Both the position numbers and the translations under genes were made by a program. The notes beneath the pieces are model-generated. The model saw only the letters and a list, made by a program, of their open reading frames with translations, did no database searches and was not told where the DNA came from. A DNA stretch of 64,000 nucleotides from Bacillota bacterium (GTDB lineage Bacteria > Bacillota > DSM-12270 > Thermacetogeniales > Thermacetogeniaceae), in NCBI GenBank assembly GCA_029907475.1, contig JARYLU010000011.1:1-64000 (forward strand). Direction: 5' to 3'. Shown here piece after piece: positions 1 through 64,000 of this stretch (positions within the stretch are counted from its first letter, which is position 1; each line of letters begins with the position of its first letter).

Positions 1-816
1 ACCCTGGCGCATGAGATCGGTCATATTGTATTGGGCCATTTAACGGATTTTGAACTAACACTCTTAAATCGGGGAGGCCTTAAACTATCAGAATACAGGG
101 TGTTAGAGCAGGAGGCTGATTGGTTTGCCGCCGAACTCCTTGCTCCCATTGCTATCTTAAAGTTCTTGGGTGTGCGGAAAACCGACGAAATAAAAAGAGT
201 TGCAAAGATTTCGTGCGCAGCTGCAGTAAACCGGATATACGAACTCGAAAACTGGGGTAAAAGCAGGCTGGCTCGCGAGGCGGATCACTGGTTTAAATCT
301 CAGTTTCAACTTTACCTTCATCAAGTGCCTGTTTGTTCTAAGAAGCAGGATTTTCCTATTAATAGCGTTGTGAGAAAATTACCGGAGGTGAGTTACATTT
401 TAAAAAAGCACCCTTTTGTTCAAGTCGATCAGAAAAAGCGTTTTTTAGTATGCCCACGCTGCGGCAACAAAAACTTTTCAGACGATGCAAATTATTGCAA
501 AATGTGTGGATTATACCTTTACAATTCCTGCACGAGAACAGAAGTAGAAAGCGATTCTCCTTCCGAATGTGGTATGATAAATCCAGGAGATGCCCGTTAC
601 TGCGAATACTGTGGTTCTCCAACCAGGCTATTGGAATTGGGACTTCTCATGACCTGGGAAGAATTAATAGAATCTCAGAAGGAGGTGGCAGCGGGCTTAG
701 ATCCTTCCTTGCAAAAAGAATCCGACAACTTCTTAGAGGACGATTTCCCCGACCTTGACGATTTTCCAGAAGGTGATGATTTATCTGATTCATTGAATGA
801 TAACTTTCCATTTTAA
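1..816 (+). CDS. ImmA/IrrE-type metallopeptidase with two zinc ribbons, 5'-truncated by the window
   Basis: The reading frame is open at base 1, so the N-terminus lies outside the window. The first visible codons give HEIGHIVLGH, the HExxH zinc-metallopeptidase motif of the ImmA/IrrE (M78) family, which in mobile elements usually cleaves a repressor. Downstream are two CxxC pairs (CPRCG...CKMCG), then ECG...CEYCG, looking like a double zinc ribbon, and a strongly acidic tail rich in DDFP. The stop is TAA at 814-816. The gene is more AT-rich than the chromosome to its right and is co-oriented with the NYN and recombinase genes, so it probably belongs to the integrated element. The target is unknown; the peptidase call is firm, the regulatory role is inferred. 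Confidence 0.8.
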   Translation, partial: TLAHEIGHIVLGHLTDFELTLLNRGGLKLSEYRVLEQEADWFAAELLAPIAILKFLGVRKTDEIKRVAKISCAAAVNRIYELENWGKSRLAREADHWFKSQFQLYLHQVPVCSKKQDFPINSVVRKLPEVSYILKKHPFVQVDQKKRFLVCPRCGNKNFSDDANYCKMCGLYLYNSCTRTEVESDSPSECGMINPGDARYCEYCGSPTRLLELGLLMTWEELIESQKEVAAGLDPSLQKESDNFLEDDFPDLDDFPEGDDLSDSLNDNFPF

Positions 817-938
817 TAATTAAAAAATTTCAAAAGGTATTTAACGCAATCAAAAGTTACTTAAAAGAACAGAAAGAAAATAAGACAAAAACAAAAGATT
901 TTTTTACAAAATGAATATAAAAAATTCTCATTTCGCGG

Positions 939-967
939 TTGACAGGAAACAATATCGAGCATACTAT
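939..967 (+). promoter_or_regulatory. Sigma-A type promoter for structured RNA / NYN gene
   Basis: TTGACA at 939-944 and TACTAT at 962-967 are separated by 17 bp, close to the vegetative consensus. Transcription would begin near 974, just before the nested hairpin at 985-1034. Confidence 0.75.
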
Positions 968-973
968 ATAAGA

Positions 974-1077
974 GCAGAATGCTCCCTATCGTCCTCCCTC
1001 ACCCGAAACTGGGTAGAGGATAAAGGACAATAGGAAGAATGTTTCCGAAAAGCCGCTCTAGCAATGAGCGGCTTTTT
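974..1077 (+). ncRNA. Predicted structured RNA or leader of unknown class
   Basis: Between the promoter and an intrinsic terminator lies about 100 nt that folds well on paper. 985-989 pairs with 1030-1034, 991-994 with 1025-1028, 997-1000 with 1016-1019, and 1001-1004 with 1011-1014, closed by a GAAACT loop: 17 base pairs in one interrupted helix with small internal loops. A short GAGC/GCTC hairpin may precede it. No long reading frame fits inside. It may be a free small RNA or a transcription attenuator for the NYN gene, whose likely start is only 18 nt past the terminator. It does not match a riboswitch class I recognise. Confidence 0.55.
1049..1077 (+). terminator. Intrinsic terminator before the NYN gene
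   Basis: A perfect 10-bp stem (1049-1058 with 1066-1075) with a 7-nt loop is followed by a T run. It closes the structured RNA and must be read through for the NYN gene to be transcribed from the same promoter. Confidence 0.8.
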
Positions 1078-1095
1078 GTATATGGAGGGGAGAAA

Positions 1096-1635
1096 GTGCC
1101 AGAGCATCGTATTGCCTGTTTTATTGATGGCGGTTATTTGGACAAGAGTCTTAAGGATGAATTCAACTCGGTCCGCATTGACTATGCCAAACTATCTTTA
1201 TGGATGGCTAGAGATATTCCTATTTATCGAACTTATTATTATAATTGCCTTCCTTATCAAGGCAACCCTCCTACCCCCGAAGAAAGTGAAAGGTATGCGC
1301 GAGCATTGAGATTTTACGATGCACTTGAACGGCTGGATCGTTTTGAAATAAGAAGAGGAAAACTCAAAAGAATTGGTAATGATTTTACACAAAAAGGCGT
1401 GGATGTTTATTTAGCAATCGATCTTATTAAATTAAGTACAAAAGGAATTATAACTCATGCATCAGTCTTTACGGGGGATAGCGACTTTTTGCCAGTAATA
1501 CAAGCAGCAAAGGAAGAAGGGATAATTATTTACTTATATTACAGCCAAAAATATTACCCAAACACTGATTTGTGGAAGTGTTGCGATGAGAGAAGATGTC
1601 TTACTTGGGAAGTAGTGCAGTCGATCCTTAGATAA
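1096..1635 (+). CDS. NYN-domain (PIN-like) nuclease, LabA/DUF88 type
   Basis: The protein begins VPEHRIACFIDGGYLDKS, the first acidic motif (FIDGGY) of NYN domains, and later has FTGDSDFLPVI, the second acidic cluster (GDSD). These Asp residues normally bind the metal of an RNase active site. The length of about 179 residues is one NYN domain without extra domains. I chose GTG at 1096 because a strong GGAGGGG ribosome site lies at 1084-1090; an ATG at 1039 would start inside the terminator stem region. The gene is AT-rich, sits between the ImmA-like gene and the recombinase, and is preceded by a structured RNA. Family is confident; the target RNA is unknown. Confidence 0.8.
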   Translation: MPEHRIACFIDGGYLDKSLKDEFNSVRIDYAKLSLWMARDIPIYRTYYYNCLPYQGNPPTPEESERYARALRFYDALERLDRFEIRRGKLKRIGNDFTQKGVDVYLAIDLIKLSTKGIITHASVFTGDSDFLPVIQAAKEEGIIIYLYYSQKYYPNTDLWKCCDERRCLTWEVVQSILR

Positions 1636-1677
1636 TTAAAAAAGTATGAAGGTATATCAAGGGAGCGAGTTGTTTTA

Positions 1678-3459
1678 ATGACGGTCATTAATTTTAGAAT
1701 AAGGGCCAAACCAGAGCAACAGCAGTATGCTGTCGCTCTTTACCGGGTTTCTACAGAGGATCAGTACAGGAAGGGGCTTTCTGTCCCGGAGCAAAGGGCC
1801 CGGGTAGAACACTGGGCCACAGAAAACAACGTGATCATCGTTGAAAGTCTGGAGATTCATCATTCTGCGTATCGGGGTTTTGATGAAGATCCCCGAGTTT
1901 TAGAACTTCTAGAAAAGGCGAAGAATGACCCGCGGATCTCTCTTTTTCTTGTTGACGACATCAGCAGGTTTGCGCGCCGGCGGTACTTGCAGATCGTCTG
2001 GAAGGAGGAACTGCGCCGCGCGGGGGTACGGGTCGTGGCGGTGAGTGAACCAAACTACGACCCCAGAAGCCTACATGGAATCTGGCTGGAGGGAATTAAC
2101 GAGATCCGGACAGAGGCCCGCTCCGCGGAAATCGCTTACCACACTCACAAGGGATTGTCTCGAAACGCTTTGATGCGGGATCCGGAAACCGGCTGGTGCT
2201 TCAAAAACGGATCGCTTGCTCCTGATGGTTATAAGAATATACGGGTGGTGAGAGGTAAAAATACCCGCTCCCTTGACATTGTGAAGCTGCTTTGGGAAGT
2301 TGATCCGGACAGGGCTCCCATCGTTCGTTTCATTGTGCTTGAGCTCTGGCATAAAAGAGGTATGTCTTACCGGGCCATAAGAGATTATCTTGTGTCCGAT
2401 ATGCCTAAATGGGATGGGAGAAGCGAGCCGGTTTACAACCGCTTCGGAAAACCTTGGTCCACAAGCACGATAAGAGAAATATGCATCCGGGCGCTCGAAG
2501 GCGTTTACACGGGTTATTATTACTGGAACCGCACCTGTAAAGAGTGGCGCGGGACCGGCCAAAAGTGGAAAGATCCCGAAGAGTGGATCACCGTAGAGAA
2601 CGCCCATCCTGCAATTATCACCTATGAGGAGTGGGAGGAACTTAAGAAAGATAAACTGCCAGAACTAGAAAAAAACAGGCAATTCGCCCACCGGCACGCT
2701 AGGGCGGAGAACAGTCCTTACCTTTTTTCCGGCAACAATCTAGCAGGAGAACCGCTCTTCGTATGTAAGGGGTGCGGAGGACCAATTCGGGGGCAGCAGG
2801 TAAACGACAAAAAGTATTACCTTTGCGCGAATTACAAAAACAAAGGGATTATCGCCTGCAGCTCTGCTGTACACCTACGGAAAGAGGTTGTTGAAGCAGA
2901 GGTTTTAAGAGCGCTAAAAAAGAAATATGGCCCGAAGATGCTCAAACGGATGGTAAAAAACATTAACAAGGCACTTAATGAGGAATTCAAGGATAGACAG
3001 CAAGCAATAGAAGAAATCACCGCAAACACTAAAAGGCTTCAGGATGAAGAAGCCCAAATTCTTGCTGTAATAAAGCAGGGCGCGGCAGGCGGCGCGCTCC
3101 AATCGCTCCTTGAAGAACTGGACCGTCTCCGGAAGCACAAACAAGAACTCGAAGCCGAAAAAGAGGCCCTTAGGAAAATGCCCACCCACTTTGATGTTGA
3201 TGAGGCTTCGATCTTAGCAAAGGTTCAGCACCTCGAAGAAATGATATTAAGCGATAATGTGAGCAATAAAGAGAAAAAAGAGGCTATAAAAGCTTTTGTG
3301 CGCCAGCTTATTTATGACTTCGAAACGGCCACCCTTACAGTTTTGTTCTGGCCCTTTGTCGCTGCAAATGACGGCAAAACCTTGAAATTGCTGAGAAAAT
3401 CAAAAGGAGAGGGCGGACCCTCTCCTATGACATCAGGTGGAGCCCACAACCGGGATTGA
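1678..3459 (+). CDS. Large serine recombinase (integrase)
   Basis: 593 residues. The N-terminal resolvase domain has YRVSTEDQYRKGLSVPEQ with the expected catalytic serine, then VDDISRFARR. A recombinase domain follows, then a zinc ribbon (CKGCGG...CANYKNKG...C) near residues 360-400, and a long coiled coil (about 425-500), the architecture of phage and ICE large serine integrases. It joins attachment sites without a tyrosine intermediate. The stop codon at 3457-3459 lies 22 bases inside the minus-strand tRNA-Thr gene, suggesting that the element is integrated at the tRNA 3' end. The gene is intermediate in GC between the AT-rich genes to its left and the chromosome. Confidence 0.93.
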   Translation: MTVINFRIRAKPEQQQYAVALYRVSTEDQYRKGLSVPEQRARVEHWATENNVIIVESLEIHHSAYRGFDEDPRVLELLEKAKNDPRISLFLVDDISRFARRRYLQIVWKEELRRAGVRVVAVSEPNYDPRSLHGIWLEGINEIRTEARSAEIAYHTHKGLSRNALMRDPETGWCFKNGSLAPDGYKNIRVVRGKNTRSLDIVKLLWEVDPDRAPIVRFIVLELWHKRGMSYRAIRDYLVSDMPKWDGRSEPVYNRFGKPWSTSTIREICIRALEGVYTGYYYWNRTCKEWRGTGQKWKDPEEWITVENAHPAIITYEEWEELKKDKLPELEKNRQFAHRHARAENSPYLFSGNNLAGEPLFVCKGCGGPIRGQQVNDKKYYLCANYKNKGIIACSSAVHLRKEVVEAEVLRALKKKYGPKMLKRMVKNINKALNEEFKDRQQAIEEITANTKRLQDEEAQILAVIKQGAAGGALQSLLEELDRLRKHKQELEAEKEALRKMPTHFDVDEASILAKVQHLEEMILSDNVSNKEKKEAIKAFVRQLIYDFETATLTVLFWPFVAANDGKTLKLLRKSKGEGGPSPMTSGGAHNRD

Positions 3460-3513
3460 ACCGGTGACCTCCGCCTTACCAAGGCGACGCTCTACCTACT
3501 GAGCTATGTGGGC
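3438..3513 (-). tRNA. tRNA-Thr (GGT)
   Basis: A 76-nt cloverleaf with GCCCACA acceptor arm, anticodon loop TTGGTAA (GGT) and encoded CCA. Its 3' end overlaps the last 22 bases of the serine recombinase, making it the probable integration site. Confidence 0.93.
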
Positions 3514-3514
3514 A

Positions 3515-3590
<76 letters not shown>

Positions 3591-3593
3591 ATA

Positions 3594-3678
3594 TGGTGGA
3601 GAGGGCAGGATTCGAACCTGCGAAGGCTGCGCCGGCAGATTTACAGTCTGCTCCCTTTGACCACTCGGGAACCTCTCC
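3594..3678 (-). tRNA. tRNA-Tyr (GTA)
   Basis: An 85-nt class II tRNA with a long variable arm, anticodon loop CTGTAAA (GTA), acceptor GGAGAGG and encoded CCA. Confidence 0.93.
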
Positions 3679-3705
3679 ACATTTTTTGCTAATTATTAGT
3701 TATTA

Positions 3706-3782
3706 TGGAGCCGACGAGGGGACTCGAACCCCTAAACCTGCTGATTACAAATCAGCCGCTCTACCTGTTGAGCTACGTCGGC
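3706..3782 (-). tRNA. tRNA-Thr (TGT)
   Basis: A 77-nt cloverleaf with acceptor GCCGACG, anticodon loop TTTGTAA (TGT) and encoded CCA. It is the first of four tRNAs downstream of sigH. Confidence 0.93.
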
Positions 3783-3926
3783 ACGAAGCGGCCAGCACTA
3801 TCTATTATACAAAGGAATGCCCCGGAGATCAAGCCGCCGCGCTCACTCAGTTAAAATCTTACTTAAAGACATGAGGGCGGCTGCATCCCGTACTTCTCCT
3901 CCACCGGGAACCCAAGGAGAAATCAG

Positions 3927-4580
3927 CTAGTGCTCGCGTCTTTCCAAATAGCGCTCCAGCTTGCGCTTCACGCGCTGGAGAGCGTTATCGATCGACTTTA
4001 CATGCCTCTTTAAGTCAGTCGCCATTTCCTGGTAAGACTTCCCATCGAGATAAGACATCAACACTTTCCACTCAAGAGAACTTAAAATTTCCCCCATCTT
4101 TTCCTCAATGTCATCGAATTCCTCACGGCTGATAATGAGTTCTTCCGGGTCGCTGATTTTTGAGCCAGAAATTACGTCCAGCAATGTTCGGTCCGAGTCT
4201 TCATCGTAAATAGGTTTATTTAAGGAAACATAGGAATTAAGAGGTATGTGTTTCTGGCGGGTTGCCGTTTTAATGGCCGTAATAATCTGCCGCGTGATGC
4301 AGAGTTCCGCGAAGGCCCGAAACGAGGACAGTTTATCGCACCGGAAGTCCCGAATCGCTTTATAAAGCCCGATCATCCCCTCCTGAATAATATCCTCTCG
4401 GTCAGCACCGATTAAAAAATAAGACCTTGCTTTTGCCCGGACAAAGTTTTTGTACTTGTTGATCAGGTGCTCTAGGGCGACGCCATCTCCATCTTTGGCC
4501 AGTTCTACTATATCTTCGTCTGTCATAAACTGGTACATATCACATGTCTCTCGCTGCGCGAGATTACCCATTCCGAACAT
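3927..4580 (-). CDS. sigH: RNA polymerase sporulation sigma factor SigH
   Basis: 217 residues, normal for SigH, the sigma-70 family factor that starts the sporulation programme. Region 2 reads FMTDEDIVELAKDGD, YFLIGADREDIIQEGMIGLY and DFRCDKLSSFRAFAELCITR (core binding and -10 recognition). The C-terminus holds a region 4 helix-turn-helix (SYQEMATDLKRHVKSIDNAL). The ATG at 4580 lies directly after GGAGG; a second ATG four codons on has better spacing. It lies between yacP and a tRNA cluster, a familiar clostridial arrangement, and has its own promoter about 190 bp upstream. Confidence 0.96.
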   Translation of the reverse strand: MFGMGNLAQRETCDMYQFMTDEDIVELAKDGDGVALEHLINKYKNFVRAKARSYFLIGADREDIIQEGMIGLYKAIRDFRCDKLSSFRAFAELCITRQIITAIKTATRQKHIPLNSYVSLNKPIYDEDSDRTLLDVISGSKISDPEELIISREEFDDIEEKMGEILSSLEWKVLMSYLDGKSYQEMATDLKRHVKSIDNALQRVKRKLERYLERREH

Positions 4581-4770
4581 CGCCTCCGTGAGAGATTAAG
4601 TGTGCGCGTGGGCCTTTATTCAGTTTTTAAAATTACAGAAATTCTTCACAAGCTTCCAAGCCAAACAAAATCGCCTGTCCATTATGTTTTAAAATAAAAT
4701 GGGAGGCGTTAAGGCAGACCTTGCTTTGTTGGAAACGCGTTAACTTTGGCTTGTCCGCAATACCAAACCA

Positions 4771-4799
4771 ATTATACGAAAAGATGAGGCCAAAGTCAA
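4771..4799 (-). promoter_or_regulatory. Sigma-A promoter of sigH
   Basis: Read on the minus strand, TTGACT (4794-4799) and TATAAT (4771-4776) are 17 bp apart. The transcript would have a 5' leader of about 185 nt before the SigH start codon; I could not assign a function to that leader. Confidence 0.8.
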
Positions 4800-4807
4800 G
4801 GCATCAG

Positions 4808-4840
4808 GCAAAACGCCGTTCCTCAATTTTTTAAACGGCG
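4808..4840 (-). terminator. Terminator-like hairpin at the end of yacP
   Basis: CGCCGTT (from 4840) pairs with AACGGCG (4814-4820) across a 13-nt loop, followed by TTTT. The hairpin contains the yacP stop codon and sits just upstream of the sigH promoter, so it would separate the cysE operon from sigH. Confidence 0.5.
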
Positions 4841-5347
4841 CCAACCTTCAAAAATGCTTTTAATTTGCTCTGATAAATGGTTGCCCAGGGGAATCCGGTC
4901 GAAATTCTCACATGTATATTTTTCGCTTTCCTTTTTTAGCCTTCGTAATTCCAGGTGAAGTTCGGAGGGGGTTACGCGGTAGGCACCCAGGGCGGACACA
5001 ATGCGCTGTTCAAGCCAGTCGGAGGTGGTTACGAAAATGGGAACCGCTTTTCCCGGGGAATTCGCCCTTGCCTGGCTCACAAACTTTTCAATCCACTGAT
5101 CGGCGGATTCGCCTTCCCTGGTAAAAATTACTTCAATTCCCCCACATTCCTCCCGCCGCTCTGTTCCTCCCCTGACCTGGTGGGCATCAAAAACGAGAAT
5201 AATCCGGATTCCGCATAAAGCGTGAAACTCGCTTAATATCGCAATCAGCCGGTCACGGGCGTGGGCGAGGTCCTCCTCTTTCAGGAGAGCCACTTCCGGC
5301 CAGGCATTCAGGACATTGTAACCGTCTACTAAAAGAATGCCTTCCAG
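4823..5347 (-). CDS. yacP: YacP-like NYN-domain RNase, probable CTG start
   Basis: The protein matches YacP/Rae1, a NYN-domain endoribonuclease acting on ribosome-bound mRNA. The diagnostic first motif LLVDGYNVLNAW lies upstream of the first ATG/GTG/TTG in frame (GTG at 5293). The frame is open back to an in-frame stop near 5365, and the only plausible initiator before the motif is CTG at 5347, with an AAAGGGA ribosome site upstream. That gives 174 residues, the usual length (B. subtilis YacP is about 170). VFDAH and GESADQWIEKF are the later acidic motifs. The gene follows rlmB by 18 nt. Starting at 5293 would remove the active-site aspartate. Confidence 0.85.
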   Translation of the reverse strand: MEGILLVDGYNVLNAWPEVALLKEEDLAHARDRLIAILSEFHALCGIRIILVFDAHQVRGGTERREECGGIEVIFTREGESADQWIEKFVSQARANSPGKAVPIFVTTSDWLEQRIVSALGAYRVTPSELHLELRRLKKESEKYTCENFDRIPLGNHLSEQIKSIFEGWRRLKN

Positions 5348-5365
5348 CTTAAACGCACTTCCCTT

Positions 5366-6106
5366 TTAAGTAAGTTTTCCAGCACGCTGGCGCAAGACCT
5401 CATAAAGGAGGATGGATCCCGCCACCGCGGCATTTAAGGAACCGACCTTTCCTCGCATTGGGATGCGGATCAGGTAATCACAGGCTTTCGTAAGCGAGGG
5501 TCCCAGGCCCTTTCCTTCGCCCCCGATCACCAGGGCGAGCGGGCCTTTTAAATCTGCCTGCCAGTAATTTAAGGAAGCCGCGGGGTCGGCTCCAAATACC
5601 CAGAGGCCGGCGTTCTTTAAAGTGATAACAGCCTGCCGCAGGTTGCCCACCCTGCTGATAGAGAGATGTTCCAGTGCTCCCGCCGAGGCCTTGGCGACAG
5701 TACCGGTCAACGGCACGGCCCGGCGGGCGGGAATAATGACGCCGTGAACCCCGGCAGCCTCGGCACTGCGTAAAATTGCCCCGAAGTTCCGGGGATCCTC
5801 CCATCCGGCAAGGATCAGGACGCAGGGTTGCTCCCCCTGGGCCGCAGCCTGCGTCAGGATATCCTCTACGGAAACGTAGGATTTAGGGCTGAGGTAGGCC
5901 ACTACCCCCTGGTGTGCGGCGCCGTGTGTCAAGCTGTCTAAAACCCGTTGTTCAACAATTTGGAGGGGAACCCCCTGCTCGCGCGCGCGGGCCGCGATTT
6001 CCCGCGCCCTGCCCCGGCTCTCGCCGGCGAGGAGAATTCTGTTCAGAGGGCGACCTGCTTTTAATGCTTCCAAAACCGGGTTACGCCCCCAGGTCATGTC
6101 TTCCAT
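5366..6106 (-). CDS. rlmB: 23S rRNA 2'-O-methyltransferase RlmB (SpoU/TrmH family)
   Basis: Starting at the ATG at 6106 the protein is 246 residues, the normal length. It has an N-terminal substrate-binding domain (WGRNPVLEALKAG) and a SPOUT methyltransferase domain with the three family motifs: NFGAILRSAEAAG, LVIGGEGKGLG and IPMRGKVGSLNAAVAGSI. The enzyme methylates a 23S rRNA guanosine using S-adenosylmethionine. The start overlaps the 3' end of thyX by 26 bp, indicating coupling. An upstream in-frame ATG at 6208 would add a non-conserved N-terminus and is not used here. Confidence 0.93.
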   Translation of the reverse strand: MEDMTWGRNPVLEALKAGRPLNRILLAGESRGRAREIAARAREQGVPLQIVEQRVLDSLTHGAAHQGVVAYLSPKSYVSVEDILTQAAAQGEQPCVLILAGWEDPRNFGAILRSAEAAGVHGVIIPARRAVPLTGTVAKASAGALEHLSISRVGNLRQAVITLKNAGLWVFGADPAASLNYWQADLKGPLALVIGGEGKGLGPSLTKACDYLIRIPMRGKVGSLNAAVAGSILLYEVLRQRAGKLT

Positions 6107-6800
6107 CGTCTGGAACCTCCCGGTACCGGACTTCTTGAGCCCCTCCGCAGGAAAATTCCCCCTCCCAGCAAATTCCCTCCGTCTCGCACGGGGGGCCGGC
6201 AAGGGCAAATAGGACCGGCGCCACCCGCCGCACCTCCTCCCGCATCTTCAAAGCGAGGGCACGAATCTCCCACTGGGCGCGCCGGCAGCACCGGAGACGG
6301 AAAAAATTAAATAAAGACCGGGCGTTAAAGGTACAAACCAGCTTTGTTTCCACGGCATTGGGAAGAAGGTAACGGGCATCCTCCCGCGGCACCTTTTTGG
6401 ACAATTCCCGGTAAGCGGCCTGTAGTTCCTCCATCTTCTCCCGGAATAAAGCGAGCGCCCCGGGGTCGGCTGCAATCGAGGGGGGCGTAATGTATGCAAA
6501 GTCCCGCTCGTCCACGTAGCGCTGGGATTTCTGGGAGTAAGAAGCAATCCGGTGGCGCACCAGCTGGTGGGAAAGCGCCCTGCTGACTCCTTCGATGGCA
6601 AAAGTAAAGCTGGCATGTTCGGCGGGAGAAAGGTGGCCGACCGCAACCAGCTTTCGAAGCAGGGAATCAACTTCGGCGCGACTCAAGTTTTCCTTTAATT
6701 CGCCGGCACACCGCGCAGTATAACAGAGGCGCGCCGCGGCCGCGACCGTGGCTTCAGGTTCAGGAGTATGGGTGAGCAGTTCTACCTTCACGATTTTCAC
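6081..6800 (-). CDS. thyX: Flavin-dependent thymidylate synthase ThyX
   Basis: 239 residues. The ThyX signature RHRxxSxxxxSxRY is present as RHRIASYSQKSQRY around residue 80, binding dUMP and FAD. ThyX makes dTMP from dUMP with methylenetetrahydrofolate and NADPH, replacing ThyA. LPNAVETKLVCTFNARSLFNFFRLR is the conserved C-terminal region. It starts 21 nt after cysS and overlaps rlmB, so it is in the cysE operon. Confidence 0.96.
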   Translation of the reverse strand: MKIVKVELLTHTPEPEATVAAAARLCYTARCAGELKENLSRAEVDSLLRKLVAVGHLSPAEHASFTFAIEGVSRALSHQLVRHRIASYSQKSQRYVDERDFAYITPPSIAADPGALALFREKMEELQAAYRELSKKVPREDARYLLPNAVETKLVCTFNARSLFNFFRLRCCRRAQWEIRALALKMREEVRRVAPVLFALAGPPCETEGICWEGEFSCGGAQEVRYREVPDDGRHDLGA

Positions 6801-6821
6801 CTGCCGCTCCAGTTCGGGTCC

Positions 6822-8345
6822 CTACACGAGACGCCAGCGGACGCCCCGCGGTGTATCCTCGAGAATGATCCCGATTTTGCGGAGAGCCTCCCGCAAGGCG
6901 TCTGCCACCTGGTAGTTTTTCTGGCGGCGCGCTTCGTCGCGCGCTCTTAAAAGCAATATCAAAAGCTCCTGGGGTGCCGGGGGCAAAGGGTCCCCGAGGA
7001 GCCCTCCTGCCTGTTCCTTGAAGGCAACCGCCATCTCCTTGAGGGAGGGGTAATATTCGGCCCCCAGCTCTCTGCTTTCCCCGGGTACAAGCCCCAGTAG
7101 ATCCAGCAACCTGGTAAAATACTGGCGGACCCGGACCAGCACGTGAATCACGGCGGGGGTCGGGTTGAAATCCTCCCGGTTGATAAAGCTGTTCACATCC
7201 CGTCCCAGGCTGTACAGCGCCGCAAGGGCGAGGGCGGTATTAAAATCGTCATCCATCGCCGCTTCAAATTCCGCAACCCGTTCCACAATCTGGCTCCGGA
7301 AGGCGACCGCCTCCCTGGAGAGCCTTCCCGCAGGAACTACCTCCTGTTTTCCCGTCACTTCCTCCAGGAGTTCCATGGTATTGCGGAGCCGGCTGTAACT
7401 CCGGCGCGTTGACTCCAGCTGGTCCAAACTGAAATCGAGGGGGCTCCTGTAGTGAGTCGAAAGGAGAAAAAGCCGGACGATTTCAGGCGCCCACTCCTGC
7501 AGGAGATCCCTGACAATAAAGAAGTTTCCTAAAGACTTCGACATCTTTTCTTCATTCACGGTGACGAAACCGTTGTGAATCCAGTAGCGGGCAAAGGGCG
7601 CATCTCCCGTATAGGCTTCAGCCTGGGCGATTTCGTTTTCGTGGTGGGGAAAAATCAGGTCGCTCCCTCCCCCGTGGATGTCAAAGCCAAAGCCCAGGTA
7701 TTTTAAAGACATCACCGAGCATTCCAGGTGCCAGCCGGGCCGCCCTTTACCCCAGGGGCTCTCCCAGGCCGGTTCCCCCGGTTTTGCGGCCTTCCAGAGG
7801 ACAAAATCGAGCGGGCCCCGCTTGCGCGGGTCAACCTCCACCCGCGCCCCGGCCCGCATCTCCTCAAGCGTCCGCCCCGAAAGCTTCCCGTATTCCGGAA
7901 ACTGGCGGACACTAAAATAAACATCGCCGTCGACGCGGTATGCGATCCCCTTTTCCAAAAGAGTCTGCACCATTTGAATCATATCGGCGATGTGCTCACT
8001 CGCGCTGGGATGAATATCGGCACGCAGCACCCTGAGGGCGTCTGCGTCGCGGAAATACTCCTTTGTATACCTCTTCGCAAGCTCCAGGGGATCTTCCTTT
8101 TCCTCGGCGGCGCGGCTGATAATTTTATCGTCGATGTCGGTGAAATTTTGGACGTAGAAAGTACGGTAACCCTTATATTCCAGGTAGCGCCTGATGGTAT
8201 CAAAGACGACCAGCGCCCGGGCGTTCCCGAGATGAATCAAGTTGTAAGTAGTCGGACCGCATACGTACATCTTCACCTGGTGGGGTGAAGCAGGAACAAA
8301 TTCTTCCTTGCGCTTAGTGAGGGTGTTGTATACCCTGAGCGTCAT
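6822..8345 (-). CDS. cysS: Cysteinyl-tRNA synthetase
   Basis: 507 residues from the ATG at 8345, which has a GGAGG site and begins [16 protein letters not shown]. Class I motifs are clear: HLGNA (HIGH) after [24 protein letters not shown] with zinc-binding residues, and EKMSKSLGN (KMSKS). It charges tRNA-Cys. The start overlaps cysE by 32 bp. Sharing a T-box leader with cysE means that both cysteine supply and its use respond to uncharged tRNA-Cys. Confidence 0.97.
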
Positions 8346-9009
8346 AGATTTTCGCCTCCAGTTCTTCGATCCGGTTCTCCAGGCGGGCAATTTTCCGCTG
8401 CAGGCAAAGAATCATTTCTCCTACCGGGTCCGGCAGGAGGTGGTGCTGCAGGTCTACGGCATCAGGTTGGATATCCGCGACTTTCCGCCCGTCCCGGACG
8501 ACAACCTTGCCCGGGACTCCCACTACAGTACAGTTCGGCGGCACATTCCTGAGCACGACCGAGCCGGCACCGATTTTCACGTTGTCACCTACCGTGAGAG
8601 AGCCCAGCACCTTCGCCCCGGCGCTGATTACGACATTATTGCCGATCGTGGGATGGCGTTTCCCTTTTTCCTTGCCGGTTCCCCCCAGCGTAACCCCCTG
8701 GTATATTGTCACATTATTACCAATTTCGGTAGTTTCGCCGATCACCACGCCCATTCCGTGATCGATGAAAAGGCCTTCTCCGATCCTGGCGCCGGGATGA
8801 ATTTCAATCCCGGTCAGAAATCTGTTGAATTGCGAAATTAATCGAGGAAGGAGAACCAGGTTCTTCCGGTAGAGCCAGTGGGCGATCCGGTGCAATAAAA
8901 GGGCATGAAAGCCGGGGTAACACAGGATGACCTCCAACACGCTTTTTGCCGCAGGATCCCTCTCAAAAATAACCCGGATATCCTTCTTAATCCGCTGGAG
9001 CAGCCCCAC
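8314..9009 (-). CDS. cysE: Serine O-acetyltransferase
   Basis: The left-handed beta-helix acetyltransferase with hexapeptide repeats ([45 protein letters not shown]). CysE makes O-acetylserine, the substrate of the two CysK enzymes encoded around 23 and 28 kb. I prefer the GTG at 9009 ([10 protein letters not shown]), with GGAGGG immediately upstream, over a TTG at 9024; this gives 231 residues. The C-terminal ~35 residues form a short predicted coiled coil ([15 protein letters not shown]). First gene of the T-box operon. Confidence 0.95.
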
Positions 9010-9045
9010 TTCTCTCCCTCCCAACTCAAGTTCTTCTTGAAAATG

Positions 9046-9083
9046 AAAAATCCTTTCACCTCTCCCAGAGACGAAAGGATTTC
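9046..9083 (-). terminator. T-box terminator hairpin
   Basis: AAATCCTTTCGTCTC...GAGGTGAAAGGATTTTT, the alternative to the T-box antiterminator; a long stem with a T run just upstream of cysE. Confidence 0.85.
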
Positions 9084-9315
9084 TTCCGCGGTTCCACTCT
9101 GCTTGGGCAGTAGAAAACCGCCCCGCTTTAGACTGCTAACGGTCGAACCGTTGGTACCTACTGGCTTTCGGCACCAAAGCTCCCGGGCGCACTTCGGTAC
9201 CGCTTGACCGGAACCGCTCTCAGCCGGCGGCGGTTCCTCTCTGAAGGCAGCCGGTACTTACTCTTCCCGTTCCTTGCCCTTATTCAGGGACTTCCGCCCC
9301 TTTTTAAAGTATTGT
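9046..9315 (-). ncRNA. T-box riboswitch, tRNA-Cys specific
   Basis: The leader carries the T-box sequence AGAGTGGAACCGCGG (complement of 9086-9100), the antiterminator bulge that binds the tRNA 3' end, followed by a terminator hairpin. Stem I contains a purine-rich AGTA region and the candidate specifier TGC (9189-9191), a cysteine codon followed by a purine. It controls cysE-cysS and the downstream genes by antitermination when tRNA-Cys is uncharged. Cysteine specificity fits both the codon and the genes. This fills the gap between cysE and the GbsR-type gene. Confidence 0.93.
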
Positions 9316-9321
9316 GGCATC

Positions 9322-9350
9322 ATTATACTGAATCGCTTCCCCTGTGTCAA
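9322..9350 (-). promoter_or_regulatory. Consensus promoter of the cysE operon
   Basis: TTGACA (9345-9350) and TATAAT (9322-9327) on the minus strand, 17 bp apart, both perfect. Transcription would begin near 9315 at the 5' end of the T-box leader. Confidence 0.9.
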
Positions 9351-9437
9351 CACGCCCGGTCGCTGTCCTTTTCCTTTAATTTTGCTTTACCAAAACCGGC
9401 CTGGATATCGCTTTAACACGGACCTGAATGAACAGCT

Positions 9438-9956
9438 TCAGGTCGCTGCTTTGAAAATATCCAATAAGAGGCGGCCGAACCGCTGATACTGGCTTTCCAG
9501 CATTTCTATGTTCTCCCAGTACGTTTTCGCCTTTTCCCGCAACTGGTCGTCAGGTGAATCTGTGATTTCCGACAGCACCTCCTTGCTCCTGCTTATAGCT
9601 GCCGATGTGATTTCCATCTCTCTTTCCACTTTATTCTTGATGGCATCGACCAGGATTCTGGTAAAGTCGCGTTCAGCTTCGTAATAATCCCGCCGGCTGC
9701 CTTTCTGCCAGACTTTACGTACACTCCCGACTCCCTCCAAAAGGCGGATATTCACACTTACAGTCGCTTTGCTCACTCCCAGTTCTTTTGCAATGTCGTC
9801 AAGCCCCAGGGGCCGGTCGGCGAAAAAGAGCGCCCCATAGATGCGCCCGATCACGTCGGGCAGCCCGTACAGCGCATAAACCTGACCAAACGCTTCAATG
9901 ATAATGTTGCGGGCTTCCTCTAATTTTTCCTGATCAGTTTTATCGCGTTCCGGCAT
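9438..9956 (-). CDS. GbsR/MarR-family transcriptional regulator
   Basis: About 172 residues from the ATG at 9956 (MPERDKTDQEKLEE), which follows GAGGAGG. A winged helix (LGLDDIAKELGVSKATVSVNIRLLEGVGSVRKVW) is followed by a helical region (KVEREMEITSAAISRSKEVL), the GbsR arrangement. GbsR proteins are local repressors, often of osmolyte or transporter genes. It is the last gene of a unit with an ABC permease and ATPase, 42 bp downstream of the permease, and is probably its regulator. The ligand is unknown. Confidence 0.85.
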   Translation of the reverse strand: MPERDKTDQEKLEEARNIIIEAFGQVYALYGLPDVIGRIYGALFFADRPLGLDDIAKELGVSKATVSVNIRLLEGVGSVRKVWQKGSRRDYYEAERDFTRILVDAIKNKVEREMEITSAAISRSKEVLSEITDSPDDQLREKAKTYWENIEMLESQYQRFGRLLLDIFKAAT

Positions 9957-9998
9957 TTCAATCCTCCTCATCTTTCCCAAATTTCGACCTGCGAAAAA

Positions 9999-11501
9999 TC
10001 AGCTGCGTCTTTCTAAATTTCTTTTTACCCACCCTGCACCAAAGAGGAGGGAAGCCAGTCCTGACAGCAGGTTTATCAAGAAAACAATCAGGACAGGACC
10101 CAACCTCAGCAGAAAGTCGCCGGTGAAACTATAGATCCGGTAGGCTGCTGCCACATCAATGATAAGCAATAAAGTCCCGAGCGTGAAGACAAACAGCGCC
10201 CGGGGAGAGGAGAGCGCCACCTGCTCAACCATAAACTGATCCATGAAACCACCTGTCTCTTTCTCGGGCAAAGAGCCGACCGCGCCGAGCCCGACGAGCA
10301 CTGCAGTAATTCCGAAAGCGGATGCCCCCACCAGAAGAACCGGGACCGCCAAACCTGGCAAGTTCATGCCATTCAGGATGCCGGTGATAATCATACATAA
10401 GACGCTGACGGCCAGGACCGGGAGGCCAAATGAGGCGTATTTAGCGAAACTGAGCTGGAGAGGACTTACCGGGGCAGCCATCAGGATCTTGATCCGGTTA
10501 GCCTCGGCAGCAAACGCATTAACCGTTACCTCGTTGATCAAGAAATGTGCAAGCCCGAGCATAACCGCAATATCCAGTGCCGGAGTCTTCAAAAAGTCGG
10601 GCGGCAGCAGGCGGCCGCGATTAAGGGAATAAAGAAGGACAGCGATTAGAAGCAAGAGAGCCCTCGCCCAGTGTACGGGATTTCTTGCAAGGAAAAGGAT
10701 GTCTTTCGCAATCAGCGCCCAGGCCCGCCCCTTAAAAGCGCTTAACAAAACGTACCCCAAACGCCCCAGAAACCGAGCCCGGTAGCCGTTTCTTCTCCCG
10801 GCATGGATTCTTGCCAGAGCAAGATAGTAGCACCGCCCGAGAGCCTGACCCCTAATTAAGAGCAGGAGAGCGAGCAGCAGGATGGCCAGAAAAACAGCAT
10901 TTCCTAGCACAAGTGCAGTCCCTGGCATACCTGTGCTTCGCAGGCGCAAAAACGCTGCTATCTGAAAGAAAAGCGCTCCCGCAGCGATCAGCAACATGAT
11001 GACCCGGCTTTTACCGCCGAATAAACAGGAGACGATGATCACCAACAAATAGCTCAGGACACTGACTGCCAGGGTTCCTGTTAAGAGCAGGGAGACCGCG
11101 GGAAAAAGGCCAAATTTGCTGCCGAGCACGGCTGCCGCAGGAACCCCCAGAATCACGGCGATCTCAAGGTAATTAACCAACCTGTCCAGGTACCTTCCGA
11201 TCAAAAATGAAGGGAAAGTGACCGGAGCGGTGAGCAGGAAAGGATTCTGTTTACTGGTAAAGAGGCTGGAGAAACCGGTAAAGCAAGCCACAATAAAAAT
11301 CAAAAGCAGGCTGTTAAACAACAAAATTGCGCCATATTCCGGGTTTCCGGAAAGCCACCTGAACAACAGGCAAAACCCGGCTGCGTCGAACATCAGGCGC
11401 GGCAGCCACAGCAGTACCTGTACCGGCTCTTTGAGAAGGTAGTTGCGGATCTCGTACAGTTTATATTTGATCAGGACGTTGAGCGTGCATGCACTTACCA
11501 A
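9999..11501 (-). CDS. ABC transporter permease, about 12 membrane segments
   Basis: 500 residues of mostly hydrophobic segments (for example LLFNSLLLIFIVACFTGF, AALGVPAA-type stretches and LVIGNAVFLAILLLALLLLI). It lacks a signature I can name but has the size and topology of two-domain ABC-2-like exporter permeases found beside ATPases. The start is TTG at 11501 after AGGGTGA, overlapping the stop of the upstream ATPase gene by 7 bp, so the two are translationally coupled. Substrate unknown. It resembles no well-studied permease closely enough for a symbol. Confidence 0.75.
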   Translation of the reverse strand: MVSACTLNVLIKYKLYEIRNYLLKEPVQVLLWLPRLMFDAAGFCLLFRWLSGNPEYGAILLFNSLLLIFIVACFTGFSSLFTSKQNPFLLTAPVTFPSFLIGRYLDRLVNYLEIAVILGVPAAAVLGSKFGLFPAVSLLLTGTLAVSVLSYLLVIIVSCLFGGKSRVIMLLIAAGALFFQIAAFLRLRSTGMPGTALVLGNAVFLAILLLALLLLIRGQALGRCYYLALARIHAGRRNGYRARFLGRLGYVLLSAFKGRAWALIAKDILFLARNPVHWARALLLLIAVLLYSLNRGRLLPPDFLKTPALDIAVMLGLAHFLINEVTVNAFAAEANRIKILMAAPVSPLQLSFAKYASFGLPVLAVSVLCMIITGILNGMNLPGLAVPVLLVGASAFGITAVLVGLGAVGSLPEKETGGFMDQFMVEQVALSSPRALFVFTLGTLLLIIDVAAAYRIYSFTGDFLLRLGPVLIVFLINLLSGLASLLFGAGWVKRNLERRS

Positions 11502-12922
11502 TTTGCTATCACCCTGTTGCGCGAATCTCCGGATTCGGTTAGAGTGAGAAACAACTCCTCAAGGTTTGATTCAGGTCTTTTGGCCTGCTGCTTTAACTCG
11601 TCAACGGTGCCTTCGGCAACTATCCGGCCTTTGTAAATAATCGCTACACGGTCACACATGTTCTCGGCAACCTCCAGGACGTGAGTAGACATAAAAACAG
11701 CGGCTCCCTGTTCACTCAGCTTCCTTAAAAGATGCTTGACAAACCATGCCCCTTTGGGATCAAGCCCGTTTGTCGGTTCGTCCAAAATGAGAAGCTTCGG
11801 GTCATGGACGAGCGCTGCCGCGAGGGCGATTTTCCGCCTCATCCCCTGGGAATAGGTGCCGATCAGCGCATCTGCGGCGTCAATCAGGTCGAAGGCCAGG
11901 AGGAGGTTGCTAATTTTTTCTTCAAGCCCACCCTTTCTCCCCATCCCGTAGAGTTCTGCCGTAAATTTGAGAAACTCCCTGCCGGTCAATCTTTCGTAAA
12001 CGAGCGGATTTTCCGGGACGTAGCCCAGGTGTTTTTTTGCAGGGAGCGGGTCTTTCCAGATGTCGGTGCCGAAGATCCGTACAGTTCCGCCGGAAGGCCA
12101 GAGGATACCCGCGGCCATGTTCATGGTAGTGGTTTTCCCGGCGCCGTTCGGCCCCAAAAAACCAAAGATTTCGCCGGCTTTCACGGAAAGATCGATCCCG
12201 TCAACAGCCTTGAATGAGCCGTAATACTTCTCAAGTCCTTGCACCTCAAGCGCCACCCCGGAGGTAGTATCCCTCCTTCCCGCCGGAACTCTCTCAAAGA
12301 ACCCCTTCACTTCCTCGTCCGAAAACCGCTCCGTTTTCTGAAAATTGCACACCAGCCTTTGCCCCAGTGCTGCTACGAATTTCTCAGGCTCATCAACGTT
12401 AATCAGCACTTTTTGAGCAAAAAAAGGCCTCCCAAGAGAGAATTTAAATTTCTGGGGTTCCATGAGTTCGATCAGAATGAGATTTTTATCGCCTGTGGTG
12501 ACTCTTAAGAGGGACTCTTCCGGGATATAGCTGGCATCAAAACCCAAACCCAAACCCTTTGACCGGATCCTCCCTGCCTGTTTCACGCCAGCAATATTAG
12601 ACAGGGGGATGATGCCTTTAAATTTTGTTCCGAAATGAATGATTAAACTACTGCCTGTCACCCCGCCTGCAATGACATGTCTTGTCAGTAAAAGAGATGG
12701 CAAAACGTAACCAACCGCGTATATTCCTAAGCCTAAAAAAAAGATGGTGACACCCTTTCCCGCCGCGCTTTTAACTACATAGGCGAGCAAGAGGACTAAA
12801 ACCGGCATCTCGAACAGCCCGATCAACAAAATGAGACCAAAAACGAAAGACTTGAACTCGGAACTTTTTTTGTGGTATGTGAACACTAATTTTTGCCCGG
12901 AACGAGTTTCTACCGGTTGCAC
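11495..12922 (-). CDS. ABC transporter ATPase with N-terminal membrane / PH-like domain
   Basis: Two parts are fused. Residues ~20-80 hold two membrane segments (SFVFGLILLIGLFEMPVLVL, IFFLGLGIYAVGYVLPSL), then a PH-like beta-rich stretch (~85-190: SSLIIHFGTKFKGIIPLSNI). From about residue 225 an ABC ATPase begins: Walker A GPNGAGKTT, Q-loop region GYVPENPLVYERLTG, signature YSQGMRRKI (LSGGQ is degenerate), Walker B LLILDEPTNGLDP and H-loop MSTHV. I chose GTG at 12922 (AAAGGGG upstream) over ATG at 12949, which has no ribosome site. It is the first gene of the operon and would power the permease downstream. Confidence 0.87.
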   Translation of the reverse strand: MQPVETRSGQKLVFTYHKKSSEFKSFVFGLILLIGLFEMPVLVLLLAYVVKSAAGKGVTIFFLGLGIYAVGYVLPSLLLTRHVIAGGVTGSSLIIHFGTKFKGIIPLSNIAGVKQAGRIRSKGLGLGFDASYIPEESLLRVTTGDKNLILIELMEPQKFKFSLGRPFFAQKVLINVDEPEKFVAALGQRLVCNFQKTERFSDEEVKGFFERVPAGRRDTTSGVALEVQGLEKYYGSFKAVDGIDLSVKAGEIFGFLGPNGAGKTTTMNMAAGILWPSGGTVRIFGTDIWKDPLPAKKHLGYVPENPLVYERLTGREFLKFTAELYGMGRKGGLEEKISNLLLAFDLIDAADALIGTYSQGMRRKIALAAALVHDPKLLILDEPTNGLDPKGAWFVKHLLRKLSEQGAAVFMSTHVLEVAENMCDRVAIIYKGRIVAEGTVDELKQQAKRPESNLEELFLTLTESGDSRNRVIANW

Positions 12923-13071
12923 AGGAGAACCCCTTTCAAAAAAGAACATTAAAAAGGATTCAATATGTTAGAACTTGGAAGATTAACTTAGGCTTAAAGA
13001 TCAAAGTGAACTTACGAAAGCGGACTACGGTTTGGTTAGTGAATTATGAACGTTTGAAACCTATTAAACAA

Positions 13072-13100
13072 ATTATACACAGAAGATGAACTTGAGTCAA
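13072..13100 (-). promoter_or_regulatory. Promoter of the ABC transporter operon
   Basis: TTGACT (13095-13100) and TATAAT (13072-13077) on the minus strand, spacer 17 bp. About 150 bp of leader precede the ATPase gene. Confidence 0.82.
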
Positions 13101-13115
13101 GAAGTAATTTTATAA

Positions 13116-13150
13116 TGAAAAATCCCCGTAATTTCCTGGCGGGGATTTTA
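13116..13150 (-). terminator. Terminator after the DUF169 gene
   Basis: AAATCCCCG pairs with CGGGGATTT across an 11-nt loop and is followed by T residues on the minus strand. It separates the DUF169 gene from the ABC operon promoter. Confidence 0.8.
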
Positions 13151-13174
13151 TTGCCCGTGCGGTATAACGAAATC

Positions 13175-13912
13175 TCAGGGGTTGAGCCTTTGTTGGATTC
13201 CCTGCCAGACCTTCCGCTCCAGGAAGCTTGCCGGTACATTGGCTTCCATCTCCAGACCCCGTTCATAAGGCACGGCAAAGCTCAAGATCTCCGGGGGGAG
13301 AAATTTTCTCACAGTTACGTCCGTCAGGCCGATGATCCCCCTTTGCTTGCCTAGCCTCTCCAGGCGGGGGTAGAGGACAAGGCTTGAACAACCGGAACCA
13401 AAAAGAGCGGCAACGCCGTCATTGCCGGGGAGGTCGTAGTTCGCCAGCACCACAAGGGCCGAAAGCTGGTCCGGATTAACCAGGAAAAACACCACTTCCG
13501 GCTCATCTTCGGGGGAAAGAAGTGAAACCGGTTTAAAAACGCAGTAATTCCCGGAAGCCGGGAGATACTGGTCGGTGTTTAATTTCATCACCTCGTCAAC
13601 CAGTTCGGGGGATTTTTTGTAGCCCTCCCCTTCTATCACTCCCGGAATTCCCGTCGAGAGAAAATACCGGAAGCGGTGGGGATCCCGCTCTCTGGTAAAC
13701 CCGAGGTAATACCCTCCGCCTGGACACCCGTAATTGTCCCGTCCCAGCGCTACCACCCTGCCGTTGAAAGCCGCCTGCTTCACAAGGGGAACCATGCAAC
13801 CCCGCTCAGCACCCTTTTTGAAACCTAATGCCCCCTCTGGTGCTTTGTCGGCCCAAAGAACGGCGACAGGTTCAGCGGTTAAACCAAGGGCCTCCCTCAG
13901 CCTTGGAAACAT
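13175..13912 (-). CDS. DUF169 family protein
   Basis: 245 residues. The N-terminus (LREALGLTAEPVAVLWADKAPEG), the RGCMVPLVKQAAFNGRVVAL segment, the CPGGGYYLGF motif and DVTVRKFLPPEILSFAVPYE match the uncharacterised DUF169 family of anaerobes. Conserved cysteines in GCMVP and YGCPGG could bind a metal or cofactor, but nothing is proved. The ATG at 13912 follows AAAGGAG. It appears monocistronic with its own terminator. Function unknown. Confidence 0.8.
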   Translation of the reverse strand: MFPRLREALGLTAEPVAVLWADKAPEGALGFKKGAERGCMVPLVKQAAFNGRVVALGRDNYGCPGGGYYLGFTRERDPHRFRYFLSTGIPGVIEGEGYKKSPELVDEVMKLNTDQYLPASGNYCVFKPVSLLSPEDEPEVVFFLVNPDQLSALVVLANYDLPGNDGVAALFGSGCSSLVLYPRLERLGKQRGIIGLTDVTVRKFLPPEILSFAVPYERGLEMEANVPASFLERKVWQGIQQRLNP

Positions 13913-14037
13913 CCCAGACCACTCCTTTTAAATTTAATTTTTAAATATTCGTGAATAAAACCGGGAGTCCTTCTACCCCCCGCTTTCCCTAAAAATACAT
14001 ATCGCTCCAAGCGCTTATTTCCCCCGTGGTTCTTTGT

Positions 14038-14922
14038 TTAAGGCGAAGCTTGGGCAAGGATTAAAGCAACGATTTTTACGAAGTGAGCCGCGGGCAGAAA
14101 AATTAGTTGGGCAAAAAGGGTCCCGAGCAACCGGCTTAAAATCAGCCAGCAGGACAGGTAGACAATTTCTTTTTCCTCTCTCAATCCCTGCAGGGCCTGA
14201 TCTGTAATCACGGCAGTCACAGGATCGATCAAAAAGGCGGCAAGAACGGCGGCAATCCCGTTTACAATCCCCGAAAGAAGACTGGCTGTTGAGCGATAGG
14301 AAGGTAGGAGCGCCCCGGCATAAAGAGCTGAGAGCACACCTGTCGTCCAGATTCCGATCACTAAAATGTGAGTCAAAAAAAGGGCCAGCGGGAGAGGGCT
14401 GCGCCCTAAAAAGGACTTTACGGAAAGGAAATTCCCTTTTTTTAAGGAGCCCCGCGGGGCGAAAAAGCTCCGCCGTTCCGCCAGGGCCCGCCGGACTTCC
14501 CGGCAAATCCGGAAGATCCGGATCGGGGAAAGAAGAGAAAAGAGGAGGCGAGGAAGAGAACCCATCCTCTCGAATAAAAATATCGCCCTGTTAAAGATAA
14601 AAATGGCCAGAGGAGTCAAAAAGGCGGCTCCGGCGGTTCCCCCTGAGGCCGCGAGAATAATCAGCCTGATATCCTTTTGCAACCTGTTAAGGTGGTCTTG
14701 GTAAGAAGGGAAACCCGCATTAATCCCCTGTTCTACCACGGCAGAAAGAAGCGGGGCCTGGACCATGTTGGCCACGCCGGCCAGCAGAGAAATAAGCTGG
14801 TAAAGGGAAAAAGCCGTGGCAAGGCGCCGGGTCTTTACGCCAGAGAGGCGAACCGCGTAGAAGAGCGTATCGGTAAGGTGGATGACCGCGGTAAGGATTG
14901 CAACCAGAATAATCCGGTCCAT
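14038..14922 (-). CDS. amj: Amj-family lipid II flippase
   Basis: 294 residues with about six membrane helices. The N-terminus AILTAVIHLTDTLFYAVRLSGVKTRRLATAFSLY and the middle segment IDPVTAVITDQALQGL match the DUF2837/Amj family, which in Bacillus substitutes for MurJ in flipping lipid II across the membrane. GGAGG precedes the ATG. It lies downstream of the double-cubane protein, without an obvious functional link. Family assignment is fairly firm; the flippase role is by analogy. Confidence 0.82.
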   Translation of the reverse strand: MDRIILVAILTAVIHLTDTLFYAVRLSGVKTRRLATAFSLYQLISLLAGVANMVQAPLLSAVVEQGINAGFPSYQDHLNRLQKDIRLIILAASGGTAGAAFLTPLAIFIFNRAIFLFERMGSLPRLLFSLLSPIRIFRICREVRRALAERRSFFAPRGSLKKGNFLSVKSFLGRSPLPLALFLTHILVIGIWTTGVLSALYAGALLPSYRSTASLLSGIVNGIAAVLAAFLIDPVTAVITDQALQGLREEKEIVYLSCWLILSRLLGTLFAQLIFLPAAHFVKIVALILAQASP

Positions 14923-14997
14923 CCAGAACCTCCTTCAGTTTACCCCCCGGCCGCCCAGGCTGCGGATTGGATGCGCCCGGTATGCCTGCACAAGAAG

Positions 14998-15026
14998 TTG
15001 AAAGAGGGTGACCCTCCCTCTTTTTT
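14998..15026. terminator. Hairpin between DCCP and amj genes
   Basis: AAAGAGGG and CCCTCTTT form a stem. The T run lies on the plus strand, so it is not an ideal terminator for the minus-strand gene that ends at 15116. It may instead stop antisense transcription. Confidence 0.35.
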
Positions 15027-15115
15027 CTTATATGCTTGAACCGTTCATTCAAGACCGTAATCCCGGGATAAGCGCCTGACCCGGGCATATAAATCCTTGC
15101 AGATATTGGGGTGCA

Positions 15116-16417
15116 TTATTTCCGAATCATTTCAAGAAAAGCCTGGACCCTTGTCCGCAGGACTTCAATGTCCTGTTCGCTGTAATCAGTTTCTATGAAA
15201 AGGACAGGTACACCGGCTTTTTTGAGCTCCCTTTCTACTTGATAAAACTCAACCGCGTAAGTCTGGCAGAACTGCAGGTTGTAATAAATAACTCCGTCTA
15301 CCCGGTAATCCCGGACAAGGCCGATGATATCCTCGATTCTTGCTTCGTTAGGTGTGAAGCAGGCGCAGTTGAGTTTTAAGTAGCGTTCTGCGAGACACCC
15401 GTAAAGTTCGGGAAGCGTATCTCCGCGGTTGTCAACCAGGTGGGTGTAGTACCTGGAGCCGGTGCAGTTTTCCTCGCCGACTACCACCCCGCCGCTTGTT
15501 TCGATGATGTGATGAAGCTTCCAATTGGGAATGGCCATGGGGGTACCGGTGACCAGGATCCGGGGCGTACCGGAAGCAATAACCCCTTCTCCTCGCGCGA
15601 CTCTTTCCTCGAGTTCGGCGCAGAGCTTGTTCACCTGTTCCGTGAACCGGTCGGGATCGTCGTAAAAGGCCGTCTGGGTGACAAGCAAGGCGTCCCTCCC
15701 GCTGATGGGGACAGGATCGTTTTTGCGAACTGCCGCCAGGCGGGCCAACGCCTTCCGGCGCCGGTTAACTTTTTCGATTGCCTCCCGTAATTTTGGCACC
15801 GTGATTTGATTTCCGGTTAATTCCCCAATCTGCCCGGCAAGGGCGGAGATTTCCCCCGTCCAGCGGGCCTGGGCAGATCCTTCTTTTTTTTGGGGAAGCT
15901 CCATGACGTAAATGGGAGCGAAGGTGCCGAGGATCTCCCACGTTTTTTTCTTCCCATCGCAGGTGGTCTCCCCTACCAGGAGATCGCAGGATTGGAAGTA
16001 GGGACAGGTCCTGCTGATTTTCGCCCCCACCAGGGCTTTAATCAACGGGCAGAGGTTGCGAGGAAGCACCTTTTCCCCATCCGGCACCCAGAACTGAGAG
16101 CCCCCGCAGAGCCCAACGCTCACAGCCCCTGCCGCCAGCAGGATCTCGTCGGGGACGTAGAGACAGAAGGTGCCCACCACCTTCCCTCCCCGCGCCCTGT
16201 GCTCTGCCAGTTCTTGAATCCTCAGGCCGTGGATTTCCCCGATCAGCATGTTCCAGTAACTCATTCCATCCGGGCGGTTTTCCTGTTCAAGATACACATC
16301 CTCAAAAAGACCGGGCAAGGCGAGACAAAGCTGATCGTGGCGATCCAGGTCAACTCCCAGTTCGGTCCAGAGTTCGGTATAGTTAGCCAAGTTCTTCAGC
16401 CTCCTCAGGTAAATCAT
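15116..16417 (-). CDS. Double-cubane-cluster protein of the 2-hydroxyacyl-CoA dehydratase family
   Basis: 433 residues, related to the HgdB/BcrBC family and closest in pattern to double-cubane-cluster anaerobic reductases. Cysteine motifs include VGTFCLYVPDEILLAAG, RNLCPLIK, RTCPYFQSCD, ETTCDGKKKTWE and LNCACFTPNEARIED, expected to hold the unusual [8Fe-9S] cluster. Such proteins do low-potential reductions when an ATP-hydrolysing activator donates electrons. No activator gene is adjacent here, so it must be elsewhere. An inverted repeat overlaps its ribosome site. The physiological substrate of this family is not established. Confidence 0.87.
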   Translation of the reverse strand: MIYLRRLKNLANYTELWTELGVDLDRHDQLCLALPGLFEDVYLEQENRPDGMSYWNMLIGEIHGLRIQELAEHRARGGKVVGTFCLYVPDEILLAAGAVSVGLCGGSQFWVPDGEKVLPRNLCPLIKALVGAKISRTCPYFQSCDLLVGETTCDGKKKTWEILGTFAPIYVMELPQKKEGSAQARWTGEISALAGQIGELTGNQITVPKLREAIEKVNRRRKALARLAAVRKNDPVPISGRDALLVTQTAFYDDPDRFTEQVNKLCAELEERVARGEGVIASGTPRILVTGTPMAIPNWKLHHIIETSGGVVVGEENCTGSRYYTHLVDNRGDTLPELYGCLAERYLKLNCACFTPNEARIEDIIGLVRDYRVDGVIYYNLQFCQTYAVEFYQVERELKKAGVPVLFIETDYSEQDIEVLRTRVQAFLEMIRK

Positions 16418-16425
16418 TGAATCAT

Positions 16426-16448
16426 CCTCGAATGTTATTAGTTCGAGG
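16426..16448 (-). promoter_or_regulatory. Inverted repeat covering the DCCP ribosome binding site
   Basis: CCTCGAA (16426-16432) and TTCGAGG (16442-16448) form a perfect 7-bp stem with a 9-nt loop. In the mRNA the 3' arm contains GAGG, the likely Shine-Dalgarno sequence, 9 nt before the ATG. It could be an RNA hairpin limiting translation or a DNA operator. Confidence 0.5.
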
Positions 16449-16541
16449 CTAATTTATAGCTTCCTGTTCTAACATTTATAACTTTTTGTTATTAATTACA
16501 TTAGTTATCCGGGTCTCCTGCCTGCAGAAATAATCTGGAAA

Positions 16542-16573
16542 TAAAAAAGAGAACCAGCTGAACAGGTTCTCGG
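16542..16573 (-). terminator. Terminator of the isc operon
   Basis: GAGAACC and GGTTCTC form a stem followed by a TTTTTT run on the minus strand, about 40 bp after the iscU stop. Confidence 0.88.
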
Positions 16574-16608
16574 CATTTTCTTAACCACTTATACTGCTGC
16601 ACCTCTTC

Positions 16609-16983
16609 TCACTCCCGCCCGTTTTTCCGCCTCCAATCCTCAATTGCTCTATGCAGGGCATCGGCAGCCAGGTTGGAGCAGTGTTTTTTCTGTGGGGGAA
16701 GGCCGCCCAGGGCCTCGGCAACGGTCCTGTTCGTGATCTGGAGCGCTTCTTCAACGGTTTTTCCCTTCGCCAGCACCGTCAGCATGCTGCCGCTGGCCAC
16801 CGCCGCACCACAGCCATAGGTCATAAATTTTACATCTTCAAGGACGTTATCCTTTACCTTGATATATACCCGCAGGATGTCCCCGCAGATCACATTCCCC
16901 ACTTCTCCGACCCCGCTGGCATCGGGGATTTCCCCCACATTTTGAGGGTTCTGGAAGTGGGACAGCACCGTTTCGTTGTACAT
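16609..16983 (-). CDS. iscU: Iron-sulfur scaffold protein IscU/NifU-like
   Basis: 124 residues. The three cluster-binding cysteines are present in ICGDILRVYIKV, TYGCGAAVASGSML and QKKHCSNLAADALH. It assembles Fe-S clusters with sulfur from the cysteine desulfurase encoded 27 bp upstream. The first residues MYNETVLSHFQNPQNVG are typical. Last gene of the Rrf2-iscS-iscU operon. Confidence 0.94.
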   Translation of the reverse strand: MYNETVLSHFQNPQNVGEIPDASGVGEVGNVICGDILRVYIKVKDNVLEDVKFMTYGCGAAVASGSMLTVLAKGKTVEEALQITNRTVAEALGGLPPQKKHCSNLAADALHRAIEDWRRKNGRE

Positions 16984-17010
16984 CAGAGTGAACTCCTTTC
17001 ATCAGAACTC

Positions 17011-18180
17011 CTAAACCTGCAACTGCCGGGCCAGGGGAGAAAACCGGCGGAGCCGTTCCACAATCCCGGGCAAAACCTCCAGGACGTAGTCGATATCCTC
17101 CCCGGTATTGGCGCGCCCCAGGGTCATCCGAACCGAGCCGTGAACCAATTCCGGGGGGAGGCCCAGGGCCTTCAGGACGTGGGAGGGCTGCAGCGACCGG
17201 GAACTGCAGGCAGAGCCGGAGGAGGCTGCAATTCCCTGGAGGTCAAGGCCCAAAATCAAAGATTCTCCCTCGACGTAAGAAAAGCTGAAGTTGGCATTAT
17301 GAGGGAGTCGCTGCTCAGGGTGCCCGTTCAACCGCACCTCCGGGATTTTTTCAAAGACCCCCTGGATTAACCTGTCCCTCAGCGCCCTGGTGCGGGAGAT
17401 CTCCTGCTCCAAATCCCGGGCTGCGATTTCCGCAGCCTTTCCGAAGCCGACAATCCCAATGGTGTTCTCGGTACCGGAGCGGAGCTTCCTTTCCTGCCCC
17501 CCTCCGTGCAGGACCGGCTTGATTCTAATCCCTTTCCTGATGTAAAGCGCGCCTACGCCCTTGGGGCCGTAAATCTTATGGGCCGAGAGGCTGAGGAGAT
17601 CCACACCCAGGTCCACCACGTTGACGGGAATCTTCCCTGCCGTCTGGACAGCGTCGGTGTGGAAAACCACTCCGTGCTCCCGGGCAATTCTCCCGATTTC
17701 TTCGATCGGCTCGATGGTCCCGATTTCATTGTTGGCGTGCATGATGGAAATCAGGATGGTATTCTTTCTGATAGCCCTTCGCACCGCATCCGGGTCGACA
17801 ACCCCGTAACCATCCACAGGAAGAACGGTGACTTCAAAACCGTTTCTTGCCAGAAACTCGCAGGTATCCAGTACGGCATGGTGCTCAATGGCACTGGTAA
17901 TCAGATGGTTTCCCTTTTCTTGCCTGCTCCAGGCAACCCCCAGAATGGTAAGATTGTCCGCCTCGGTCCCCCCGCTGGTAAAAATAATTTCCTCAGAGGC
18001 AGCACCAATCAGTTCTGCCACCTTCTGGCGCGCCTCTTCCATCCATTTTCTTGCCTCCCTTCCAAAAGAATGGAGGCTTGAGGGGTTTCCAAAGGTTTCT
18101 GCCATGAATTCACACATCAAGGAGGAAACTTCAGGATGAAGCGGCGTGGTCGCGGCATGGTCTAAATACACCTTGCGCAC
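17011..18180 (-). CDS. iscS: Cysteine desulfurase IscS/NifS
   Basis: A class V PLP enzyme: VYLDHAATTPLHPEV at the N-terminus, SAHKIYGPKGVGALYIR with the PLP lysine near residue 205, and GSACSSRSLQPSHVLKALG with the catalytic cysteine. It releases sulfur from cysteine as a persulfide for IscU. I chose GTG at 18180 (389 residues, GGGGA upstream); a TTG at 18225 would add 15 residues with no ribosome site. Co-operonic with the Rrf2 regulator and iscU. Confidence 0.94.
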   Translation of the reverse strand: MRKVYLDHAATTPLHPEVSSLMCEFMAETFGNPSSLHSFGREARKWMEEARQKVAELIGAASEEIIFTSGGTEADNLTILGVAWSRQEKGNHLITSAIEHHAVLDTCEFLARNGFEVTVLPVDGYGVVDPDAVRRAIRKNTILISIMHANNEIGTIEPIEEIGRIAREHGVVFHTDAVQTAGKIPVNVVDLGVDLLSLSAHKIYGPKGVGALYIRKGIRIKPVLHGGGQERKLRSGTENTIGIVGFGKAAEIAARDLEQEISRTRALRDRLIQGVFEKIPEVRLNGHPEQRLPHNANFSFSYVEGESLILGLDLQGIAASSGSACSSRSLQPSHVLKALGLPPELVHGSVRMTLGRANTGEDIDYVLEVLPGIVERLRRFSPLARQLQV

Positions 18181-18253
18181 TTGAGATTCATCTCCCCGGC
18201 ATTCGTAATTTCGGTCATGAGGCAACCTGAAAAATTATCCCAGGCAGGATTAA

Positions 18254-18715
18254 TTAAATGTAGTACATGTAACTCTGCTGCTTCACCTCCATTTTCTCCA
18301 ACTCGGTCCGGAGATCTTCCAGGGTAAGGGAGTCAAGGACCTCGTCAACGGCATCACGGATCCGCTCCCAAACAATGCGGGAAACACACTTTTCGGCTCT
18401 GGTACAGATCAGAGGGTCCTTTCTCTTCACACAATCCACCGGAGCAATGGGGCCCTCAAGGGCTCTGATGATGTCACCGACCCTGATCCCGGCAGGCTCT
18501 TGGGCCAAAAGATAACCTCCTTGCGCGCCCCGGACACTTTTTACCAGGCTGGCCTTCCCGAGTAAAGCCAGCAGCTGCTCCAGGTAAGCTTCAGATATTT
18601 CCTGGTTTTCGGAGATGGTTTTTACCGAAACAGGGCCCTTTCCGTAATTCAGCGCAAGCTCCAGCATCGCCCGGAGACCGTAGCGCGCCCTGGTAGAAAA
18701 TTTCATGATCATCAC
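18254..18715 (-). CDS. iscR: Rrf2-family regulator, IscR-like with three cysteines
   Basis: 153 residues. A winged helix-turn-helix (MKFSTRARYGLRAMLELAL, SEAYLEQLLALLGKASLVKSVRG) is followed by VDCVKRKDPLICTRAEKC, three cysteines spaced like the Fe-S ligands of IscR. It likely senses cluster status and represses its own operon. A palindrome downstream of its promoter is a good autoregulatory site. The gene begins MMIMKF; either ATG fits the ribosome site AGGGG. CymR-like cysteine sensing is the alternative, but CymR lacks the cysteines. Confidence 0.9.
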   Translation of the reverse strand: MMIMKFSTRARYGLRAMLELALNYGKGPVSVKTISENQEISEAYLEQLLALLGKASLVKSVRGAQGGYLLAQEPAGIRVGDIIRALEGPIAPVDCVKRKDPLICTRAEKCVSRIVWERIRDAVDEVLDSLTLEDLRTELEKMEVKQQSYMYYI

Positions 18716-18721
18716 CCCTGG

Positions 18722-18746
18722 AATTCCTATTAAATTAATCGGATTT
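18722..18746. promoter_or_regulatory. Predicted Rrf2/IscR operator
   Basis: An imperfect palindrome, AATTCCtATTAAATTAATcGGATTT, lies just downstream of the predicted transcription start of the regulator gene. Its half-sites match at nearly all positions, so bound regulator would block transcription. Confidence 0.55.
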
Positions 18747-18754
18747 CTTTTTTA

Positions 18755-18784
18755 AGAATACCAGAATTTTAAGCGATCTGTCAA
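18755..18784 (-). promoter_or_regulatory. Promoter of the iscRSU operon
   Basis: TTGACA (18779-18784) and TATTCT (18755-18760), spacer 18 bp, on the minus strand. The -10 is a partial match. Confidence 0.6.
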
Positions 18785-18918
18785 GCAGGAAGGCGCGAAA
18801 AAGCGGCAACCCCCGAGGGCTCCCGCCAGAAGCTTCATTTTTGTCCAAAATTTTGGATCGCCTTTAAAAAGGATTTTCACCATCAAATGGCGTATCTTAA
18901 AAACCAAGTATTTATATA

Positions 18919-19013
18919 GGATCACTGGGGGAGCCTGTGTGACAGGCTGAGAGGGAAGCTGGAGCTTCCGACCCTTTGAACCTGAACTGGGTAATGCCAG
19001 CGTAGGGAAGTGT
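18919..19013 (+). ncRNA. TPP riboswitch (THI element)
   Basis: Conserved pieces are clear: GGGGGAGCC, ACAGGCTGAGAGGGA, GACCCTTTGAACCTGA and the 3' block GGGTAATGCCAGCGTAGGGAAG. It binds thiamine pyrophosphate and, through the hairpin at 19025-19054, would shut off the AIRS-like/thiN genes when thiamine is plentiful. Confidence 0.96.
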
Positions 19014-19024
19014 TCGTTTTAACA

Positions 19025-19062
19025 GAGCCGTAACTTGCCTGCTGGTTACGGCTCGTTTATTC
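19025..19062 (+). terminator. TPP riboswitch terminator
   Basis: A perfect 10-bp stem, GAGCCGTAAC with GTTACGGCTC, followed by GTTTATT, between the aptamer and the first gene. Confidence 0.82.
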
Positions 19063-19084
19063 TAAAAAAAACTTACAGGGGGTA

Positions 19085-20125
19085 GTGATTTTGGAGTTAC
19101 CTGCAACTGGCAAACTGGACCAATGCTCTTTTAACCAGATTATTTATCCGAGGTTGGGGGAGAAGAACCCGCGGATACTGCTGGGGCCCCGGCACGGTGT
19201 CGACGCTGCGGTGATCGACCTGGGAAATCAAGTGCTGGTTGTTGCCGAGGACCCCACCTTCGGGATGCCCGCTCTCCTTCCGTACTTTGGCTGGTCAATT
19301 GTTCACATCGCCGCCAGTGATGTCGCCGTACTCGGAGTAAAACCGGAATACCTTACAATCTGCCTGCTGCTTCCTCCCGGCAGTTCACCTTCTCTCCTTG
19401 AAGAGATCTGGGAACAAATCCACCAGGAGTGCGTGAAGTTAGGAATCAGCATCGTAGGGGGGCATACCGGGGTATATCCCGGGATCGGGTATCCTCTGAA
19501 CGGAGGGTGCACGGTGTTCGGTTTTGGCCGAAAAGAACAGCTTACTCCGGCCTCGGGGGCCCGGGTTGGTGATTGCCTTATTATGACCAAAGGTCTTGCG
19601 ATCGAAGCAGCAGCCATCCTCGCCATCCAGGCAGCCGAGGAACTAGAAAAGGCCTTTGGCGGGGAGTTCGTTTCTCACCTCAAAGATTATTTTTGGAAGA
19701 TGACCGTGGTAGAGGATGCGCTTCTTGCGGCACCCTACGCCCACGCGATGCACGACGCAACAGAAGGAGGGTTTCTCAACGGAGTCTACGAAATGGCCGA
19801 AGCCTCGGGAATCGGGGTTACCGTTTTTGAAAAAGATCTCTTGTGCGATCCCGAAATAGCTAAACTCTGCCAGCACTTCAACATCGATCCCTTGATTTCA
19901 ATCAGCGAAGGCACGCTGCTCATCGCGGCGCCTTCAGGCAAAGCCGAAGAGTTGATTAAAAAGCTGCAGGACAACGGGATTCCTGCAGCGGCAGTAGGAG
20001 AGTTTACCGATTCCAGGCGAGTCTTGCGCCGCGCCACAGGAAGCGAGGAACCCCTCCGTCCGGTGGAAGTTGATCCTTTTTGGGAAGCCTACTTCAAAAC
20101 GATTACAAAAGAGGAGGAAAAATAA
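19085..20125 (+). CDS. AIR synthase-related protein under TPP control
   Basis: 346 residues with the PurM/AIRS ATP-binding fold: RHGVDAAVIDLGNQ (metal and ATP region), GWSIVHIAASDVAVLGVKPEYL, IVGGHTG and HDATEGGFLNGVYEMAEASG. The fold includes ThiL (thiamine-phosphate kinase) and HypE; motifs such as HDATEGG are HypE-like rather than ThiL-like. Because it follows a TPP riboswitch and precedes thiN, a role in thiamine phosphate metabolism is likely, perhaps as a kinase. Start is GTG 19085 or the better-spaced TTG 19091 (AGGGGG upstream). Confidence 0.85.
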   Translation: MILELPATGKLDQCSFNQIIYPRLGEKNPRILLGPRHGVDAAVIDLGNQVLVVAEDPTFGMPALLPYFGWSIVHIAASDVAVLGVKPEYLTICLLLPPGSSPSLLEEIWEQIHQECVKLGISIVGGHTGVYPGIGYPLNGGCTVFGFGRKEQLTPASGARVGDCLIMTKGLAIEAAAILAIQAAEELEKAFGGEFVSHLKDYFWKMTVVEDALLAAPYAHAMHDATEGGFLNGVYEMAEASGIGVTVFEKDLLCDPEIAKLCQHFNIDPLISISEGTLLIAAPSGKAEELIKKLQDNGIPAAAVGEFTDSRRVLRRATGSEEPLRPVEVDPFWEAYFKTITKEEEK

Positions 20126-20127
20126 AA

Positions 20128-20712
20128 ATGGTGCTTGCCAATGAACAGGACCAGGTCCTGGGAAACCTGGTGCGCGCGGTTCACCTCCTGGAAGAAGCTT
20201 TAGGAATCGCGTGGTTGATGCCCGAAGTTCGCATCAACCTTGTTTACGCCCTATCCACGGCTGAATGCCCCCGTGATGTCGCGGGAATTGAAGGCCGCAT
20301 CACCGTAGTCAAGGGGCGCTTCCGGGCTGCAGGGTACCCTGCATTCGGCGCCTCCGACCACATGGCCCGCTGCCTGATAGAAGTCCGCAAATACGCGCCC
20401 CGGTGGCGCGCCGGCATGAACTTCCGGTGGGATCCCGATCTGGTGAAGCAAGTCGAAAACTACTGCAAAAATAAATCTCTCACTCTGGGAAAAATCGAAA
20501 GGTCCCTCGAACCACGCGAAATTCAAGAAAAAGATGGTTCATCCATGCCGTGGAAAATTGCGCAATTAGCCCAAGGGGCCCGCTTCCCGGAGATCTTCTA
20601 CGAGTCTCCGGGCTGGGGAAAAGAACCGTTATTTGTAATTCTCGGGGAAGACGCTGTGGCCTGCGTGACAAAGTTTTTGGATTTAGCCCGGGCTTTAAGC
20701 GGCAGTTGCTGA
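20128..20712 (+). CDS. thiN: ThiN-type thiamine-phosphate synthase domain protein
   Basis: 194 residues from the ATG at 20128 with GAGGAGG upstream. It matches the ThiN domain, usually fused to ThiD or a regulator: RINLVYALSTAECPRDVAGIEG, FGASDHMARCLIEVRK, MNFRWDPDLV, SSMPWKI and GWGKEPLFVILG. ThiN condenses HMP-pyrophosphate with thiazole phosphate to thiamine phosphate, replacing ThiE. Here it stands alone, 2 nt after the AIRS-like gene, and both are under the TPP riboswitch. Its 3' end faces metY, 29 bp away. Confidence 0.88.
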   Translation: MVLANEQDQVLGNLVRAVHLLEEALGIAWLMPEVRINLVYALSTAECPRDVAGIEGRITVVKGRFRAAGYPAFGASDHMARCLIEVRKYAPRWRAGMNFRWDPDLVKQVENYCKNKSLTLGKIERSLEPREIQEKDGSSMPWKIAQLAQGARFPEIFYESPGWGKEPLFVILGEDAVACVTKFLDLARALSGSC

Positions 20713-20741
20713 TGTTTTATCGAGCGGCAGTTGGTAACGTT

Positions 20742-22043
<1,302 letters not shown>

Positions 22044-22077
22044 TCAGAAACCCTATAAAACTTGTCTGATAAGTTTA

Positions 22078-23118
22078 TTATCTTCCTGGAAACTGCTTCT
22101 GTAAATATTCTCCTAAGTAAAATTGTGCTCCGTGACCCGCCCCAGCACCTCCTGATTGGCAATATTCGCAATCCTGATCAGAAAATAGCCCAGGGCCAGG
22201 CCCGGCACTGCCAGGTCCGCAAGCCTGCACCCTCATTTTCCCCCCGGTGCGGCGCCGGGCAGCCGCATGCCCAACAGGGCAGATGATCAGGCACCTGCCG
22301 CAGAAACTCGCCCCAAAATTCCCTTCGGGATGCTCGCTGTTCACGAGCCGGGGGTCCCTCCGATGCCATAAATATTCATAGACGAGGCGGGGGCTGAGGG
22401 AGGAGGGGCGGGGCAGATCCACCTGGGGCTGGAAAGGAGTCCCCTCCCACAATCTGGTGCTCAAGCCTACTGCCGTCCACCAGCAGGCACCGGAATCTAC
22501 CACACCGTAAACAAACTTTCTCCCTCCGATAACAACCTCCCACTCCTCCTCTTTAATCGCCCCCGCCGGACAGTTCCTGACGCAGGCCATGCAGCGCCTG
22601 CAGAGATCCTCTTTCAGAACCTGATCCGCCTCCAGTTCGGCGTCCGTCAGCACGGTAATAAAGCGCTGCCTAGGCCCGAACTCAGGTGTCAGGACCAGCC
22701 CCTGCCACCCAAAAGTTCCCAAGCCCGCCGCGACTGCCGCGTGGCGGAAAGAAAGCGGCCCGTAGTGTCTGCGCTGCTCCCAGTAGTGCTCTCCCCGCGC
22801 CGGAATGGGCAAGGCGAGAAAGCCGTGATCCTCCAGGTACCGCGTCACCCGGTAGGCCAGGTAGTCCAGCTCGCGGTTGAGGTACGCATAACCGAACATG
22901 TTGTAAGAGTAATTGGAAATTCCCTTCCGCATAACCTCAAGGCTCGCATCGGGGATATGCAGGCCCAGGACAACCACGCTTTTTGCGCCGGGAAACTGGT
23001 CCCCGGCCCGGTTCGGAGGTGTAAGGGCCGCGTCCAGCCGCGCCGCAGGAGTGATCCCGACTAAATCAGCCCCAAGGGCCCGGGCAAACCTGCGCAAACT
23101 TTCAGTAAGCTCCCTCAT
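22078..23118 (-). CDS. QueG-like double [4Fe-4S] reductase-family protein
   Basis: 346 residues. LTESLRRFARALGADLVGITPAARLDAAL, LAYRVTRYLEDHGFLALPIPA and HAAVAAGLGTFGWQGLVLTPEFG belong to the epoxyqueuosine reductase / reductive dehalogenase-like fold. CRRCMACVRNCPAGAI binds one [4Fe-4S] cluster and CGRCLIICPVG contributes to another. A ~50-residue tail rich in Gly and Ala with CEYC follows. True QueG is unlikely given the sulfur neighbours; the substrate is unknown. It lies between cysK1 and metY with short gaps. Confidence 0.78.
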   Translation of the reverse strand: MRELTESLRRFARALGADLVGITPAARLDAALTPPNRAGDQFPGAKSVVVLGLHIPDASLEVMRKGISNYSYNMFGYAYLNRELDYLAYRVTRYLEDHGFLALPIPARGEHYWEQRRHYGPLSFRHAAVAAGLGTFGWQGLVLTPEFGPRQRFITVLTDAELEADQVLKEDLCRRCMACVRNCPAGAIKEEEWEVVIGGRKFVYGVVDSGACWWTAVGLSTRLWEGTPFQPQVDLPRPSSLSPRLVYEYLWHRRDPRLVNSEHPEGNFGASFCGRCLIICPVGHAAARRRTGGKMRVQACGPGSAGPGPGLFSDQDCEYCQSGGAGAGHGAQFYLGEYLQKQFPGR

Positions 23119-23157
23119 TTTTTCGGCCTCCAGATTCTTGAATTTACCTGACCAGGC

Positions 23158-24081
23158 TCAATCGAACAAATCGGTGCTCAAGTATCGTTCTCCCGTATCG
23201 GGGAGAATGGCTACAATCAGCTTCCCCCGCGCCTCGGGGCGGCGGCTGATCTGGAGCGCCCCGAAGGCCACCGCACCGGAGGAGATTCCGACGAGGAGGC
23301 CCTCTTCCCGGGCGAGGCGCCGGGATGTTTCATAGGCCTCCTCGTCCTTCACGGTAATGATCTCATCCACCACCTTCCGGTCGAAAACGGCAGGAACGAA
23401 ACCGGGCCCGATGCCCTGAATCTTGTGGCGGGCAGGCTTCCCTCCGGAGAAAACCGGGCAGCGGAAGGGCTCCACTCCTGCAACTTTGATATCGGGCCGC
23501 ATCTCCTTCAACCTCCGCGCCACACCAACAACGGTTCCTCCCGTTCCCAGACCTCCCACAACGATGTCTACCTTCCCCTCGGTATCCCGCCAGATTTCCA
23601 TTGCCGTTGTTTCGGAATGGATGTCGGGATTGGCCTCGTTGGCAAACTGGTTCGGAATCCAGGCACCGGGTATTTCCTTTGCCAGTTCCTCGGCCTTGCG
23701 CACCGCCCCGGGAATCAGCTCCTCAGCAGGAGTTAATACCACCTCCGCGCCGTAAGCCCGAAACAGCCTGACCCTCTCGACGCTCATGCTCTCGGGCATG
23801 GTCAGAATCACCCGGTACCCGCGAACCGCGCCGATCATAGCCAGGCCGATGCCGGTGTTGCCGCCCGTAGGTTCGATAATGGTCGTTCTACCGGGAGCAA
23901 TGATCCCCTCGCGCTCCGCTTTCTCGATCATGCTCAAGCAGATGCGGTCCTTCACGCTCCCGCCCGGGTTGAAGCTTTCCAGCTTGACGACCACCCTGCC
24001 GAGAGATTCCCTGGCTAAACGGTTCAGCTGAACAAGAGGAGTTCTTCCGATCAGTTCTTCCACCGTGCGCGCAATTCGCAC
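23158..24081 (-). CDS. cysK: Cysteine synthase-family PLP enzyme (first copy)
   Basis: About 307 residues from GTG 24081 ([19 protein letters not shown]), with GGAGG upstream. The PLP lysine is in [10 protein letters not shown], the phosphate loop is [13 protein letters not shown], and [12 protein letters not shown] is at the C-terminus. It uses O-acetylserine and sulfide to make cysteine. The substrate loop reads EPTGGNTG where CysK normally has EPTSGNTG; the second copy in this window has the normal form. The substitution may alter the acceptor or donor. It sits between the substrate-binding lipoprotein and the QueG-like gene. Confidence 0.92.
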
Positions 24082-24108
24082 CGCAAAAACCTCCCAAATC
24101 ACTCTAAA

Positions 24109-25128
24109 TTACTTCTTTATGTCGTCGGTTACAGAAACGAAGATCCTTTCTGCCAGGGCTTCGGGCTCCCGGGTTTCAAGGACACCTGCAGCTTTGAGGT
24201 TCTTAATCCCCTGGAGGAGATCTCTCTGGGCCGATTTGATCCCGGGGACGTACCGGTACTTGGCCAGCAGCTTCGCGTTCCCGGCCGCGGTGCCTCCCGT
24301 GTACTTCTTCTCCACACTCAGCTGCGCCGCTTCCTCGCGGTGCTCATTTACCCAAAGGGTTGCCTTCATCAAGGCCCGGGTAAGGGCTGCCGCAGCCTCC
24401 GGATCCTTTTTAATCAACTTCCCGCTCACGGCAACATAGCAGCAGTACTCGTCGGCATAGGGCTTGGTCTCGGAAAGGCTGATAACCAGTCGGCCTTTAT
24501 TCTTGTCGAGGATCAACTGTCCCCACGGGTCGGCAATCGCCACAGCATCAATTTCCCCCTTATCCAGTGCCGTTTCCAACTGATCGGGGGGGTATGCTTT
24601 CCAGGTCACGTCGCGCTTCCAGTCAATTCCTGCCCGGGTTAGAGCAACGGCAAGGAAGTTCATGGGGCCTGCCCCGATGGCATCAACCCCGATCCGTTTC
24701 CCACGAAGGTCTTCCACTTTTGTAATCCCGCTATTATTTCCCGCCACAACTTGAATGCAACCAGTATGTAATCCAGCTGTAAACTTGATATCTGTCCCCT
24801 GCTCGACAGGTTTGATCCATTTATGGAAGAGCCCCAGAGTTGCATCGATTTTCCCGGTAGCAAGACCCTCCCTGATGTGCTCAAAATCGGTTCTGACAAC
24901 CTCGGCACTTAAGCCTTCCTTTTCAAAAAAACCTTTCTCTGCGGCAACGTAAATAGGCGCATAGCAAAGCGCACCGGCGCTGCCTATTTTTACAGTTCTG
25001 ACCTGACCTGTGCTTCCGCTGTCCTCTTGCTTCTGGCTCTCCGTCTTCCGGCCGCACCCGGCCAGCCCGGAAACGAAGAGCGCCAGCAAGGCAACCACCA
25101 GGATTACGGCTACCGCTCTCTTTTTCAC
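24109..25128 (-). CDS. SsuA/TauA-like substrate-binding lipoprotein
   Basis: About 339 residues from GTG 25128. It starts with a lipoprotein signal (KKRAVAVILVVALLALFVSG) and lipobox LAGC. KIGSAGALCYAPIYVAAEKGFFEKEGL is the N-terminal pattern of aliphatic sulfonate/nitrate/taurine-binding proteins (NMT1/SsuA superfamily). It would deliver ligand to the permease and ATPase encoded nearby. Sulfonate monooxygenase is absent, as expected in an anaerobe, so the ligand may be another sulfur compound. Confidence 0.88.
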   Translation of the reverse strand: MKKRAVAVILVVALLALFVSGLAGCGRKTESQKQEDSGSTGQVRTVKIGSAGALCYAPIYVAAEKGFFEKEGLSAEVVRTDFEHIREGLATGKIDATLGLFHKWIKPVEQGTDIKFTAGLHTGCIQVVAGNNSGITKVEDLRGKRIGVDAIGAGPMNFLAVALTRAGIDWKRDVTWKAYPPDQLETALDKGEIDAVAIADPWGQLILDKNKGRLVISLSETKPYADEYCCYVAVSGKLIKKDPEAAAALTRALMKATLWVNEHREEAAQLSVEKKYTGGTAAGNAKLLAKYRYVPGIKSAQRDLLQGIKNLKAAGVLETREPEALAERIFVSVTDDIKK

Positions 25129-25251
25129 GGAAACTCCCCCTTTTCCAATGCTTTTCATAAGAACGGCTTGCTCCGGCAAAATAAATTCAGCTAAACTCGA
25201 TAACTCACCTCCTCCAACAACTGCCTGCACCGTTTAAGCTGCACCGGTAAA

Positions 25252-26049
25252 CTAGATGGCATAAGTCAACTCTCCCTCCTCTTCATCGCGGTTCAAATGA
25301 AGCAGCCTTAAGATCTGGCTGCGCAGGCGGAAAAAATCCGGATGATCCCGGGCGCGGGGGTACCCCAAAGGAATATCCAGTATGCTCTGGATCCGTGCCG
25401 GCCGGGGAGTAAGGATTGCAACCTGCTCGCTGAGGTAAATTGCTTCATCAATATCGTGGGTCACCAGAATGACCGTCGTGCGCCGGAGGCGCCAGATACG
25501 GTAAAGCTCATCCTGCATCTGCATCCTCGTCAAGGCATCAAGCGCCCCCAGAGGCTCGTCGAGAAGGAGTACAACGGGCCGGTTGATCAGCACCCGCGCC
25601 AGCGCCGCCCGCTGGGCCATCCCTCCCGAAAGCTGGTAAGGAAACATGTTTCTAAACTCTTTAAGTCCGGTCAGCTCGAGGAACTCCTCCACGACCTCGG
25701 GACTTACAAGCTCCCCCCGCGCCCTGGGGCCAAAAGTGAGATTCCCCTCCACCGTCAGCCAGGGGAAGAGGGTTGGATCCTGGAAAACAAGCCCCCGGCT
25801 GTAATGGGGCCCCTGGACCGCCTCGCCGTTGACATAGAGAGAGCCTGAGGTTGGTTTTTCAAGGCCCGCCAGCAAACGGAGCAGGGTTGACTTTCCGCAA
25901 CCGCTGGGGCCGAGCAAAGAAACAAAACTTCCGGCCCCGACCTCCAGGTTGATTCCGGCCAGGACAGGTATCTCCTGGCCGCTCCCGTTTGGAAAAACCT
26001 TGGTCACATTTTGCAGAAGAATATCTCCTCCCCCTTTTTTTGCCTGCAC
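25252..26049 (-). CDS. SsuB/TauB-like ABC transporter ATPase
   Basis: 265 residues with Walker A GPSGCGKST, Q-loop LVFQDPTLFPWLTVEGNL, signature LSGGMAQRAALARVLI, Walker B VVLLLDEPLGALD and H-loop ILVTHDIDEAIYL. It energises the SsuA/SsuC-type importer. GTG start with GGAGG upstream. Separated from the permease by two small membrane genes, an unusual order. Confidence 0.93.
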   Translation of the reverse strand: MQAKKGGGDILLQNVTKVFPNGSGQEIPVLAGINLEVGAGSFVSLLGPSGCGKSTLLRLLAGLEKPTSGSLYVNGEAVQGPHYSRGLVFQDPTLFPWLTVEGNLTFGPRARGELVSPEVVEEFLELTGLKEFRNMFPYQLSGGMAQRAALARVLINRPVVLLLDEPLGALDALTRMQMQDELYRIWRLRRTTVILVTHDIDEAIYLSEQVAILTPRPARIQSILDIPLGYPRARDHPDFFRLRSQILRLLHLNRDEEEGELTYAI

Positions 26050-26202
26050 TTTTATTCCTCCATTCTCTAGGGTAATTCAGGGTTTCCCCTTGAACTTCAA
26101 TGCTCTTTTCAGTTAAAGGGCAAACCGGCGTTGCTTCCGGGGGGCGCTGCCCCAAAAACTGCACCGTTTCTCAAGAAAAGGGGGTGCCCGGCCCCTCTTG
26201 GC

Positions 26203-26709
26203 TTAGAGCAGAGACGGATTCATCATTCCGAAGATCATGGCGATATGGGCAACGATGAGGAAACCGATCAAGAGGGTAAAGTGCAGCTGCATCTTGCCCT
26301 CAAGATCCCGGTGCCTGCCCAGGATTCCCAGCTCCAAAAGGGCGATTCCAAAGAGGAAAATCACGCCGCTCAAATAAAACCCTACCGCCAGGATGTCAAC
26401 CAACCCGCGCCACTCAATTCCCGGCACCACTTTCGTCGTCAGGTACAGGAATATCCCAAGAAAATAGAAGCCCAGAATAATCCCCACCCACCGGTTAAAG
26501 TGGCGGAGCGGACCTTCATGCAGCCGGCGGAAAACCACAAAAAATTCGGTCACCGTAAGGGTCTCGGCCAAGATCACAGGGATGGCCATGAAGATGATCA
26601 GGTTCCACGGTTGATTTGTTGCCAGCAGTTCCATGTAGTGGGTCATCTGCTGGCTCATCGCCTGCTTCACCATTTCGTTCATCATCTGGCCCATCATCTG
26701 TGGTGGCAT
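26203..26709 (-). CDS. Four-helix membrane protein with Met-rich N-terminus, unknown
   Basis: 168 residues. The N-terminus is methionine- and glutamine-rich (MPPQMMGQMMNEMVKQAMSQ), then four membrane segments: NLIIFMAIPVILAETLTVTEFF, WVGIILGFYFLGIFLYLTT, LVDILAVGFYLSGVIFLFG and LHFTLLIGFLIVAHIAMIFGM. Histidines in the loops (HEGPLRHF, HRDLEGKMQLHF) with the Met cluster hint at metal or heme contact, but this is only suggestive. Ribosome site GGAGG. It interrupts an ABC importer operon between permease and ATPase. I know no function for it. Confidence 0.75.
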   Translation of the reverse strand: MPPQMMGQMMNEMVKQAMSQQMTHYMELLATNQPWNLIIFMAIPVILAETLTVTEFFVVFRRLHEGPLRHFNRWVGIILGFYFLGIFLYLTTKVVPGIEWRGLVDILAVGFYLSGVIFLFGIALLELGILGRHRDLEGKMQLHFTLLIGFLIVAHIAMIFGMMNPSLL

Positions 26710-26879
26710 AAATTACCTCCTTCCTCCATTCCATAACATAAATTCCCGGGCACCCCAAAACCTGACTCATTGATTTCCGGGAGTATCGGCAACAGGGCCA
26801 GCAGAACTGCCGCGTTGTCGGCCCCCACAAAGGCTGCCACCAGCGGCAGGAAGTGGAATATACAGCCTCCTCCTACCAC
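26694..26879 (-). CDS. Possible 61-residue membrane peptide
   Basis: Starting at GTG 26879 with GCGGGGA upstream, the frame encodes about 61 residues with one hydrophobic segment (FLPLVAAFVGADNAAVLLAL). It overlaps the end of the permease gene by 7 bp and the start of the Met-rich membrane gene by 16 bp, as coupled genes do, and covers the whole gap between them. No family is recognised. It might be a fortuitous frame. Confidence 0.35.
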   Translation of the reverse strand: MVGGGCIFHFLPLVAAFVGADNAAVLLALLPILPEINESGFGVPGNLCYGMEEGGNLCHHR

Positions 26880-27709
26880 CTGATAAGTCCCCGCTGCCAG
26901 GCCAGAAAGCGATCCCGGAAGCGGAAAATAACAGTTAAGAGTGTTGAAAAAAGCAGTGCCATGATCAGGAGGGCTCCGTAAACCTTGTCGTACTCGGCCC
27001 ACCCCTGAGCCCACTGCACGTACCAGCCCAGCCCCGCTTTCACACCGAGCATCTCAGCCACAACCAGGGTTGCAAAGGAAAGCCCCAACCCCATGAAAAG
27101 CCCGACGAAAATCGAAGGAAGCGCCGCGGGAATCGCCACTTTCCACAAAAGAACCCACCCCCCGGCCCCCAGCGTCCGTGCCACCTCCAGGTAGGACCTG
27201 TTCACCCCTGCCACCCCCGACCAGGTGAGAATGGTCACGGGAAACCAGGCGCTCAGCGCCAGGAGAAAAATGCTGGCGGAGAAGCTACTGGGAAAAAGTA
27301 CCATTGCAAGGGGAATCCAGGCCGGTGCGGGGATGGGGCCCATAAAGCGGAGCACCGGCTGGAGCCAGTATTCCCCCTGCCTGAACCAGCCCATCAAGAT
27401 GCCGGTTCCAAGCCCCGCAAGAGTTCCGGCAAGGTAACCCAGGCCAAGCAGACGAAGGGAATGGACGATGCTCAGGCCGAGCAGGGAGCGGTCCCGCCAG
27501 AGTTCGAATAGAATCTCACCTGGAGCCGGAAAATACGGGAGAGGAAGCAGGCGCAACCTGCTTGTAAGCAGATCCCACAGCAAGACGAGCACCAGTATCG
27601 CCAGAAGAAGAGGAACCTGACGCCCCCAGGGCTCTTTTAAGGCTTTTTGCAACCGCACCAGCCTCCGGCTGAGATCGATCCGTCCCGAAACTGCCTCCAT
27701 TAAAATCAC
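26873..27709 (-). CDS. SsuC/TauC-like ABC transporter permease
   Basis: 278 residues with about six membrane helices. The EAA loop region is VARTLGAGGWVLLWKVAIPAALPSIFVGL, and LLPLPYFPAPGEILFELWRDRSLLG is the typical N-terminus of nitrate/sulfonate/taurine permeases. It works with the SsuB-like ATPase and lipoprotein nearby. It follows cysK2 by 13 bp. Confidence 0.92.
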   Translation of the reverse strand: MILMEAVSGRIDLSRRLVRLQKALKEPWGRQVPLLLAILVLVLLWDLLTSRLRLLPLPYFPAPGEILFELWRDRSLLGLSIVHSLRLLGLGYLAGTLAGLGTGILMGWFRQGEYWLQPVLRFMGPIPAPAWIPLAMVLFPSSFSASIFLLALSAWFPVTILTWSGVAGVNRSYLEVARTLGAGGWVLLWKVAIPAALPSIFVGLFMGLGLSFATLVVAEMLGVKAGLGWYVQWAQGWAEYDKVYGALLIMALLFSTLLTVIFRFRDRFLAWQRGLIRW

Positions 27710-27722
27710 CTTCCTCCTGGCT

Positions 27723-28712
27723 TCAGCACCGGGCCTGAACGGCAGCCAGGTTAAGCACGCCCCGCAACTGGTTGATGTTTTCCTCTTCCTGGAAGAGGGT
27801 GGTGCTCAAGTAACGTTCCCCCGTATCGGGGAGAATGACTACGATCAGCTTCCCTTGATTTTCGGGGCGCCGGGCCACCAGCCGGGCTGCAAAGGCCGCC
27901 GCGCCTGAAGAAACCCCGACCAGCAGCCCGAGGCTGCGCGCCAGCATCCGGCTGGTTGCAGCCGCCTCCTCGTAGCGGACCTGGATAATTTCATCAACAA
28001 GGGACAGGTTGAGCACCTCGGGGATAAAACCCGCACCGATCCCCTGAATGCGGTGCGGCCCCGGCTTCCCTCCCGAGAGCACGGGGGACTCCGCCGGCTC
28101 GACGGCAACGATCTTCAACGACTCCTTGCGGGGTTTCAGCGCTTCTGCGACACCGGTAATCGTTCCCCCCGTGCCGACTCCGCCCACAACAACATCCACC
28201 TGGCCTTCGGTATCCTCCCAAATCTCGAGAGCCGTGGTGGCGCGGTGGATAGCCGGATTCGCGGGATTCCGGAACTGCTGGGGAATAAAGGAATTCGGGA
28301 TCTGAGCCGCCAGCTCTTCTGCCTTCCGGACCGCTCCTTTCATTCCCTCTGCACCGGGTGTCAGGACCAGTTCTGCCCCGTATGCTTTCAGGAGGTTGCG
28401 CCGCTCGATGCTCATTGTCTCGGGCATCGTGAGAATCAAGCGGTAACCCCTGGCGGCGCAGACAAAGGCGAGGGCAATCCCCGTGTTCCCGCTGGTGGGC
28501 TCGATGATCACCGTATCCTTGTTAATCAATCCCCGCTCCTCGGCATCTTTGATCATGGCGTAGCCGATCCGGTCCTTGACGCTGCCGGCAGGGTTGAAGG
28601 ACTCCAGCTTTCCCGCGATCTCTGCACCTGTACCCTGAGAAAGCGTTTTCAGGCGCAGCAAGGGTGTACCCCCAATCAGCTCCGTCAGGTTTTCATAAAT
28701 GCGCATGAACAT
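27723..28712 (-). CDS. cysK: Cysteine synthase A (second copy)
   Basis: 329 residues from ATG 28712 (GGAG upstream), [19 protein letters not shown]. It has the PLP lysine in [10 protein letters not shown], the canonical EPTSGNTG substrate loop, [13 protein letters not shown] and [12 protein letters not shown]. It forms cysteine from O-acetylserine (made by CysE) and sulfide. First gene of the transporter-cysK1-metY run. The C-terminal ~20 residues extend past the usual end. Confidence 0.95.
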
Positions 28713-28797
28713 TTCCACTCCTTCTCTTAAAAATTTTTGAGTCTCTTCCAGCCCGGGTGCTCCCCATCCCATGCCCGGAAAATGCCATTTTAAAACG

Positions 28798-28828
28798 AAA
28801 GACCAGGCAAGAAACTTGCCTGGCCTCC
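28798..28828 (-). terminator. Terminator after yezD
   Basis: CCAGGCAAG TTT CTTGCCTGG stem with tail TCTTTCGTTTT on the minus strand, 27 bp after the yezD stop. Confidence 0.8.
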
Positions 28829-28854
28829 GGTTGTCCGGTCAGCCTCTCGTTTGC

Positions 28855-29037
28855 TCAACAGAGGCGAACTTTTTCAATTCTTTCCATTTGGACTATTTTC
28901 CCGTCCTGCACCACGAGGGTCACACTTCCGTAGCGGAGATCCTTTAAAAGCAAGAGAAGCCCTTTCAGCCAGGGTGCCTGTGCTACGGATTTAACATCTT
29001 CCCCTTCCCTCTCCAGAAAAAACTGGCGCGCACCCAC
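28855..29037 (-). CDS. yezD: YezD-like DUF2292 small protein
   Basis: 60 residues. The C-terminal half, LLLLKDLRYGSVTLVVQDGKIVQMERIEKVRL, is characteristic of the YezD/DUF2292 family, short proteins often next to sulfate or sulfonate assimilation genes. Start is GTG 29037 with AAGGAGG upstream. It forms its own unit between metC and cysK2, with a promoter and terminator. Molecular function unknown. Confidence 0.85.
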   Translation of the reverse strand: MGARQFFLEREGEDVKSVAQAPWLKGLLLLLKDLRYGSVTLVVQDGKIVQMERIEKVRLC

Positions 29038-29103
29038 AGCCTCACCCTCCTTCCCGACTCAGGAATTCCTAGTATGTCACTTGGTTTACTATACTTTTTC
29101 ACC

Positions 29104-29132
29104 AATATAACAATTAATATTGCAGGTGTCAA
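29104..29132 (-). promoter_or_regulatory. Promoter of yezD
   Basis: TTGACA (29127-29132) and TATATT (29104-29109), spacer 17 bp, minus strand, about 65 bp upstream of the start codon. Confidence 0.72.
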
Positions 29133-29220
29133 GGGGCTAAGAAGAAAAAATATAAAAAATTTGCCGGAAATTAAAAATGCCCGTTCCTCTTGGTAATTCC
29201 AAAGAAAGGAGGGTTGGAAG

Positions 29221-30375
29221 CTATTGAAAACTTTGCAAGGCTTGGGCAAGATCTCCCTGCAGGTCTTCAAAATCCTCAAGTCCGACAGAAAGGCGCACCA
29301 GATCCCGGGTCAACCCCAACTCCTGGCGGAAATGTTCGGGAAGGGCGCCGTGTGACATTGTTGCCGGGAGGGTAACGATGCTTTCAACCGCCCCCAGGCT
29401 CGACCCGATTACAGGTAAGTGCAGGCTGTTAATAAACCGGCGCGCCTTCTCTTCATTTCGCAGCCGGAAAGATAAAACTCCCCCTGCCCCCTCGGCCTGG
29501 GCAAGGTGAATATCCCTCCCGGGATGCCCGGGCAGGCCGGGGTAATAAACCTCAACCACCTCCGGATGCCGGGAGAGCCACTCGGCCAGAAGGGCTGCAG
29601 TTTTCTGCTGCTGCTCGATCCTGACCTTTAACGTCTTCAATCCCCGCAAGACCAGCCAGCAGTCGTGGGGCCCCAGAACGGCGCCGGTGCAGTTCTGGAT
29701 AAAGGCGATCTCCTTCCCCAACCGCCGGTCACCCGTCACCACGAGACCTGCAAGGCAATCGCTGTGCCCCCCCAAATATTTTGTGGCGCTGTGGACCACA
29801 ATGTCGATGCCCAGCTCAAGCGGCCGCTGGAGGTAGGGGGTCATCAAGGTGTTGTCGGCAATCGTAATTATTTCATGCTCCCGGGCCAGGGCCGCAGCCT
29901 CCCGCAAATTGGTTATTTTCAGCAGCGGGTTGGAAGGGGTTTCTAAAAATAAGGCCCGGGTTTCCGGTCTGATTGAATCCCTGATCTTGTTTAAATCAGC
30001 GGTGTCGATAAATTCCACCTTAAACCCAAAACGGGGGAGGAGCCGGGAGGCGAGCCGAAAGGTCCCCCCGTAAACGTCGCGGGCGATCAGGATGTGATCC
30101 CCAGCAGCAAAAAGGCAAAAAACCGCGGTGATGGCCGCCATTCCTGAACTGAAGGCAAATCCACATGCTCCTCCCTCTAACCTGGCAATCGCTTCTTCCA
30201 GGACGGCCCGGGTGGGGTTGCCCGTTCTGGTATATTCCCATTTTCCTGCGGTCTCCAGCTCCTTCTGAGCAAAGATGACGCTCTGGTAAATAGGGGTGCT
30301 CACCGCTCCTGTAACCTCGTCCACTTCGTTTCCGGGGTGAATAAGTCTTGTGCCCTTTTTCATGATCATTATCAT
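29221..30375 (-). CDS. metC: Cystathionine lyase-type PLP enzyme (MetC-like)
   Basis: 384 residues of the Cys/Met-metabolism PLP family. TGAVSTPIYQSVIFAQ, YTRTGNPTRAVLEEAIARLEGG and VVHSATKYLGGHSDCLAGLV (PLP lysine) are present. By position after metI it is most likely cystathionine beta-lyase, releasing homocysteine; gamma-lyase activity cannot be excluded from sequence alone. It begins MIMIMKKGT, with several ATG choices. Last gene of the SAM-riboswitch operon, 11 bp after metI. Confidence 0.88.
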   Translation of the reverse strand: MIMIMKKGTRLIHPGNEVDEVTGAVSTPIYQSVIFAQKELETAGKWEYTRTGNPTRAVLEEAIARLEGGACGFAFSSGMAAITAVFCLFAAGDHILIARDVYGGTFRLASRLLPRFGFKVEFIDTADLNKIRDSIRPETRALFLETPSNPLLKITNLREAAALAREHEIITIADNTLMTPYLQRPLELGIDIVVHSATKYLGGHSDCLAGLVVTGDRRLGKEIAFIQNCTGAVLGPHDCWLVLRGLKTLKVRIEQQQKTAALLAEWLSRHPEVVEVYYPGLPGHPGRDIHLAQAEGAGGVLSFRLRNEEKARRFINSLHLPVIGSSLGAVESIVTLPATMSHGALPEHFRQELGLTRDLVRLSVGLEDFEDLQGDLAQALQSFQ

Positions 30376-30386
30376 TCTCCTTAAGA

Positions 30387-31523
30387 TTAAAATTCCAAAG
30401 CCTGTCTCAGGTCGGCTTCCAGATCACCGGGATCCTCCAGTCCCACAGAAAGCCTGAGCAGGCATTCATTTATTCCCAACTGCCGCCTTACATCCAACGG
30501 AATGTCCGCATGAGTCTGGGTTTCCGGGTAGGTGATCAGGGATTCTACTCCCCCGAGGCTTTCAGCAAAAGAGATGATTTTCAGCCTGGCCAGGATCTGG
30601 GGAACCATTTGCTTAGACTTAACTTCGAAAGAAAGCATCGCTCCGAACCCCCCGGCCTGCCTTTTGCAAAGTTCATGCCCCGGGTGACTGGGCAAACCGG
30701 GATAGTAAACTTTTTTGACCGCAGGGTGCCTTTGGAGAAACCGGGCGAGCCGAAGTGCCGTATCCTGGGCCCATTCCAGCCGCGCCGCGAGGGTTTTCAA
30801 GCCCCGCAGGAGGAGCCAGCAGTCCTGAGGGCCCGGAACCGCGCCGGCCGCGTTCTGGATAAAGGCAAGCTTCTCGCCCAGTTCTTCACTCCCGCTTGCA
30901 ATGAGCCCGGCAACCACATCATTGTGACCGCCGATGTATTTGGTGGCGCTGTGGACGACGAGATCCGCACCGAACTCCAGGGGACGCTGCAGATATGGCG
31001 TAAAAAAGGTGTTGTCCACGATGGCCAAAAGACCGGATTGCTTCGCAAGTGCGATAACCGCTTTCAGGTCAATGATTTTCATGAGAGGATTTGTGGGAGT
31101 TTCCACAAAAATTGCCTTCGTTTTTGGAGTGATGCTTTGGCTTAAGCCATCCATGTCAGTAAAGTCAAGAAAAGAAAAGGCAAGACCATAACTGGAACCC
31201 AGGGTTGTAAAGAGGCGGTACGTACCACCATAGAGATCATCCGAAACCAGGATGTGGTCACCTGGCTGAAAGAGGAACATGAGTGCCGTAATTGCAGCCA
31301 TCCCGGAGGCGAAGGCCAGCCCCCTCCGCCCCCCTTCCAGGCTGCAAATGGTTTCCTCCAGTACCTGCCGGGTCGGGTTTCCCGTCCGGCTGTAATCAAA
31401 GCCTGTGCTTTGACCCAAACCGGGGTGACGGAATGTTGCCGTCTGGTAAATCGGCATGCTGATGGCTCCCGTCCTGTAGTCCCAACCCACCCCTGCCTGG
31501 ACAAGCTGTGTTGCCAATTTCAC
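30387..31523 (-). CDS. metI: Cystathionine gamma-synthase / O-acetylhomoserine thiolyase (MetI-like)
   Basis: 378 residues. TGAISMPIYQTATFRHPGLGQSTGFDYSRTGNPTR closely follows the MetI pattern, and VVHSATKYIGGHNDVVAGLI holds the PLP lysine. It joins O-acetylhomoserine with cysteine to give cystathionine. With the next gene it completes transsulfuration. Third gene of the metX operon. Confidence 0.92.
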   Translation of the reverse strand: MKLATQLVQAGVGWDYRTGAISMPIYQTATFRHPGLGQSTGFDYSRTGNPTRQVLEETICSLEGGRRGLAFASGMAAITALMFLFQPGDHILVSDDLYGGTYRLFTTLGSSYGLAFSFLDFTDMDGLSQSITPKTKAIFVETPTNPLMKIIDLKAVIALAKQSGLLAIVDNTFFTPYLQRPLEFGADLVVHSATKYIGGHNDVVAGLIASGSEELGEKLAFIQNAAGAVPGPQDCWLLLRGLKTLAARLEWAQDTALRLARFLQRHPAVKKVYYPGLPSHPGHELCKRQAGGFGAMLSFEVKSKQMVPQILARLKIISFAESLGGVESLITYPETQTHADIPLDVRRQLGINECLLRLSVGLEDPGDLEADLRQALEF

Positions 31524-31550
31524 CTTCGCTCACCTCTCGGAAAATATTTT

Positions 31551-32165
31551 TTATTCATGGGAAGGGCGGGAGACGACAAACAAAACCTCCTCGGCAATTA
31601 CGGCATCCTCCTCACAAAAAGGAAGAACCCTTCCCTCGACCCAAGACAACCCCCGTTCTATCCGGACCTGACTGGAGCGCGCCCAATCGAGAAAATCTCT
31701 TACCGTGAAGAGGTGGATGTTTGGAGTCTCATACCACTGGTAGGGAAGGGCCGGCGTCACCGGCATTCTCCCCGTTAAAATCAGCGAGGCAACGACATGC
31801 CAGTGTCCGAAGTTCGGGAAACTGATCACCCCGGCCCTTCCAACCCGGAGCATTTCCTCAAGAACGAAGAGGGGTTTGTTGACCTCCTGCAGGGTTTTCT
31901 CCAAAACCACAAAATCAAAAAAACCGTCCGGCAAGCCTGTCAGCCCCTCGTCCAGATCCAAATGCAGGACGGGAACCCCCCTGGCGATGGCTCCTGCCAC
32001 CCGGTGAAAATCCTTTTCAATTCCCAGCCCCTCGACTTTCTTCTCTGCCATCAGCCTTGCGAGGAGTTCCCCATCCCCGCAGCCCAGGTCGAGGACAGAG
32101 GACCCCTCGGGGATAAGATCAAAAATGGCCTCGTGATCCCAGCGGTGTTTTCCGTTTCCGTTCAC
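31551..32165 (-). CDS. metW: MetW methyltransferase-like protein
   Basis: 204 residues. SSVLDLGCGDGELLARL is the SAM-binding motif I, and LEKTLQEVNKPLFVLEEMLRVG with SFPNFGHWHVVASLILTGRMPVT is the MetW signature. MetW supports MetX in homoserine acetylation and methionine regulation. The start overlaps the metX stop by 4 bp. The pair is usual in proteobacteria and less common in Firmicutes. Confidence 0.95.
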   Translation of the reverse strand: MNGNGKHRWDHEAIFDLIPEGSSVLDLGCGDGELLARLMAEKKVEGLGIEKDFHRVAGAIARGVPVLHLDLDEGLTGLPDGFFDFVVLEKTLQEVNKPLFVLEEMLRVGRAGVISFPNFGHWHVVASLILTGRMPVTPALPYQWYETPNIHLFTVRDFLDWARSSQVRIERGLSWVEGRVLPFCEEDAVIAEEVLFVVSRPSHE

Positions 32166-33379
32166 GCGAGCCTCCCCCCTTCCAGAAAGGAGCGGACCAG
32201 GCAGGAGAGCTTCTCGACCTCAAGGAGGAAGGCATCATGCCCGTAGGTGGATGGAATATTAACATAACTCACCCGCTTCCTGCTACGGGTCAGGGCAAGC
32301 GCCAGTTCCTTCATCTGCTCCGGTGGATAAAGCCAATCGGAGGAAAAAGAAACCAGGAGCAATCTGCTTTGAATCCTGCTGCAAGCCCGATCCAGGTCCC
32401 CCTCCCCCCAGTTCGCGGCATCATAGTAGTCCATCGCCCGGGTGATGTAAAGGTAGCTGTTGGCGTCAAATCTCTCCACAAAGGCCTCTCCCTGATGCCG
32501 GAGATAGCTCTCAACCTCGAAATCCACGCCCAGGTGAAACCCGGGGCCCTCCCCGTTGCAAAACCTGCGGCCGAATTTCCAGCGCATCGAAACCTCCGAA
32601 AGGTAGGTGATGTGGCCGAGCATCCGGGCGGCCGCAAGCCCCCGGTCCGGCGTCGCCTTCCCGTAGTAGTCGCCGTCTTGAAAATTGGGATCGGTAGTGA
32701 TCGCGTGCCTGGCAACGGCGTTGAAGGCAAGCCCCTGGTCGCTCAGGCGGGCCGCAGAAGCAATGATCAGAGCCGATTCCACACGCTCCGGATAGGCAAG
32801 CGCCCACTCCAGGGCCTGCTGCCCGCCCAGGGAACCCCCTGCCACCGCGCGCAGGCGCGTGATGCCGAGATAACTGACCAGGCGCTCCTGCAGCCGGACC
32901 CAGTCTCCCACGGTTACTACAGGAAAGCGAAGGCCGTAGGGCCGCCCGGTTTCGGGATCGGTGGAAGCGGGGCCTGTTGTTCCGTAGCAGCTTCCCAAAA
33001 GATTGGAACAGATCACGCAGTACTTCGTGGTATCAAAAGCCTTGCCCGGGCCGATCATCCCGTCCCACCAGCCGGGCCTTTTCTTAAGCCAGGGGCGGCC
33101 CAGTTCGTCGGCCCTGGCGCTCCAGCCTGCAGCATGAGCATCTCCCGAAAGGGCGTGCAGGATCAGGATGGCGTTGTCCCGAGCGGGGTTCAGTTCCCCG
33201 TAAACCTCGTACTCCACATCAACGGGAGCAAAGGTTCTCCCGCAGTCGAGGGGAAGGGGGTTTTTTTCATCTGCAAGCCGCACCCGATGCGGCACGGTCC
33301 ACCCTACGGAACGCGGAGAGTCAGGTGGATCATGTTGATCGGGGGCCTTTTTGACGAGAACGTTGAGCGGATCGCTCAC
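32162..33379 (-). CDS. metX: Homoserine O-acetyltransferase
   Basis: About 405 residues from GTG 33379 (VSDPLNVLVKK), downstream of the terminator. An alpha/beta hydrolase: NLLGSCYGTTGPAS, the nucleophile elbow AVAGGSLGGQQALEWA (serine), FSSDWLYPPEQMKELA (Asp) and YGHDAFLLE (His). It acetylates homoserine for MetI and MetY. A frame extending to 33523 would run through the riboswitch and terminator and is rejected. Confidence 0.95.
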   Translation of the reverse strand: MSDPLNVLVKKAPDQHDPPDSPRSVGWTVPHRVRLADEKNPLPLDCGRTFAPVDVEYEVYGELNPARDNAILILHALSGDAHAAGWSARADELGRPWLKKRPGWWDGMIGPGKAFDTTKYCVICSNLLGSCYGTTGPASTDPETGRPYGLRFPVVTVGDWVRLQERLVSYLGITRLRAVAGGSLGGQQALEWALAYPERVESALIIASAARLSDQGLAFNAVARHAITTDPNFQDGDYYGKATPDRGLAAARMLGHITYLSEVSMRWKFGRRFCNGEGPGFHLGVDFEVESYLRHQGEAFVERFDANSYLYITRAMDYYDAANWGEGDLDRACSRIQSRLLLVSFSSDWLYPPEQMKELALALTRSRKRVSYVNIPSTYGHDAFLLEVEKLSCLVRSFLEGGRLA

Positions 33380-33411
33380 CCTGGAACCACCTCGAACCTT
33401 TGACAAGATTG

Positions 33412-33440
33412 AAAAGGCCCTCTTGCATAAGAAGAGGGCC
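33412..33440 (-). terminator. SAM riboswitch terminator
   Basis: GGCCCTCTT CTTATGC AAGAGGGCC followed by TTTT on the minus strand. Its 5' arm can pair alternatively with the 3' side of the aptamer. Confidence 0.85.
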
Positions 33441-33450
33441 GGTATGGCAA

Positions 33451-33590
33451 CTCCTCTTCTTATCTTTCCGGGTTTCCGGTTTCTTCCAGTCATCCCGGCG
33501 GGAATTGGCACCTTTCCCGGCATTCCTGGTGCCGGGATGGTTGCCGAAGGTTCCTCGGGCCCTTCCCTCCCCTTCTCTGGATAAGAAGAT
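33451..33590 (-). ncRNA. SAM-I riboswitch (S-box)
   Basis: Conserved pieces on the minus strand: CTTATCCAGAGAAGGGGAGGGA, GGCCCGAGGAACCTTCGGCAACC in part, GGTGCCAATTCC, and GATGACTGGAAG before the closing AGATAAGAAG. P1 pairs 33579-33590 with 33455-33464. Binding of S-adenosylmethionine would favour the terminator and switch off metX-metW-metI-metC. Confidence 0.95.
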
Positions 33591-33621
33591 ATAACTGATT
33601 AATCTTATTGATTTACTACAA

Positions 33622-33650
33622 AATATATATGCTGCGCATCTCCTTGTCAA
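33622..33650 (-). promoter_or_regulatory. Promoter of the metX operon
   Basis: TTGACA (33645-33650) and TATATT (33622-33627), spacer 17 bp, minus strand, just before the SAM riboswitch. Confidence 0.8.
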
Positions 33651-33661
33651 CTACAATTTTT

Positions 33662-33690
33662 TGAAAAAACCCCGGCCAAAGAGCCGGGGC
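33662..33690 (-). terminator. Terminator of the copA unit
   Basis: CCCCGGC TCTTTG GCCGGGG followed by TTTTTT on the minus strand. It ends the copA-methyltransferase-small protein transcript just before the metX promoter. Confidence 0.88.
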
Positions 33691-33744
33691 TCAAAAAGGA
33701 GTGAGGTATTAGGCCGGCAAGAACGGTTATTCCCACCAGCTATC

Positions 33745-33941
33745 TTAGTGGCAGGAACCGCCCCTGGGGCGCAGAGAGTCATGCGACCGAGGGTTCTCCT
33801 CGTTCCGGCCGGAAGCATCCCCTTCGGCAGCAGAGGTTCCTTTGTTTCGCCGGGAGGACCCCATGTGACCGCAGCAACCGCCGCGCCAGAACATCAAAAA
33901 AACAACGCACCCAAAGCGATCAGCCAGATCCACTTCTCCAC
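33745..33941 (-). pseudogene. Small Cys-rich membrane peptide split by a T7 frameshift
   Basis: From GTG 33941 (GGAGGTG upstream) the frame gives VEKWIWLIALGALFF and then a stop. Directly after a run of seven T (33896-33902 on the plus strand as A) another frame continues as LMFWRGGCCGHMGSS to a stop at 33745. One extra T would join them into a ~65-residue protein with one membrane helix and a GGCCGH motif, like small proteins near metal ATPases in Firmicutes. It may be a sequencing error, a real mutation or programmed slippage. It follows the ICMT-like gene. Confidence 0.5.
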
Positions 33942-33944
33942 CTT

Positions 33945-34379
33945 TCACACCTCCCTGCATGAACTGTACGAATTGAGTGCGGAGCGCCTCAAGAAAGGAA
34001 GAAAGGCCGGGGTTCTCTCTTTATAGAAAAGGTAAGCCTCCCCAAACTCTCTTTCCAGTTCCTTTTCCTCCCTGCCGGCCAAACGCACATAGGCAAGAAC
34101 CACCAGCGGGAACATCAGCAGGCCAGCAATGGTCGGCCACTGGACGATGAGGTCCGCTGCAAAAATGATCAACCCGAGATACTGGGGGTGCCGCAGGTAG
34201 CGATAGATCCCCCCGGTGACCAGTTCTCCCTGGGCGCGGTAAATCCGCCACCATCCTGCAGCCACAAGCGCCATGCCGCCCAGCATGAAAAGGTTCCCAA
34301 GCTGGCAAACGACAAGCGTCCACTTTTCACCTAAAAACAAAGTGGCCAGGAGGTGCCCCCGGGCGTGGTCTCCCATCAA
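33945..34379 (-). CDS. Isoprenylcysteine carboxylmethyltransferase-like membrane protein
   Basis: 144 residues. GGIYRYLRHPQYLGLIIFAADL is the conserved YxxxRHPxYxG core of the ICMT/PEMT family of membrane methyltransferases, followed by REEKELEREFGEAYLFYKERTPAFLPF. Membrane helices flank the core. Such genes often accompany heavy-metal ATPases. The gene lies 12 bp after copA. The substrate is unknown. Confidence 0.85.
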   Translation of the reverse strand: MMGDHARGHLLATLFLGEKWTLVVCQLGNLFMLGGMALVAAGWWRIYRAQGELVTGGIYRYLRHPQYLGLIIFAADLIVQWPTIAGLLMFPLVVLAYVRLAGREEKELEREFGEAYLFYKERTPAFLPFLRRSALNSYSSCREV

Positions 34380-34391
34380 TTTTTTCGTTCT

Positions 34392-36743
34392 TCAGCCCTC
34401 CGGCAGCCGGGGAAGGCGCGGCCTGAATGAGCGCAGGCGCAGGGAGTTGGTGACGACGGAAACGGAACTGAATGCCATTGCCAGTGCCGCAACCATCGGG
34501 TTGAGCAGGATCCCGAAAAAGGGGTAAAGCACCCCGGCGGCAACGGGAATTCCGATGATGTTGTAGATAAAAGCCCAGAAAAGGTTCTGCTTGATCGTCC
34601 TGATCGTCCTCCTGCTCAACTGCAGGGCCGTCACCACACCCAGCAGGTCGCCGGTGATCAGGGTGATGTCCGAAGAGGCCATCGCCACATCGGTGCCGGT
34701 TCCCAGGGCGATTCCGACATCGGCCTGGGCAAGCGCGGGGGCGTCGTTGATCCCGTCGCCTACCATTCCCACAATCCGCCCCTCTTCCTGCAGTTTCTTG
34801 ATCTCGGCTGCCTTGCCCCCCGGCAGGACGCGCGCCCGGAACCGGGTGATGCCGGCCTCCCGGGCAATGGCCGCCGCGGTGCGGGCGTGGTCTCCGGTAA
34901 TCATCACCGTCTCCAGGCCCATCTGGTGCAGGGCGGTAATGGCGCGCCGCGAGGTAGGCTTGAGCCGGTCGGCAACACCGATCAGCCCCACGCACACCCC
35001 GTCGAGCGCAACGTACATGGGAGTCTTTCCCTGACCGGCAAGGGCCTCCCCTTCCTGCTCCAGGTCTCCCAGATCGACCCCCCTCCCCTTGAGGAGCTCC
35101 GGTGTCCCCACGAGAACCTCCTTCCCTGCAACGAGGGCGCGCACCCCCCGCCCGGGGATCGCTTCAAAATCTTCCGCGCCGGGAAGATCAAGGCCGGCCT
35201 GCTCCCGCGCGTGGCGCACCACCGCCTCCCCCAGAGGGTGCTCCGAGCCCTGCTCCGCAGCGGCAGCATAGAACAGCAGGTCCCGTTCCCCTGCTCCCCG
35301 CGCCATAACATCGGTCACAACCGGCTCCCCTTCGGTCAGAGTCCCCGTTTTGTCGAAAACGATGGTACTCAGCCTGTGGGCCAGCTCCAGGCTTTCCCCG
35401 TTTTTGATCAGGACTCCGTACTCGGCTCCCTTTCCCGTGCCCACCATCACCGCAGTGGGCGTTGCCAGGCCCAGGGCGCAGGGGCAGGCGATGATCAGAA
35501 CTGCGACGAAATTAAGCAGGGCGTAGAGCAGGGAGGGGGCGGGCCCGAAAAAGTACCAGCCGAGGAAGGTGAGGACGGCGATGCCTAAGACGGCCGGCAC
35601 GAAGTAGCTCGCCACCACATCGGCAAGGCGCTGAATGGGGGGCTTTGATCCCTGGGCCTCCTCCACCAGCCTGATAATCTGGGCGAGAACCGTTTCTCTT
35701 CCCACCTTTGTGGCGCGGAACCGGAAGGTTCCCGTCCTGTTCAAAGTCGCCCCGATCACTTCGTCTCCCGGCCCCTTCTCCACCGGAACGCTTTCACCTG
35801 TCAGCATCGACTCATCCAGGGCGGAATGCCCCTCCACAATCACCCCATCCACAGGGACCTTTTCCCCGGGCCTGACGACCACGAGATCGCCGGGAACCAC
35901 CTCCTCTACAGGGACCTCCACCTCCCTCCCGGCGCGCACCACCCTGGCCATCTTGGGCCGCAGCCCCATCAACTTCCTGATCGCTGCCGAGGTCTGCCGC
36001 TTTGCCCGCGCCTCAAGATACCGGCCCAGCAGGATCAGGGTGATGATCACCGCCGCCGTATCGTAGTAAATCACGGGGGTCATCCCCCGCGCCTCAAAGT
36101 AGCCGGGCGCCACGGTCATGAGGAGGCTGTACAGGTAGGCGGCGCTTGTACCCGTAGCGATGAGGACGTTCATGTCGGCGCTGCGGGCCTTGAGGGCCGA
36201 CCAGGCGCCCAGGTAAAAACGCCACCCTGCTCCGAACTGAACGGGCGTGGTGAGGAGAAGCAGGAGCCAGGGGTTGGCCAGCCAGGCAGGGATGCCGGGG
36301 AGAAACTCCCGGAAGCTGCCCAGCACCACCGGCACCGTGAAAGTCGCGGCAAAGAGCAGCGTCCGGCCCAGTTTCTTAAGATCGCCTTCCCGCGCCGCCT
36401 CCTCATGGTCCGGCGGCTGTTCCTCGTCCAGCAGGGCTTCGTACCCCAAACCCTGCACCAGGGACCGCAGTTCCTCCGGGGCGACAACCCCGGGATCGTA
36501 GTCGACGACGGCCTTTTCCCCGGCAAAGTTGACGGAGGCCTGAACAACGCCGGGCGTCTGCCGGAGGGCATTTTCAATTCTGCGCACGCAGGCTGCACAG
36601 GACATCCCCCGGACGGTCAGGTAAAGGCGCTTCGTTTCCCCTTCCGGGGCCGGTCCCTTCCCTCCTTTCTCTTGATGCTCCGGAGGGGGCCCCTGGCCCC
36701 CGGCTGGGCCTCTTAGCGCAGCATCCCTTAATTCCCGCTCCAT
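34392..36743 (-). CDS. copA: Copper-translocating P-type ATPase CopA
   Basis: 783 residues. One N-terminal HMA domain ([21 protein letters not shown], metal site MSCAAC) around residues 40-110, then membrane helices, TGES actuator motif, [12 protein letters not shown] metal site in the sixth helix, [11 protein letters not shown] phosphorylation aspartate, HP motif in [10 protein letters not shown] and [17 protein letters not shown] and the N-terminal CxxC indicate Cu+ export. A low-complexity linker precedes the HMA domain. No CsoR or CopY gene is adjacent. Confidence 0.95.
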
Positions 36744-36879
36744 AAACCAACCTCCTGTTAGGTAAGGTAAAACTTTCGTAATGGCATTTTGCCCATCTCC
36801 TGCCGCCGCTTATTCCCCGGCGAAGACTCTGGGCCCTGGAAAGCAGGGCAGCCTTGCGCCATTTCCTGCAGGAACTTTT

Positions 36880-38007
36880 TCAAGAAAGCCTCTTACGGAA
36901 GCGCAGGATGCTGACGAAGTTCACAATGAGGCCGAAGACCAGGAGGGAAACCACCTGGGGCCAGAGGTAGTTGAGGCCGATCCCTTTGAGAATAATCCCG
37001 CGCAGGATCTGAAGGAAGTAGGTGGCGGGAACGAGGTAGCCGAGCGCGTAAAAGAAGGGGGGCATCGCCTCACGGGGAAAGACGAACCCCGAAAGCAAAA
37101 TCGTGGGGAAAATAACGAAAAAGGCCATCTGCATCGCCTGCTGCTGGTTTCTGGCAACGGTGGAAATGAGAAGGCCGATCCCCAGGCAGGCCAGCATGAA
37201 AACCAGGGAAAGAAGGTAAAGCAGCCCGATGCTCCCGTTGATGGGGACCCGGAAGACGAGCACCCCGGCCAGGAGGGCAAGGGTCATCATCACCAGGGCA
37301 ACGGCCATGTAGGGCAAAATTTTCCCGATCATCAATTCTGCCGGACGCACCGGGGTAACGATCAATTGTTCCAGCGTCCCCCGCTCCCGCTCCCGGACGA
37401 CGGCCATTGCGGTAAACAGGACCATTGCGATGGTCAGGATTACCCCCAGGAGCCCCGGCACCATAAAGTTCACCGAGAGGAGGTCTGGATTGTACCACGT
37501 CCGCACCCGGACATCAACCGGGGGTGCCTCTTCGAACCCGGAACCCCGGCCCGGAAAACTGCTGGTGACGATCTCGAGCGACTTTAACTGGCCAATCAAC
37601 TGGGAGGTACTGATGGCAGAACTGGCCGTCATCGGGTCAGATGCGTCAACAATCACCTGGACCGGGGCGCTCTCGCCCCGCTTTAACTTGCGGGCGAAAT
37701 CCGGGGGAAAGACGATCCCTACCCGCGCCATCCCGCTGTCCAGGTAAGCGGTCACCTCGCGGTAGCTCCCGGCGGAATACCGCAGGTCGTAATACTGGGA
37801 ATGCTTGAAAGCATCAAGGATCTCCCTGCTTGCCCGGCTCCGGGACTGGTCCCAGACGACTGTGGGCAGGTGCTTGACATCTGTGTTCACGGCAAACCCA
37901 AAAAGCAAAAGCTGGACTACCGGGAGCAAAAGCATCATCGCGAGGGTCGGCCGGTCGCGCCGCATCTGGATCAATTCTTTGTAAATAATCGGAAAAACTC
38001 TTTTCAT
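36880..38007 (-). CDS. ABC-2 type exporter permease (YbhS/YbhR-like)
   Basis: 375 residues. N-terminal helix (RPTLAMMLLLPVVQLLLFGFAVN), a large extracytoplasmic domain (~residues 45-170) and five C-terminal helices with VRERERGTLEQLIVTPVRPAELMIGKILPY, the ABC-2 permease signature. It belongs with the two ATPases and the membrane fusion protein upstream as an efflux system of YbhGFSR type. Only one permease is encoded, so it probably acts as a homodimer. Substrate unknown. Confidence 0.9.
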   Translation of the reverse strand: MKRVFPIIYKELIQMRRDRPTLAMMLLLPVVQLLLFGFAVNTDVKHLPTVVWDQSRSRASREILDAFKHSQYYDLRYSAGSYREVTAYLDSGMARVGIVFPPDFARKLKRGESAPVQVIVDASDPMTASSAISTSQLIGQLKSLEIVTSSFPGRGSGFEEAPPVDVRVRTWYNPDLLSVNFMVPGLLGVILTIAMVLFTAMAVVRERERGTLEQLIVTPVRPAELMIGKILPYMAVALVMMTLALLAGVLVFRVPINGSIGLLYLLSLVFMLACLGIGLLISTVARNQQQAMQMAFFVIFPTILLSGFVFPREAMPPFFYALGYLVPATYFLQILRGIILKGIGLNYLWPQVVSLLVFGLIVNFVSILRFRKRLS

Positions 38008-38024
38008 CGCTGGTTCCCCCTGCT

Positions 38025-38834
38025 CTAATCTAGCTTAGACTTGATGCCGCTCACTTTCTGCTTGCGCACAAGCCTCACAAAGGCCGTCTCCAGGTTTTGC
38101 TCGCCTGATCGCTCTTTTACCTGCTCCGGCGTTCCGCAGACCAGGAGCTTTCCCCCATACATAAAAGCAAGCCTGTGGCAATAAGCCGCCTCGTCCATAT
38201 AGTGGGTCGTCACTAAAACCGTCACCTCTTCCTGGGCAAGACGGTGGATGATATCCCAGAAAAGGCGCCGCGCCCGGGGGTCCACCCCAGAGGTGGGCTC
38301 GTCAAGGAATAAAAGCGGGGGTTCATGCAGGAGAGCGCAACCCAGGGCGAGGCGCTGCTGGATGCCGCGGGGCAAATGTTCCACCCGCACGGAAAGCCAC
38401 TTCTTTAAATCGAGCAATGCCGCCACATCTGCAGTCCGCTGTCTCCGCCGCCTGCCTGAGACACCGTAAATCCGGGCATAAAAAAATAAATTCTCCTCCC
38501 CCGTCAGGTCCGGGTAAAGGCTGAAACGCTGAGACACGTAACCGAGGTGCGCTTTGACCCGCTCGGCTTCCGAATTCAGGTCGTAACCCAGCACCTTCGC
38601 CCTCCCTGCAGTTGGAGCGAGGATGCCGCAGAGCATCCTGACAAGGGTAGATTTTCCCGCCCCGTTGGGGCCCAGCAAACCGAAAACCTCGCCCGCCCGG
38701 ACTGTGATGCTGACCCTGTCAACGGCAACAAAACCCCCGAACACCTTTGAGAGGTTTTCGGTGACAATCGCTTCCCCTTCGTTTTGTTTGCCGGCAGTGT
38801 TCTGCCCGCTTCCATTTTGAGCCCGCTCCTCCAC
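38025..38834 (-). CDS. ABC exporter ATPase (YbhF C-terminal half-like)
   Basis: 269 residues with Walker A GPNGAGKST, signature LPRGIQQRLALGCALLH (LSGGQ degenerate), Walker B LLFLDEPTSGVDP and H-loop VTTHYMDEA. The E. coli YbhF protein has two such domains fused; here they are separate genes, and this is the second. It lies 17 bp before the permease. Confidence 0.92.
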   Translation of the reverse strand: MEERAQNGSGQNTAGKQNEGEAIVTENLSKVFGGFVAVDRVSITVRAGEVFGLLGPNGAGKSTLVRMLCGILAPTAGRAKVLGYDLNSEAERVKAHLGYVSQRFSLYPDLTGEENLFFYARIYGVSGRRRRQRTADVAALLDLKKWLSVRVEHLPRGIQQRLALGCALLHEPPLLFLDEPTSGVDPRARRLFWDIIHRLAQEEVTVLVTTHYMDEAAYCHRLAFMYGGKLLVCGTPEQVKERSGEQNLETAFVRLVRKQKVSGIKSKLD

Positions 38835-38869
38835 AACCCCAACTCCTTGCGGCTTTTTGCGGCCAGAAT

Positions 38870-39787
38870 TTACTGCAGGCCTCCCTGCCGCTCCAGGAGG
38901 GAAAGAAAAATATCCTCGCAGCAGGGAGGAATCCGGCAGACTTCCGCGCCGTGCAACCCCGCGCCGGCCAGGGCGCCTTTCACTTCTTCCTCCTGAATCT
39001 GATCCTGCACCACAAGGTGCAGGTGATCTCCGAAAAGATTTGCCTCTTTTACGCCCGGCAGGGAGGCCAAGACCTCCCGGGCGCGGTATATCTGAACTCC
39101 CTTCACTTCCAGGACCTTTCCTTCCAACAATTCCGCGAGGGCTGCCGGGGGCCCCGCTGCCAGTGCGCGCCCTTCATATAAAAGGGTAACCCGGTCGCAG
39201 CGGGCGGCTTCATCCATATAACAGGTGGCAATGAGGACCGCCGGCTCCTGTTCCTGCCGCAAGGTCCGGAGCAGATCCCAGAAGTCCTGGCGGGCTGCGG
39301 GGTCTATGCCGTTAGTTGGCTCATCCAGGAGCAGGATGTCAGGATCGGGGAGAATGCTGCAGGCCAGGCCCAGCTTCTGGCGCATCCCACCTGAAAGGTG
39401 GTCTGCCAGGCGCCGCGCGAAGGGAACGAGGCCGGTAAACTCGAGCAAAAATTCGATCCGCTCTTTCATTTTGCGCGGACCGATACCATAAATCCGCCCG
39501 AAAAAGTACAGGTTTTCGGAAACAGTTAAATCCCTGTAGCAGCACAAGCCCTGGGGCATGTAGCCGATCCGGTGCCGCACCCGCTCAAAATCATTTGTCC
39601 CGGAGGGGGTAAGCCGTGCTCCTAAAACCAGAGCCTCCCCCCCGGTAGGGGGAAAGAGCCCGGCGAGCAGGCGCAAGGTCGTCGTTTTCCCGGCCCCGCC
39701 GGGTCCGATCAGGCCCCAGATCTCACCCCGTCCGATCTCGAGATCAAGGCCCCGGAGTGCCCTCACGCTCCCAAAATCTTTTTGCAA
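38870..39787 (-). CDS. ABC exporter ATPase (YbhF N-terminal half-like)
   Basis: 305 residues with Walker A GPGGAGKTT, signature LSGGMRQKLGLACSI, Walker B ILLLDEPTNGIDP and IATCYMDEA in place of the usual THxMDEA: the H-loop histidine is replaced by cysteine. Conserved residues VIRACHL precede the TTG at 39787, so translation may begin at a CTG at 39817 after GGAGG, adding 10 residues. A ~70-residue C-terminal domain follows the ATPase core. Confidence 0.88.
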   Translation of the reverse strand: MQKDFGSVRALRGLDLEIGRGEIWGLIGPGGAGKTTTLRLLAGLFPPTGGEALVLGARLTPSGTNDFERVRHRIGYMPQGLCCYRDLTVSENLYFFGRIYGIGPRKMKERIEFLLEFTGLVPFARRLADHLSGGMRQKLGLACSILPDPDILLLDEPTNGIDPAARQDFWDLLRTLRQEQEPAVLIATCYMDEAARCDRVTLLYEGRALAAGPPAALAELLEGKVLEVKGVQIYRAREVLASLPGVKEANLFGDHLHLVVQDQIQEEEVKGALAGAGLHGAEVCRIPPCCEDIFLSLLERQGGLQ

Positions 39788-40003
39788 ATGACAGGCTCTG
39801 ATAACCTTTGCCTCCAGCTTCCTCCCCTCCCGGAATCTCCAATTCCACTTACCGGGTCCCGTGCAGTTCTTATGTGAACTCCCCCTCTCCTCTCAGGAGG
39901 GGCTTCCTGCTTCATTGTAACCCTGGTTGGTTAGCTCCGCGAGGCGTATTTTGCGCCGCTCCCGCGCCAGAAGCGTTCGGCTTGCGAAACCGGCGCAACC
40001 CGT

Positions 40004-41026
40004 TCAGCCATCCTTGAGGCTAGCACGAATTACGGCATCGGCCGGCATCCCCGGTTTTAGCAGGCCGTCCGGATTAGGTACAGAAACCTTGATCGCAAAA
40101 ACGAGGTTGACGCGCTCCTTTTTTGTCTGGACGAATTTAGGGGTGAATTCCGCCTCCTGGGATATTTCGGTGATTTTCCCCCAAAATCTCCGGTCCGGAA
40201 AGGAGTCAACGGTAATCTCGACCTTTTGCCCAAGCCTTATCCTCCCTAAATCCGGTTCAGGCAGATAAAGGCGCAGCCACATTTGACGGAGGTCCCCGAG
40301 GGTGATAATTGGGGCACCGGCTGCCGCGATTTCCCCGACCTCAAAATTTTTCAGTAAAACATTCCCGTCAACAGGTGCCCTGATAACGGTCCGGCTTAAC
40401 GCAACCTCGGCCTGGGTAAGTGTTGCCCGGGCCTGGCGCACATCCTCCCTGGCCTGGGCGAGCACGCCGGGGCGCGTCCCGGCCTCGACCAGCGCCAGGC
40501 GCTGCTCCGCCGCTTTCAGTTGTGCCCCCGCAAGCTCAAGAGCGGCCTGAGCCCGGTCGCGCTCCTGTTCCGAAACTGCCCCCGCCTCGTAAAGTTCCAC
40601 GACGCGCTCCCACTCCCGTGCCGCGCGGTCGCGATTTACCTGCGCCTGTTCTAAAGCCGCCGCGGCTTCTCCTTTTTCTTCCTCCCGAGCCCCGGCCTCG
40701 AGATCGCTTAAGCGCGCCTGGGCACGGGCCAGGGCCGCCTTCGCCCCCTCGACCTGGGCCTGGAATTGAGATTGGTCCAAAACCGCAACAATCTGCCCCG
40801 CTTTTATCTGATCGCCTGAATTTACCCTGAGGGAAACAATCCGCCCCCCTACCTCGGGGCAAACGTCCACTTCGAGAGCCTCAATCGTACCGCTTGCAGA
40901 AATCAGTCCGGGATCACCCGGTTCCGGCCCAAAACGAAGGTAGGCGAACCAGCCCCCTCCCAGAAGGAGAAGCACGAAAAGCACGAGCAGGGCAATTACG
41001 AGACCCCGTCCAATTAACTTCTTCAA
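40004..41026 (-). CDS. HlyD-family membrane fusion protein (YbhG-like)
   Basis: 340 residues: one N-terminal membrane anchor (GLVIALLVLFVLLLLGGGW), a biotinyl-lipoyl half motif (GRIVSLRVNSGDQIKAGQIVAVLD), a long coiled coil (~80-190), the second lipoyl half (RTVIRAPVDGNVLLKNFEVGEIAAAG) and a beta-barrel domain. It links the ABC exporter to the outside. In a single-membrane organism it would sit on the outer face of the membrane. First gene of the exporter operon; TTG start. Confidence 0.92.
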   Translation of the reverse strand: MKKLIGRGLVIALLVLFVLLLLGGGWFAYLRFGPEPGDPGLISASGTIEALEVDVCPEVGGRIVSLRVNSGDQIKAGQIVAVLDQSQFQAQVEGAKAALARAQARLSDLEAGAREEEKGEAAAALEQAQVNRDRAAREWERVVELYEAGAVSEQERDRAQAALELAGAQLKAAEQRLALVEAGTRPGVLAQAREDVRQARATLTQAEVALSRTVIRAPVDGNVLLKNFEVGEIAAAGAPIITLGDLRQMWLRLYLPEPDLGRIRLGQKVEITVDSFPDRRFWGKITEISQEAEFTPKFVQTKKERVNLVFAIKVSVPNPDGLLKPGMPADAVIRASLKDG

Positions 41027-41223
41027 CCTTTGTTTGCTCTCTTCCGTCGCAGTTCACCCCTCTGCCCCAGATTTAACGACGCTCCCGCTTTATTCGCGGT
41101 AAAAGCCGGTAAAGCGTATGTACCCCGGGTAAACGAGTTGCTCCTTAAACTGGGTCCTTTTAACCCTTCAGAAGACCGTAAAAATAAAGAGATGTGCTTG
41201 TGTCAACCCCTGAAAAAAGTTTT

Positions 41224-42072
41224 TCATTCTGAAAAAACGCCGAGGAACTGCTCGAGCTCTTCAATCACCTCGGCAAGGTTGACGGCTGACGCCTCTCCCG
41301 GAAATATCGGCCTCCCGAAGGGGTAACCACCCTCCCGTTCCCGCCCCTCTTTTTGCAGGATCCCTTTTCCCTTCAGCCACTTCCGGCCGAGCTGAGCGGG
41401 GGAGTGGAAGCAGAAGCGGTGCTCTCCGTACTCGACCAGAAACTCATACAAACTGTAATAATCCTCATCCCTCCGGCAGCAGGAGCACCCCCCGGTGAGG
41501 CGGGCGTATTCCAGGTAGCTCTTCTTCTGGCTCCGCGCCCGGCGTCTGCAGGCCGGACAAAGGCGAACCCGGGCGGGGCCGGGAACAAAGTAAATCTGCA
41601 ACCCGTCTTCAGGCGTAAATCGGGCCGCCATGAAAGCCAGGACTTTTTCCTTGAGATCATAGAGGTAAGATTCCCCTGCCTTCGCGTAGTGGTTAAGGTG
41701 ATACAGGTAATACGCGCCACGCAGGAGAAAACCGCTTTTTTCCGGGAGATCTTCTAAAGCTTTGAGGAACCTTTCCTTCCGTAATTTCGTCCGGTGATAA
41801 GACCGCCGGTCTTTGAGCCGCTTCCAGGCGGCCGCGGCCCCCTTTTCGGCACCCTCCTTTCCTTCCCATCGTCTTAAGATCTGCGGCAACTCGCACCGCA
41901 CAGATTCTACCTGTCTTTCGCTAAAAAAAGCCAGGTTTCCGTGCTTGTAGCGGTCCATGTGCTTTATTTCCAGGTAACCCTCTGCTGCAAGACGGTGCAC
42001 TTCGCGCGGCGTGATCCCTAAAACCCGGCACACTTCAGCAGTTGAAAGTAAGTCCCGGGCCACGTCTGGCAT
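41224..42072 (-). CDS. HTH and zinc-finger protein of unknown function
   Basis: 282 residues. An N-terminal MerR/excisionase-like helix-turn-helix (LSTAEVCRVLGITPREVHRLAAEGYLEI) is followed by a basic helical stretch and a cysteine cluster (RLCPACRRRARSQ...GGCSCCRRDE) that probably binds zinc. The C-terminus is acidic. It reads as a DNA-binding protein but has no known partner. Neighbours (an exporter and a YqaA protein) do not clarify its role. Confidence 0.6.
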   Translation of the reverse strand: MPDVARDLLSTAEVCRVLGITPREVHRLAAEGYLEIKHMDRYKHGNLAFFSERQVESVRCELPQILRRWEGKEGAEKGAAAAWKRLKDRRSYHRTKLRKERFLKALEDLPEKSGFLLRGAYYLYHLNHYAKAGESYLYDLKEKVLAFMAARFTPEDGLQIYFVPGPARVRLCPACRRRARSQKKSYLEYARLTGGCSCCRRDEDYYSLYEFLVEYGEHRFCFHSPAQLGRKWLKGKGILQKEGREREGGYPFGRPIFPGEASAVNLAEVIEELEQFLGVFSE

Positions 42073-42148
42073 CGGTAAGGCCCCCCTTTATTAAAGAGTT
42101 ATCAGACGAACGGGTCGTGTTCTGGCTCGTTCCCCCTCCCAGCTTTAA

Positions 42149-42718
42149 TTATCGTCTGGAATACCTTTGCCTGTACCAAGTATACCATACCGCCGCACCC
42201 AGCAGCAAAACACCAAGACCAAAGGTAACCGGCTCCGAGTACCTTTTCAGGAAATTAACCGCAGCGGGACCCATCAAATCAACAAGCAGTGCCTCAAAAA
42301 AGAAACGCAGACCCCGCCCCAGCAAAGAGCTTACGAAAACGACCCGGCGCCTCACCAAGAAAACTCCCGCCGCGATGGTGAACACCTTGTAGGGGATAGG
42401 GGTCAAGGCGGCGAAAGCCACTGCCCACCCCCCGTATTTTTGAAAAAGGTCTTCGATCCGGTCCAGCCGCCTCCCCCGGCTCAAGCGCTCCAGCAAGGGC
42501 CGCCCTGCCCGCTTCCCCAGGAAATGACCGAAAAGACCGCCCCCGGCTGAGGCTACGGTACAGAGGAAAGCATACCATATACCCCGGCGCGGTTCCACCA
42601 GAACGAGAGGGATCAGCAGGGCATCCGGAGGAACCGGAAAAAAAGAGGCTTCTGCAAACGCAACCACAATTAATCCTGCTGCACCATATTCAAGGAGCAA
42701 GTCTGCTAATTCGTTCAT
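42149..42718 (-). CDS. YqaA/DedA-type VTT-domain membrane protein
   Basis: 189 residues from ATG 42718 (AAGGAG upstream). LLEYGAAGLIVVAFAEASFFPVPPDALLIPLVL and GGLFGHFLGKRAGRPLL match the YqaA branch of the SNARE-associated/VTT superfamily; F-(P)-PD in the first helix and a G-rich helix are typical. These proteins are thought to move lipids or lipid carriers across membranes. An upstream frame to 42853 is not conserved. Confidence 0.87.
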   Translation of the reverse strand: MNELADLLLEYGAAGLIVVAFAEASFFPVPPDALLIPLVLVEPRRGIWYAFLCTVASAGGGLFGHFLGKRAGRPLLERLSRGRRLDRIEDLFQKYGGWAVAFAALTPIPYKVFTIAAGVFLVRRRVVFVSSLLGRGLRFFFEALLVDLMGPAAVNFLKRYSEPVTFGLGVLLLGAAVWYTWYRQRYSRR

Positions 42719-42987
42719 TACCTTCTCCTTTTGTTGGGCAACCTGCCCTGCTATTTTTCGACCCGCTTCCGGTATTCCCTGCGCACTCAAAAAGCAGACA
42801 GTGCCGCACCCGCACCGGAAAACGGGTCGACCAACGCCCGTAACCGGTAGCAACCACAGTCAATCGATAAAAAGGTAAACCAGGATAAAACTAAAATTAA
42901 CTTATTATAAATATAAATCTTAAAGCACAATAATTATTGATAATCATTCATGGACGTAAAACCTTTTTCAATCGGGGGTGGGAGTCA

Positions 42988-44175
42988 ATGTTAGATGTTC
43001 TCATTTTCACTGCCAGTTACGGGGGAGGGCACCGGCAGGCAGCCCGCGCCCTTACCAAGTCTCTGTGTCTTTGCCGGCAGGGACTCCGAACCGAAGTCGC
43101 TGATTTTATGGAGCTCATCAGCCCGACCTTAAATAAAGTAGCGTGGTTTACCTATATCAAATCGGTCCGGAATACCCCCTCACTTTACGGATACTTCTAT
43201 CAAGTGACAGACCACATTAAAATCGAACCTTTATGGGAAAAGCGGCTCAATTACTTTGTTGTCCAAAAAATTCTCGACTTTCTGAGAGACCGGTCCCCCC
43301 GGCTGATCGTAGCTACTTATCCCGTCGCCGCGGGCGCCATTTCTTGCCTAAAAGAACAGGGTCTGGTTGAGGTTCCGCTTGTTACCGTAATCACCGATAA
43401 TGCCGTCCACAGCCAGTGGATTCATCCCTGTACGGACCTTTATTTAGTAGGTTCGGAATACGTCCGGGAGGGTTTAATTTGCCGGGGGGTTCCAGGTTTT
43501 AAAATCGCCGTCAGCGGGATTCCCATCGATCCGAAGTTCGCCAGGCTTCCCTCCCGCGCCCCACTGTTCGAGAAATTCGCCCTCACCCCTGGGATCGCCG
43601 TAATTCTGGTAATGACCGGTGCTGCAGGAATGCTCCGGGGAGTGCCTTCCATCTGCCGGATGCTGGATAGCATCTCCTTTCCGGTTCAGGTTCTGGTCGT
43701 AACCGGAGGGGATCGCCGCCTTTACCACCGCCTGCAAGAATTTGCCCGGAGATCAACAAAGCCGCTCCGGGTTTACGGTTTTGTCGAAAATGTCGAGGAA
43801 TTTATGGCCGTAGCAGACCTGCTCATTACCAAGGCGGGAGGATTAACAACATCCGAGGCCCTGGCCGCGGGTCTTCCCATGTTCATCTACCGTCCGATCC
43901 CGGGCCAGGAAGCTGAAAACACAAGGTATCTCGCAAAAATAGGAGCAGGCCTCCCCGTCAATAATCTTCAGCAGTTAGAAACAAAACTTACCCTGGTTCT
44001 GAAAGAACCCCGTTTCCTCGCAATACTGCGCGAAAGGGCGCGTGCCGCAGGGAGACCCGAAGCGGCACTTACGGCGGCCCACATCATTTTGGCCCTCGCC
44101 GCAGGGGGCTACCTTCCTCCCCTAAAAAACCATGTGCAACCCCTCTTGTTTCCCGAAGTAGGGGTCTTTTATTAA
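42988..44175 (+). CDS. Diacylglycerol glycosyltransferase / MGDG synthase-like
   Basis: 395 residues from ATG 42988 (GGGGGTGGGAG upstream). A GT-B glycosyltransferase: DVLIFTASYGGGHRQAARAL N-terminal lipid acceptor loop, VTGGDRRLYHRL, VYGFVENVEEFMAVADLLITKAGGLTTSEALAAGLP with the nucleotide-sugar motif. The family adds glucose or galactose to diacylglycerol (UgtP) or acts in cell-wall lipids. A lone plus-strand gene among minus-strand genes. Confidence 0.87.
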   Translation: MLDVLIFTASYGGGHRQAARALTKSLCLCRQGLRTEVADFMELISPTLNKVAWFTYIKSVRNTPSLYGYFYQVTDHIKIEPLWEKRLNYFVVQKILDFLRDRSPRLIVATYPVAAGAISCLKEQGLVEVPLVTVITDNAVHSQWIHPCTDLYLVGSEYVREGLICRGVPGFKIAVSGIPIDPKFARLPSRAPLFEKFALTPGIAVILVMTGAAGMLRGVPSICRMLDSISFPVQVLVVTGGDRRLYHRLQEFARRSTKPLRVYGFVENVEEFMAVADLLITKAGGLTTSEALAAGLPMFIYRPIPGQEAENTRYLAKIGAGLPVNNLQQLETKLTLVLKEPRFLAILRERARAAGRPEAALTAAHIILALAAGGYLPPLKNHVQPLLFPEVGVFY

Positions 44176-44355
44176 ACGTCACACCGTATTTTTCAGGCAT
44201 CATACGCTTATCGGCCTTGAAAATATATCCCGATTCATCCTTGCGCTTGCTCCCGGTCTCCGGTCGCAAGGATAACCCTTTATTTTCGTCCTTCTGATGG
44301 TGCCGCCGGAGGCGGCGTGGTGGTCTGCCCTGAAGGGGCAACTGCCGGAGGTTCG

Positions 44356-45273
44356 TTAATGAGCGTGACGGTGCCGGCCGTCATGAGGGGCAACAGCGCA
44401 AACAACCCAGCCAACGACAAAGGAACGGGTCATGCGAAAAGCGCCGTCCTTGCTCCGCTTTTCTACAAGTTGCCTGATTCGCTGTCTGACATCCGGCGTT
44501 AACTCCAGATAGGGAAAGAGAAAATCCTCCAGCTCTGCTGCGGCCTCTTCCGGGTTCAGCTCCCGGTGGGAATGATAGTGGTCTGTTTCCAGGTCGGGGT
44601 AGAAGCCGGAGGCGTATAACCAGTGAAAGACGTAAAATGGGTCGGGACAGATTTCCGGCATTTCTCCCAGGCCCAGCTCCTTCCAGAGCTCCTTGCGCAC
44701 CGGCTCCTCCCGCCGGAGGTGCCCCCCGGCCAAAAAAACGCCCCGACAGGCCGCAAGCATTTTCCGGAGGTTTTCCTCGTCCTTCAGGGCCGGGGTCATA
44801 AGCGCCAGCACCACGTCGAAGGCCCCACGCCACCCCGCCCGGTCCAAATCAACCTCTTCCCAGGGCTGGTTTACCTTTTCAATATTTGCAATCCCCTCCT
44901 CCCGGGCACGCTTATCCAAAATATCGAGCATTTCCCGGGCCGGGTCCAGCGCTACCACCTGCCCAACCCGCCGCGCCAGCGGAAGGGAGTAGATGCCCGG
45001 GCCCGCACCGATATCAAGCAGGCGGGCTTCTTTTTTCAAAACATCCTTGTGCCCGAGCATGTGCATCACCTTGATAACCCGTTCCCCGGCATTACTATCC
45101 TGGGCCTGCGCCGCAAAGCGCGCTGCCCGCCGGTTCCACCATTCTCTCCCGGCCCGTTCAGGACGCTGGCGCGCGGATAAAGATCTGGCGCGCGCCGCCT
45201 GCCAGGCTTCGCTCCAGAAATGGGGATCCCGCCAGGCCGCGGCCAGTTTTTCTCCTGCAGTATCAGCTTTCAT
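44356..45273 (-). CDS. Class I SAM-dependent methyltransferase
   Basis: 305 residues. ARLLDIGAGPGIYSLPLARRVGQVVALDPAREMLDIL holds motifs I and II. An N-terminal helical region precedes, and the C-terminal half is not specific. The substrate cannot be inferred. It lies downstream of mqnC and could be part of the same transcript, but menaquinone methylation is normally by MenG/UbiE, whose signature is not evident here. Confidence 0.72.
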   Translation of the reverse strand: MKADTAGEKLAAAWRDPHFWSEAWQAARARSLSARQRPERAGREWWNRRAARFAAQAQDSNAGERVIKVMHMLGHKDVLKKEARLLDIGAGPGIYSLPLARRVGQVVALDPAREMLDILDKRAREEGIANIEKVNQPWEEVDLDRAGWRGAFDVVLALMTPALKDEENLRKMLAACRGVFLAGGHLRREEPVRKELWKELGLGEMPEICPDPFYVFHWLYASGFYPDLETDHYHSHRELNPEEAAAELEDFLFPYLELTPDVRQRIRQLVEKRSKDGAFRMTRSFVVGWVVCAVAPHDGRHRHAH

Positions 45274-45356
45274 CCGGTCTGCCTCCCTTTAAATGCTTTC
45301 CCCTAGATTTTACCATGCCCCGGCGCCTCCTTCCAGCTCCTCGCCATTCCTGCAAA

Positions 45357-46433
45357 TTAATAATACTTCAGAATTTTGTACAAATTATCCCGCTGGGCCG
45401 GGCGAAAACCGGCATTCTTGATGAGAGCCGCGATTTCCGGGGCAGAACTGGTGTTGCAGACACCTGCTGCCCGGACCACATTTTCCTCCAGCATGGTGGA
45501 CCCGAAATCGTTTGCGCCAAAAGCCAGGGCGACCTGGGCAATTTTTGCCCCCTGGGTAACCCACGAGACCTGGAGGTTTGGAACGTTATCCAGGTAAAGG
45601 CGGCTGACCGCCAGGGTGCGCAGGTAGTCCCAGGCCGACGCCGGCTCCCCGCCCAGCGCCGTGTTGCCGGGCTGGTACGGCCAGGGAATAAAGGCGGTGA
45701 ACCCCCCGGTGTCGTCCTGGAGACGGCGGACGGCATCCAGGTGAGCAATCCGCTCGGCCAGGGTTTCCCGGCTCCCGAACATCATCGTGGCTGTTGTTTT
45801 CAGCCCCAGGCGGTGGGCCGTAGCCGTCACCTCCAGCCAGCGGCCTGCCTTCGTTTTGTGGGGGCTGATTTCCCGGCGTACCCGGTCGACCAGGATCTCG
45901 GCTCCCCCGCCAGGGATGGAATCGAGTCCCGCGGCCCGCAAGCGGGTAATGACCTCCGCTACCGTGAGGCCGCTCCGGCGCGCCAGGTAGTCGATCTCAA
46001 CAGGTGAAAGGGAATGCAGGCAGATCGGGTAGCGCGCCTTAATCGCCGCGAACAGCTCCTCGAAGTACTCTAAATCAAGTTCGGGATGAAGCCCCCCCTG
46101 CATCAGGATCTGGGTTCCCCCTGCAGCCAGGGTCTCCTCAATTTTCCGGAAGATCTCCTCCGGGCTCAAGAGATAACCCTCAGGGTCTCCCGGAGACCGG
46201 TAAAAGGCGCAGAACCGGCAGCCGCAAAGACAGATGTTGGTATAATTGATGTTCCGGTCTATGACAAAGGTTACGATTCCCCCGGGATGTTTGAGCTTTC
46301 TGACTTCATCCGCAAGCCACCCGAGAGTAAGGAGATCTCCCCGCTCCAGCAGAAAAAGCCCCTCCTCAGGGCTTAACCGCTCTCCCTGCCGGATTTTCAG
46401 AATAATTAGAACCAGATCTGGCTCGGTCCGCAC
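45357..46433 (-). CDS. mqnC: Cyclic dehypoxanthinyl futalosine synthase MqnC
   Basis: 358 residues from GTG 46433 with GGAGG upstream. A radical-SAM enzyme: NYTNICLCGCRFCAFYR carries the CxxxCxxC cluster motif, ILMQGGLHPELDLEYFEELF and IPGGGAEIL are family motifs, and FIPWPYQPGNTALGG is typical of MqnC. It cyclises dehypoxanthinyl futalosine in the futalosine menaquinone route. Overlaps mqnA by 68 bp. Confidence 0.94.
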   Translation of the reverse strand: MRTEPDLVLIILKIRQGERLSPEEGLFLLERGDLLTLGWLADEVRKLKHPGGIVTFVIDRNINYTNICLCGCRFCAFYRSPGDPEGYLLSPEEIFRKIEETLAAGGTQILMQGGLHPELDLEYFEELFAAIKARYPICLHSLSPVEIDYLARRSGLTVAEVITRLRAAGLDSIPGGGAEILVDRVRREISPHKTKAGRWLEVTATAHRLGLKTTATMMFGSRETLAERIAHLDAVRRLQDDTGGFTAFIPWPYQPGNTALGGEPASAWDYLRTLAVSRLYLDNVPNLQVSWVTQGAKIAQVALAFGANDFGSTMLEENVVRAAGVCNTSSAPEIAALIKNAGFRPAQRDNLYKILKYY

Positions 46434-47265
46434 CCGCTTCCCTCCAAATCTCTGCCTGGACCGGTTGGTCAAGCACCCCGCACCGCCAGGCGCATTCATA
46501 AAAATAGTGAAGTCCATCAAGGTACAGTTCGTTCAGTTCGTACTTCAAGTGTTGGAAATAAGCCATCAACCTCGAAGCCGGGAGGCCAACGAGATGCGTC
46601 GCCGCCTCCGCAATAACCCTCCGGTGCTCGTACCCCCAGTGTTTCGCGGCCTGGAGGCCGCGGCAGATTTCCTGCAAAAGGGCGGGGGACTCCACCGCGA
46701 ATTCCCGCCTTGCCACCCATAAAGCGTAGACCATGCACTTCCCGGTAAACCTCTTCCACTCCGCTCCCAGGTCGTAAACATAGCAACCCTCGCCGGAAGA
46801 TCTCAACGCCTCGTCCCCAATTGCCAGGGCCGCTTCCGGATCGCCCCACCAGGGGGAAACGCCCGGGGGACGCGTAAAAAGCTCCGCCCGGACCCCGTAA
46901 AAAAGATTCAGGAGAATCTGGAGCAGGACGATGCTCGTAGCGGAGTAGGGGGTAAGAGAAACGCGGCGCCCGTCAAGTTTCGTAACCGGGACTCGGCTCA
47001 GCAGGGCAACGCTCCAGACCGCCCCGTCGCTGGCAATCGATAAGCCCGGCAAAACCACGCAGGTATGGCGCTGGTGGGCGTACGCGATGGAAGAAACTGC
47101 CGTAACTTCAAGCTCCCCGGCGGCCAGCCGGTCGTTCAAGCGGCTGGGGTGATCCGCAACTATCCGGGCCGGAATCCGGACAAAACCCTTTTCCAGTGCA
47201 TAAAAAACGGGGAGGCAATTAATGTAGCCGACCCTTCCGAGCCGCGGCTTCTCCATCTCGCCCAT
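46366..47265 (-). CDS. mqnA: Chorismate dehydratase MqnA
   Basis: 299 residues. A periplasmic-binding-like fold: RLGRVGYINCLPVFYAL, VTAVSSIAYA, SIASDGAVWSVALLS and SLTPYSATSIVLLQILL. It removes water from chorismate to give 3-enolpyruvylbenzoate, the first committed step. Its C-terminal tail is longer than usual because it runs into mqnC. Confidence 0.92.
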   Translation of the reverse strand: MGEMEKPRLGRVGYINCLPVFYALEKGFVRIPARIVADHPSRLNDRLAAGELEVTAVSSIAYAHQRHTCVVLPGLSIASDGAVWSVALLSRVPVTKLDGRRVSLTPYSATSIVLLQILLNLFYGVRAELFTRPPGVSPWWGDPEAALAIGDEALRSSGEGCYVYDLGAEWKRFTGKCMVYALWVARREFAVESPALLQEICRGLQAAKHWGYEHRRVIAEAATHLVGLPASRLMAYFQHLKYELNELYLDGLHYFYECAWRCGVLDQPVQAEIWREAGADRARSGSNYSENPAGRAVKP

Positions 47266-47377
47266 CTCCTTGATTCGGATTCCCCCGCGCCTGCCCGGCC
47301 TCAGCCGGAGGAAGCCGCAAAAGCAGATTGAAACCGCCTTTCCGACTTGACAGGGGAGGTTGCGGTCGCTTTAATCT

Positions 47378-48544
47378 CTAGTCGTAGCGCCTGATCGCAT
47401 TGTAAAGGGTGTCCCGTTCTACAGGGATCCGCCCCGCTTCCCGGATCATCGCGAGGAAGGTTTCCGCGGGCTGGTACTGAGGGGTATCCGCCCCGGCGTC
47501 ATGCGCGATCCGCTCTTCTCTTACCGTCCCGTCCAGATCGTTCGCCCCGAAGCTCAGAGTGATCTGGGCGAGCTTGGGAGTAAGCATAATCCAAAAGGCT
47601 TTAATGGCGAAAAAATTGTCGAGAAGGAGGCGAGCGAGGGCGAAGGTTTTTAAATCATCGTAACCGGAGGTCCTTGACAAGTGGGAAAAAGCAGTGTTTT
47701 CAGGGTGGAAGGGAAGAGGAATAAAGGCCAGGAAACCTCCCGTCTCATCCTGCAGTTCCCGGAGCCGGAGCAAATGGTCCACCCTGTCCGCAATACTTTC
47801 GATGTGGCCGTAAAGCATGGTGGCGTTTGTATGGAAACCGAGGCGGTGGGCGCACCTGTGCACCTCAAGCCAGTGCTCCCCGCTGATCTTTCGAGGACAG
47901 ATCAGCCGGCGGACGGCAGGATTAAAAATCTCCGCACCCCCGCCGGGGAGGGAGCCCAGGCCGGTCTCCCTCAAACGGAGTAAAACATCCTCTATCCCCA
48001 GGCCGGAAATCTCGCTCAAGAAAGCGATCTCGACAGCATCAAATGCCTGGATGTGGGCCTCCGGCAGGATTTTCCTGACGACGGTCAGCATTTCCTCGTA
48101 GTAAGTAAAAGGCAAAGCGGGGTTTAAGCCGCCCACAATGTGGACCTCCACCGGATGGTAGGCCCTGGCCTGTTCCATTTTGGCGGCAATCTCCTCAAGG
48201 GTCAAGGTATAGGCCCCCGGGGCATCCGCCGTCCGGCCGAAGGCGCAGAAAAGGCAAAGGTTGCGGCAGATATTGGTGTGATTGAGGTGAACGTTGTTGA
48301 TAAAATAAACCTCATCCCCCACCTTGCGGCGCCTGGCGTAATCTGCTAAAAAGCCGACGGTCAAGAGGTCGCCGGACTCTCCCAGGCGAATCCCGTCCGC
48401 CCGGTCGAGGCGGTACCCCGCCAGGACTTTTTCCGCAAGATCTCCCAGCGGCCCCTGCAAAATCGAATCGAGAATTGCGTTTCTGTCAATCTCCCCGTTT
48501 TTTTCCTCCCCTTTTTCCCATAAAATTTCCCGGGAATAACCCAT
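47378..48544 (-). CDS. mqnE: Aminofutalosine synthase MqnE
   Basis: 388 residues. Radical-SAM motif HTNICRNLCLFCAFGR (CxxxCxxC), HIVGGLNPALPFTYY, LGSLPGGGAEIFNPAVR and FIPLPFHPENTAF. It joins 3-enolpyruvylbenzoate with SAM to form 6-amino-6-deoxyfutalosine. The next enzyme should be a nucleosidase or deaminase; the phosphorylase gene upstream is the local candidate. Confidence 0.94.
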   Translation of the reverse strand: MGYSREILWEKGEEKNGEIDRNAILDSILQGPLGDLAEKVLAGYRLDRADGIRLGESGDLLTVGFLADYARRRKVGDEVYFINNVHLNHTNICRNLCLFCAFGRTADAPGAYTLTLEEIAAKMEQARAYHPVEVHIVGGLNPALPFTYYEEMLTVVRKILPEAHIQAFDAVEIAFLSEISGLGIEDVLLRLRETGLGSLPGGGAEIFNPAVRRLICPRKISGEHWLEVHRCAHRLGFHTNATMLYGHIESIADRVDHLLRLRELQDETGGFLAFIPLPFHPENTAFSHLSRTSGYDDLKTFALARLLLDNFFAIKAFWIMLTPKLAQITLSFGANDLDGTVREERIAHDAGADTPQYQPAETFLAMIREAGRIPVERDTLYNAIRRYD

Positions 48545-48589
48545 CTTCTATTTCTCCCCTTTTTCCAAAAACCTTCGCCAGGCAAACGT

Positions 48590-49582
48590 TCATTCCGTAC
48601 CGGCTGCACCCCTGATATTCTCCTGGCGCAGCAGAGTAGGTTTGCGGAGCCTGGAACAACCGCAGGAATCATCCCCGGCGGGGATCTCCGTCAAAGCCCG
48701 CAGCAGCAGGTGCCCGACGGGAACAGCCTGGTTAAAGAAAATATCCTGCAAAACCCCGTAGTCCCAGGGTTTTACCACACCCTCCCCGTAGTTCACAACC
48801 ACGTAGATACCGGCATAGCACGCCCCGATTTCGCGGGCGAGGTACACTTCAGGGCACAGGGTTTGACCGACCACGTCCCCTCCCCACTGCCGGAACATAC
48901 CGACTTCCGCAGGACTTTCAAAGTGGCGCCCGTCGGTGACCACATAAGTCCCGCGCGGAAAAACCCTCCCGCAGGTCCAGGCTTTTGCGGCTTCTGCCAG
49001 GATGCGGCGAAGCAAAGGGCAGATCGGCTGGCGCATAATGCACAGAAAATCCTCTCCCAGACTGATATCCCGGCGCAGGGAAAAATCCAGGTAGTCCGCC
49101 GGGATCACGAGATCGAGGGGATCCAGGAGGGGGTTTACGCTTCCTACTCCACCCTCCGCAACGATCTTTTTGACCCCGGCTTTTTTAAAAACCCAAAATA
49201 AACGCCGGGAGGCATTCCCCCAGGTTACCTGGGGCAGCCGCCCGTGCATCTTTGCCGTCAAGACGAGGCGCGGCGGGCTTGTGGGGAGAGAAAACAATTT
49301 CAAAGCCGGGCTGGGACCGAAAGGTGTCTTTACAACCAGATCCCGCAAAAGGACCTGAACCCCGGGCAGGTTTAAATCTTCGGGAAAATTAAGGGAAAAG
49401 GTCCCCGATCCCCCGATCAGGGCCAGGTCCGCCTGCGGGATCTCCTGTTCCCCGCTCCCCACCTGCTCCGGGCTGCTGTACTCCGGGGTGCTTTGCCCGC
49501 TTCCCGGAGAACCGGTTATTTCGGTTTTTCGTTCCCCGGCACAGGAGTCCTTTAAGTGATAACCCTGCGGCATTGATCTCAC
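48590..49582 (-). CDS. MTAP-family purine nucleoside phosphorylase in the menaquinone cluster
   Basis: 330 residues. LALIGGSGTFSL (phosphate loop), GTYVVTDGRHFESPAEVGMFRQWGGDVVGQT and PEVYLAREIGACYAGIYVVVNYGEG fit the MTAP/PNP family. Where human MTAP has ATDYD to read the 6-amino group, this protein has VVNYG; an Asn here is typical of enzymes that take 6-oxopurines. It may cleave futalosine or aminofutalosine. The N-terminal ~48 residues are low-complexity and unconserved. Confidence 0.85.
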   Translation of the reverse strand: MRSMPQGYHLKDSCAGERKTEITGSPGSGQSTPEYSSPEQVGSGEQEIPQADLALIGGSGTFSLNFPEDLNLPGVQVLLRDLVVKTPFGPSPALKLFSLPTSPPRLVLTAKMHGRLPQVTWGNASRRLFWVFKKAGVKKIVAEGGVGSVNPLLDPLDLVIPADYLDFSLRRDISLGEDFLCIMRQPICPLLRRILAEAAKAWTCGRVFPRGTYVVTDGRHFESPAEVGMFRQWGGDVVGQTLCPEVYLAREIGACYAGIYVVVNYGEGVVKPWDYGVLQDIFFNQAVPVGHLLLRALTEIPAGDDSCGCSRLRKPTLLRQENIRGAAGTE

Positions 49583-49800
49583 CCATACCCTGTCAGCAAT
49601 CGTTGCGTCCTGCCTAACTTTTTTTATGCTTCGCTATTTCCACGCCTTTTTCCTTCAAATCTTGGCTATAAAAAAATTAAAGGCGGGGCCGGGAGCTTGA
49701 AAAAGGAGGGGAATTTCGTGATTCCGGCAGGAATAGAAGCAGGAAAACAGAAGAAATATAATCATGAGTCAAGCACCATCACTATGAGGAGGTGAACGAG

Positions 49801-50109
49801 GTGAAACCGACACCACCGCCCTTTGTCCAGCAGATTGAAAAGCGCGACCCGGAATTATACCAGGCAGTAGTAAAAATAATAGAACTGGCCATGACCCCCG
49901 GGGCACTCGACGCCAAAACGAAAACATTCATTGCCCTCGCCCTCGATGCCTATATCGGTTCCGAGCGCGGTGTTATTGCGCTCTCGAACCGCGCCCGCGA
50001 ACTCGGGGCGACGGACCAGGAAATCAATGAGGTCCTGCGCATCGCATACTACGTCTCGGGGTCAAAAACTCTCGCTACCAGCAACAACGCTTTCCCCCCA
50101 CAAAGTTGA
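49801..50109 (+). CDS. Carboxymuconolactone decarboxylase-fold protein lacking the redox cysteines
   Basis: About 102 residues from GTG 49801 (GGAGG upstream). The helical AhpD-like fold is recognisable, and LDAYIGSERGVIALSNRARELGAT aligns with the usual IGCEYCIRLHTRKALEAGAT-type segment, but both cysteines and the histidine are replaced (S, G, S). It is therefore unlikely to be a peroxidase-type enzyme and may bind a ligand only. A lone gene with its own terminator. Confidence 0.82.
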   Translation: MKPTPPPFVQQIEKRDPELYQAVVKIIELAMTPGALDAKTKTFIALALDAYIGSERGVIALSNRARELGATDQEINEVLRIAYYVSGSKTLATSNNAFPPQS

Positions 50110-50129
50110 GGAAAAAAGCAAAGTGGCAA

Positions 50130-50173
50130 AAAGTTGAAGACCCGGGTCATGGAAACTCCCCGGGTCGACTTTT
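50130..50173 (+). terminator. Terminator after the CMD-like gene
   Basis: GACCCGGG pairs with CCCGGGTC, extended by AAAAGT/ACTTTT, and followed by T residues on the plus strand. Confidence 0.8.
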
Positions 50174-50261
50174 AAACCTGGATTAAAGATGCCACCACCC
50201 CGACCGGGCCTCCTGGCCCCGGAAGTGCAAACACTAAAAAAATACCAGAAGAGGATTTCAA

Positions 50262-51218
50262 ATGGCAGAACTAATCTTTTGGATCGCGGTATTTATGATC
50301 AGTCTGGCTGTTTTAATCAAGGCATCAGATTATTTTACCGAAGCCGCCGAAAAAACAGGGCTGCACTTGAAGATCCCGCCTTTTATCGTCGGGGCAACCA
50401 TCGTTGGTTTGGGTACCTCCCTCCCGGAGCTGGTCTCCTCTATTTTAGCGGTCCTCTCGGGAGCAACGGAAATCGTGGTCGGCAATGTGGTTGGATCCAA
50501 CATCGCCAACATCTTGCTGGTTTTGGGTTTAACAGCCTTATTGGGAAAACAAATCAAGCTCTCGTACGCCCGGAGCTACGCAGACCTCTCCTTCCTGGTA
50601 GGGTCGGCTCTCCTGATTACCCTGGCCGCGCTGGACGGTAGGTTTACCTGGCCCGAAGGTTTGCTTTGCACCGGCGGCCTCTTTACCTATATCAGCGCGA
50701 TCATTCAACGCGACCGCCGCCTCGTAATTGTGGGGAAAACCGGAGAAGAGGGGGAGCCTGGAAAAGAGAAACTGGACCCGAAAATAATCCTTTTGCTCCT
50801 TGTCAGCCCCGTCTTCATCTACCTTGGTGCCAGGTACACCGTAGCTGCAATTATCCAGCTCTCCGAAATTTTTAAAATCGGGAAAGAGGTCATTGCCGTA
50901 AGCGCCGTTGCCATCGGTACTTCTCTCCCCGAATTAAGCGTCAGCCTGACCGCAGGTCTGAGGGGCAGGCCGGAGATTGCGGTAGGCAATATCTTTGGAT
51001 CCAACATTTTTAACAGTTTTGCGGTGATGGGGATACCTTCCTTAATCAAGCCCCTGGCCATTCCGGGCAACATCATTGCCATCGGCATTCCCACGATGGT
51101 TGGGGCAACTATCCTCTACTTCTTTGTTACCCAGGACGCGGAAATTAGCAGATGGGAAGGGGTTCTGCTTCTGGTCTTTTACGGGTTTTTTCTGGGAAAA
51201 TTATTTAACCTGTTTTGA
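50262..51218 (+). CDS. Calcium/sodium (CaCA family) antiporter
   Basis: 318 residues, about ten membrane segments, with the two inverted alpha repeats of the CaCA family: GLGTSLPELVSSILAVLSG with GNVVGSNIANIL, and AIGTSLPELSVSLTAGL with GNIFGSNIFNSF. The acidic residues in the PE motifs bind Ca2+. It exchanges Ca2+ for Na+ or H+. GAGGA ribosome site; converges with argH. Confidence 0.92.
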   Translation: MAELIFWIAVFMISLAVLIKASDYFTEAAEKTGLHLKIPPFIVGATIVGLGTSLPELVSSILAVLSGATEIVVGNVVGSNIANILLVLGLTALLGKQIKLSYARSYADLSFLVGSALLITLAALDGRFTWPEGLLCTGGLFTYISAIIQRDRRLVIVGKTGEEGEPGKEKLDPKIILLLLVSPVFIYLGARYTVAAIIQLSEIFKIGKEVIAVSAVAIGTSLPELSVSLTAGLRGRPEIAVGNIFGSNIFNSFAVMGIPSLIKPLAIPGNIIAIGIPTMVGATILYFFVTQDAEISRWEGVLLLVFYGFFLGKLFNLF

Positions 51219-51316
51219 CCGCAACTTGAACGATATTCTAAAAAAACGGGGCACGCAGGAGCGATTTTCGCGACGCGGCCTATCTGCGTCATGAACTCCA
51301 TGAACTCAATGTTTTT

Positions 51317-52714
51317 CTAAAAGGGATGAGCGCGCATTTCGGCCAGCCATTCTGTGAGCCCGGCCAGGGCCCGGGCTACGGCGGCAGGTGCGGGCCCCCC
51401 GGGCACGGCGCGCCGCGCCACGCAGGCCCGGATCTCCAGGAAAGCGTAGAGATCGGAATCAAAGACCGGAGAAAAGGCGCGGTATTCCTCCAGAGAGAGC
51501 TCTTCCAGCCGCTTCCCGGCTTTAAGGCAATGCAACACCACTTTACCCACGACAGCGTGGGCCTCCCGGAAACTGACCCCCCGGCGCACCAGGTAGTCGG
51601 CGAGATCCGTGGCGTTCGTAAAGTCCTCCCCGGCGGCGGATAACATCCGCGCCTCATTCACGGTCAGGGTTTCCACCAGCGGAATGAAGATTTTAACACA
51701 GCTTTTCACGGTATGCACAGTATCGAAAAGTGCTTCCTTGTCCTCCTGGAGGTCTTTATTATAGGCGAGGGGGAGCCCCTTGAGAACGGTTAACAGTGCC
51801 ACGAGGTGCCCGTAGACCCGCCCCGTTTTTCCCCGCACCAGTTCCGCCACATCGGGGTTCTTCTTTTGCGGCATGATGCTGCTTCCCGTCGTATAGGCAT
51901 CGTCCATTTCAATAAATCCGAATTCGCTGCTCGACCAGAGAATCAACTCCTCGGAAAACCTGCTCAAGTGCATCATCAGGAGAGAAGCGACAAAAATAAA
52001 CTCGGCCACAAAATCACGGTCCCCTACGGCATCCAGACTGTTAGCGGCGAACTCCGCAAATTTAAGCTCCCGCGCCGTAAATTCCCGGTCCACCGGGAAG
52101 GTCGTTCCCGCCAGGGCACCCGCCCCGAGCGGGCAGACATCCACCCTTTTGTAGCAGTCCCGCAGGCGGGCGTAATCCCTCCGCAGCATCTCGCAGTAGG
52201 CAAGGAGATGGTGGGCGAAGGTGACCGGCTGAGCGCGCTGGAGGTGGGTGTAGCCGGGCATGATCACCTCTTTGCTCTCCCGGGCGCGCTTTACAAGGGC
52301 CTCGATCAGGTCCAAGAGAAGCCCCCCCAGCGCCCGAATTTCTTCTTTTAAATAGAGGCGCAGGTCGGTTGCCACCTGGTCGTTCCTGCTCCGGGCGGTG
52401 TGCAGCTTCTTCCCCGCCTCTCCCACCTTCGCCACAAGGCGTGCTTCGATGAAAGAGTGAATGTCTTCCGCCTCCGGGTCGAAGGTCAGTTTCCCCTGTT
52501 CCAGTTCCTCCCGGATCTCTTGCAGCCCCCTAACCAGGATCTCCGCTTCCCCCGCGCTGATGATCCCCTGGCGCCCCAACATCCGGGCGTGGGCAATCGA
52601 TCCCTCGATGTCCTGCCTGAAGAGGCGGAAATCGAAGGAAAGGGAATTGAGAAAGCTGGCTGCTTCCCCCGCCGTCTCTTTGGCAAACCGGCCTCCCCAA
52701 AGTTTCAACTTCAT
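51317..52714 (-). CDS. argH: Argininosuccinate lyase
   Basis: 465 residues from ATG 52714 (GGGAGGAGAT upstream). The fumarase-superfamily signature [20 protein letters not shown], plus [16 protein letters not shown] and [21 protein letters not shown]. It splits argininosuccinate into arginine and fumarate, the last step. Last gene of the operon. Confidence 0.96.
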
Positions 52715-52741
52715 CTCCTCCCTTAACCACTCCAAATTGCT

Positions 52742-53956
52742 TCAGGCTTCGATTCCTGCCCTTTGTTTCATCAAGGCGCGCACCTTCAGGGGAAGGCCAA
52801 ATAAATTAATGAACCCCTGCGCATCCTTGTGGTCGTAGAGCTCAAAATGGCCGAAAGTAGCGAAGCCCTCGTGATACAGGGAATAGGGAGAACTCGCTCC
52901 CGCCGGGGTGCAGTTCCCTTTATAAAGCTTCATTTTGACGGTTCCCGTCACGGTTTTTTGGGTTTCGTCAACAAAGGCGCTCAAAGCCTCCCGGAGCGGA
53001 GAATACCAGAGCCCGTCGTAAACAAGTTCCGCATAGCGCAGGGCTGCTAGTTCCTTAAAATGCATGGTGTTCCGGTCCAGGGTCAGGTATTCCAGCTCGC
53101 GGTGCGCAAGGAACAAAACCGTCCCTCCGGGACACTCGTAAACCCCCCGCGACTTCATCCCTACAAGCCGGTTTTCCACCATATCGATGATCCCGACCCC
53201 ATTCTCCCCGGCGAGCCTGTTCAGGATCTGGACCAGGGACACGGGATCGTATTCCCGGTCATTGAGGGTCCGGGGCACTCCCTGCACGAACCCGATATTC
53301 ACATAGGCAGGACGGTCAGGCGCCTGCTCGGGGGGGGTAATCAGCAGGTAGACATCGCCGGGCGGTTCCTGGGCGGGATCCTCTAAATCGGCCCCCTCGT
53401 GGCTCAGGTGCCAGATGTTCCGGTCCATGCTGTAGGGCCGGTCCCCGGCTACAGGCACCTCGATCCCCCGCGCTGCGGCATAGGCGATGGCATCCTCGCG
53501 GGACTTAATCTCCCAAAGGCGCCAGGGCGCAATTACCTTGAGCTCCGGGTCGAGGGCCTGGACCGCAACCTCGAAACGCACCTGGTCATTCCCCTTCCCC
53601 GTCGCCCCGTGGGCAACGGCTTCAGCGCCCTCTTCCGCCGCGATCTCCACCAGGTGTTTGGCAATCAAGGGGCGGGCAAAGGATGTCCCCAGCAGGTACT
53701 TCCCTTCGTAAAGGGCACCTGCCTTCAAAGTGGGAAAAATGAAATCCTCCACGAATTCCCGCCTTAAATCTTTAACGTAGAGCTTGCTGGCTCCCGCCCG
53801 GAGCGCCCGCTCCTCTAAACCTTCCAGCTCTTCCTCCTGCCCCAGGTCGGCCGCGAAGCAGATGACTTCGCAACCGAAATTTTCTCTCAGCCAGGGGATC
53901 GCCACTGATGTATCGAGTCCGCCGGAATAAGCAAGCACAACCTTTTTTACCTGCAC
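52742..53956 (-). CDS. argG: Argininosuccinate synthase
   Basis: 404 residues. N-terminal PP-loop [19 protein letters not shown] binds ATP, and [17 protein letters not shown] is the type I signature. It condenses citrulline and aspartate. 27 bp before argH and 151 bp after argF; the gap holds nothing I can name. Confidence 0.97.
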
Positions 53957-54107
53957 GTTCTTGCCTCCTTCAATTAGACGGAGTTATTTATGTCAACATC
54001 CTGGCAGTAACCTATTTCTTCCGCTATTTCTTTCTTTCCAAAGCACCGGTTAACAAAAACCAGCCGCGGCTCCCCCACCCAGGACCGGCAGGAGTCGCAG
54101 CGAGAAT

Positions 54108-55058
54108 CTACTTCATCAACAGAGCCATGATCGCCTTGTGCATGTGGAGGCGGTTTTCCGCTTCATCGAAAACTACGGAAGCGGGGCCGTCCATCACCTC
54201 ATCGGTAATTTCTTCGCCCCGGTGGGCGGGGAGACAATGAAGAACGATTACATCCGGCGCGGCGTGCCTGAGCAGGGCGCTGTTTACCTGATACCGGGCG
54301 AAAACCTGCTTTCTTTTCTCCTGCTCCGCCTCCTGCCCCATGCTTGCCCAGATGTCAGTGTAAACGACATCCGCCCCCCTGACGGCGGAAACAGGGTCCT
54401 CGACAATTTCGAGGGTGGCCCCGGTCTTCGCGGCGTCAGCCTGCGCTTCGGCCACGATCGCGGGATCCGGTTCATACCCGGGGGGGCAGGCGATGACCAT
54501 GTCCATACCGGCTTTCGCGCAAATGTGAAGCAGGGAGTGGGCAACGTTGTTCCCGTCCCCGATGAAGGCCAGTTTCAAACCCTGCAGCCTTCCTTTATGC
54601 TCCTCAACGGTCATGATATCCGCAAGGGCCTGGGTGGGGTGAACAAGGTCGGTCAGGCCGTTGATCACCGGGATGGAAGCGTAGAAGGCAAGTTCTTCGA
54701 CATCCTCCTGGGCAAAGGTGCGGATCATGATTCCATCGAGGTAGCGGGAAAGAGTGCGGGCGGTATCTCCGACGGACTCCCCCCGGCGGAGCTGGAGCTC
54801 CTGCGAGCTCAGGAACAAAGGATAGCCTCCTAACTGGTACATCCCGACTTCAAAAGAGACCCTGGTCCGGGTAGAAGGTTTGTGAAAGATCATCCCCAGG
54901 GTTTTTCCCTTTAAAACGGGGTGGGGAATACCCCCCTTTAACTCCTTTTTCAGCTCATGTGCGGCATCGAGGAAGAGCCTGATCTCCTCGGAACTGAAAT
55001 CGGCAAGGGTTAACAAATCCCGCCCTTTTAACCTCGCATCCAAATAAGCACGAGCCAT
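54108..55058 (-). CDS. argF: Ornithine carbamoyltransferase
   Basis: 316 residues. Carbamoyl-phosphate site FHKPSTRTRVSFEVG (STRTR), HPTQALADI and HCLPAHRGEEITDEV are present. It makes citrulline from ornithine and carbamoyl phosphate. Confidence 0.97.
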   Translation of the reverse strand: MARAYLDARLKGRDLLTLADFSSEEIRLFLDAAHELKKELKGGIPHPVLKGKTLGMIFHKPSTRTRVSFEVGMYQLGGYPLFLSSQELQLRRGESVGDTARTLSRYLDGIMIRTFAQEDVEELAFYASIPVINGLTDLVHPTQALADIMTVEEHKGRLQGLKLAFIGDGNNVAHSLLHICAKAGMDMVIACPPGYEPDPAIVAEAQADAAKTGATLEIVEDPVSAVRGADVVYTDIWASMGQEAEQEKRKQVFARYQVNSALLRHAAPDVIVLHCLPAHRGEEITDEVMDGPASVVFDEAENRLHMHKAIMALLMK

Positions 55059-55076
55059 CCTTTCTCTCCCCTTTTT

Positions 55077-56276
55077 TTAAATTGATACCGGGAATTCCTC
55101 AAGGGCCTCCCTCAGGATAGAAACAGCTTCATCAACCTCTTCTTCTCCAATCAGCAACGGCGGCAAGAAACGAATCACGCGTTCCGCCGTGCAGTTAACC
55201 AGCAGTCTTCTTGCCTGACAGAGGGCCACCAGTCTTTGTCCCGGCCGGTCCAGCTCTATTCCAAGCATTAAGCCAAGCCCGCGTACCTCCCGGATAAAGG
55301 GGAAGTGCCGGGGCAGTTCCTCAAGCCTGGTCTTAAAGTAGCTTCCCACCCGGAGGGCCCTTGCCGGCAGGTTTTCCTCCCGGAGGACTTTCAGAACAGC
55401 CCGCGCCGCCGCGCAGGCAACCGGATTTCCCCCAAAGGTAGAACCATGGCTGCCCGGCTGAAAAGCGGCCGCCACCTCTGGCCGGGCCAGGACGGCACCG
55501 ATGGGCAGGCCTCCTCCCAGCGCCTTGGCAAGGACCAGGACATCCGGCTGCACGCCGTAATGTTCAAAGGCAAACATCTTTCCCGTTCGGCCCAAACCGC
55601 ACTGAACTTCGTCGAAGACCAGCAGCACTCCGTAACGCTCCCGCACCTGCGCCAGGCCCTTCATAAATTCCGGGGTGGCAACATGAACCCCGCCCTCCCC
55701 CTGAACCGGCTCCACGAAAACCGCGGCAGTTTGGGAATTTACCGCATCGAGGAGCGCCCGGGTGTCATTGTACGGGAGGTGGCAAAACCCTCCAGGGAGG
55801 GGGGTAAAGCCCTCCCGGAATTTTTCCTGGCCTGTCGCGGCCAGCGCCCCCAGCGTCCTGCCGTGAAAGGATCTTGCAAAGGAGATGATCTGGGGGTGCT
55901 CTTTCCCCTGCAGGTAGGCGTATTTTCGCACCAGCTTAATCGCGGCCTCATTCGCCTCGGCTCCGCTGTTGCAAAAAAAAGCCCTGTCCAAACCGCTCAT
56001 GCCGGCGAGGTCCCGGGCGAGTTCAACCGGGGGGCGAAACCAGTATAAATTAGAGCAGTGGAAAAGCCGCTCCGCCTGCTCCTTAACTGCCTCCACCACT
56101 TGCGGGTGACAGTGACCAACCGAATTGACCGCCAACCCCCCTACGAAATCAAGATAGCAGTTGTCTTCCGCGTCCCAAACCCGTACCCCCTGACCCTTCA
56201 CCAGGACGAGGGGCAACTGGGCGTATGTTTCCATAAGATGCTGCCGGCCAAGCCGTACTATTTCTTCTCCCGTCAT
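55077..56276 (-). CDS. argD: Acetylornithine aminotransferase
   Basis: 399 residues, class III PLP aminotransferase. GLAVNSVGHCHPQVVEAV, GAEANEAAIKLVRKYA, VFDEVQCGLGRTGKMFA and ALGGGLPIGAVLA (PLP lysine) are clear. It makes N-acetylornithine from the semialdehyde produced by ArgC. Confidence 0.95.
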   Translation of the reverse strand: MTGEEIVRLGRQHLMETYAQLPLVLVKGQGVRVWDAEDNCYLDFVGGLAVNSVGHCHPQVVEAVKEQAERLFHCSNLYWFRPPVELARDLAGMSGLDRAFFCNSGAEANEAAIKLVRKYAYLQGKEHPQIISFARSFHGRTLGALAATGQEKFREGFTPLPGGFCHLPYNDTRALLDAVNSQTAAVFVEPVQGEGGVHVATPEFMKGLAQVRERYGVLLVFDEVQCGLGRTGKMFAFEHYGVQPDVLVLAKALGGGLPIGAVLARPEVAAAFQPGSHGSTFGGNPVACAAARAVLKVLREENLPARALRVGSYFKTRLEELPRHFPFIREVRGLGLMLGIELDRPGQRLVALCQARRLLVNCTAERVIRFLPPLLIGEEEVDEAVSILREALEEFPVSI

Positions 56277-56331
56277 TTTCCCTCTTCTCCCCGCCCAAAT
56301 TTTTTGTCATATAACCAAAATTCGCCTGCCG

Positions 56332-57216
56332 CTACTCTTTGACCACCATGGTTCCCACCCCTTCATCGGTGAAAACTTCGAGCAGGATGGAATGAAGAAT
56401 CCGCCCGTCGATGATATGGGTCCGGCCGACTCCTTTCTGGAGCGCCTGGATACAGCACTCAACCTTGGGAATCATCCCTCCGGCAATGACCCCTCGCTCA
56501 ATCAGTTCCGGAACCTCGCCTGCCCTCACAACGGAAAGGAGGCTTCCGGGATCATCCCGGTCCGCGAAAATTCCCTCCACATCGGTGAGCAGGACCAGCT
56601 TGTTGGCCCCCAGGGCAGCCGCCAGCTCACCTGCGACGTAGTCGGCATTGATGTTGTAGCTCTCCCCGTCTTCTCCCACACCGATGGGGGCGACCACCGG
56701 AATGTACCCCTCGCTCTTTACCGTCTCGATGATTTCGGGATTAACCCGCGTGATCTCTCCAACGTACCCCAGCTCGACAGGTTCTTCCCCCGGGTCACCC
56801 GCCAGAACCTTCTTGCAGGCTTCGATGAGATTCCCGTCTTTTCCGCAGAGACCGATCCCTTTTCCCCCAAGCTTATTAATCAGAGCCACGATTTCTTTAT
56901 TCACCTGGCCGGCCAGGACCATTTCTACGACCGCCATTGTCTCTTCATCGGTTACCCGCTGGCCCCGGACAAATTTCCATTCTTTTCCGAGGCGCCGGAG
57001 CATGGCATCAATCGCGGAACCCCCTCCGTGGACAAGGACCGGGTGAATTCCGACCAGCTTCAGTAAAATGCAGTCGGTAATCACCGCGTGCTTTAAGGCA
57101 TTGCTCGTCATCACCCTTCCCCCGTACTTAATTACAACAGTCTGGCCGGCGAACTTTCTGATGTACGGCAGGGCCTCCACGAGGATCGACGCCTTTTCCA
57201 GTGGAGTCAAGACCAA
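56332..57216 (-). CDS. argB: Acetylglutamate kinase
   Basis: About 294 residues from TTG 57216 (GGAGGAAGGGAG upstream); an ATG at 57264 would overlap argJ. VVIKYGGRVMTSNALKHAVITDCILLKLVGIHPVLVHGGG is the N-terminal nucleotide and substrate region; the C-terminal half has GGMIPKVECCIQALQKGV and HIIDGRILHSILLEVFTDEGVGT. It phosphorylates N-acetylglutamate and is commonly the arginine-inhibited step. Confidence 0.95.
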   Translation of the reverse strand: MVLTPLEKASILVEALPYIRKFAGQTVVIKYGGRVMTSNALKHAVITDCILLKLVGIHPVLVHGGGSAIDAMLRRLGKEWKFVRGQRVTDEETMAVVEMVLAGQVNKEIVALINKLGGKGIGLCGKDGNLIEACKKVLAGDPGEEPVELGYVGEITRVNPEIIETVKSEGYIPVVAPIGVGEDGESYNINADYVAGELAAALGANKLVLLTDVEGIFADRDDPGSLLSVVRAGEVPELIERGVIAGGMIPKVECCIQALQKGVGRTHIIDGRILHSILLEVFTDEGVGTMVVKE

Positions 57217-57232
57217 CTCCCTTCCTCCCCCT

Positions 57233-58456
57233 TTAAGTCCGGTAATGGGCATTGATCCGTACATAGTCGTAAGAGAGATCGCAGCCCCAGGCTACAGCCT
57301 CGGCGGTGCCTTGATTCAGGTCAAGTGTAATCACAACTTCCCTTCCTTCCAGGACGGCGTGGGCCTCTTCCTCCCCGAAATCTAAACCTGCTCCTTTCTC
57401 CGCAACCTTGAGATCTCCCAGAAAAATATCGACCCGGTCCGGATCAAAAGGGACCCCGGCGTAACCGGCTGCAGTTATAATCCTGCCCCAATTGGCATCC
57501 TCGCCGAAGATGGCGGCCTTAACCAGATTTGAACCCGCAACAGAACGGGCGATCAGGCGCGCCTCCTCTTCTCGCTCCGCCCCTTTAACCCGGATTTCCA
57601 GAAACTTGGTCGCCCCCTCCCCATCCCGGGCGATCATCTTTACCAGCTCCCTGCAGACCGCAAGCAGGGCCTCCCGGAACAGGAAATAATCCGGTTCTTC
57701 GCCGGTCAGGGGTTCGTTTCCGGCAAGGCCGTTTGCGAGCAGAACAACCATGTCATTGGTGCTCGTATCCCCGTCCACAGTTACCGCATTAAAGGACCGC
57801 TCCCCGGCCCAGCGCAAAGCTTCAGCGAGGGCCTCCGGCCGGACGGCCGCATCTGTCGTTAAAAATGAGAGCATTGTCGCGAGATTCGGGTGAATCATTC
57901 CGGAACCCTTGGCAATTCCCCCGAGGGTGACCTCTTTTTTCCCGAGGCACACTTTTACGGCATACTCTTTGGGACAGGTATCTGTAGTTATAATTGCCTC
58001 TGAAGCCGCGCCCCCCCCGTCACGAGAAAGGCTTGCAGCGGCCTCCCGGATGCCCTTTTCGATTTTCTCCATCGGGAGCGGGATTCCGATCACGCCGGTT
58101 GAGGCCACGACAACAAGGTCCGGGGAAATACCCAAAACCTCGGCGGTTAAAGCGGCCATCCGCCGGGCATCGGAAAGCCCCTGGCGCCCGGTGCACGCAT
58201 TGGCGATCCCGCTGTTGGCAACGATCGCCTGGACAGTCCTCCCGGCTAAATTTTCTTTGCTGACCAAAACCGGAGCCGCCTTCACCTGGTTCTGGGTGAA
58301 AAGCGCCGCGGCAGCGGCCGGTACTTGAGAATAGATTAAAGCCAGGTCGCGCCGGCCCTTTTTCCGGATCTGGGCCACTACCCCGGCGGCCTGAAAGCCT
58401 TGCGGGGCCGTAATACCCCCGGGTAAAACCTCCCACTTAGTTGTCTCTCCGATCAT
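57233..58456 (-). CDS. argJ: Bifunctional glutamate N-acetyltransferase / ornithine acetyltransferase
   Basis: 407 residues. The autocleavage and active site KGSGMIHPNLATMLSF (threonine) is present, with IVANSGIANACTG and VTVDGDTSTNDMVVLLA. It both starts the pathway and recycles the acetyl group from acetylornithine. Bifunctionality is inferred from the absence of argA and argE nearby. Confidence 0.95.
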   Translation of the reverse strand: MIGETTKWEVLPGGITAPQGFQAAGVVAQIRKKGRRDLALIYSQVPAAAAALFTQNQVKAAPVLVSKENLAGRTVQAIVANSGIANACTGRQGLSDARRMAALTAEVLGISPDLVVVASTGVIGIPLPMEKIEKGIREAAASLSRDGGGAASEAIITTDTCPKEYAVKVCLGKKEVTLGGIAKGSGMIHPNLATMLSFLTTDAAVRPEALAEALRWAGERSFNAVTVDGDTSTNDMVVLLANGLAGNEPLTGEEPDYFLFREALLAVCRELVKMIARDGEGATKFLEIRVKGAEREEEARLIARSVAGSNLVKAAIFGEDANWGRIITAAGYAGVPFDPDRVDIFLGDLKVAEKGAGLDFGEEEAHAVLEGREVVITLDLNQGTAEAVAWGCDLSYDYVRINAHYRT

Positions 58457-58483
58457 CCCGGGTTATAACCTCCTCGTCATCAA

Positions 58484-59527
58484 TTAGGGATAAAGTCCGG
58501 GAACGGCCAGTCCCGCCGTTTCCGGGAAACCAAACATCAGGTTCATATTCTGGACCGCCTGCCCCGCGGCGCCTTTAACCAGGTTATCGATTACCGCAAC
58601 CACGATGGCGCGCCTGCCCCCGTTCACGGTAAGGCCGAGGTAGCAGCGGTTCGTGCCCTGCACCCACTTTGTCTGCGGCCATTCCCCTTCCCCCGTAATT
58701 TGCACAAAGGATTCCCCTGCGTAAAACTCCTCGAAAATCCGGCGCAGGGATGAGGCGTCGCACGGACGCAAAAGGTTTGCGTAAACCGTGCTGAGGATTC
58801 CCCGCGTCATGGGAATTAAATGGGGTGTAAAGGTTACCTCTACTTTCCCGCCCGCCAAGATCGAAGCATAGTAAGCAATCTCCGGAGTATGCCGGTGGGT
58901 TGCAACCGAATAGGCCCAGACGTTTTCGTTGCATTCAGCAAAATGGCTGGTTAAGGCAAGTGTCCGCCCGGCTCCCGAAACCCCGGACTTGGCATCAATA
59001 ATGAGGGATGCCTGATCCGCCAGGCCGTGTTTCAGAAGGGGCGCCAGCGCCAGGAGGGCGCCTGTCGGGTAACAGCCGGGATTGGCCACAAGGCGCGCCG
59101 CGCAAACGGCAGAGCGGAAAAGTTCAGGTAATCCGTAAACAGCCTCCCGTAAAAGTTCGGGCGCGCCGTGCGGCATCTGGTACCACGCTTCATAGAGGGA
59201 TGGGTCGGGCAGCCGGAAGTCGGCAGCCAGATCGACGACCCGCTTTCCTTTCCGGAGGGCCCCCTGGACGATAGGTGCGGAAAGCCCGTGCGGCAGGGCA
59301 ATAAAAACGAGATCCGAAAAGTCGATGAGAGCCGGTATTTCTTCCAAATCCATAATTTCCAGATCCGCGTAACCCCTTAAATGGGGAAAAACCCAATCGA
59401 GCGAGGAACCGGGAAAATCCCGCGAAACGGCAGCAATTCCCGTCACTTCAGGATGCCGGCACAAAATCCGGATTAACTCTTCTCCTGCATACCCGGTTGC
59501 ACCCACAATCCCAACCTTGAAAGCCAT
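58484..59527 (-). CDS. argC: N-acetyl-gamma-glutamyl-phosphate reductase
   Basis: 347 residues. Nucleotide motif GIVGATGYAGEELIRIL and catalytic cysteine in VANPGCYPTGALLALAPLL. First gene of the argCJBDFGH operon behind the promoter with an ARG box. Confidence 0.96.
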   Translation of the reverse strand: MAFKVGIVGATGYAGEELIRILCRHPEVTGIAAVSRDFPGSSLDWVFPHLRGYADLEIMDLEEIPALIDFSDLVFIALPHGLSAPIVQGALRKGKRVVDLAADFRLPDPSLYEAWYQMPHGAPELLREAVYGLPELFRSAVCAARLVANPGCYPTGALLALAPLLKHGLADQASLIIDAKSGVSGAGRTLALTSHFAECNENVWAYSVATHRHTPEIAYYASILAGGKVEVTFTPHLIPMTRGILSTVYANLLRPCDASSLRRIFEEFYAGESFVQITGEGEWPQTKWVQGTNRCYLGLTVNGGRRAIVVAVIDNLVKGAAGQAVQNMNLMFGFPETAGLAVPGLYP

Positions 59528-59628
59528 TGTCCTCTCCCCTTAATTTTCTACTTTCAGGCAGCCGGGGGTTAAACTTGACTGCGAGACTGCAGAACCCCTC
59601 TGAATATGATATGATCCATTACCTTATG

Positions 59629-59657
59629 ATTATACATATTGATGAATAGAAATACAA
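59629..59657 (-). promoter_or_regulatory. Arginine operon promoter
   Basis: TTGTAT (59652-59657) and TATAAT (59629-59634), spacer 17 bp, minus strand. It lies about 100 bp before argC. Confidence 0.75.
59643..59657. promoter_or_regulatory. Predicted ARG box (ArgR operator)
   Basis: TGAATAGAAATACAA on the plus strand fits the ARG box pattern TGAATWWWWATTCA in most positions. It overlaps the -35 and spacer of the arginine promoter, where ArgR with arginine would repress. A weaker TGAATATGATATGA lies near 59601. Confidence 0.55.
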
Positions 59658-59741
59658 TACTATTTTTAACTTAAGCTGGTAAAAGCACAAAAAAAGAAAA
59701 CCCATGCCCTGAACCCGGTTTGCATGAATATATTTCCAGGT

Positions 59742-60737
59742 CTAGTCGACGATCTCGATTGTCGTCCCGCACTGCGTGCAGCGTCCTGCGCGGAGGCCAT
59801 GAACACTTGTCCGGTACCCCGTCCGCTCTACCAGGAGATTCCGGCAGACAGGGCAAAAAGTATCATCTACTCCTAGCTCCGGCGCATTCCCAATGTAAAC
59901 ATACTGCAGCTTCTGAAGCGCAATCTCCCGCGCCTTTTTCAGAGTCCCGAGGGGTGTCGGGGGAAGATTGAGCTTGTACTGAGGGAAATAGCGGGAAAAG
60001 TGGAGGGGGAGCGCCGGGTCGAGGGATGCGATCCAGTCAACCAGGGCCTTAATTTCCTCCTCTGCGTCATTCTTTGTGGGAACGATTAAATTCGTAATCT
60101 CCACATGGCACCAGTTGCGGGCCTCCTCTACGGTCCGGAGAACCGGATCAAGCCTGCCGTGGCAGATTTCCCTGTAAAATTGATTGGTAAAGGCTTTCAC
60201 GTCAACATTCATGGCATCAACGTAAGGCAAAAGCTCTCGGAGCGGCTCCTCCTGAACGGAACCGTTCGTCACCAGGACGTTCTTTAAACCCTTTTCCCGT
60301 GCCAGCTTTGCAACATCAAAAACATATTCGTACCAGATCATGGGTTCTGAGTAGGTGTATGCGATTCCAATGGACCCCGAACGCTCCTTTGCTTCTAAAG
60401 CAATCTCCACCAGTTCTCCGGGAGAGCATTTCTGGGTGAGGGGATCGCCGTGGGCAATCTGCCAGTTCTGGCAAAAACCGCAGTGAAAATTACAGCCAAA
60501 GGTCCCGACCGAAAAGATCTGGCTCCCCGGATAAAAGTGGTAAAGGGGCTTTTTCTCGATGGGGTCGACCCCCCAGGCAGAAATCCGGCCGTAGTTTAAG
60601 GTGTAAAGAACTCCGCCCTCGTTTTTCCGCGCCCGGCAGAATCCCACGTGGCCCGGGCGGATGCGGCAGTTCTGGGGACAGAGGTGGCACCAGACCCGAT
60701 CTCCTTCTATTTTTTCATAGTATCTCGCTTCCTGCAT
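59742..60737 (-). CDS. amrS: AmmeMemoRadiSam radical SAM enzyme
   Basis: 331 residues. VWCHLCPQNCRIRPGHVGFCRARKNEGG is the zinc-type N-terminus, and GTFGCNFHCGFCQNWQIAH carries the CxxxCxxC radical SAM motif. PflA-like middle and a C-terminal Cys pair (FCPVCRN...RCTQCG). It belongs to the AmmeMemoRadiSam set with the gene 9 bp upstream. The reaction is not established to my knowledge. Confidence 0.92.
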   Translation of the reverse strand: MQEARYYEKIEGDRVWCHLCPQNCRIRPGHVGFCRARKNEGGVLYTLNYGRISAWGVDPIEKKPLYHFYPGSQIFSVGTFGCNFHCGFCQNWQIAHGDPLTQKCSPGELVEIALEAKERSGSIGIAYTYSEPMIWYEYVFDVAKLAREKGLKNVLVTNGSVQEEPLRELLPYVDAMNVDVKAFTNQFYREICHGRLDPVLRTVEEARNWCHVEITNLIVPTKNDAEEEIKALVDWIASLDPALPLHFSRYFPQYKLNLPPTPLGTLKKAREIALQKLQYVYIGNAPELGVDDTFCPVCRNLLVERTGYRTSVHGLRAGRCTQCGTTIEIVD

Positions 60738-60746
60738 CTTCTTCCC

Positions 60747-62087
60747 TCACTCGTGCCGGATTACTTCAAAACGCTCCAGCTGCACAGGCTCCCCGGGGCG
60801 AATCCCTGCCTTTTGCCGGGCAATCCCGATCTGCTCCGCAACGGTCTCGATCCCTTCGAGAGCGGGAAGCAAAAGCCCTGTCCGGCCGCGGCTCCTTACA
60901 ATTACCCCGTACCGCCTGGGGTCCAGTTCTTCTTCCGATTTTACAGGTTCCGGCGGGGTGAGAACGTCAACGGAGATTTTGAGCTCCGGCAGTTCTTCCA
61001 GTTCAACCGGCCAAAAACGCGGGTCCTGTACCCCGGCGCTGACGGCGTTGTGGATAATCTCTGCCGCAACATTTTCCTGGCACGGCTCGATCGTCCCGAT
61101 GCATCCCCGCAGCTGGCCGCGCTTTTTCAGGGAGACAAAAACTCCCGCACGACCCTTCATCCCTGCGGGAGGGGGATCCGGAACAGGCAGCAGCACCCCC
61201 GTCCGGAGGTAGTGCTCAAGGCTGGCACGGGCAAGTTCGACATAGGAAGATTCATTCCTCCGTTCCCGGCTTTCCTTCATGCGGAAGTCTGCAACTAAAT
61301 AACCCACACCGAAGGGCCCTTCATAAGAATAGATTTTGCTCTCCACCTCATAATCCTGAAGGGCGCCCAAAAGCATGATGATCGGTCTCAGCCCACATTC
61401 TCCCGCCCGCTCTACCAGCTCCTCGGGAAGGTTGAGGATGCGGTCTCTATCCAGCTGTGCCAAGGCATCCCGAATGGTTTCATCGAAAACCTTTCCTTGA
61501 GGGTCGTACCCTGCGGGAGCACCCGGCGTCAGGCGGTGGGAAAGGTCGCCGCTGGCGATCAGTCCGACCCGCCGGGGGGTACCGGCAACAGCTTTGTTCA
61601 AGGCGCGCCCGAACTGAAGCAATTTCTCAAAGGGCAAAAGACTGATTCCGAAAGCAAGCAGGGCGGCGTCCACCCCGGCCTCCCGGAGGTAGTATAAGGG
61701 CACCATGATGCCGTGGTCAAGCCCGTTTGCCCGGTTAAGCCGGAGCAGGCCCCGGTCCAGCTCGACCACTTCAACCCCCGCCTTCCCGGCCTCGGCGGCA
61801 ATGACCCGGCCAAGTTCCAGGTCATTGGAAACCCGGAAGGCTACTTCCGGCGCCCCAAAGGACGCAAAATCCCCTGATAGCTCCCTGCCACCCCAATATC
61901 CCAGCGCCTCCCGCAGGAAGCTCCCGTGCGGGCTGATGAAAACAAGCGTTTCGGGCCGGGCCGCGGCTGCGGCACACGCCCACTCCCGCATTGCCTTTAC
62001 AGTTCGTGCCACCTTTTCCAGCTCAGGCCCCCCTACCTCAGGAACAATAATCGGGGGGTGAGGGGCCAAACCAGCGAAAACAAGCAT
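60747..62087 (-). CDS. LigB/Memo-like and AMMECR1 fusion protein
   Basis: 446 residues with two domains. Residues 1-265 resemble class III extradiol dioxygenase LigB (LAPHPPIIVPEVGG, FISPHGS, LDHGIMVPLYYL, IASGDLSHRL), the same fold as human Memo. Residues ~280-446 are AMMECR1 (GVFVSLKKRGQLRGCIGTIEP, LKISVDVLTPPEPV, YGVIVRSRGRTGLLLPALEG). Together with the radical SAM gene they form a complete AmmeMemoRadiSam module. Confidence 0.93.
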   Translation of the reverse strand: MLVFAGLAPHPPIIVPEVGGPELEKVARTVKAMREWACAAAAARPETLVFISPHGSFLREALGYWGGRELSGDFASFGAPEVAFRVSNDLELGRVIAAEAGKAGVEVVELDRGLLRLNRANGLDHGIMVPLYYLREAGVDAALLAFGISLLPFEKLLQFGRALNKAVAGTPRRVGLIASGDLSHRLTPGAPAGYDPQGKVFDETIRDALAQLDRDRILNLPEELVERAGECGLRPIIMLLGALQDYEVESKIYSYEGPFGVGYLVADFRMKESRERRNESSYVELARASLEHYLRTGVLLPVPDPPPAGMKGRAGVFVSLKKRGQLRGCIGTIEPCQENVAAEIIHNAVSAGVQDPRFWPVELEELPELKISVDVLTPPEPVKSEEELDPRRYGVIVRSRGRTGLLLPALEGIETVAEQIGIARQKAGIRPGEPVQLERFEVIRHE

Positions 62088-62278
62088 CTTGCATCACCGT
62101 CCTTATTCCGCCTTCAACGTAAGTGTACCAGTTCTTCTCTTGCGGTTTCCATTCTATCCCAAAAAGATCCTCAAATCAACATCCCGCGGGCAAAGCAAAT
62201 CTTTCCGCTTCACCCGGCGCTGCCCGCTACAATTCCCTGGCTGCACATTTATAAGCCTTTTTTCTGCCAGTACAGGAT

Positions 62279-62434
62279 CTATAAATCCCGAGATTTTGAT
62301 TTGAGAATCTCGGCAATCTCTTTCATGGATTTTGCCATTGACTCCTGGGCTTTGGCTATTTTCCACATTACGTCTATGAAGATTATAAAAAAGGCTACGG
62401 CTCCAGTGATAATTAATACAATGAAAAAATCCAT
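62279..62434 (-). CDS. Predicted 51-residue single-pass membrane peptide
   Basis: From ATG 62434 with AGAGGTG upstream: one membrane helix (FFIVLIITGAVAFFIIFIDV) and a charged, mostly helical tail (AKAQESMAKSMKEIAEILKSKSRD). It lies between the AMMECR1 fusion gene and cwlD. It is too small for family recognition, but the signal and topology look real. Confidence 0.6.
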   Translation of the reverse strand: MDFFIVLIITGAVAFFIIFIDVMWKIAKAQESMAKSMKEIAEILKSKSRDL

Positions 62435-62611
62435 AAATACACCTCTATTCTACTTCTTTTAACTGGAGACTTCTTTCAAGCAACCGGGCGCACATCCAAT
62501 TTGGTACTATTTCGCCATTCTCAGACAATTCCCCTGTCAAGAACCGGTATGGCTTCTCCCCTTTAAAAAAATGGCTGATTCGGAATGACAAAAAGAGGTC
62601 CTCAAAGTTGC

Positions 62612-63379
62612 TCAGTCCTGATAAGGTGATGGGGGGGCAGGCTCACCGGCAAAGTAGCGGACAACACCCGCGTAAACGCACCAGGCAACCCTGCTCTGGT
62701 AAACGGGCTCGGTCATCAGGATCTCCTCGCGAGGGTGGGAAATAAAACCTACCTCTACAATGACTGCGGGCATCTTGACATTCCGCATGATATAAAAATC
62801 CTCGGGCTTGACCCACCTTTCACTGTCCCCTAAAGTTTTGAGAAATTCTTGCTGGATCAAGCAGGCGAGGCGTTTACTTTCGGGGCGGGGCGGGTAATAA
62901 AAAGTTTGCGCTCCCCACCAGCGGGGAGAGGGAAAGCTGTTTACGTGAATGCTGAGGTAAAGGTCTGCCCGGTATTTGTTGGCAAGTTCCACGCGCGCTT
63001 CGAGGTCGTCTTTTTTCCGGACGGAGAGGCTTGATTGGTGTTCCGGATCGCTCAGATCATAGTCTCCCTCGCGGGTCAAAACCACGGCGGCGCCTGCCTG
63101 GCTCAAAAGGACGGCGAGCCGCTTCGCAATCGCCAGATTGATGTCCTTTTCTAGAATTCCGGTCCTCCCAACGGCTCCAGGGTCAACCCCCCCGTGCCCG
63201 GGGTCCACAACGATTACCTTGCTGGCGACAGACCACGACAAGGCCCGAACAGCCTTGCGTTCCTGATGCACGACGTAATAAGGATAAAGGGCTCCCCCCA
63301 GCAAAAGTGAGAGCAAAACGATTAAAACAAGCCGGTGGTTGAGTTTCGCGACCTTAAAAAAAATAAAGCCCCGCACCAA
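62612..63379 (-). CDS. cwlD: N-acetylmuramoyl-L-alanine amidase CwlD
   Basis: 255 residues. An N-terminal membrane anchor (NHRLVLIVLLSLLLGGALYPYYVV) precedes an amidase_3 catalytic domain: VIVVDPGHGGVDPGAVG (zinc His), E in GILEKDINLAIAKRL, LYLSIHVNSF and MPAVIVEVGFISHPREE. CwlD makes muramic-lactam in the spore cortex, a germination signal. Commonly found beside rpsI in Firmicutes. Confidence 0.93.
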   Translation of the reverse strand: MVRGFIFFKVAKLNHRLVLIVLLSLLLGGALYPYYVVHQERKAVRALSWSVASKVIVVDPGHGGVDPGAVGRTGILEKDINLAIAKRLAVLLSQAGAAVVLTREGDYDLSDPEHQSSLSVRKKDDLEARVELANKYRADLYLSIHVNSFPSPRWWGAQTFYYPPRPESKRLACLIQQEFLKTLGDSERWVKPEDFYIMRNVKMPAVIVEVGFISHPREEILMTEPVYQSRVAWCVYAGVVRYFAGEPAPPSPYQD

Positions 63380-63521
63380 GTTGGTCCCCCTTTTTTAAAT
63401 CCTCTCCAAAATGTTATGCGAATCAAAATACGATTATCCGTATTAAAAAGCGCGGGATAGTTTTTAAATAAGGAACTGGGAAGACCGGAGAGTACGGGGG
63501 GAGCAGGCGCATAAATCCCAC

Positions 63522-63555
63522 CGAAAAAAATTAAGTGACGGAAATTATCCGTCAC
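63522..63555 (-). terminator. Terminator after rpsI
   Basis: GTGACGGA and TCCGTCAC form a stem followed by TTAATTTTTTT on the minus strand. Confidence 0.85.
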
Positions 63556-63563
63556 CGAAGACC

Positions 63564-63956
63564 TTAGCGCTTGGAGAATTGTGGTGCCTTCCGGGCTTTC
63601 TTTAAACCGTACTTGCGCCGTTCCTTCATCCTGGGGTCCCTCGTCAGAAAACCGGCCTTTTTTAAATAGGGACGGAGACCCGGATCTGCTTTTAAAAGAG
63701 CGCGTGCCAGGCCGAGCCTGATTGCGCCCGCCTGCCCGCTCACACCTCCGCCCTCAACCGTAGCAATGATGTGAAACCTTCCTGCGGTTTTCGTAAGCTC
63801 GAGGGGCTGCTTGATTACCAGCATGGAAGTACGCTTTGGAAAATATTTTTCGGCAGGGCGCCCATTGACGATGATCTGTCCTTCCCCGGGAACAATTCGT
63901 ACGCGCGCAATTGCTGTCTTGCGCCTTCCGGTGCCTTGATATTGTACCTGCGCCAA
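63564..63956 (-). CDS. rpsI: 30S ribosomal protein S9
   Basis: 130 residues from TTG 63956 with GGAGGGGGTGA upstream. [42 protein letters not shown] and [24 protein letters not shown] are S9 landmarks, the last being the C-terminal tail that reaches the ribosomal P site. rplM should lie immediately upstream outside the window. Confidence 0.97.
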
Positions 63957-64000
63957 AAACTTCACCCCCTCCGTCAACGGATTTCCCAAGCTTCCGGCTG

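Follow-up and report, generated by a model that had tools for sequence, protein, structure and literature searches.

A conserved structured RNA beside a NYN nuclease gene in mobile elements suggests a toxin and RNA-antidote type module

A small structured RNA with its own promoter and terminator stands directly before a NYN nuclease gene in an integrated element of a Bacillota bacterium. We analyzed the 64,000-nt stretch of DNA that carries this locus (the window) together with homologous loci. By sequence comparison, the RNA/NYN unit is real and conserved, and it is functional in that selection maintains it. It probably represents a partner module whose RNA binds and restrains the NYN protein, like a type III or AbiF antitoxin. 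A type III-like toxin–antitoxin or abortive-infection system would be the most likely kind. The support at the sequence level consists of the layout, the fold of the RNA, its covariation, its tracking of NYN clades, its leader-independent position, its persistence as an orphan and the conserved acidic residues of the protein.

Base 1 of the window is the start of the contig. The first 3.5 kb contained, in order, a 5'-truncated gene for an ImmA/IrrE-like (Peptidase_M78) protein with zinc ribbons (1..816, + strand), the RNA/NYN unit, the large serine recombinase gene of the integrated element (1678..3459, + strand) and tRNA-Thr (GGT; 3438..3513, − strand). The final codons of the recombinase gene overlap the tRNA gene, which is the probable integration site. 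The ImmA/IrrE-like protein and the recombinase flanking the unit agree with the integrated-element setting proposed in a first-pass annotation. The final 20 bp of the tRNA-Thr gene (window 3438-3457) were repeated at G000:C30:4900-4919 (L240), where no tRNA is present. That repeat lies at the border of a filamentous-phage-like element with a Zot-like ATPase and a tyrosine recombinase, both called by eye. It is a probable attachment site, possibly that of a second element sharing the same tRNA-Thr.

The unit begins with a sigma-70-type promoter, TTGACA-17-TACTAT (939..967, + strand; 10/12 consensus matches). Promoter matches alone occurred at chance-level frequency in the region and were not rarer (4 found, 2.9 expected); canonical promoters were present at the equivalent position in homologous loci. 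The predicted transcript starts with a 5' hairpin, GAGCAGAATGCTC (972..984, + strand; by folding), and a similar one was found in L031 and L035. It is followed by the nested hairpin of what we call group A RNA (985..1034, + strand), which was recognized by folding and compensatory changes and scored 55.6 bits with the group A model R1. Its core helix, 985-994 paired with 1025-1034 (CCUAUCGUCC/GGACAAUAGG), is conserved, and its apical part is variable. Folding then placed an intrinsic terminator, a 13-bp stem with a T-run (T5), at 1046..1078 (+ strand). The ribosome binding site GGAGGGG (1084..1090, + strand) precedes the GTG start at 1096. The promoter, nested helix, terminator, and GTG start with a strong ribosome site had all been claimed in the first-pass annotation, and all of them held.

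The RNA (966-1078) had a folding energy of −50.8 kcal/mol, compared with −25.0 ± 3.2 kcal/mol for dinucleotide-shuffled controls (z = −8.0, 0/200 shuffles). A single confident fold was obtained, with a probability of 0.99 for the core and the terminator. A pattern scan did not list this terminator, probably because its T-run lies within the stem. The window RNA and related RNAs gave no Rfam match at gathering thresholds. Weak matches of the window RNA to RsmY and Phe_leader were judged to be chance.

The nuclease gene (1096..1635, + strand) encodes 179 amino acids. The protein matched the Pfam NYN family (PF01936, E = 2.8e-13) and no other Pfam family. Its structure was modeled with a pLDDT of 95, and the best structural match was the NYN-like structure 2QIP. 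Residues D11, D103, D109, D128 and D130 are invariant acidic residues. The NYN profile, the PIN-like fold and the conserved acidic residues expected of a family member were all present, in line with the earlier NYN assignment. For NYN proteins in general, a PIN-like fold and RNase activity are predicted (cited in PMC3710099), and the window protein is predicted from its family to be a ribonuclease. Homologues of the window protein, at about 40-56% identity, came from further Bacillota families and from virus contigs, as well as from one Spirochaetia MAG and one contig of a Caldarchaeum MAG. The window and phage NYN proteins matched both PF01936 and PHROG 5783, which is annotated as 'unknown function'. 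Matches to the PADLOC NYN and HEC-09 models were weak.

A check of conservation and covariance had been proposed in the first-pass annotation, and its outcome was positive. NYN homologues from several Bacillota families, one spirochaete and one virus contig were accompanied by the group A RNA. The same arrangement and core were found upstream of NYN in L003, L004, L011, L019, L022, L024, L029, L031 and L035. These loci share the core CCYRUCGUYC...GGAYRAYRGG, and their promoters, apical loops and terminators vary. In ten sequences of the helix, both sides had changed in 4/11 pairs. In the core, compared over 14 loci, compensatory changes were observed in 5/10 pairs and 96% of cells were paired. 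The covariation was 0.393, compared with 0.187 ± 0.027 after shuffling, and none of 500 shuffles reached the observed value.

Model R1, built from ten group A sequences, was searched against 399 genomes. It gave seven matches of at least 46 bits; all seven were located beside NYN, and all were training members. The two weak R1 matches in this search were noise; R1 matches in G206 and G165 and pattern matches in L191 and L192 lay inside or beside unrelated sequence and were discarded as noise. An RNA-first search was extended to two further classes, in each of which only three genomes were found. At L018, L020 and L242-L245, whose NYN proteins are closely related to that of the window, no RNA was detected; the nuclease may thus in some cases do without one.

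Related NYN genes of phages and prophages have other promoter-RNA-terminator units directly upstream. Group B RNA (TATCCGCTACGCCCGTAGGCGGGCA) was found in phage-like contigs, group C RNA with three hairpins in the Carboxydocella plasmid pCCELLA01 and in L026, group D RNA mostly in Bacillota phages and prophages, and group E RNA in lambdoid phages. The phage copies are located in lysogeny regions, adjoining a repressor or an integrase.

Group D RNA is one hairpin with a terminal T-run, composed of an outer stem, an AGUA/GAA strand pair, a 3-bp helix and a 4-bp helix. Its covariation was far stronger than that of group A: among 47 distinct sequences, 16/17 pairs had compensatory changes, and the covariation was 0.601, compared with 0.236 ± 0.013 after shuffling. 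U14 and A15 were invariant, and A44 was present in 46/47 sequences. The conserved AGUA/GAA pair, a short motif, may resemble the sarcin-ricin loop in its bulged-G module. A promoter-like sequence (at least 8/12 matches) was located directly upstream in 80/88 group D-type loci. The model search placed group D RNA upstream of NYN in 75/86 loci, many of them in the training set, and the remaining group D-type NYN loci mostly had hairpins of similar architecture. Weak R2 matches in G034 and G096 fell within coding sequence and were rejected. One group D RNA (L099 2375-2435) matched the full model of the Staphylococcus aureus sRNA Teg147 (RF03535) with 39.8 bits (E = 4.7e-7), below the Rfam gathering score of 56.1. 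Judging by this likeness, one or more relatives may already be known as transcripts; Teg147 does not match the group A RNA of the window. A weak match to the Pistol ribozyme was seen in a phage contig (L102 411-473, minus strand; 35.7 bits, threshold 34.5).

Across phages, group E RNAs share a near-identical inner core, and their promoters diverge. A coupled change from GCAGA/UCUGC to GUAGA/UCUAC was observed, and the outer stem covaries. The group E locus of E. coli EDL933 (L231 3924-4313) lies in a degenerate prophage in tRNA-Thr, and its NYN gene is shortened. At least part of the group E locus was present in 274/5426 E. coli genomes.

The linkage between RNA and nuclease was compared with that of other genes at the same loci. 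A terminator-like hairpin was present at most 140 nt upstream of 84/133 NYN genes and 59/567 other genes, under a strict automatic terminator rule that missed many model-detected RNAs. RNA class followed the NYN tree, with 15 label changes against 42.0 expected (0/200 shuffles). Because the training sequences of the RNA models were NYN-adjacent, out-of-sample testing of the association was largely confined to group D. That the two are unrelated neighbors, a host or phage sRNA or terminator merely adjoining NYN, is very improbable. Terminators are frequent in element neighborhoods and were found upstream of 10% of control genes, but the pairing recurs across phyla and in many phages, with covariation, clade tracking and linkage independent of orientation.

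If the RNA were a cis-acting leader or attenuator, the RNA and its terminator would only gate NYN transcription on a signal, and the RNA would not bind NYN. This would fit most loci, in which RNA and terminator stand directly before the start codon. It would also fit groups D and E, in which the terminator stem belongs to the RNA, and the RNAs of L197 and L120, which precede a Schlafen AlbA_2 gene and an integrase, respectively. We nevertheless give it a low probability. In the NYN subclade of L023, L025 and L027, the RNA gene is located downstream of NYN and convergent to it, with its own promoter and terminator, and therefore cannot serve as a NYN attenuator there. The convergent RNAs of L023 and L027 had model scores of 25.7 and 26.9 bits (E of about 1e-5 to 1e-4 in 50-80 kb), and that of L025 was recognized by eye. 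The three cases may be a single evolutionary event.

RNAs without a nuclease gene also spoke against a leader. In a model-based survey of bacterial genomes, 25 RNA loci were found: 18 were followed by NYN, some of them frameshifted, six were orphans and one was followed by Schlafen AlbA_2. The orphan of L222 was accompanied by a remnant resembling the start of NYN. Viral orphan RNAs were near consensus, scoring 75.6 bits in L209 and 67.8 bits in L211. A leader acting only in cis and upstream is contradicted by these orphans and by the convergent RNAs. Moreover, the conserved hairpin and the terminator are distinct structures in groups A and B. An attenuator with mutually exclusive folds was also rejected: no competing antiterminator fold was found in 9/10 group A transcripts, whose terminator probability was at least 0.96 (0.59 in L003). 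The first-pass annotation had named a partner or antitoxin-like regulator and an attenuator as alternatives; the convergent RNAs, the orphans and the missing antiterminator fold favored the former, and a pure attenuator would leave the convergent RNAs unexplained.

Three group D RNAs had unusual neighbors. In L209 (9252-9569), the orphan abuts a truncated fragment of a ToxN (PF13958) type III toxin gene on the opposite strand. L120 carries a second group D RNA (3444-3495, 61 bits) directly before a phage integrase, and its copy before NYN scored 28 bits. In L197 (1501-1552, minus strand; 47.7 bits), the RNA is located directly before Schlafen AlbA_2 (PF04326), beside a prophage repressor. This is possibly an effector swap behind the same RNA, and it is a poor fit with strict protein-RNA specificity.

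The RNA might instead activate the nuclease, as a cofactor, guide or scaffold without which NYN would be inactive. RNA class tracks NYN clade, the two are linked in both orientations, and the inner core of group E stays nearly constant despite promoter divergence, all as expected of a cofactor. No variable guide region was evident in the RNAs, however, orphan RNAs would be useless, and some related NYNs have no RNA. We regard this reading as unlikely. Less likely still is that the RNA is a NYN substrate, cleaved as a leader for autoregulation or matured for another use. In its favor, NYN proteins are predicted to be RNases with a PIN-like fold, conservation of the helix covers both sequence and shape, and the RNA of type III systems is processed by the toxin itself (PMC8860590), but a substrate role alone would account neither for the orphan RNAs nor for the opposite-strand loci. 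A type I antisense model was rejected, as the RNA:mRNA duplex energies were at the level of shuffled mRNA in seven loci.

A partner RNA that restrains the nuclease has precedents, so the statement in the first-pass annotation that no system of this form had been described did not stand for layout and logic. The nucleases and RNAs of the known systems are unrelated to those described here. Type III systems (ToxIN, CptIN and TenpIN) consist of a promoter, an antitoxin RNA, a terminator and a toxin endoribonuclease ORF, and their RNA classes are specific to toxin clusters (PMC8860590). The window has the same promoter-RNA-terminator-ORF order and presents what criteria (i), (iii) and (iv) of PMC8860590 describe. 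It differs in its nuclease, which is not of the ToxN/AbiQ family (ToxN_toxin, PF13958). Groups A, D and E also lack tandem repeats (no repeated 12-mers) and are simple hairpins, not repeated pseudoknots, and the RNA of one NYN subclade follows the nuclease gene in convergent orientation. In L007 (about 1250-1420), a partial NYN gene faces a convergent array of a promoter, two imperfect tandem repeats of about 36 nt and a terminator; this array resembles a classical type III antitoxin.

The AbiF-RCd22 system of the Clostridioides difficile prophage phi027 has a promoter, a structured RNA of about 100 nt, a Rho-independent terminator and a toxin ORF with its own ribosome site (PMC12373285). The RCd22 RNA binds AbiF directly and thereby neutralizes it, both in cis and in trans, and it additionally reduces expression through premature termination (PMC12373285). 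The layout in a mobile element is that of the window. The AbiF toxin, however, belongs to Abi_2/AbiD/F, with links to Cas13, and its RNA has two abiF motifs (PMC12373285), whereas the window protein belongs to PF01936. The abiF RNA motif (RF03085) was absent from all loci tested at Rfam thresholds and absent in permissive scans. As we read it, the RNA-NYN module works like ToxIN and especially like AbiF-RCd22 and belongs to neither, with another nuclease, another RNA and no repeats. A literature search found no publication that ties NYN/LabA-like nucleases to a cognate RNA. In the accessible part of the report on Hfq-bound prophage sRNAs of O157 (PMC4104026), there was no match to the NYN/RNA locus.

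A predicted RNase, a clade-matched RNA, an RNA that outlives the nuclease gene and repressor or integrase neighbors together fit an RNA antitoxin restraining a nuclease. Phages can carry antitoxin mimics (pseudo-ToxI; PMC3475682), which would explain the orphan RNAs. The module would have two genes, one for a discrete group A RNA of about 100 nt and one for a NYN ribonuclease. Most transcripts from the promoter would end at the terminator as free RNA, and occasional read-through would give NYN mRNA. The terminator between RNA and ORF would thus yield much RNA and little protein, and premature termination probably also lowers NYN expression. As the cognate partner, the RNA would most likely bind and restrain the nuclease in the style of an RNA antitoxin. 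Should the RNA be lost, for example through the shut-off of host transcription by a superinfecting phage, the nuclease would be released to cleave RNA and arrest growth or the replication of the phage; activation through loss of a labile RNA during infection is a feature of the type III and AbiF systems that we carry over here as a conjecture. We infer that the window copy is expressed, that its RNA binds and inhibits the nuclease, that the nuclease is toxic, and that the pair has a role in defense or element maintenance.

The recurrence of the RNA/NYN pairing in viral, prophage and plasmid DNA across many bacteria suggests an unreported module of the toxin and RNA-antidote type. If this is true, the nucleases of PHROG 5783, which are spread over phages and mobile elements, would acquire both a role and a partner, and ToxN and AbiF would be joined by another kind of nuclease under RNA-antitoxin control. 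The structured-RNA families described here are immediately testable in laboratory strains. More tentatively, the NYN nucleases of phages, prophages, plasmids and integrated elements might be a large, so far unrecognized superfamily of effectors that each work with an RNA partner, the partners falling into five or more clade-specific families (A to E). Their RNAs would be antidotes, may imitate the cut site of the nuclease and, as free-standing prophage copies, could act against rival elements.

Elsewhere in the window, Rfam matches identified a T-box leader (9064-9283, − strand), a TPP riboswitch (18917-19025, + strand) and a SAM riboswitch (33457-33587, − strand).
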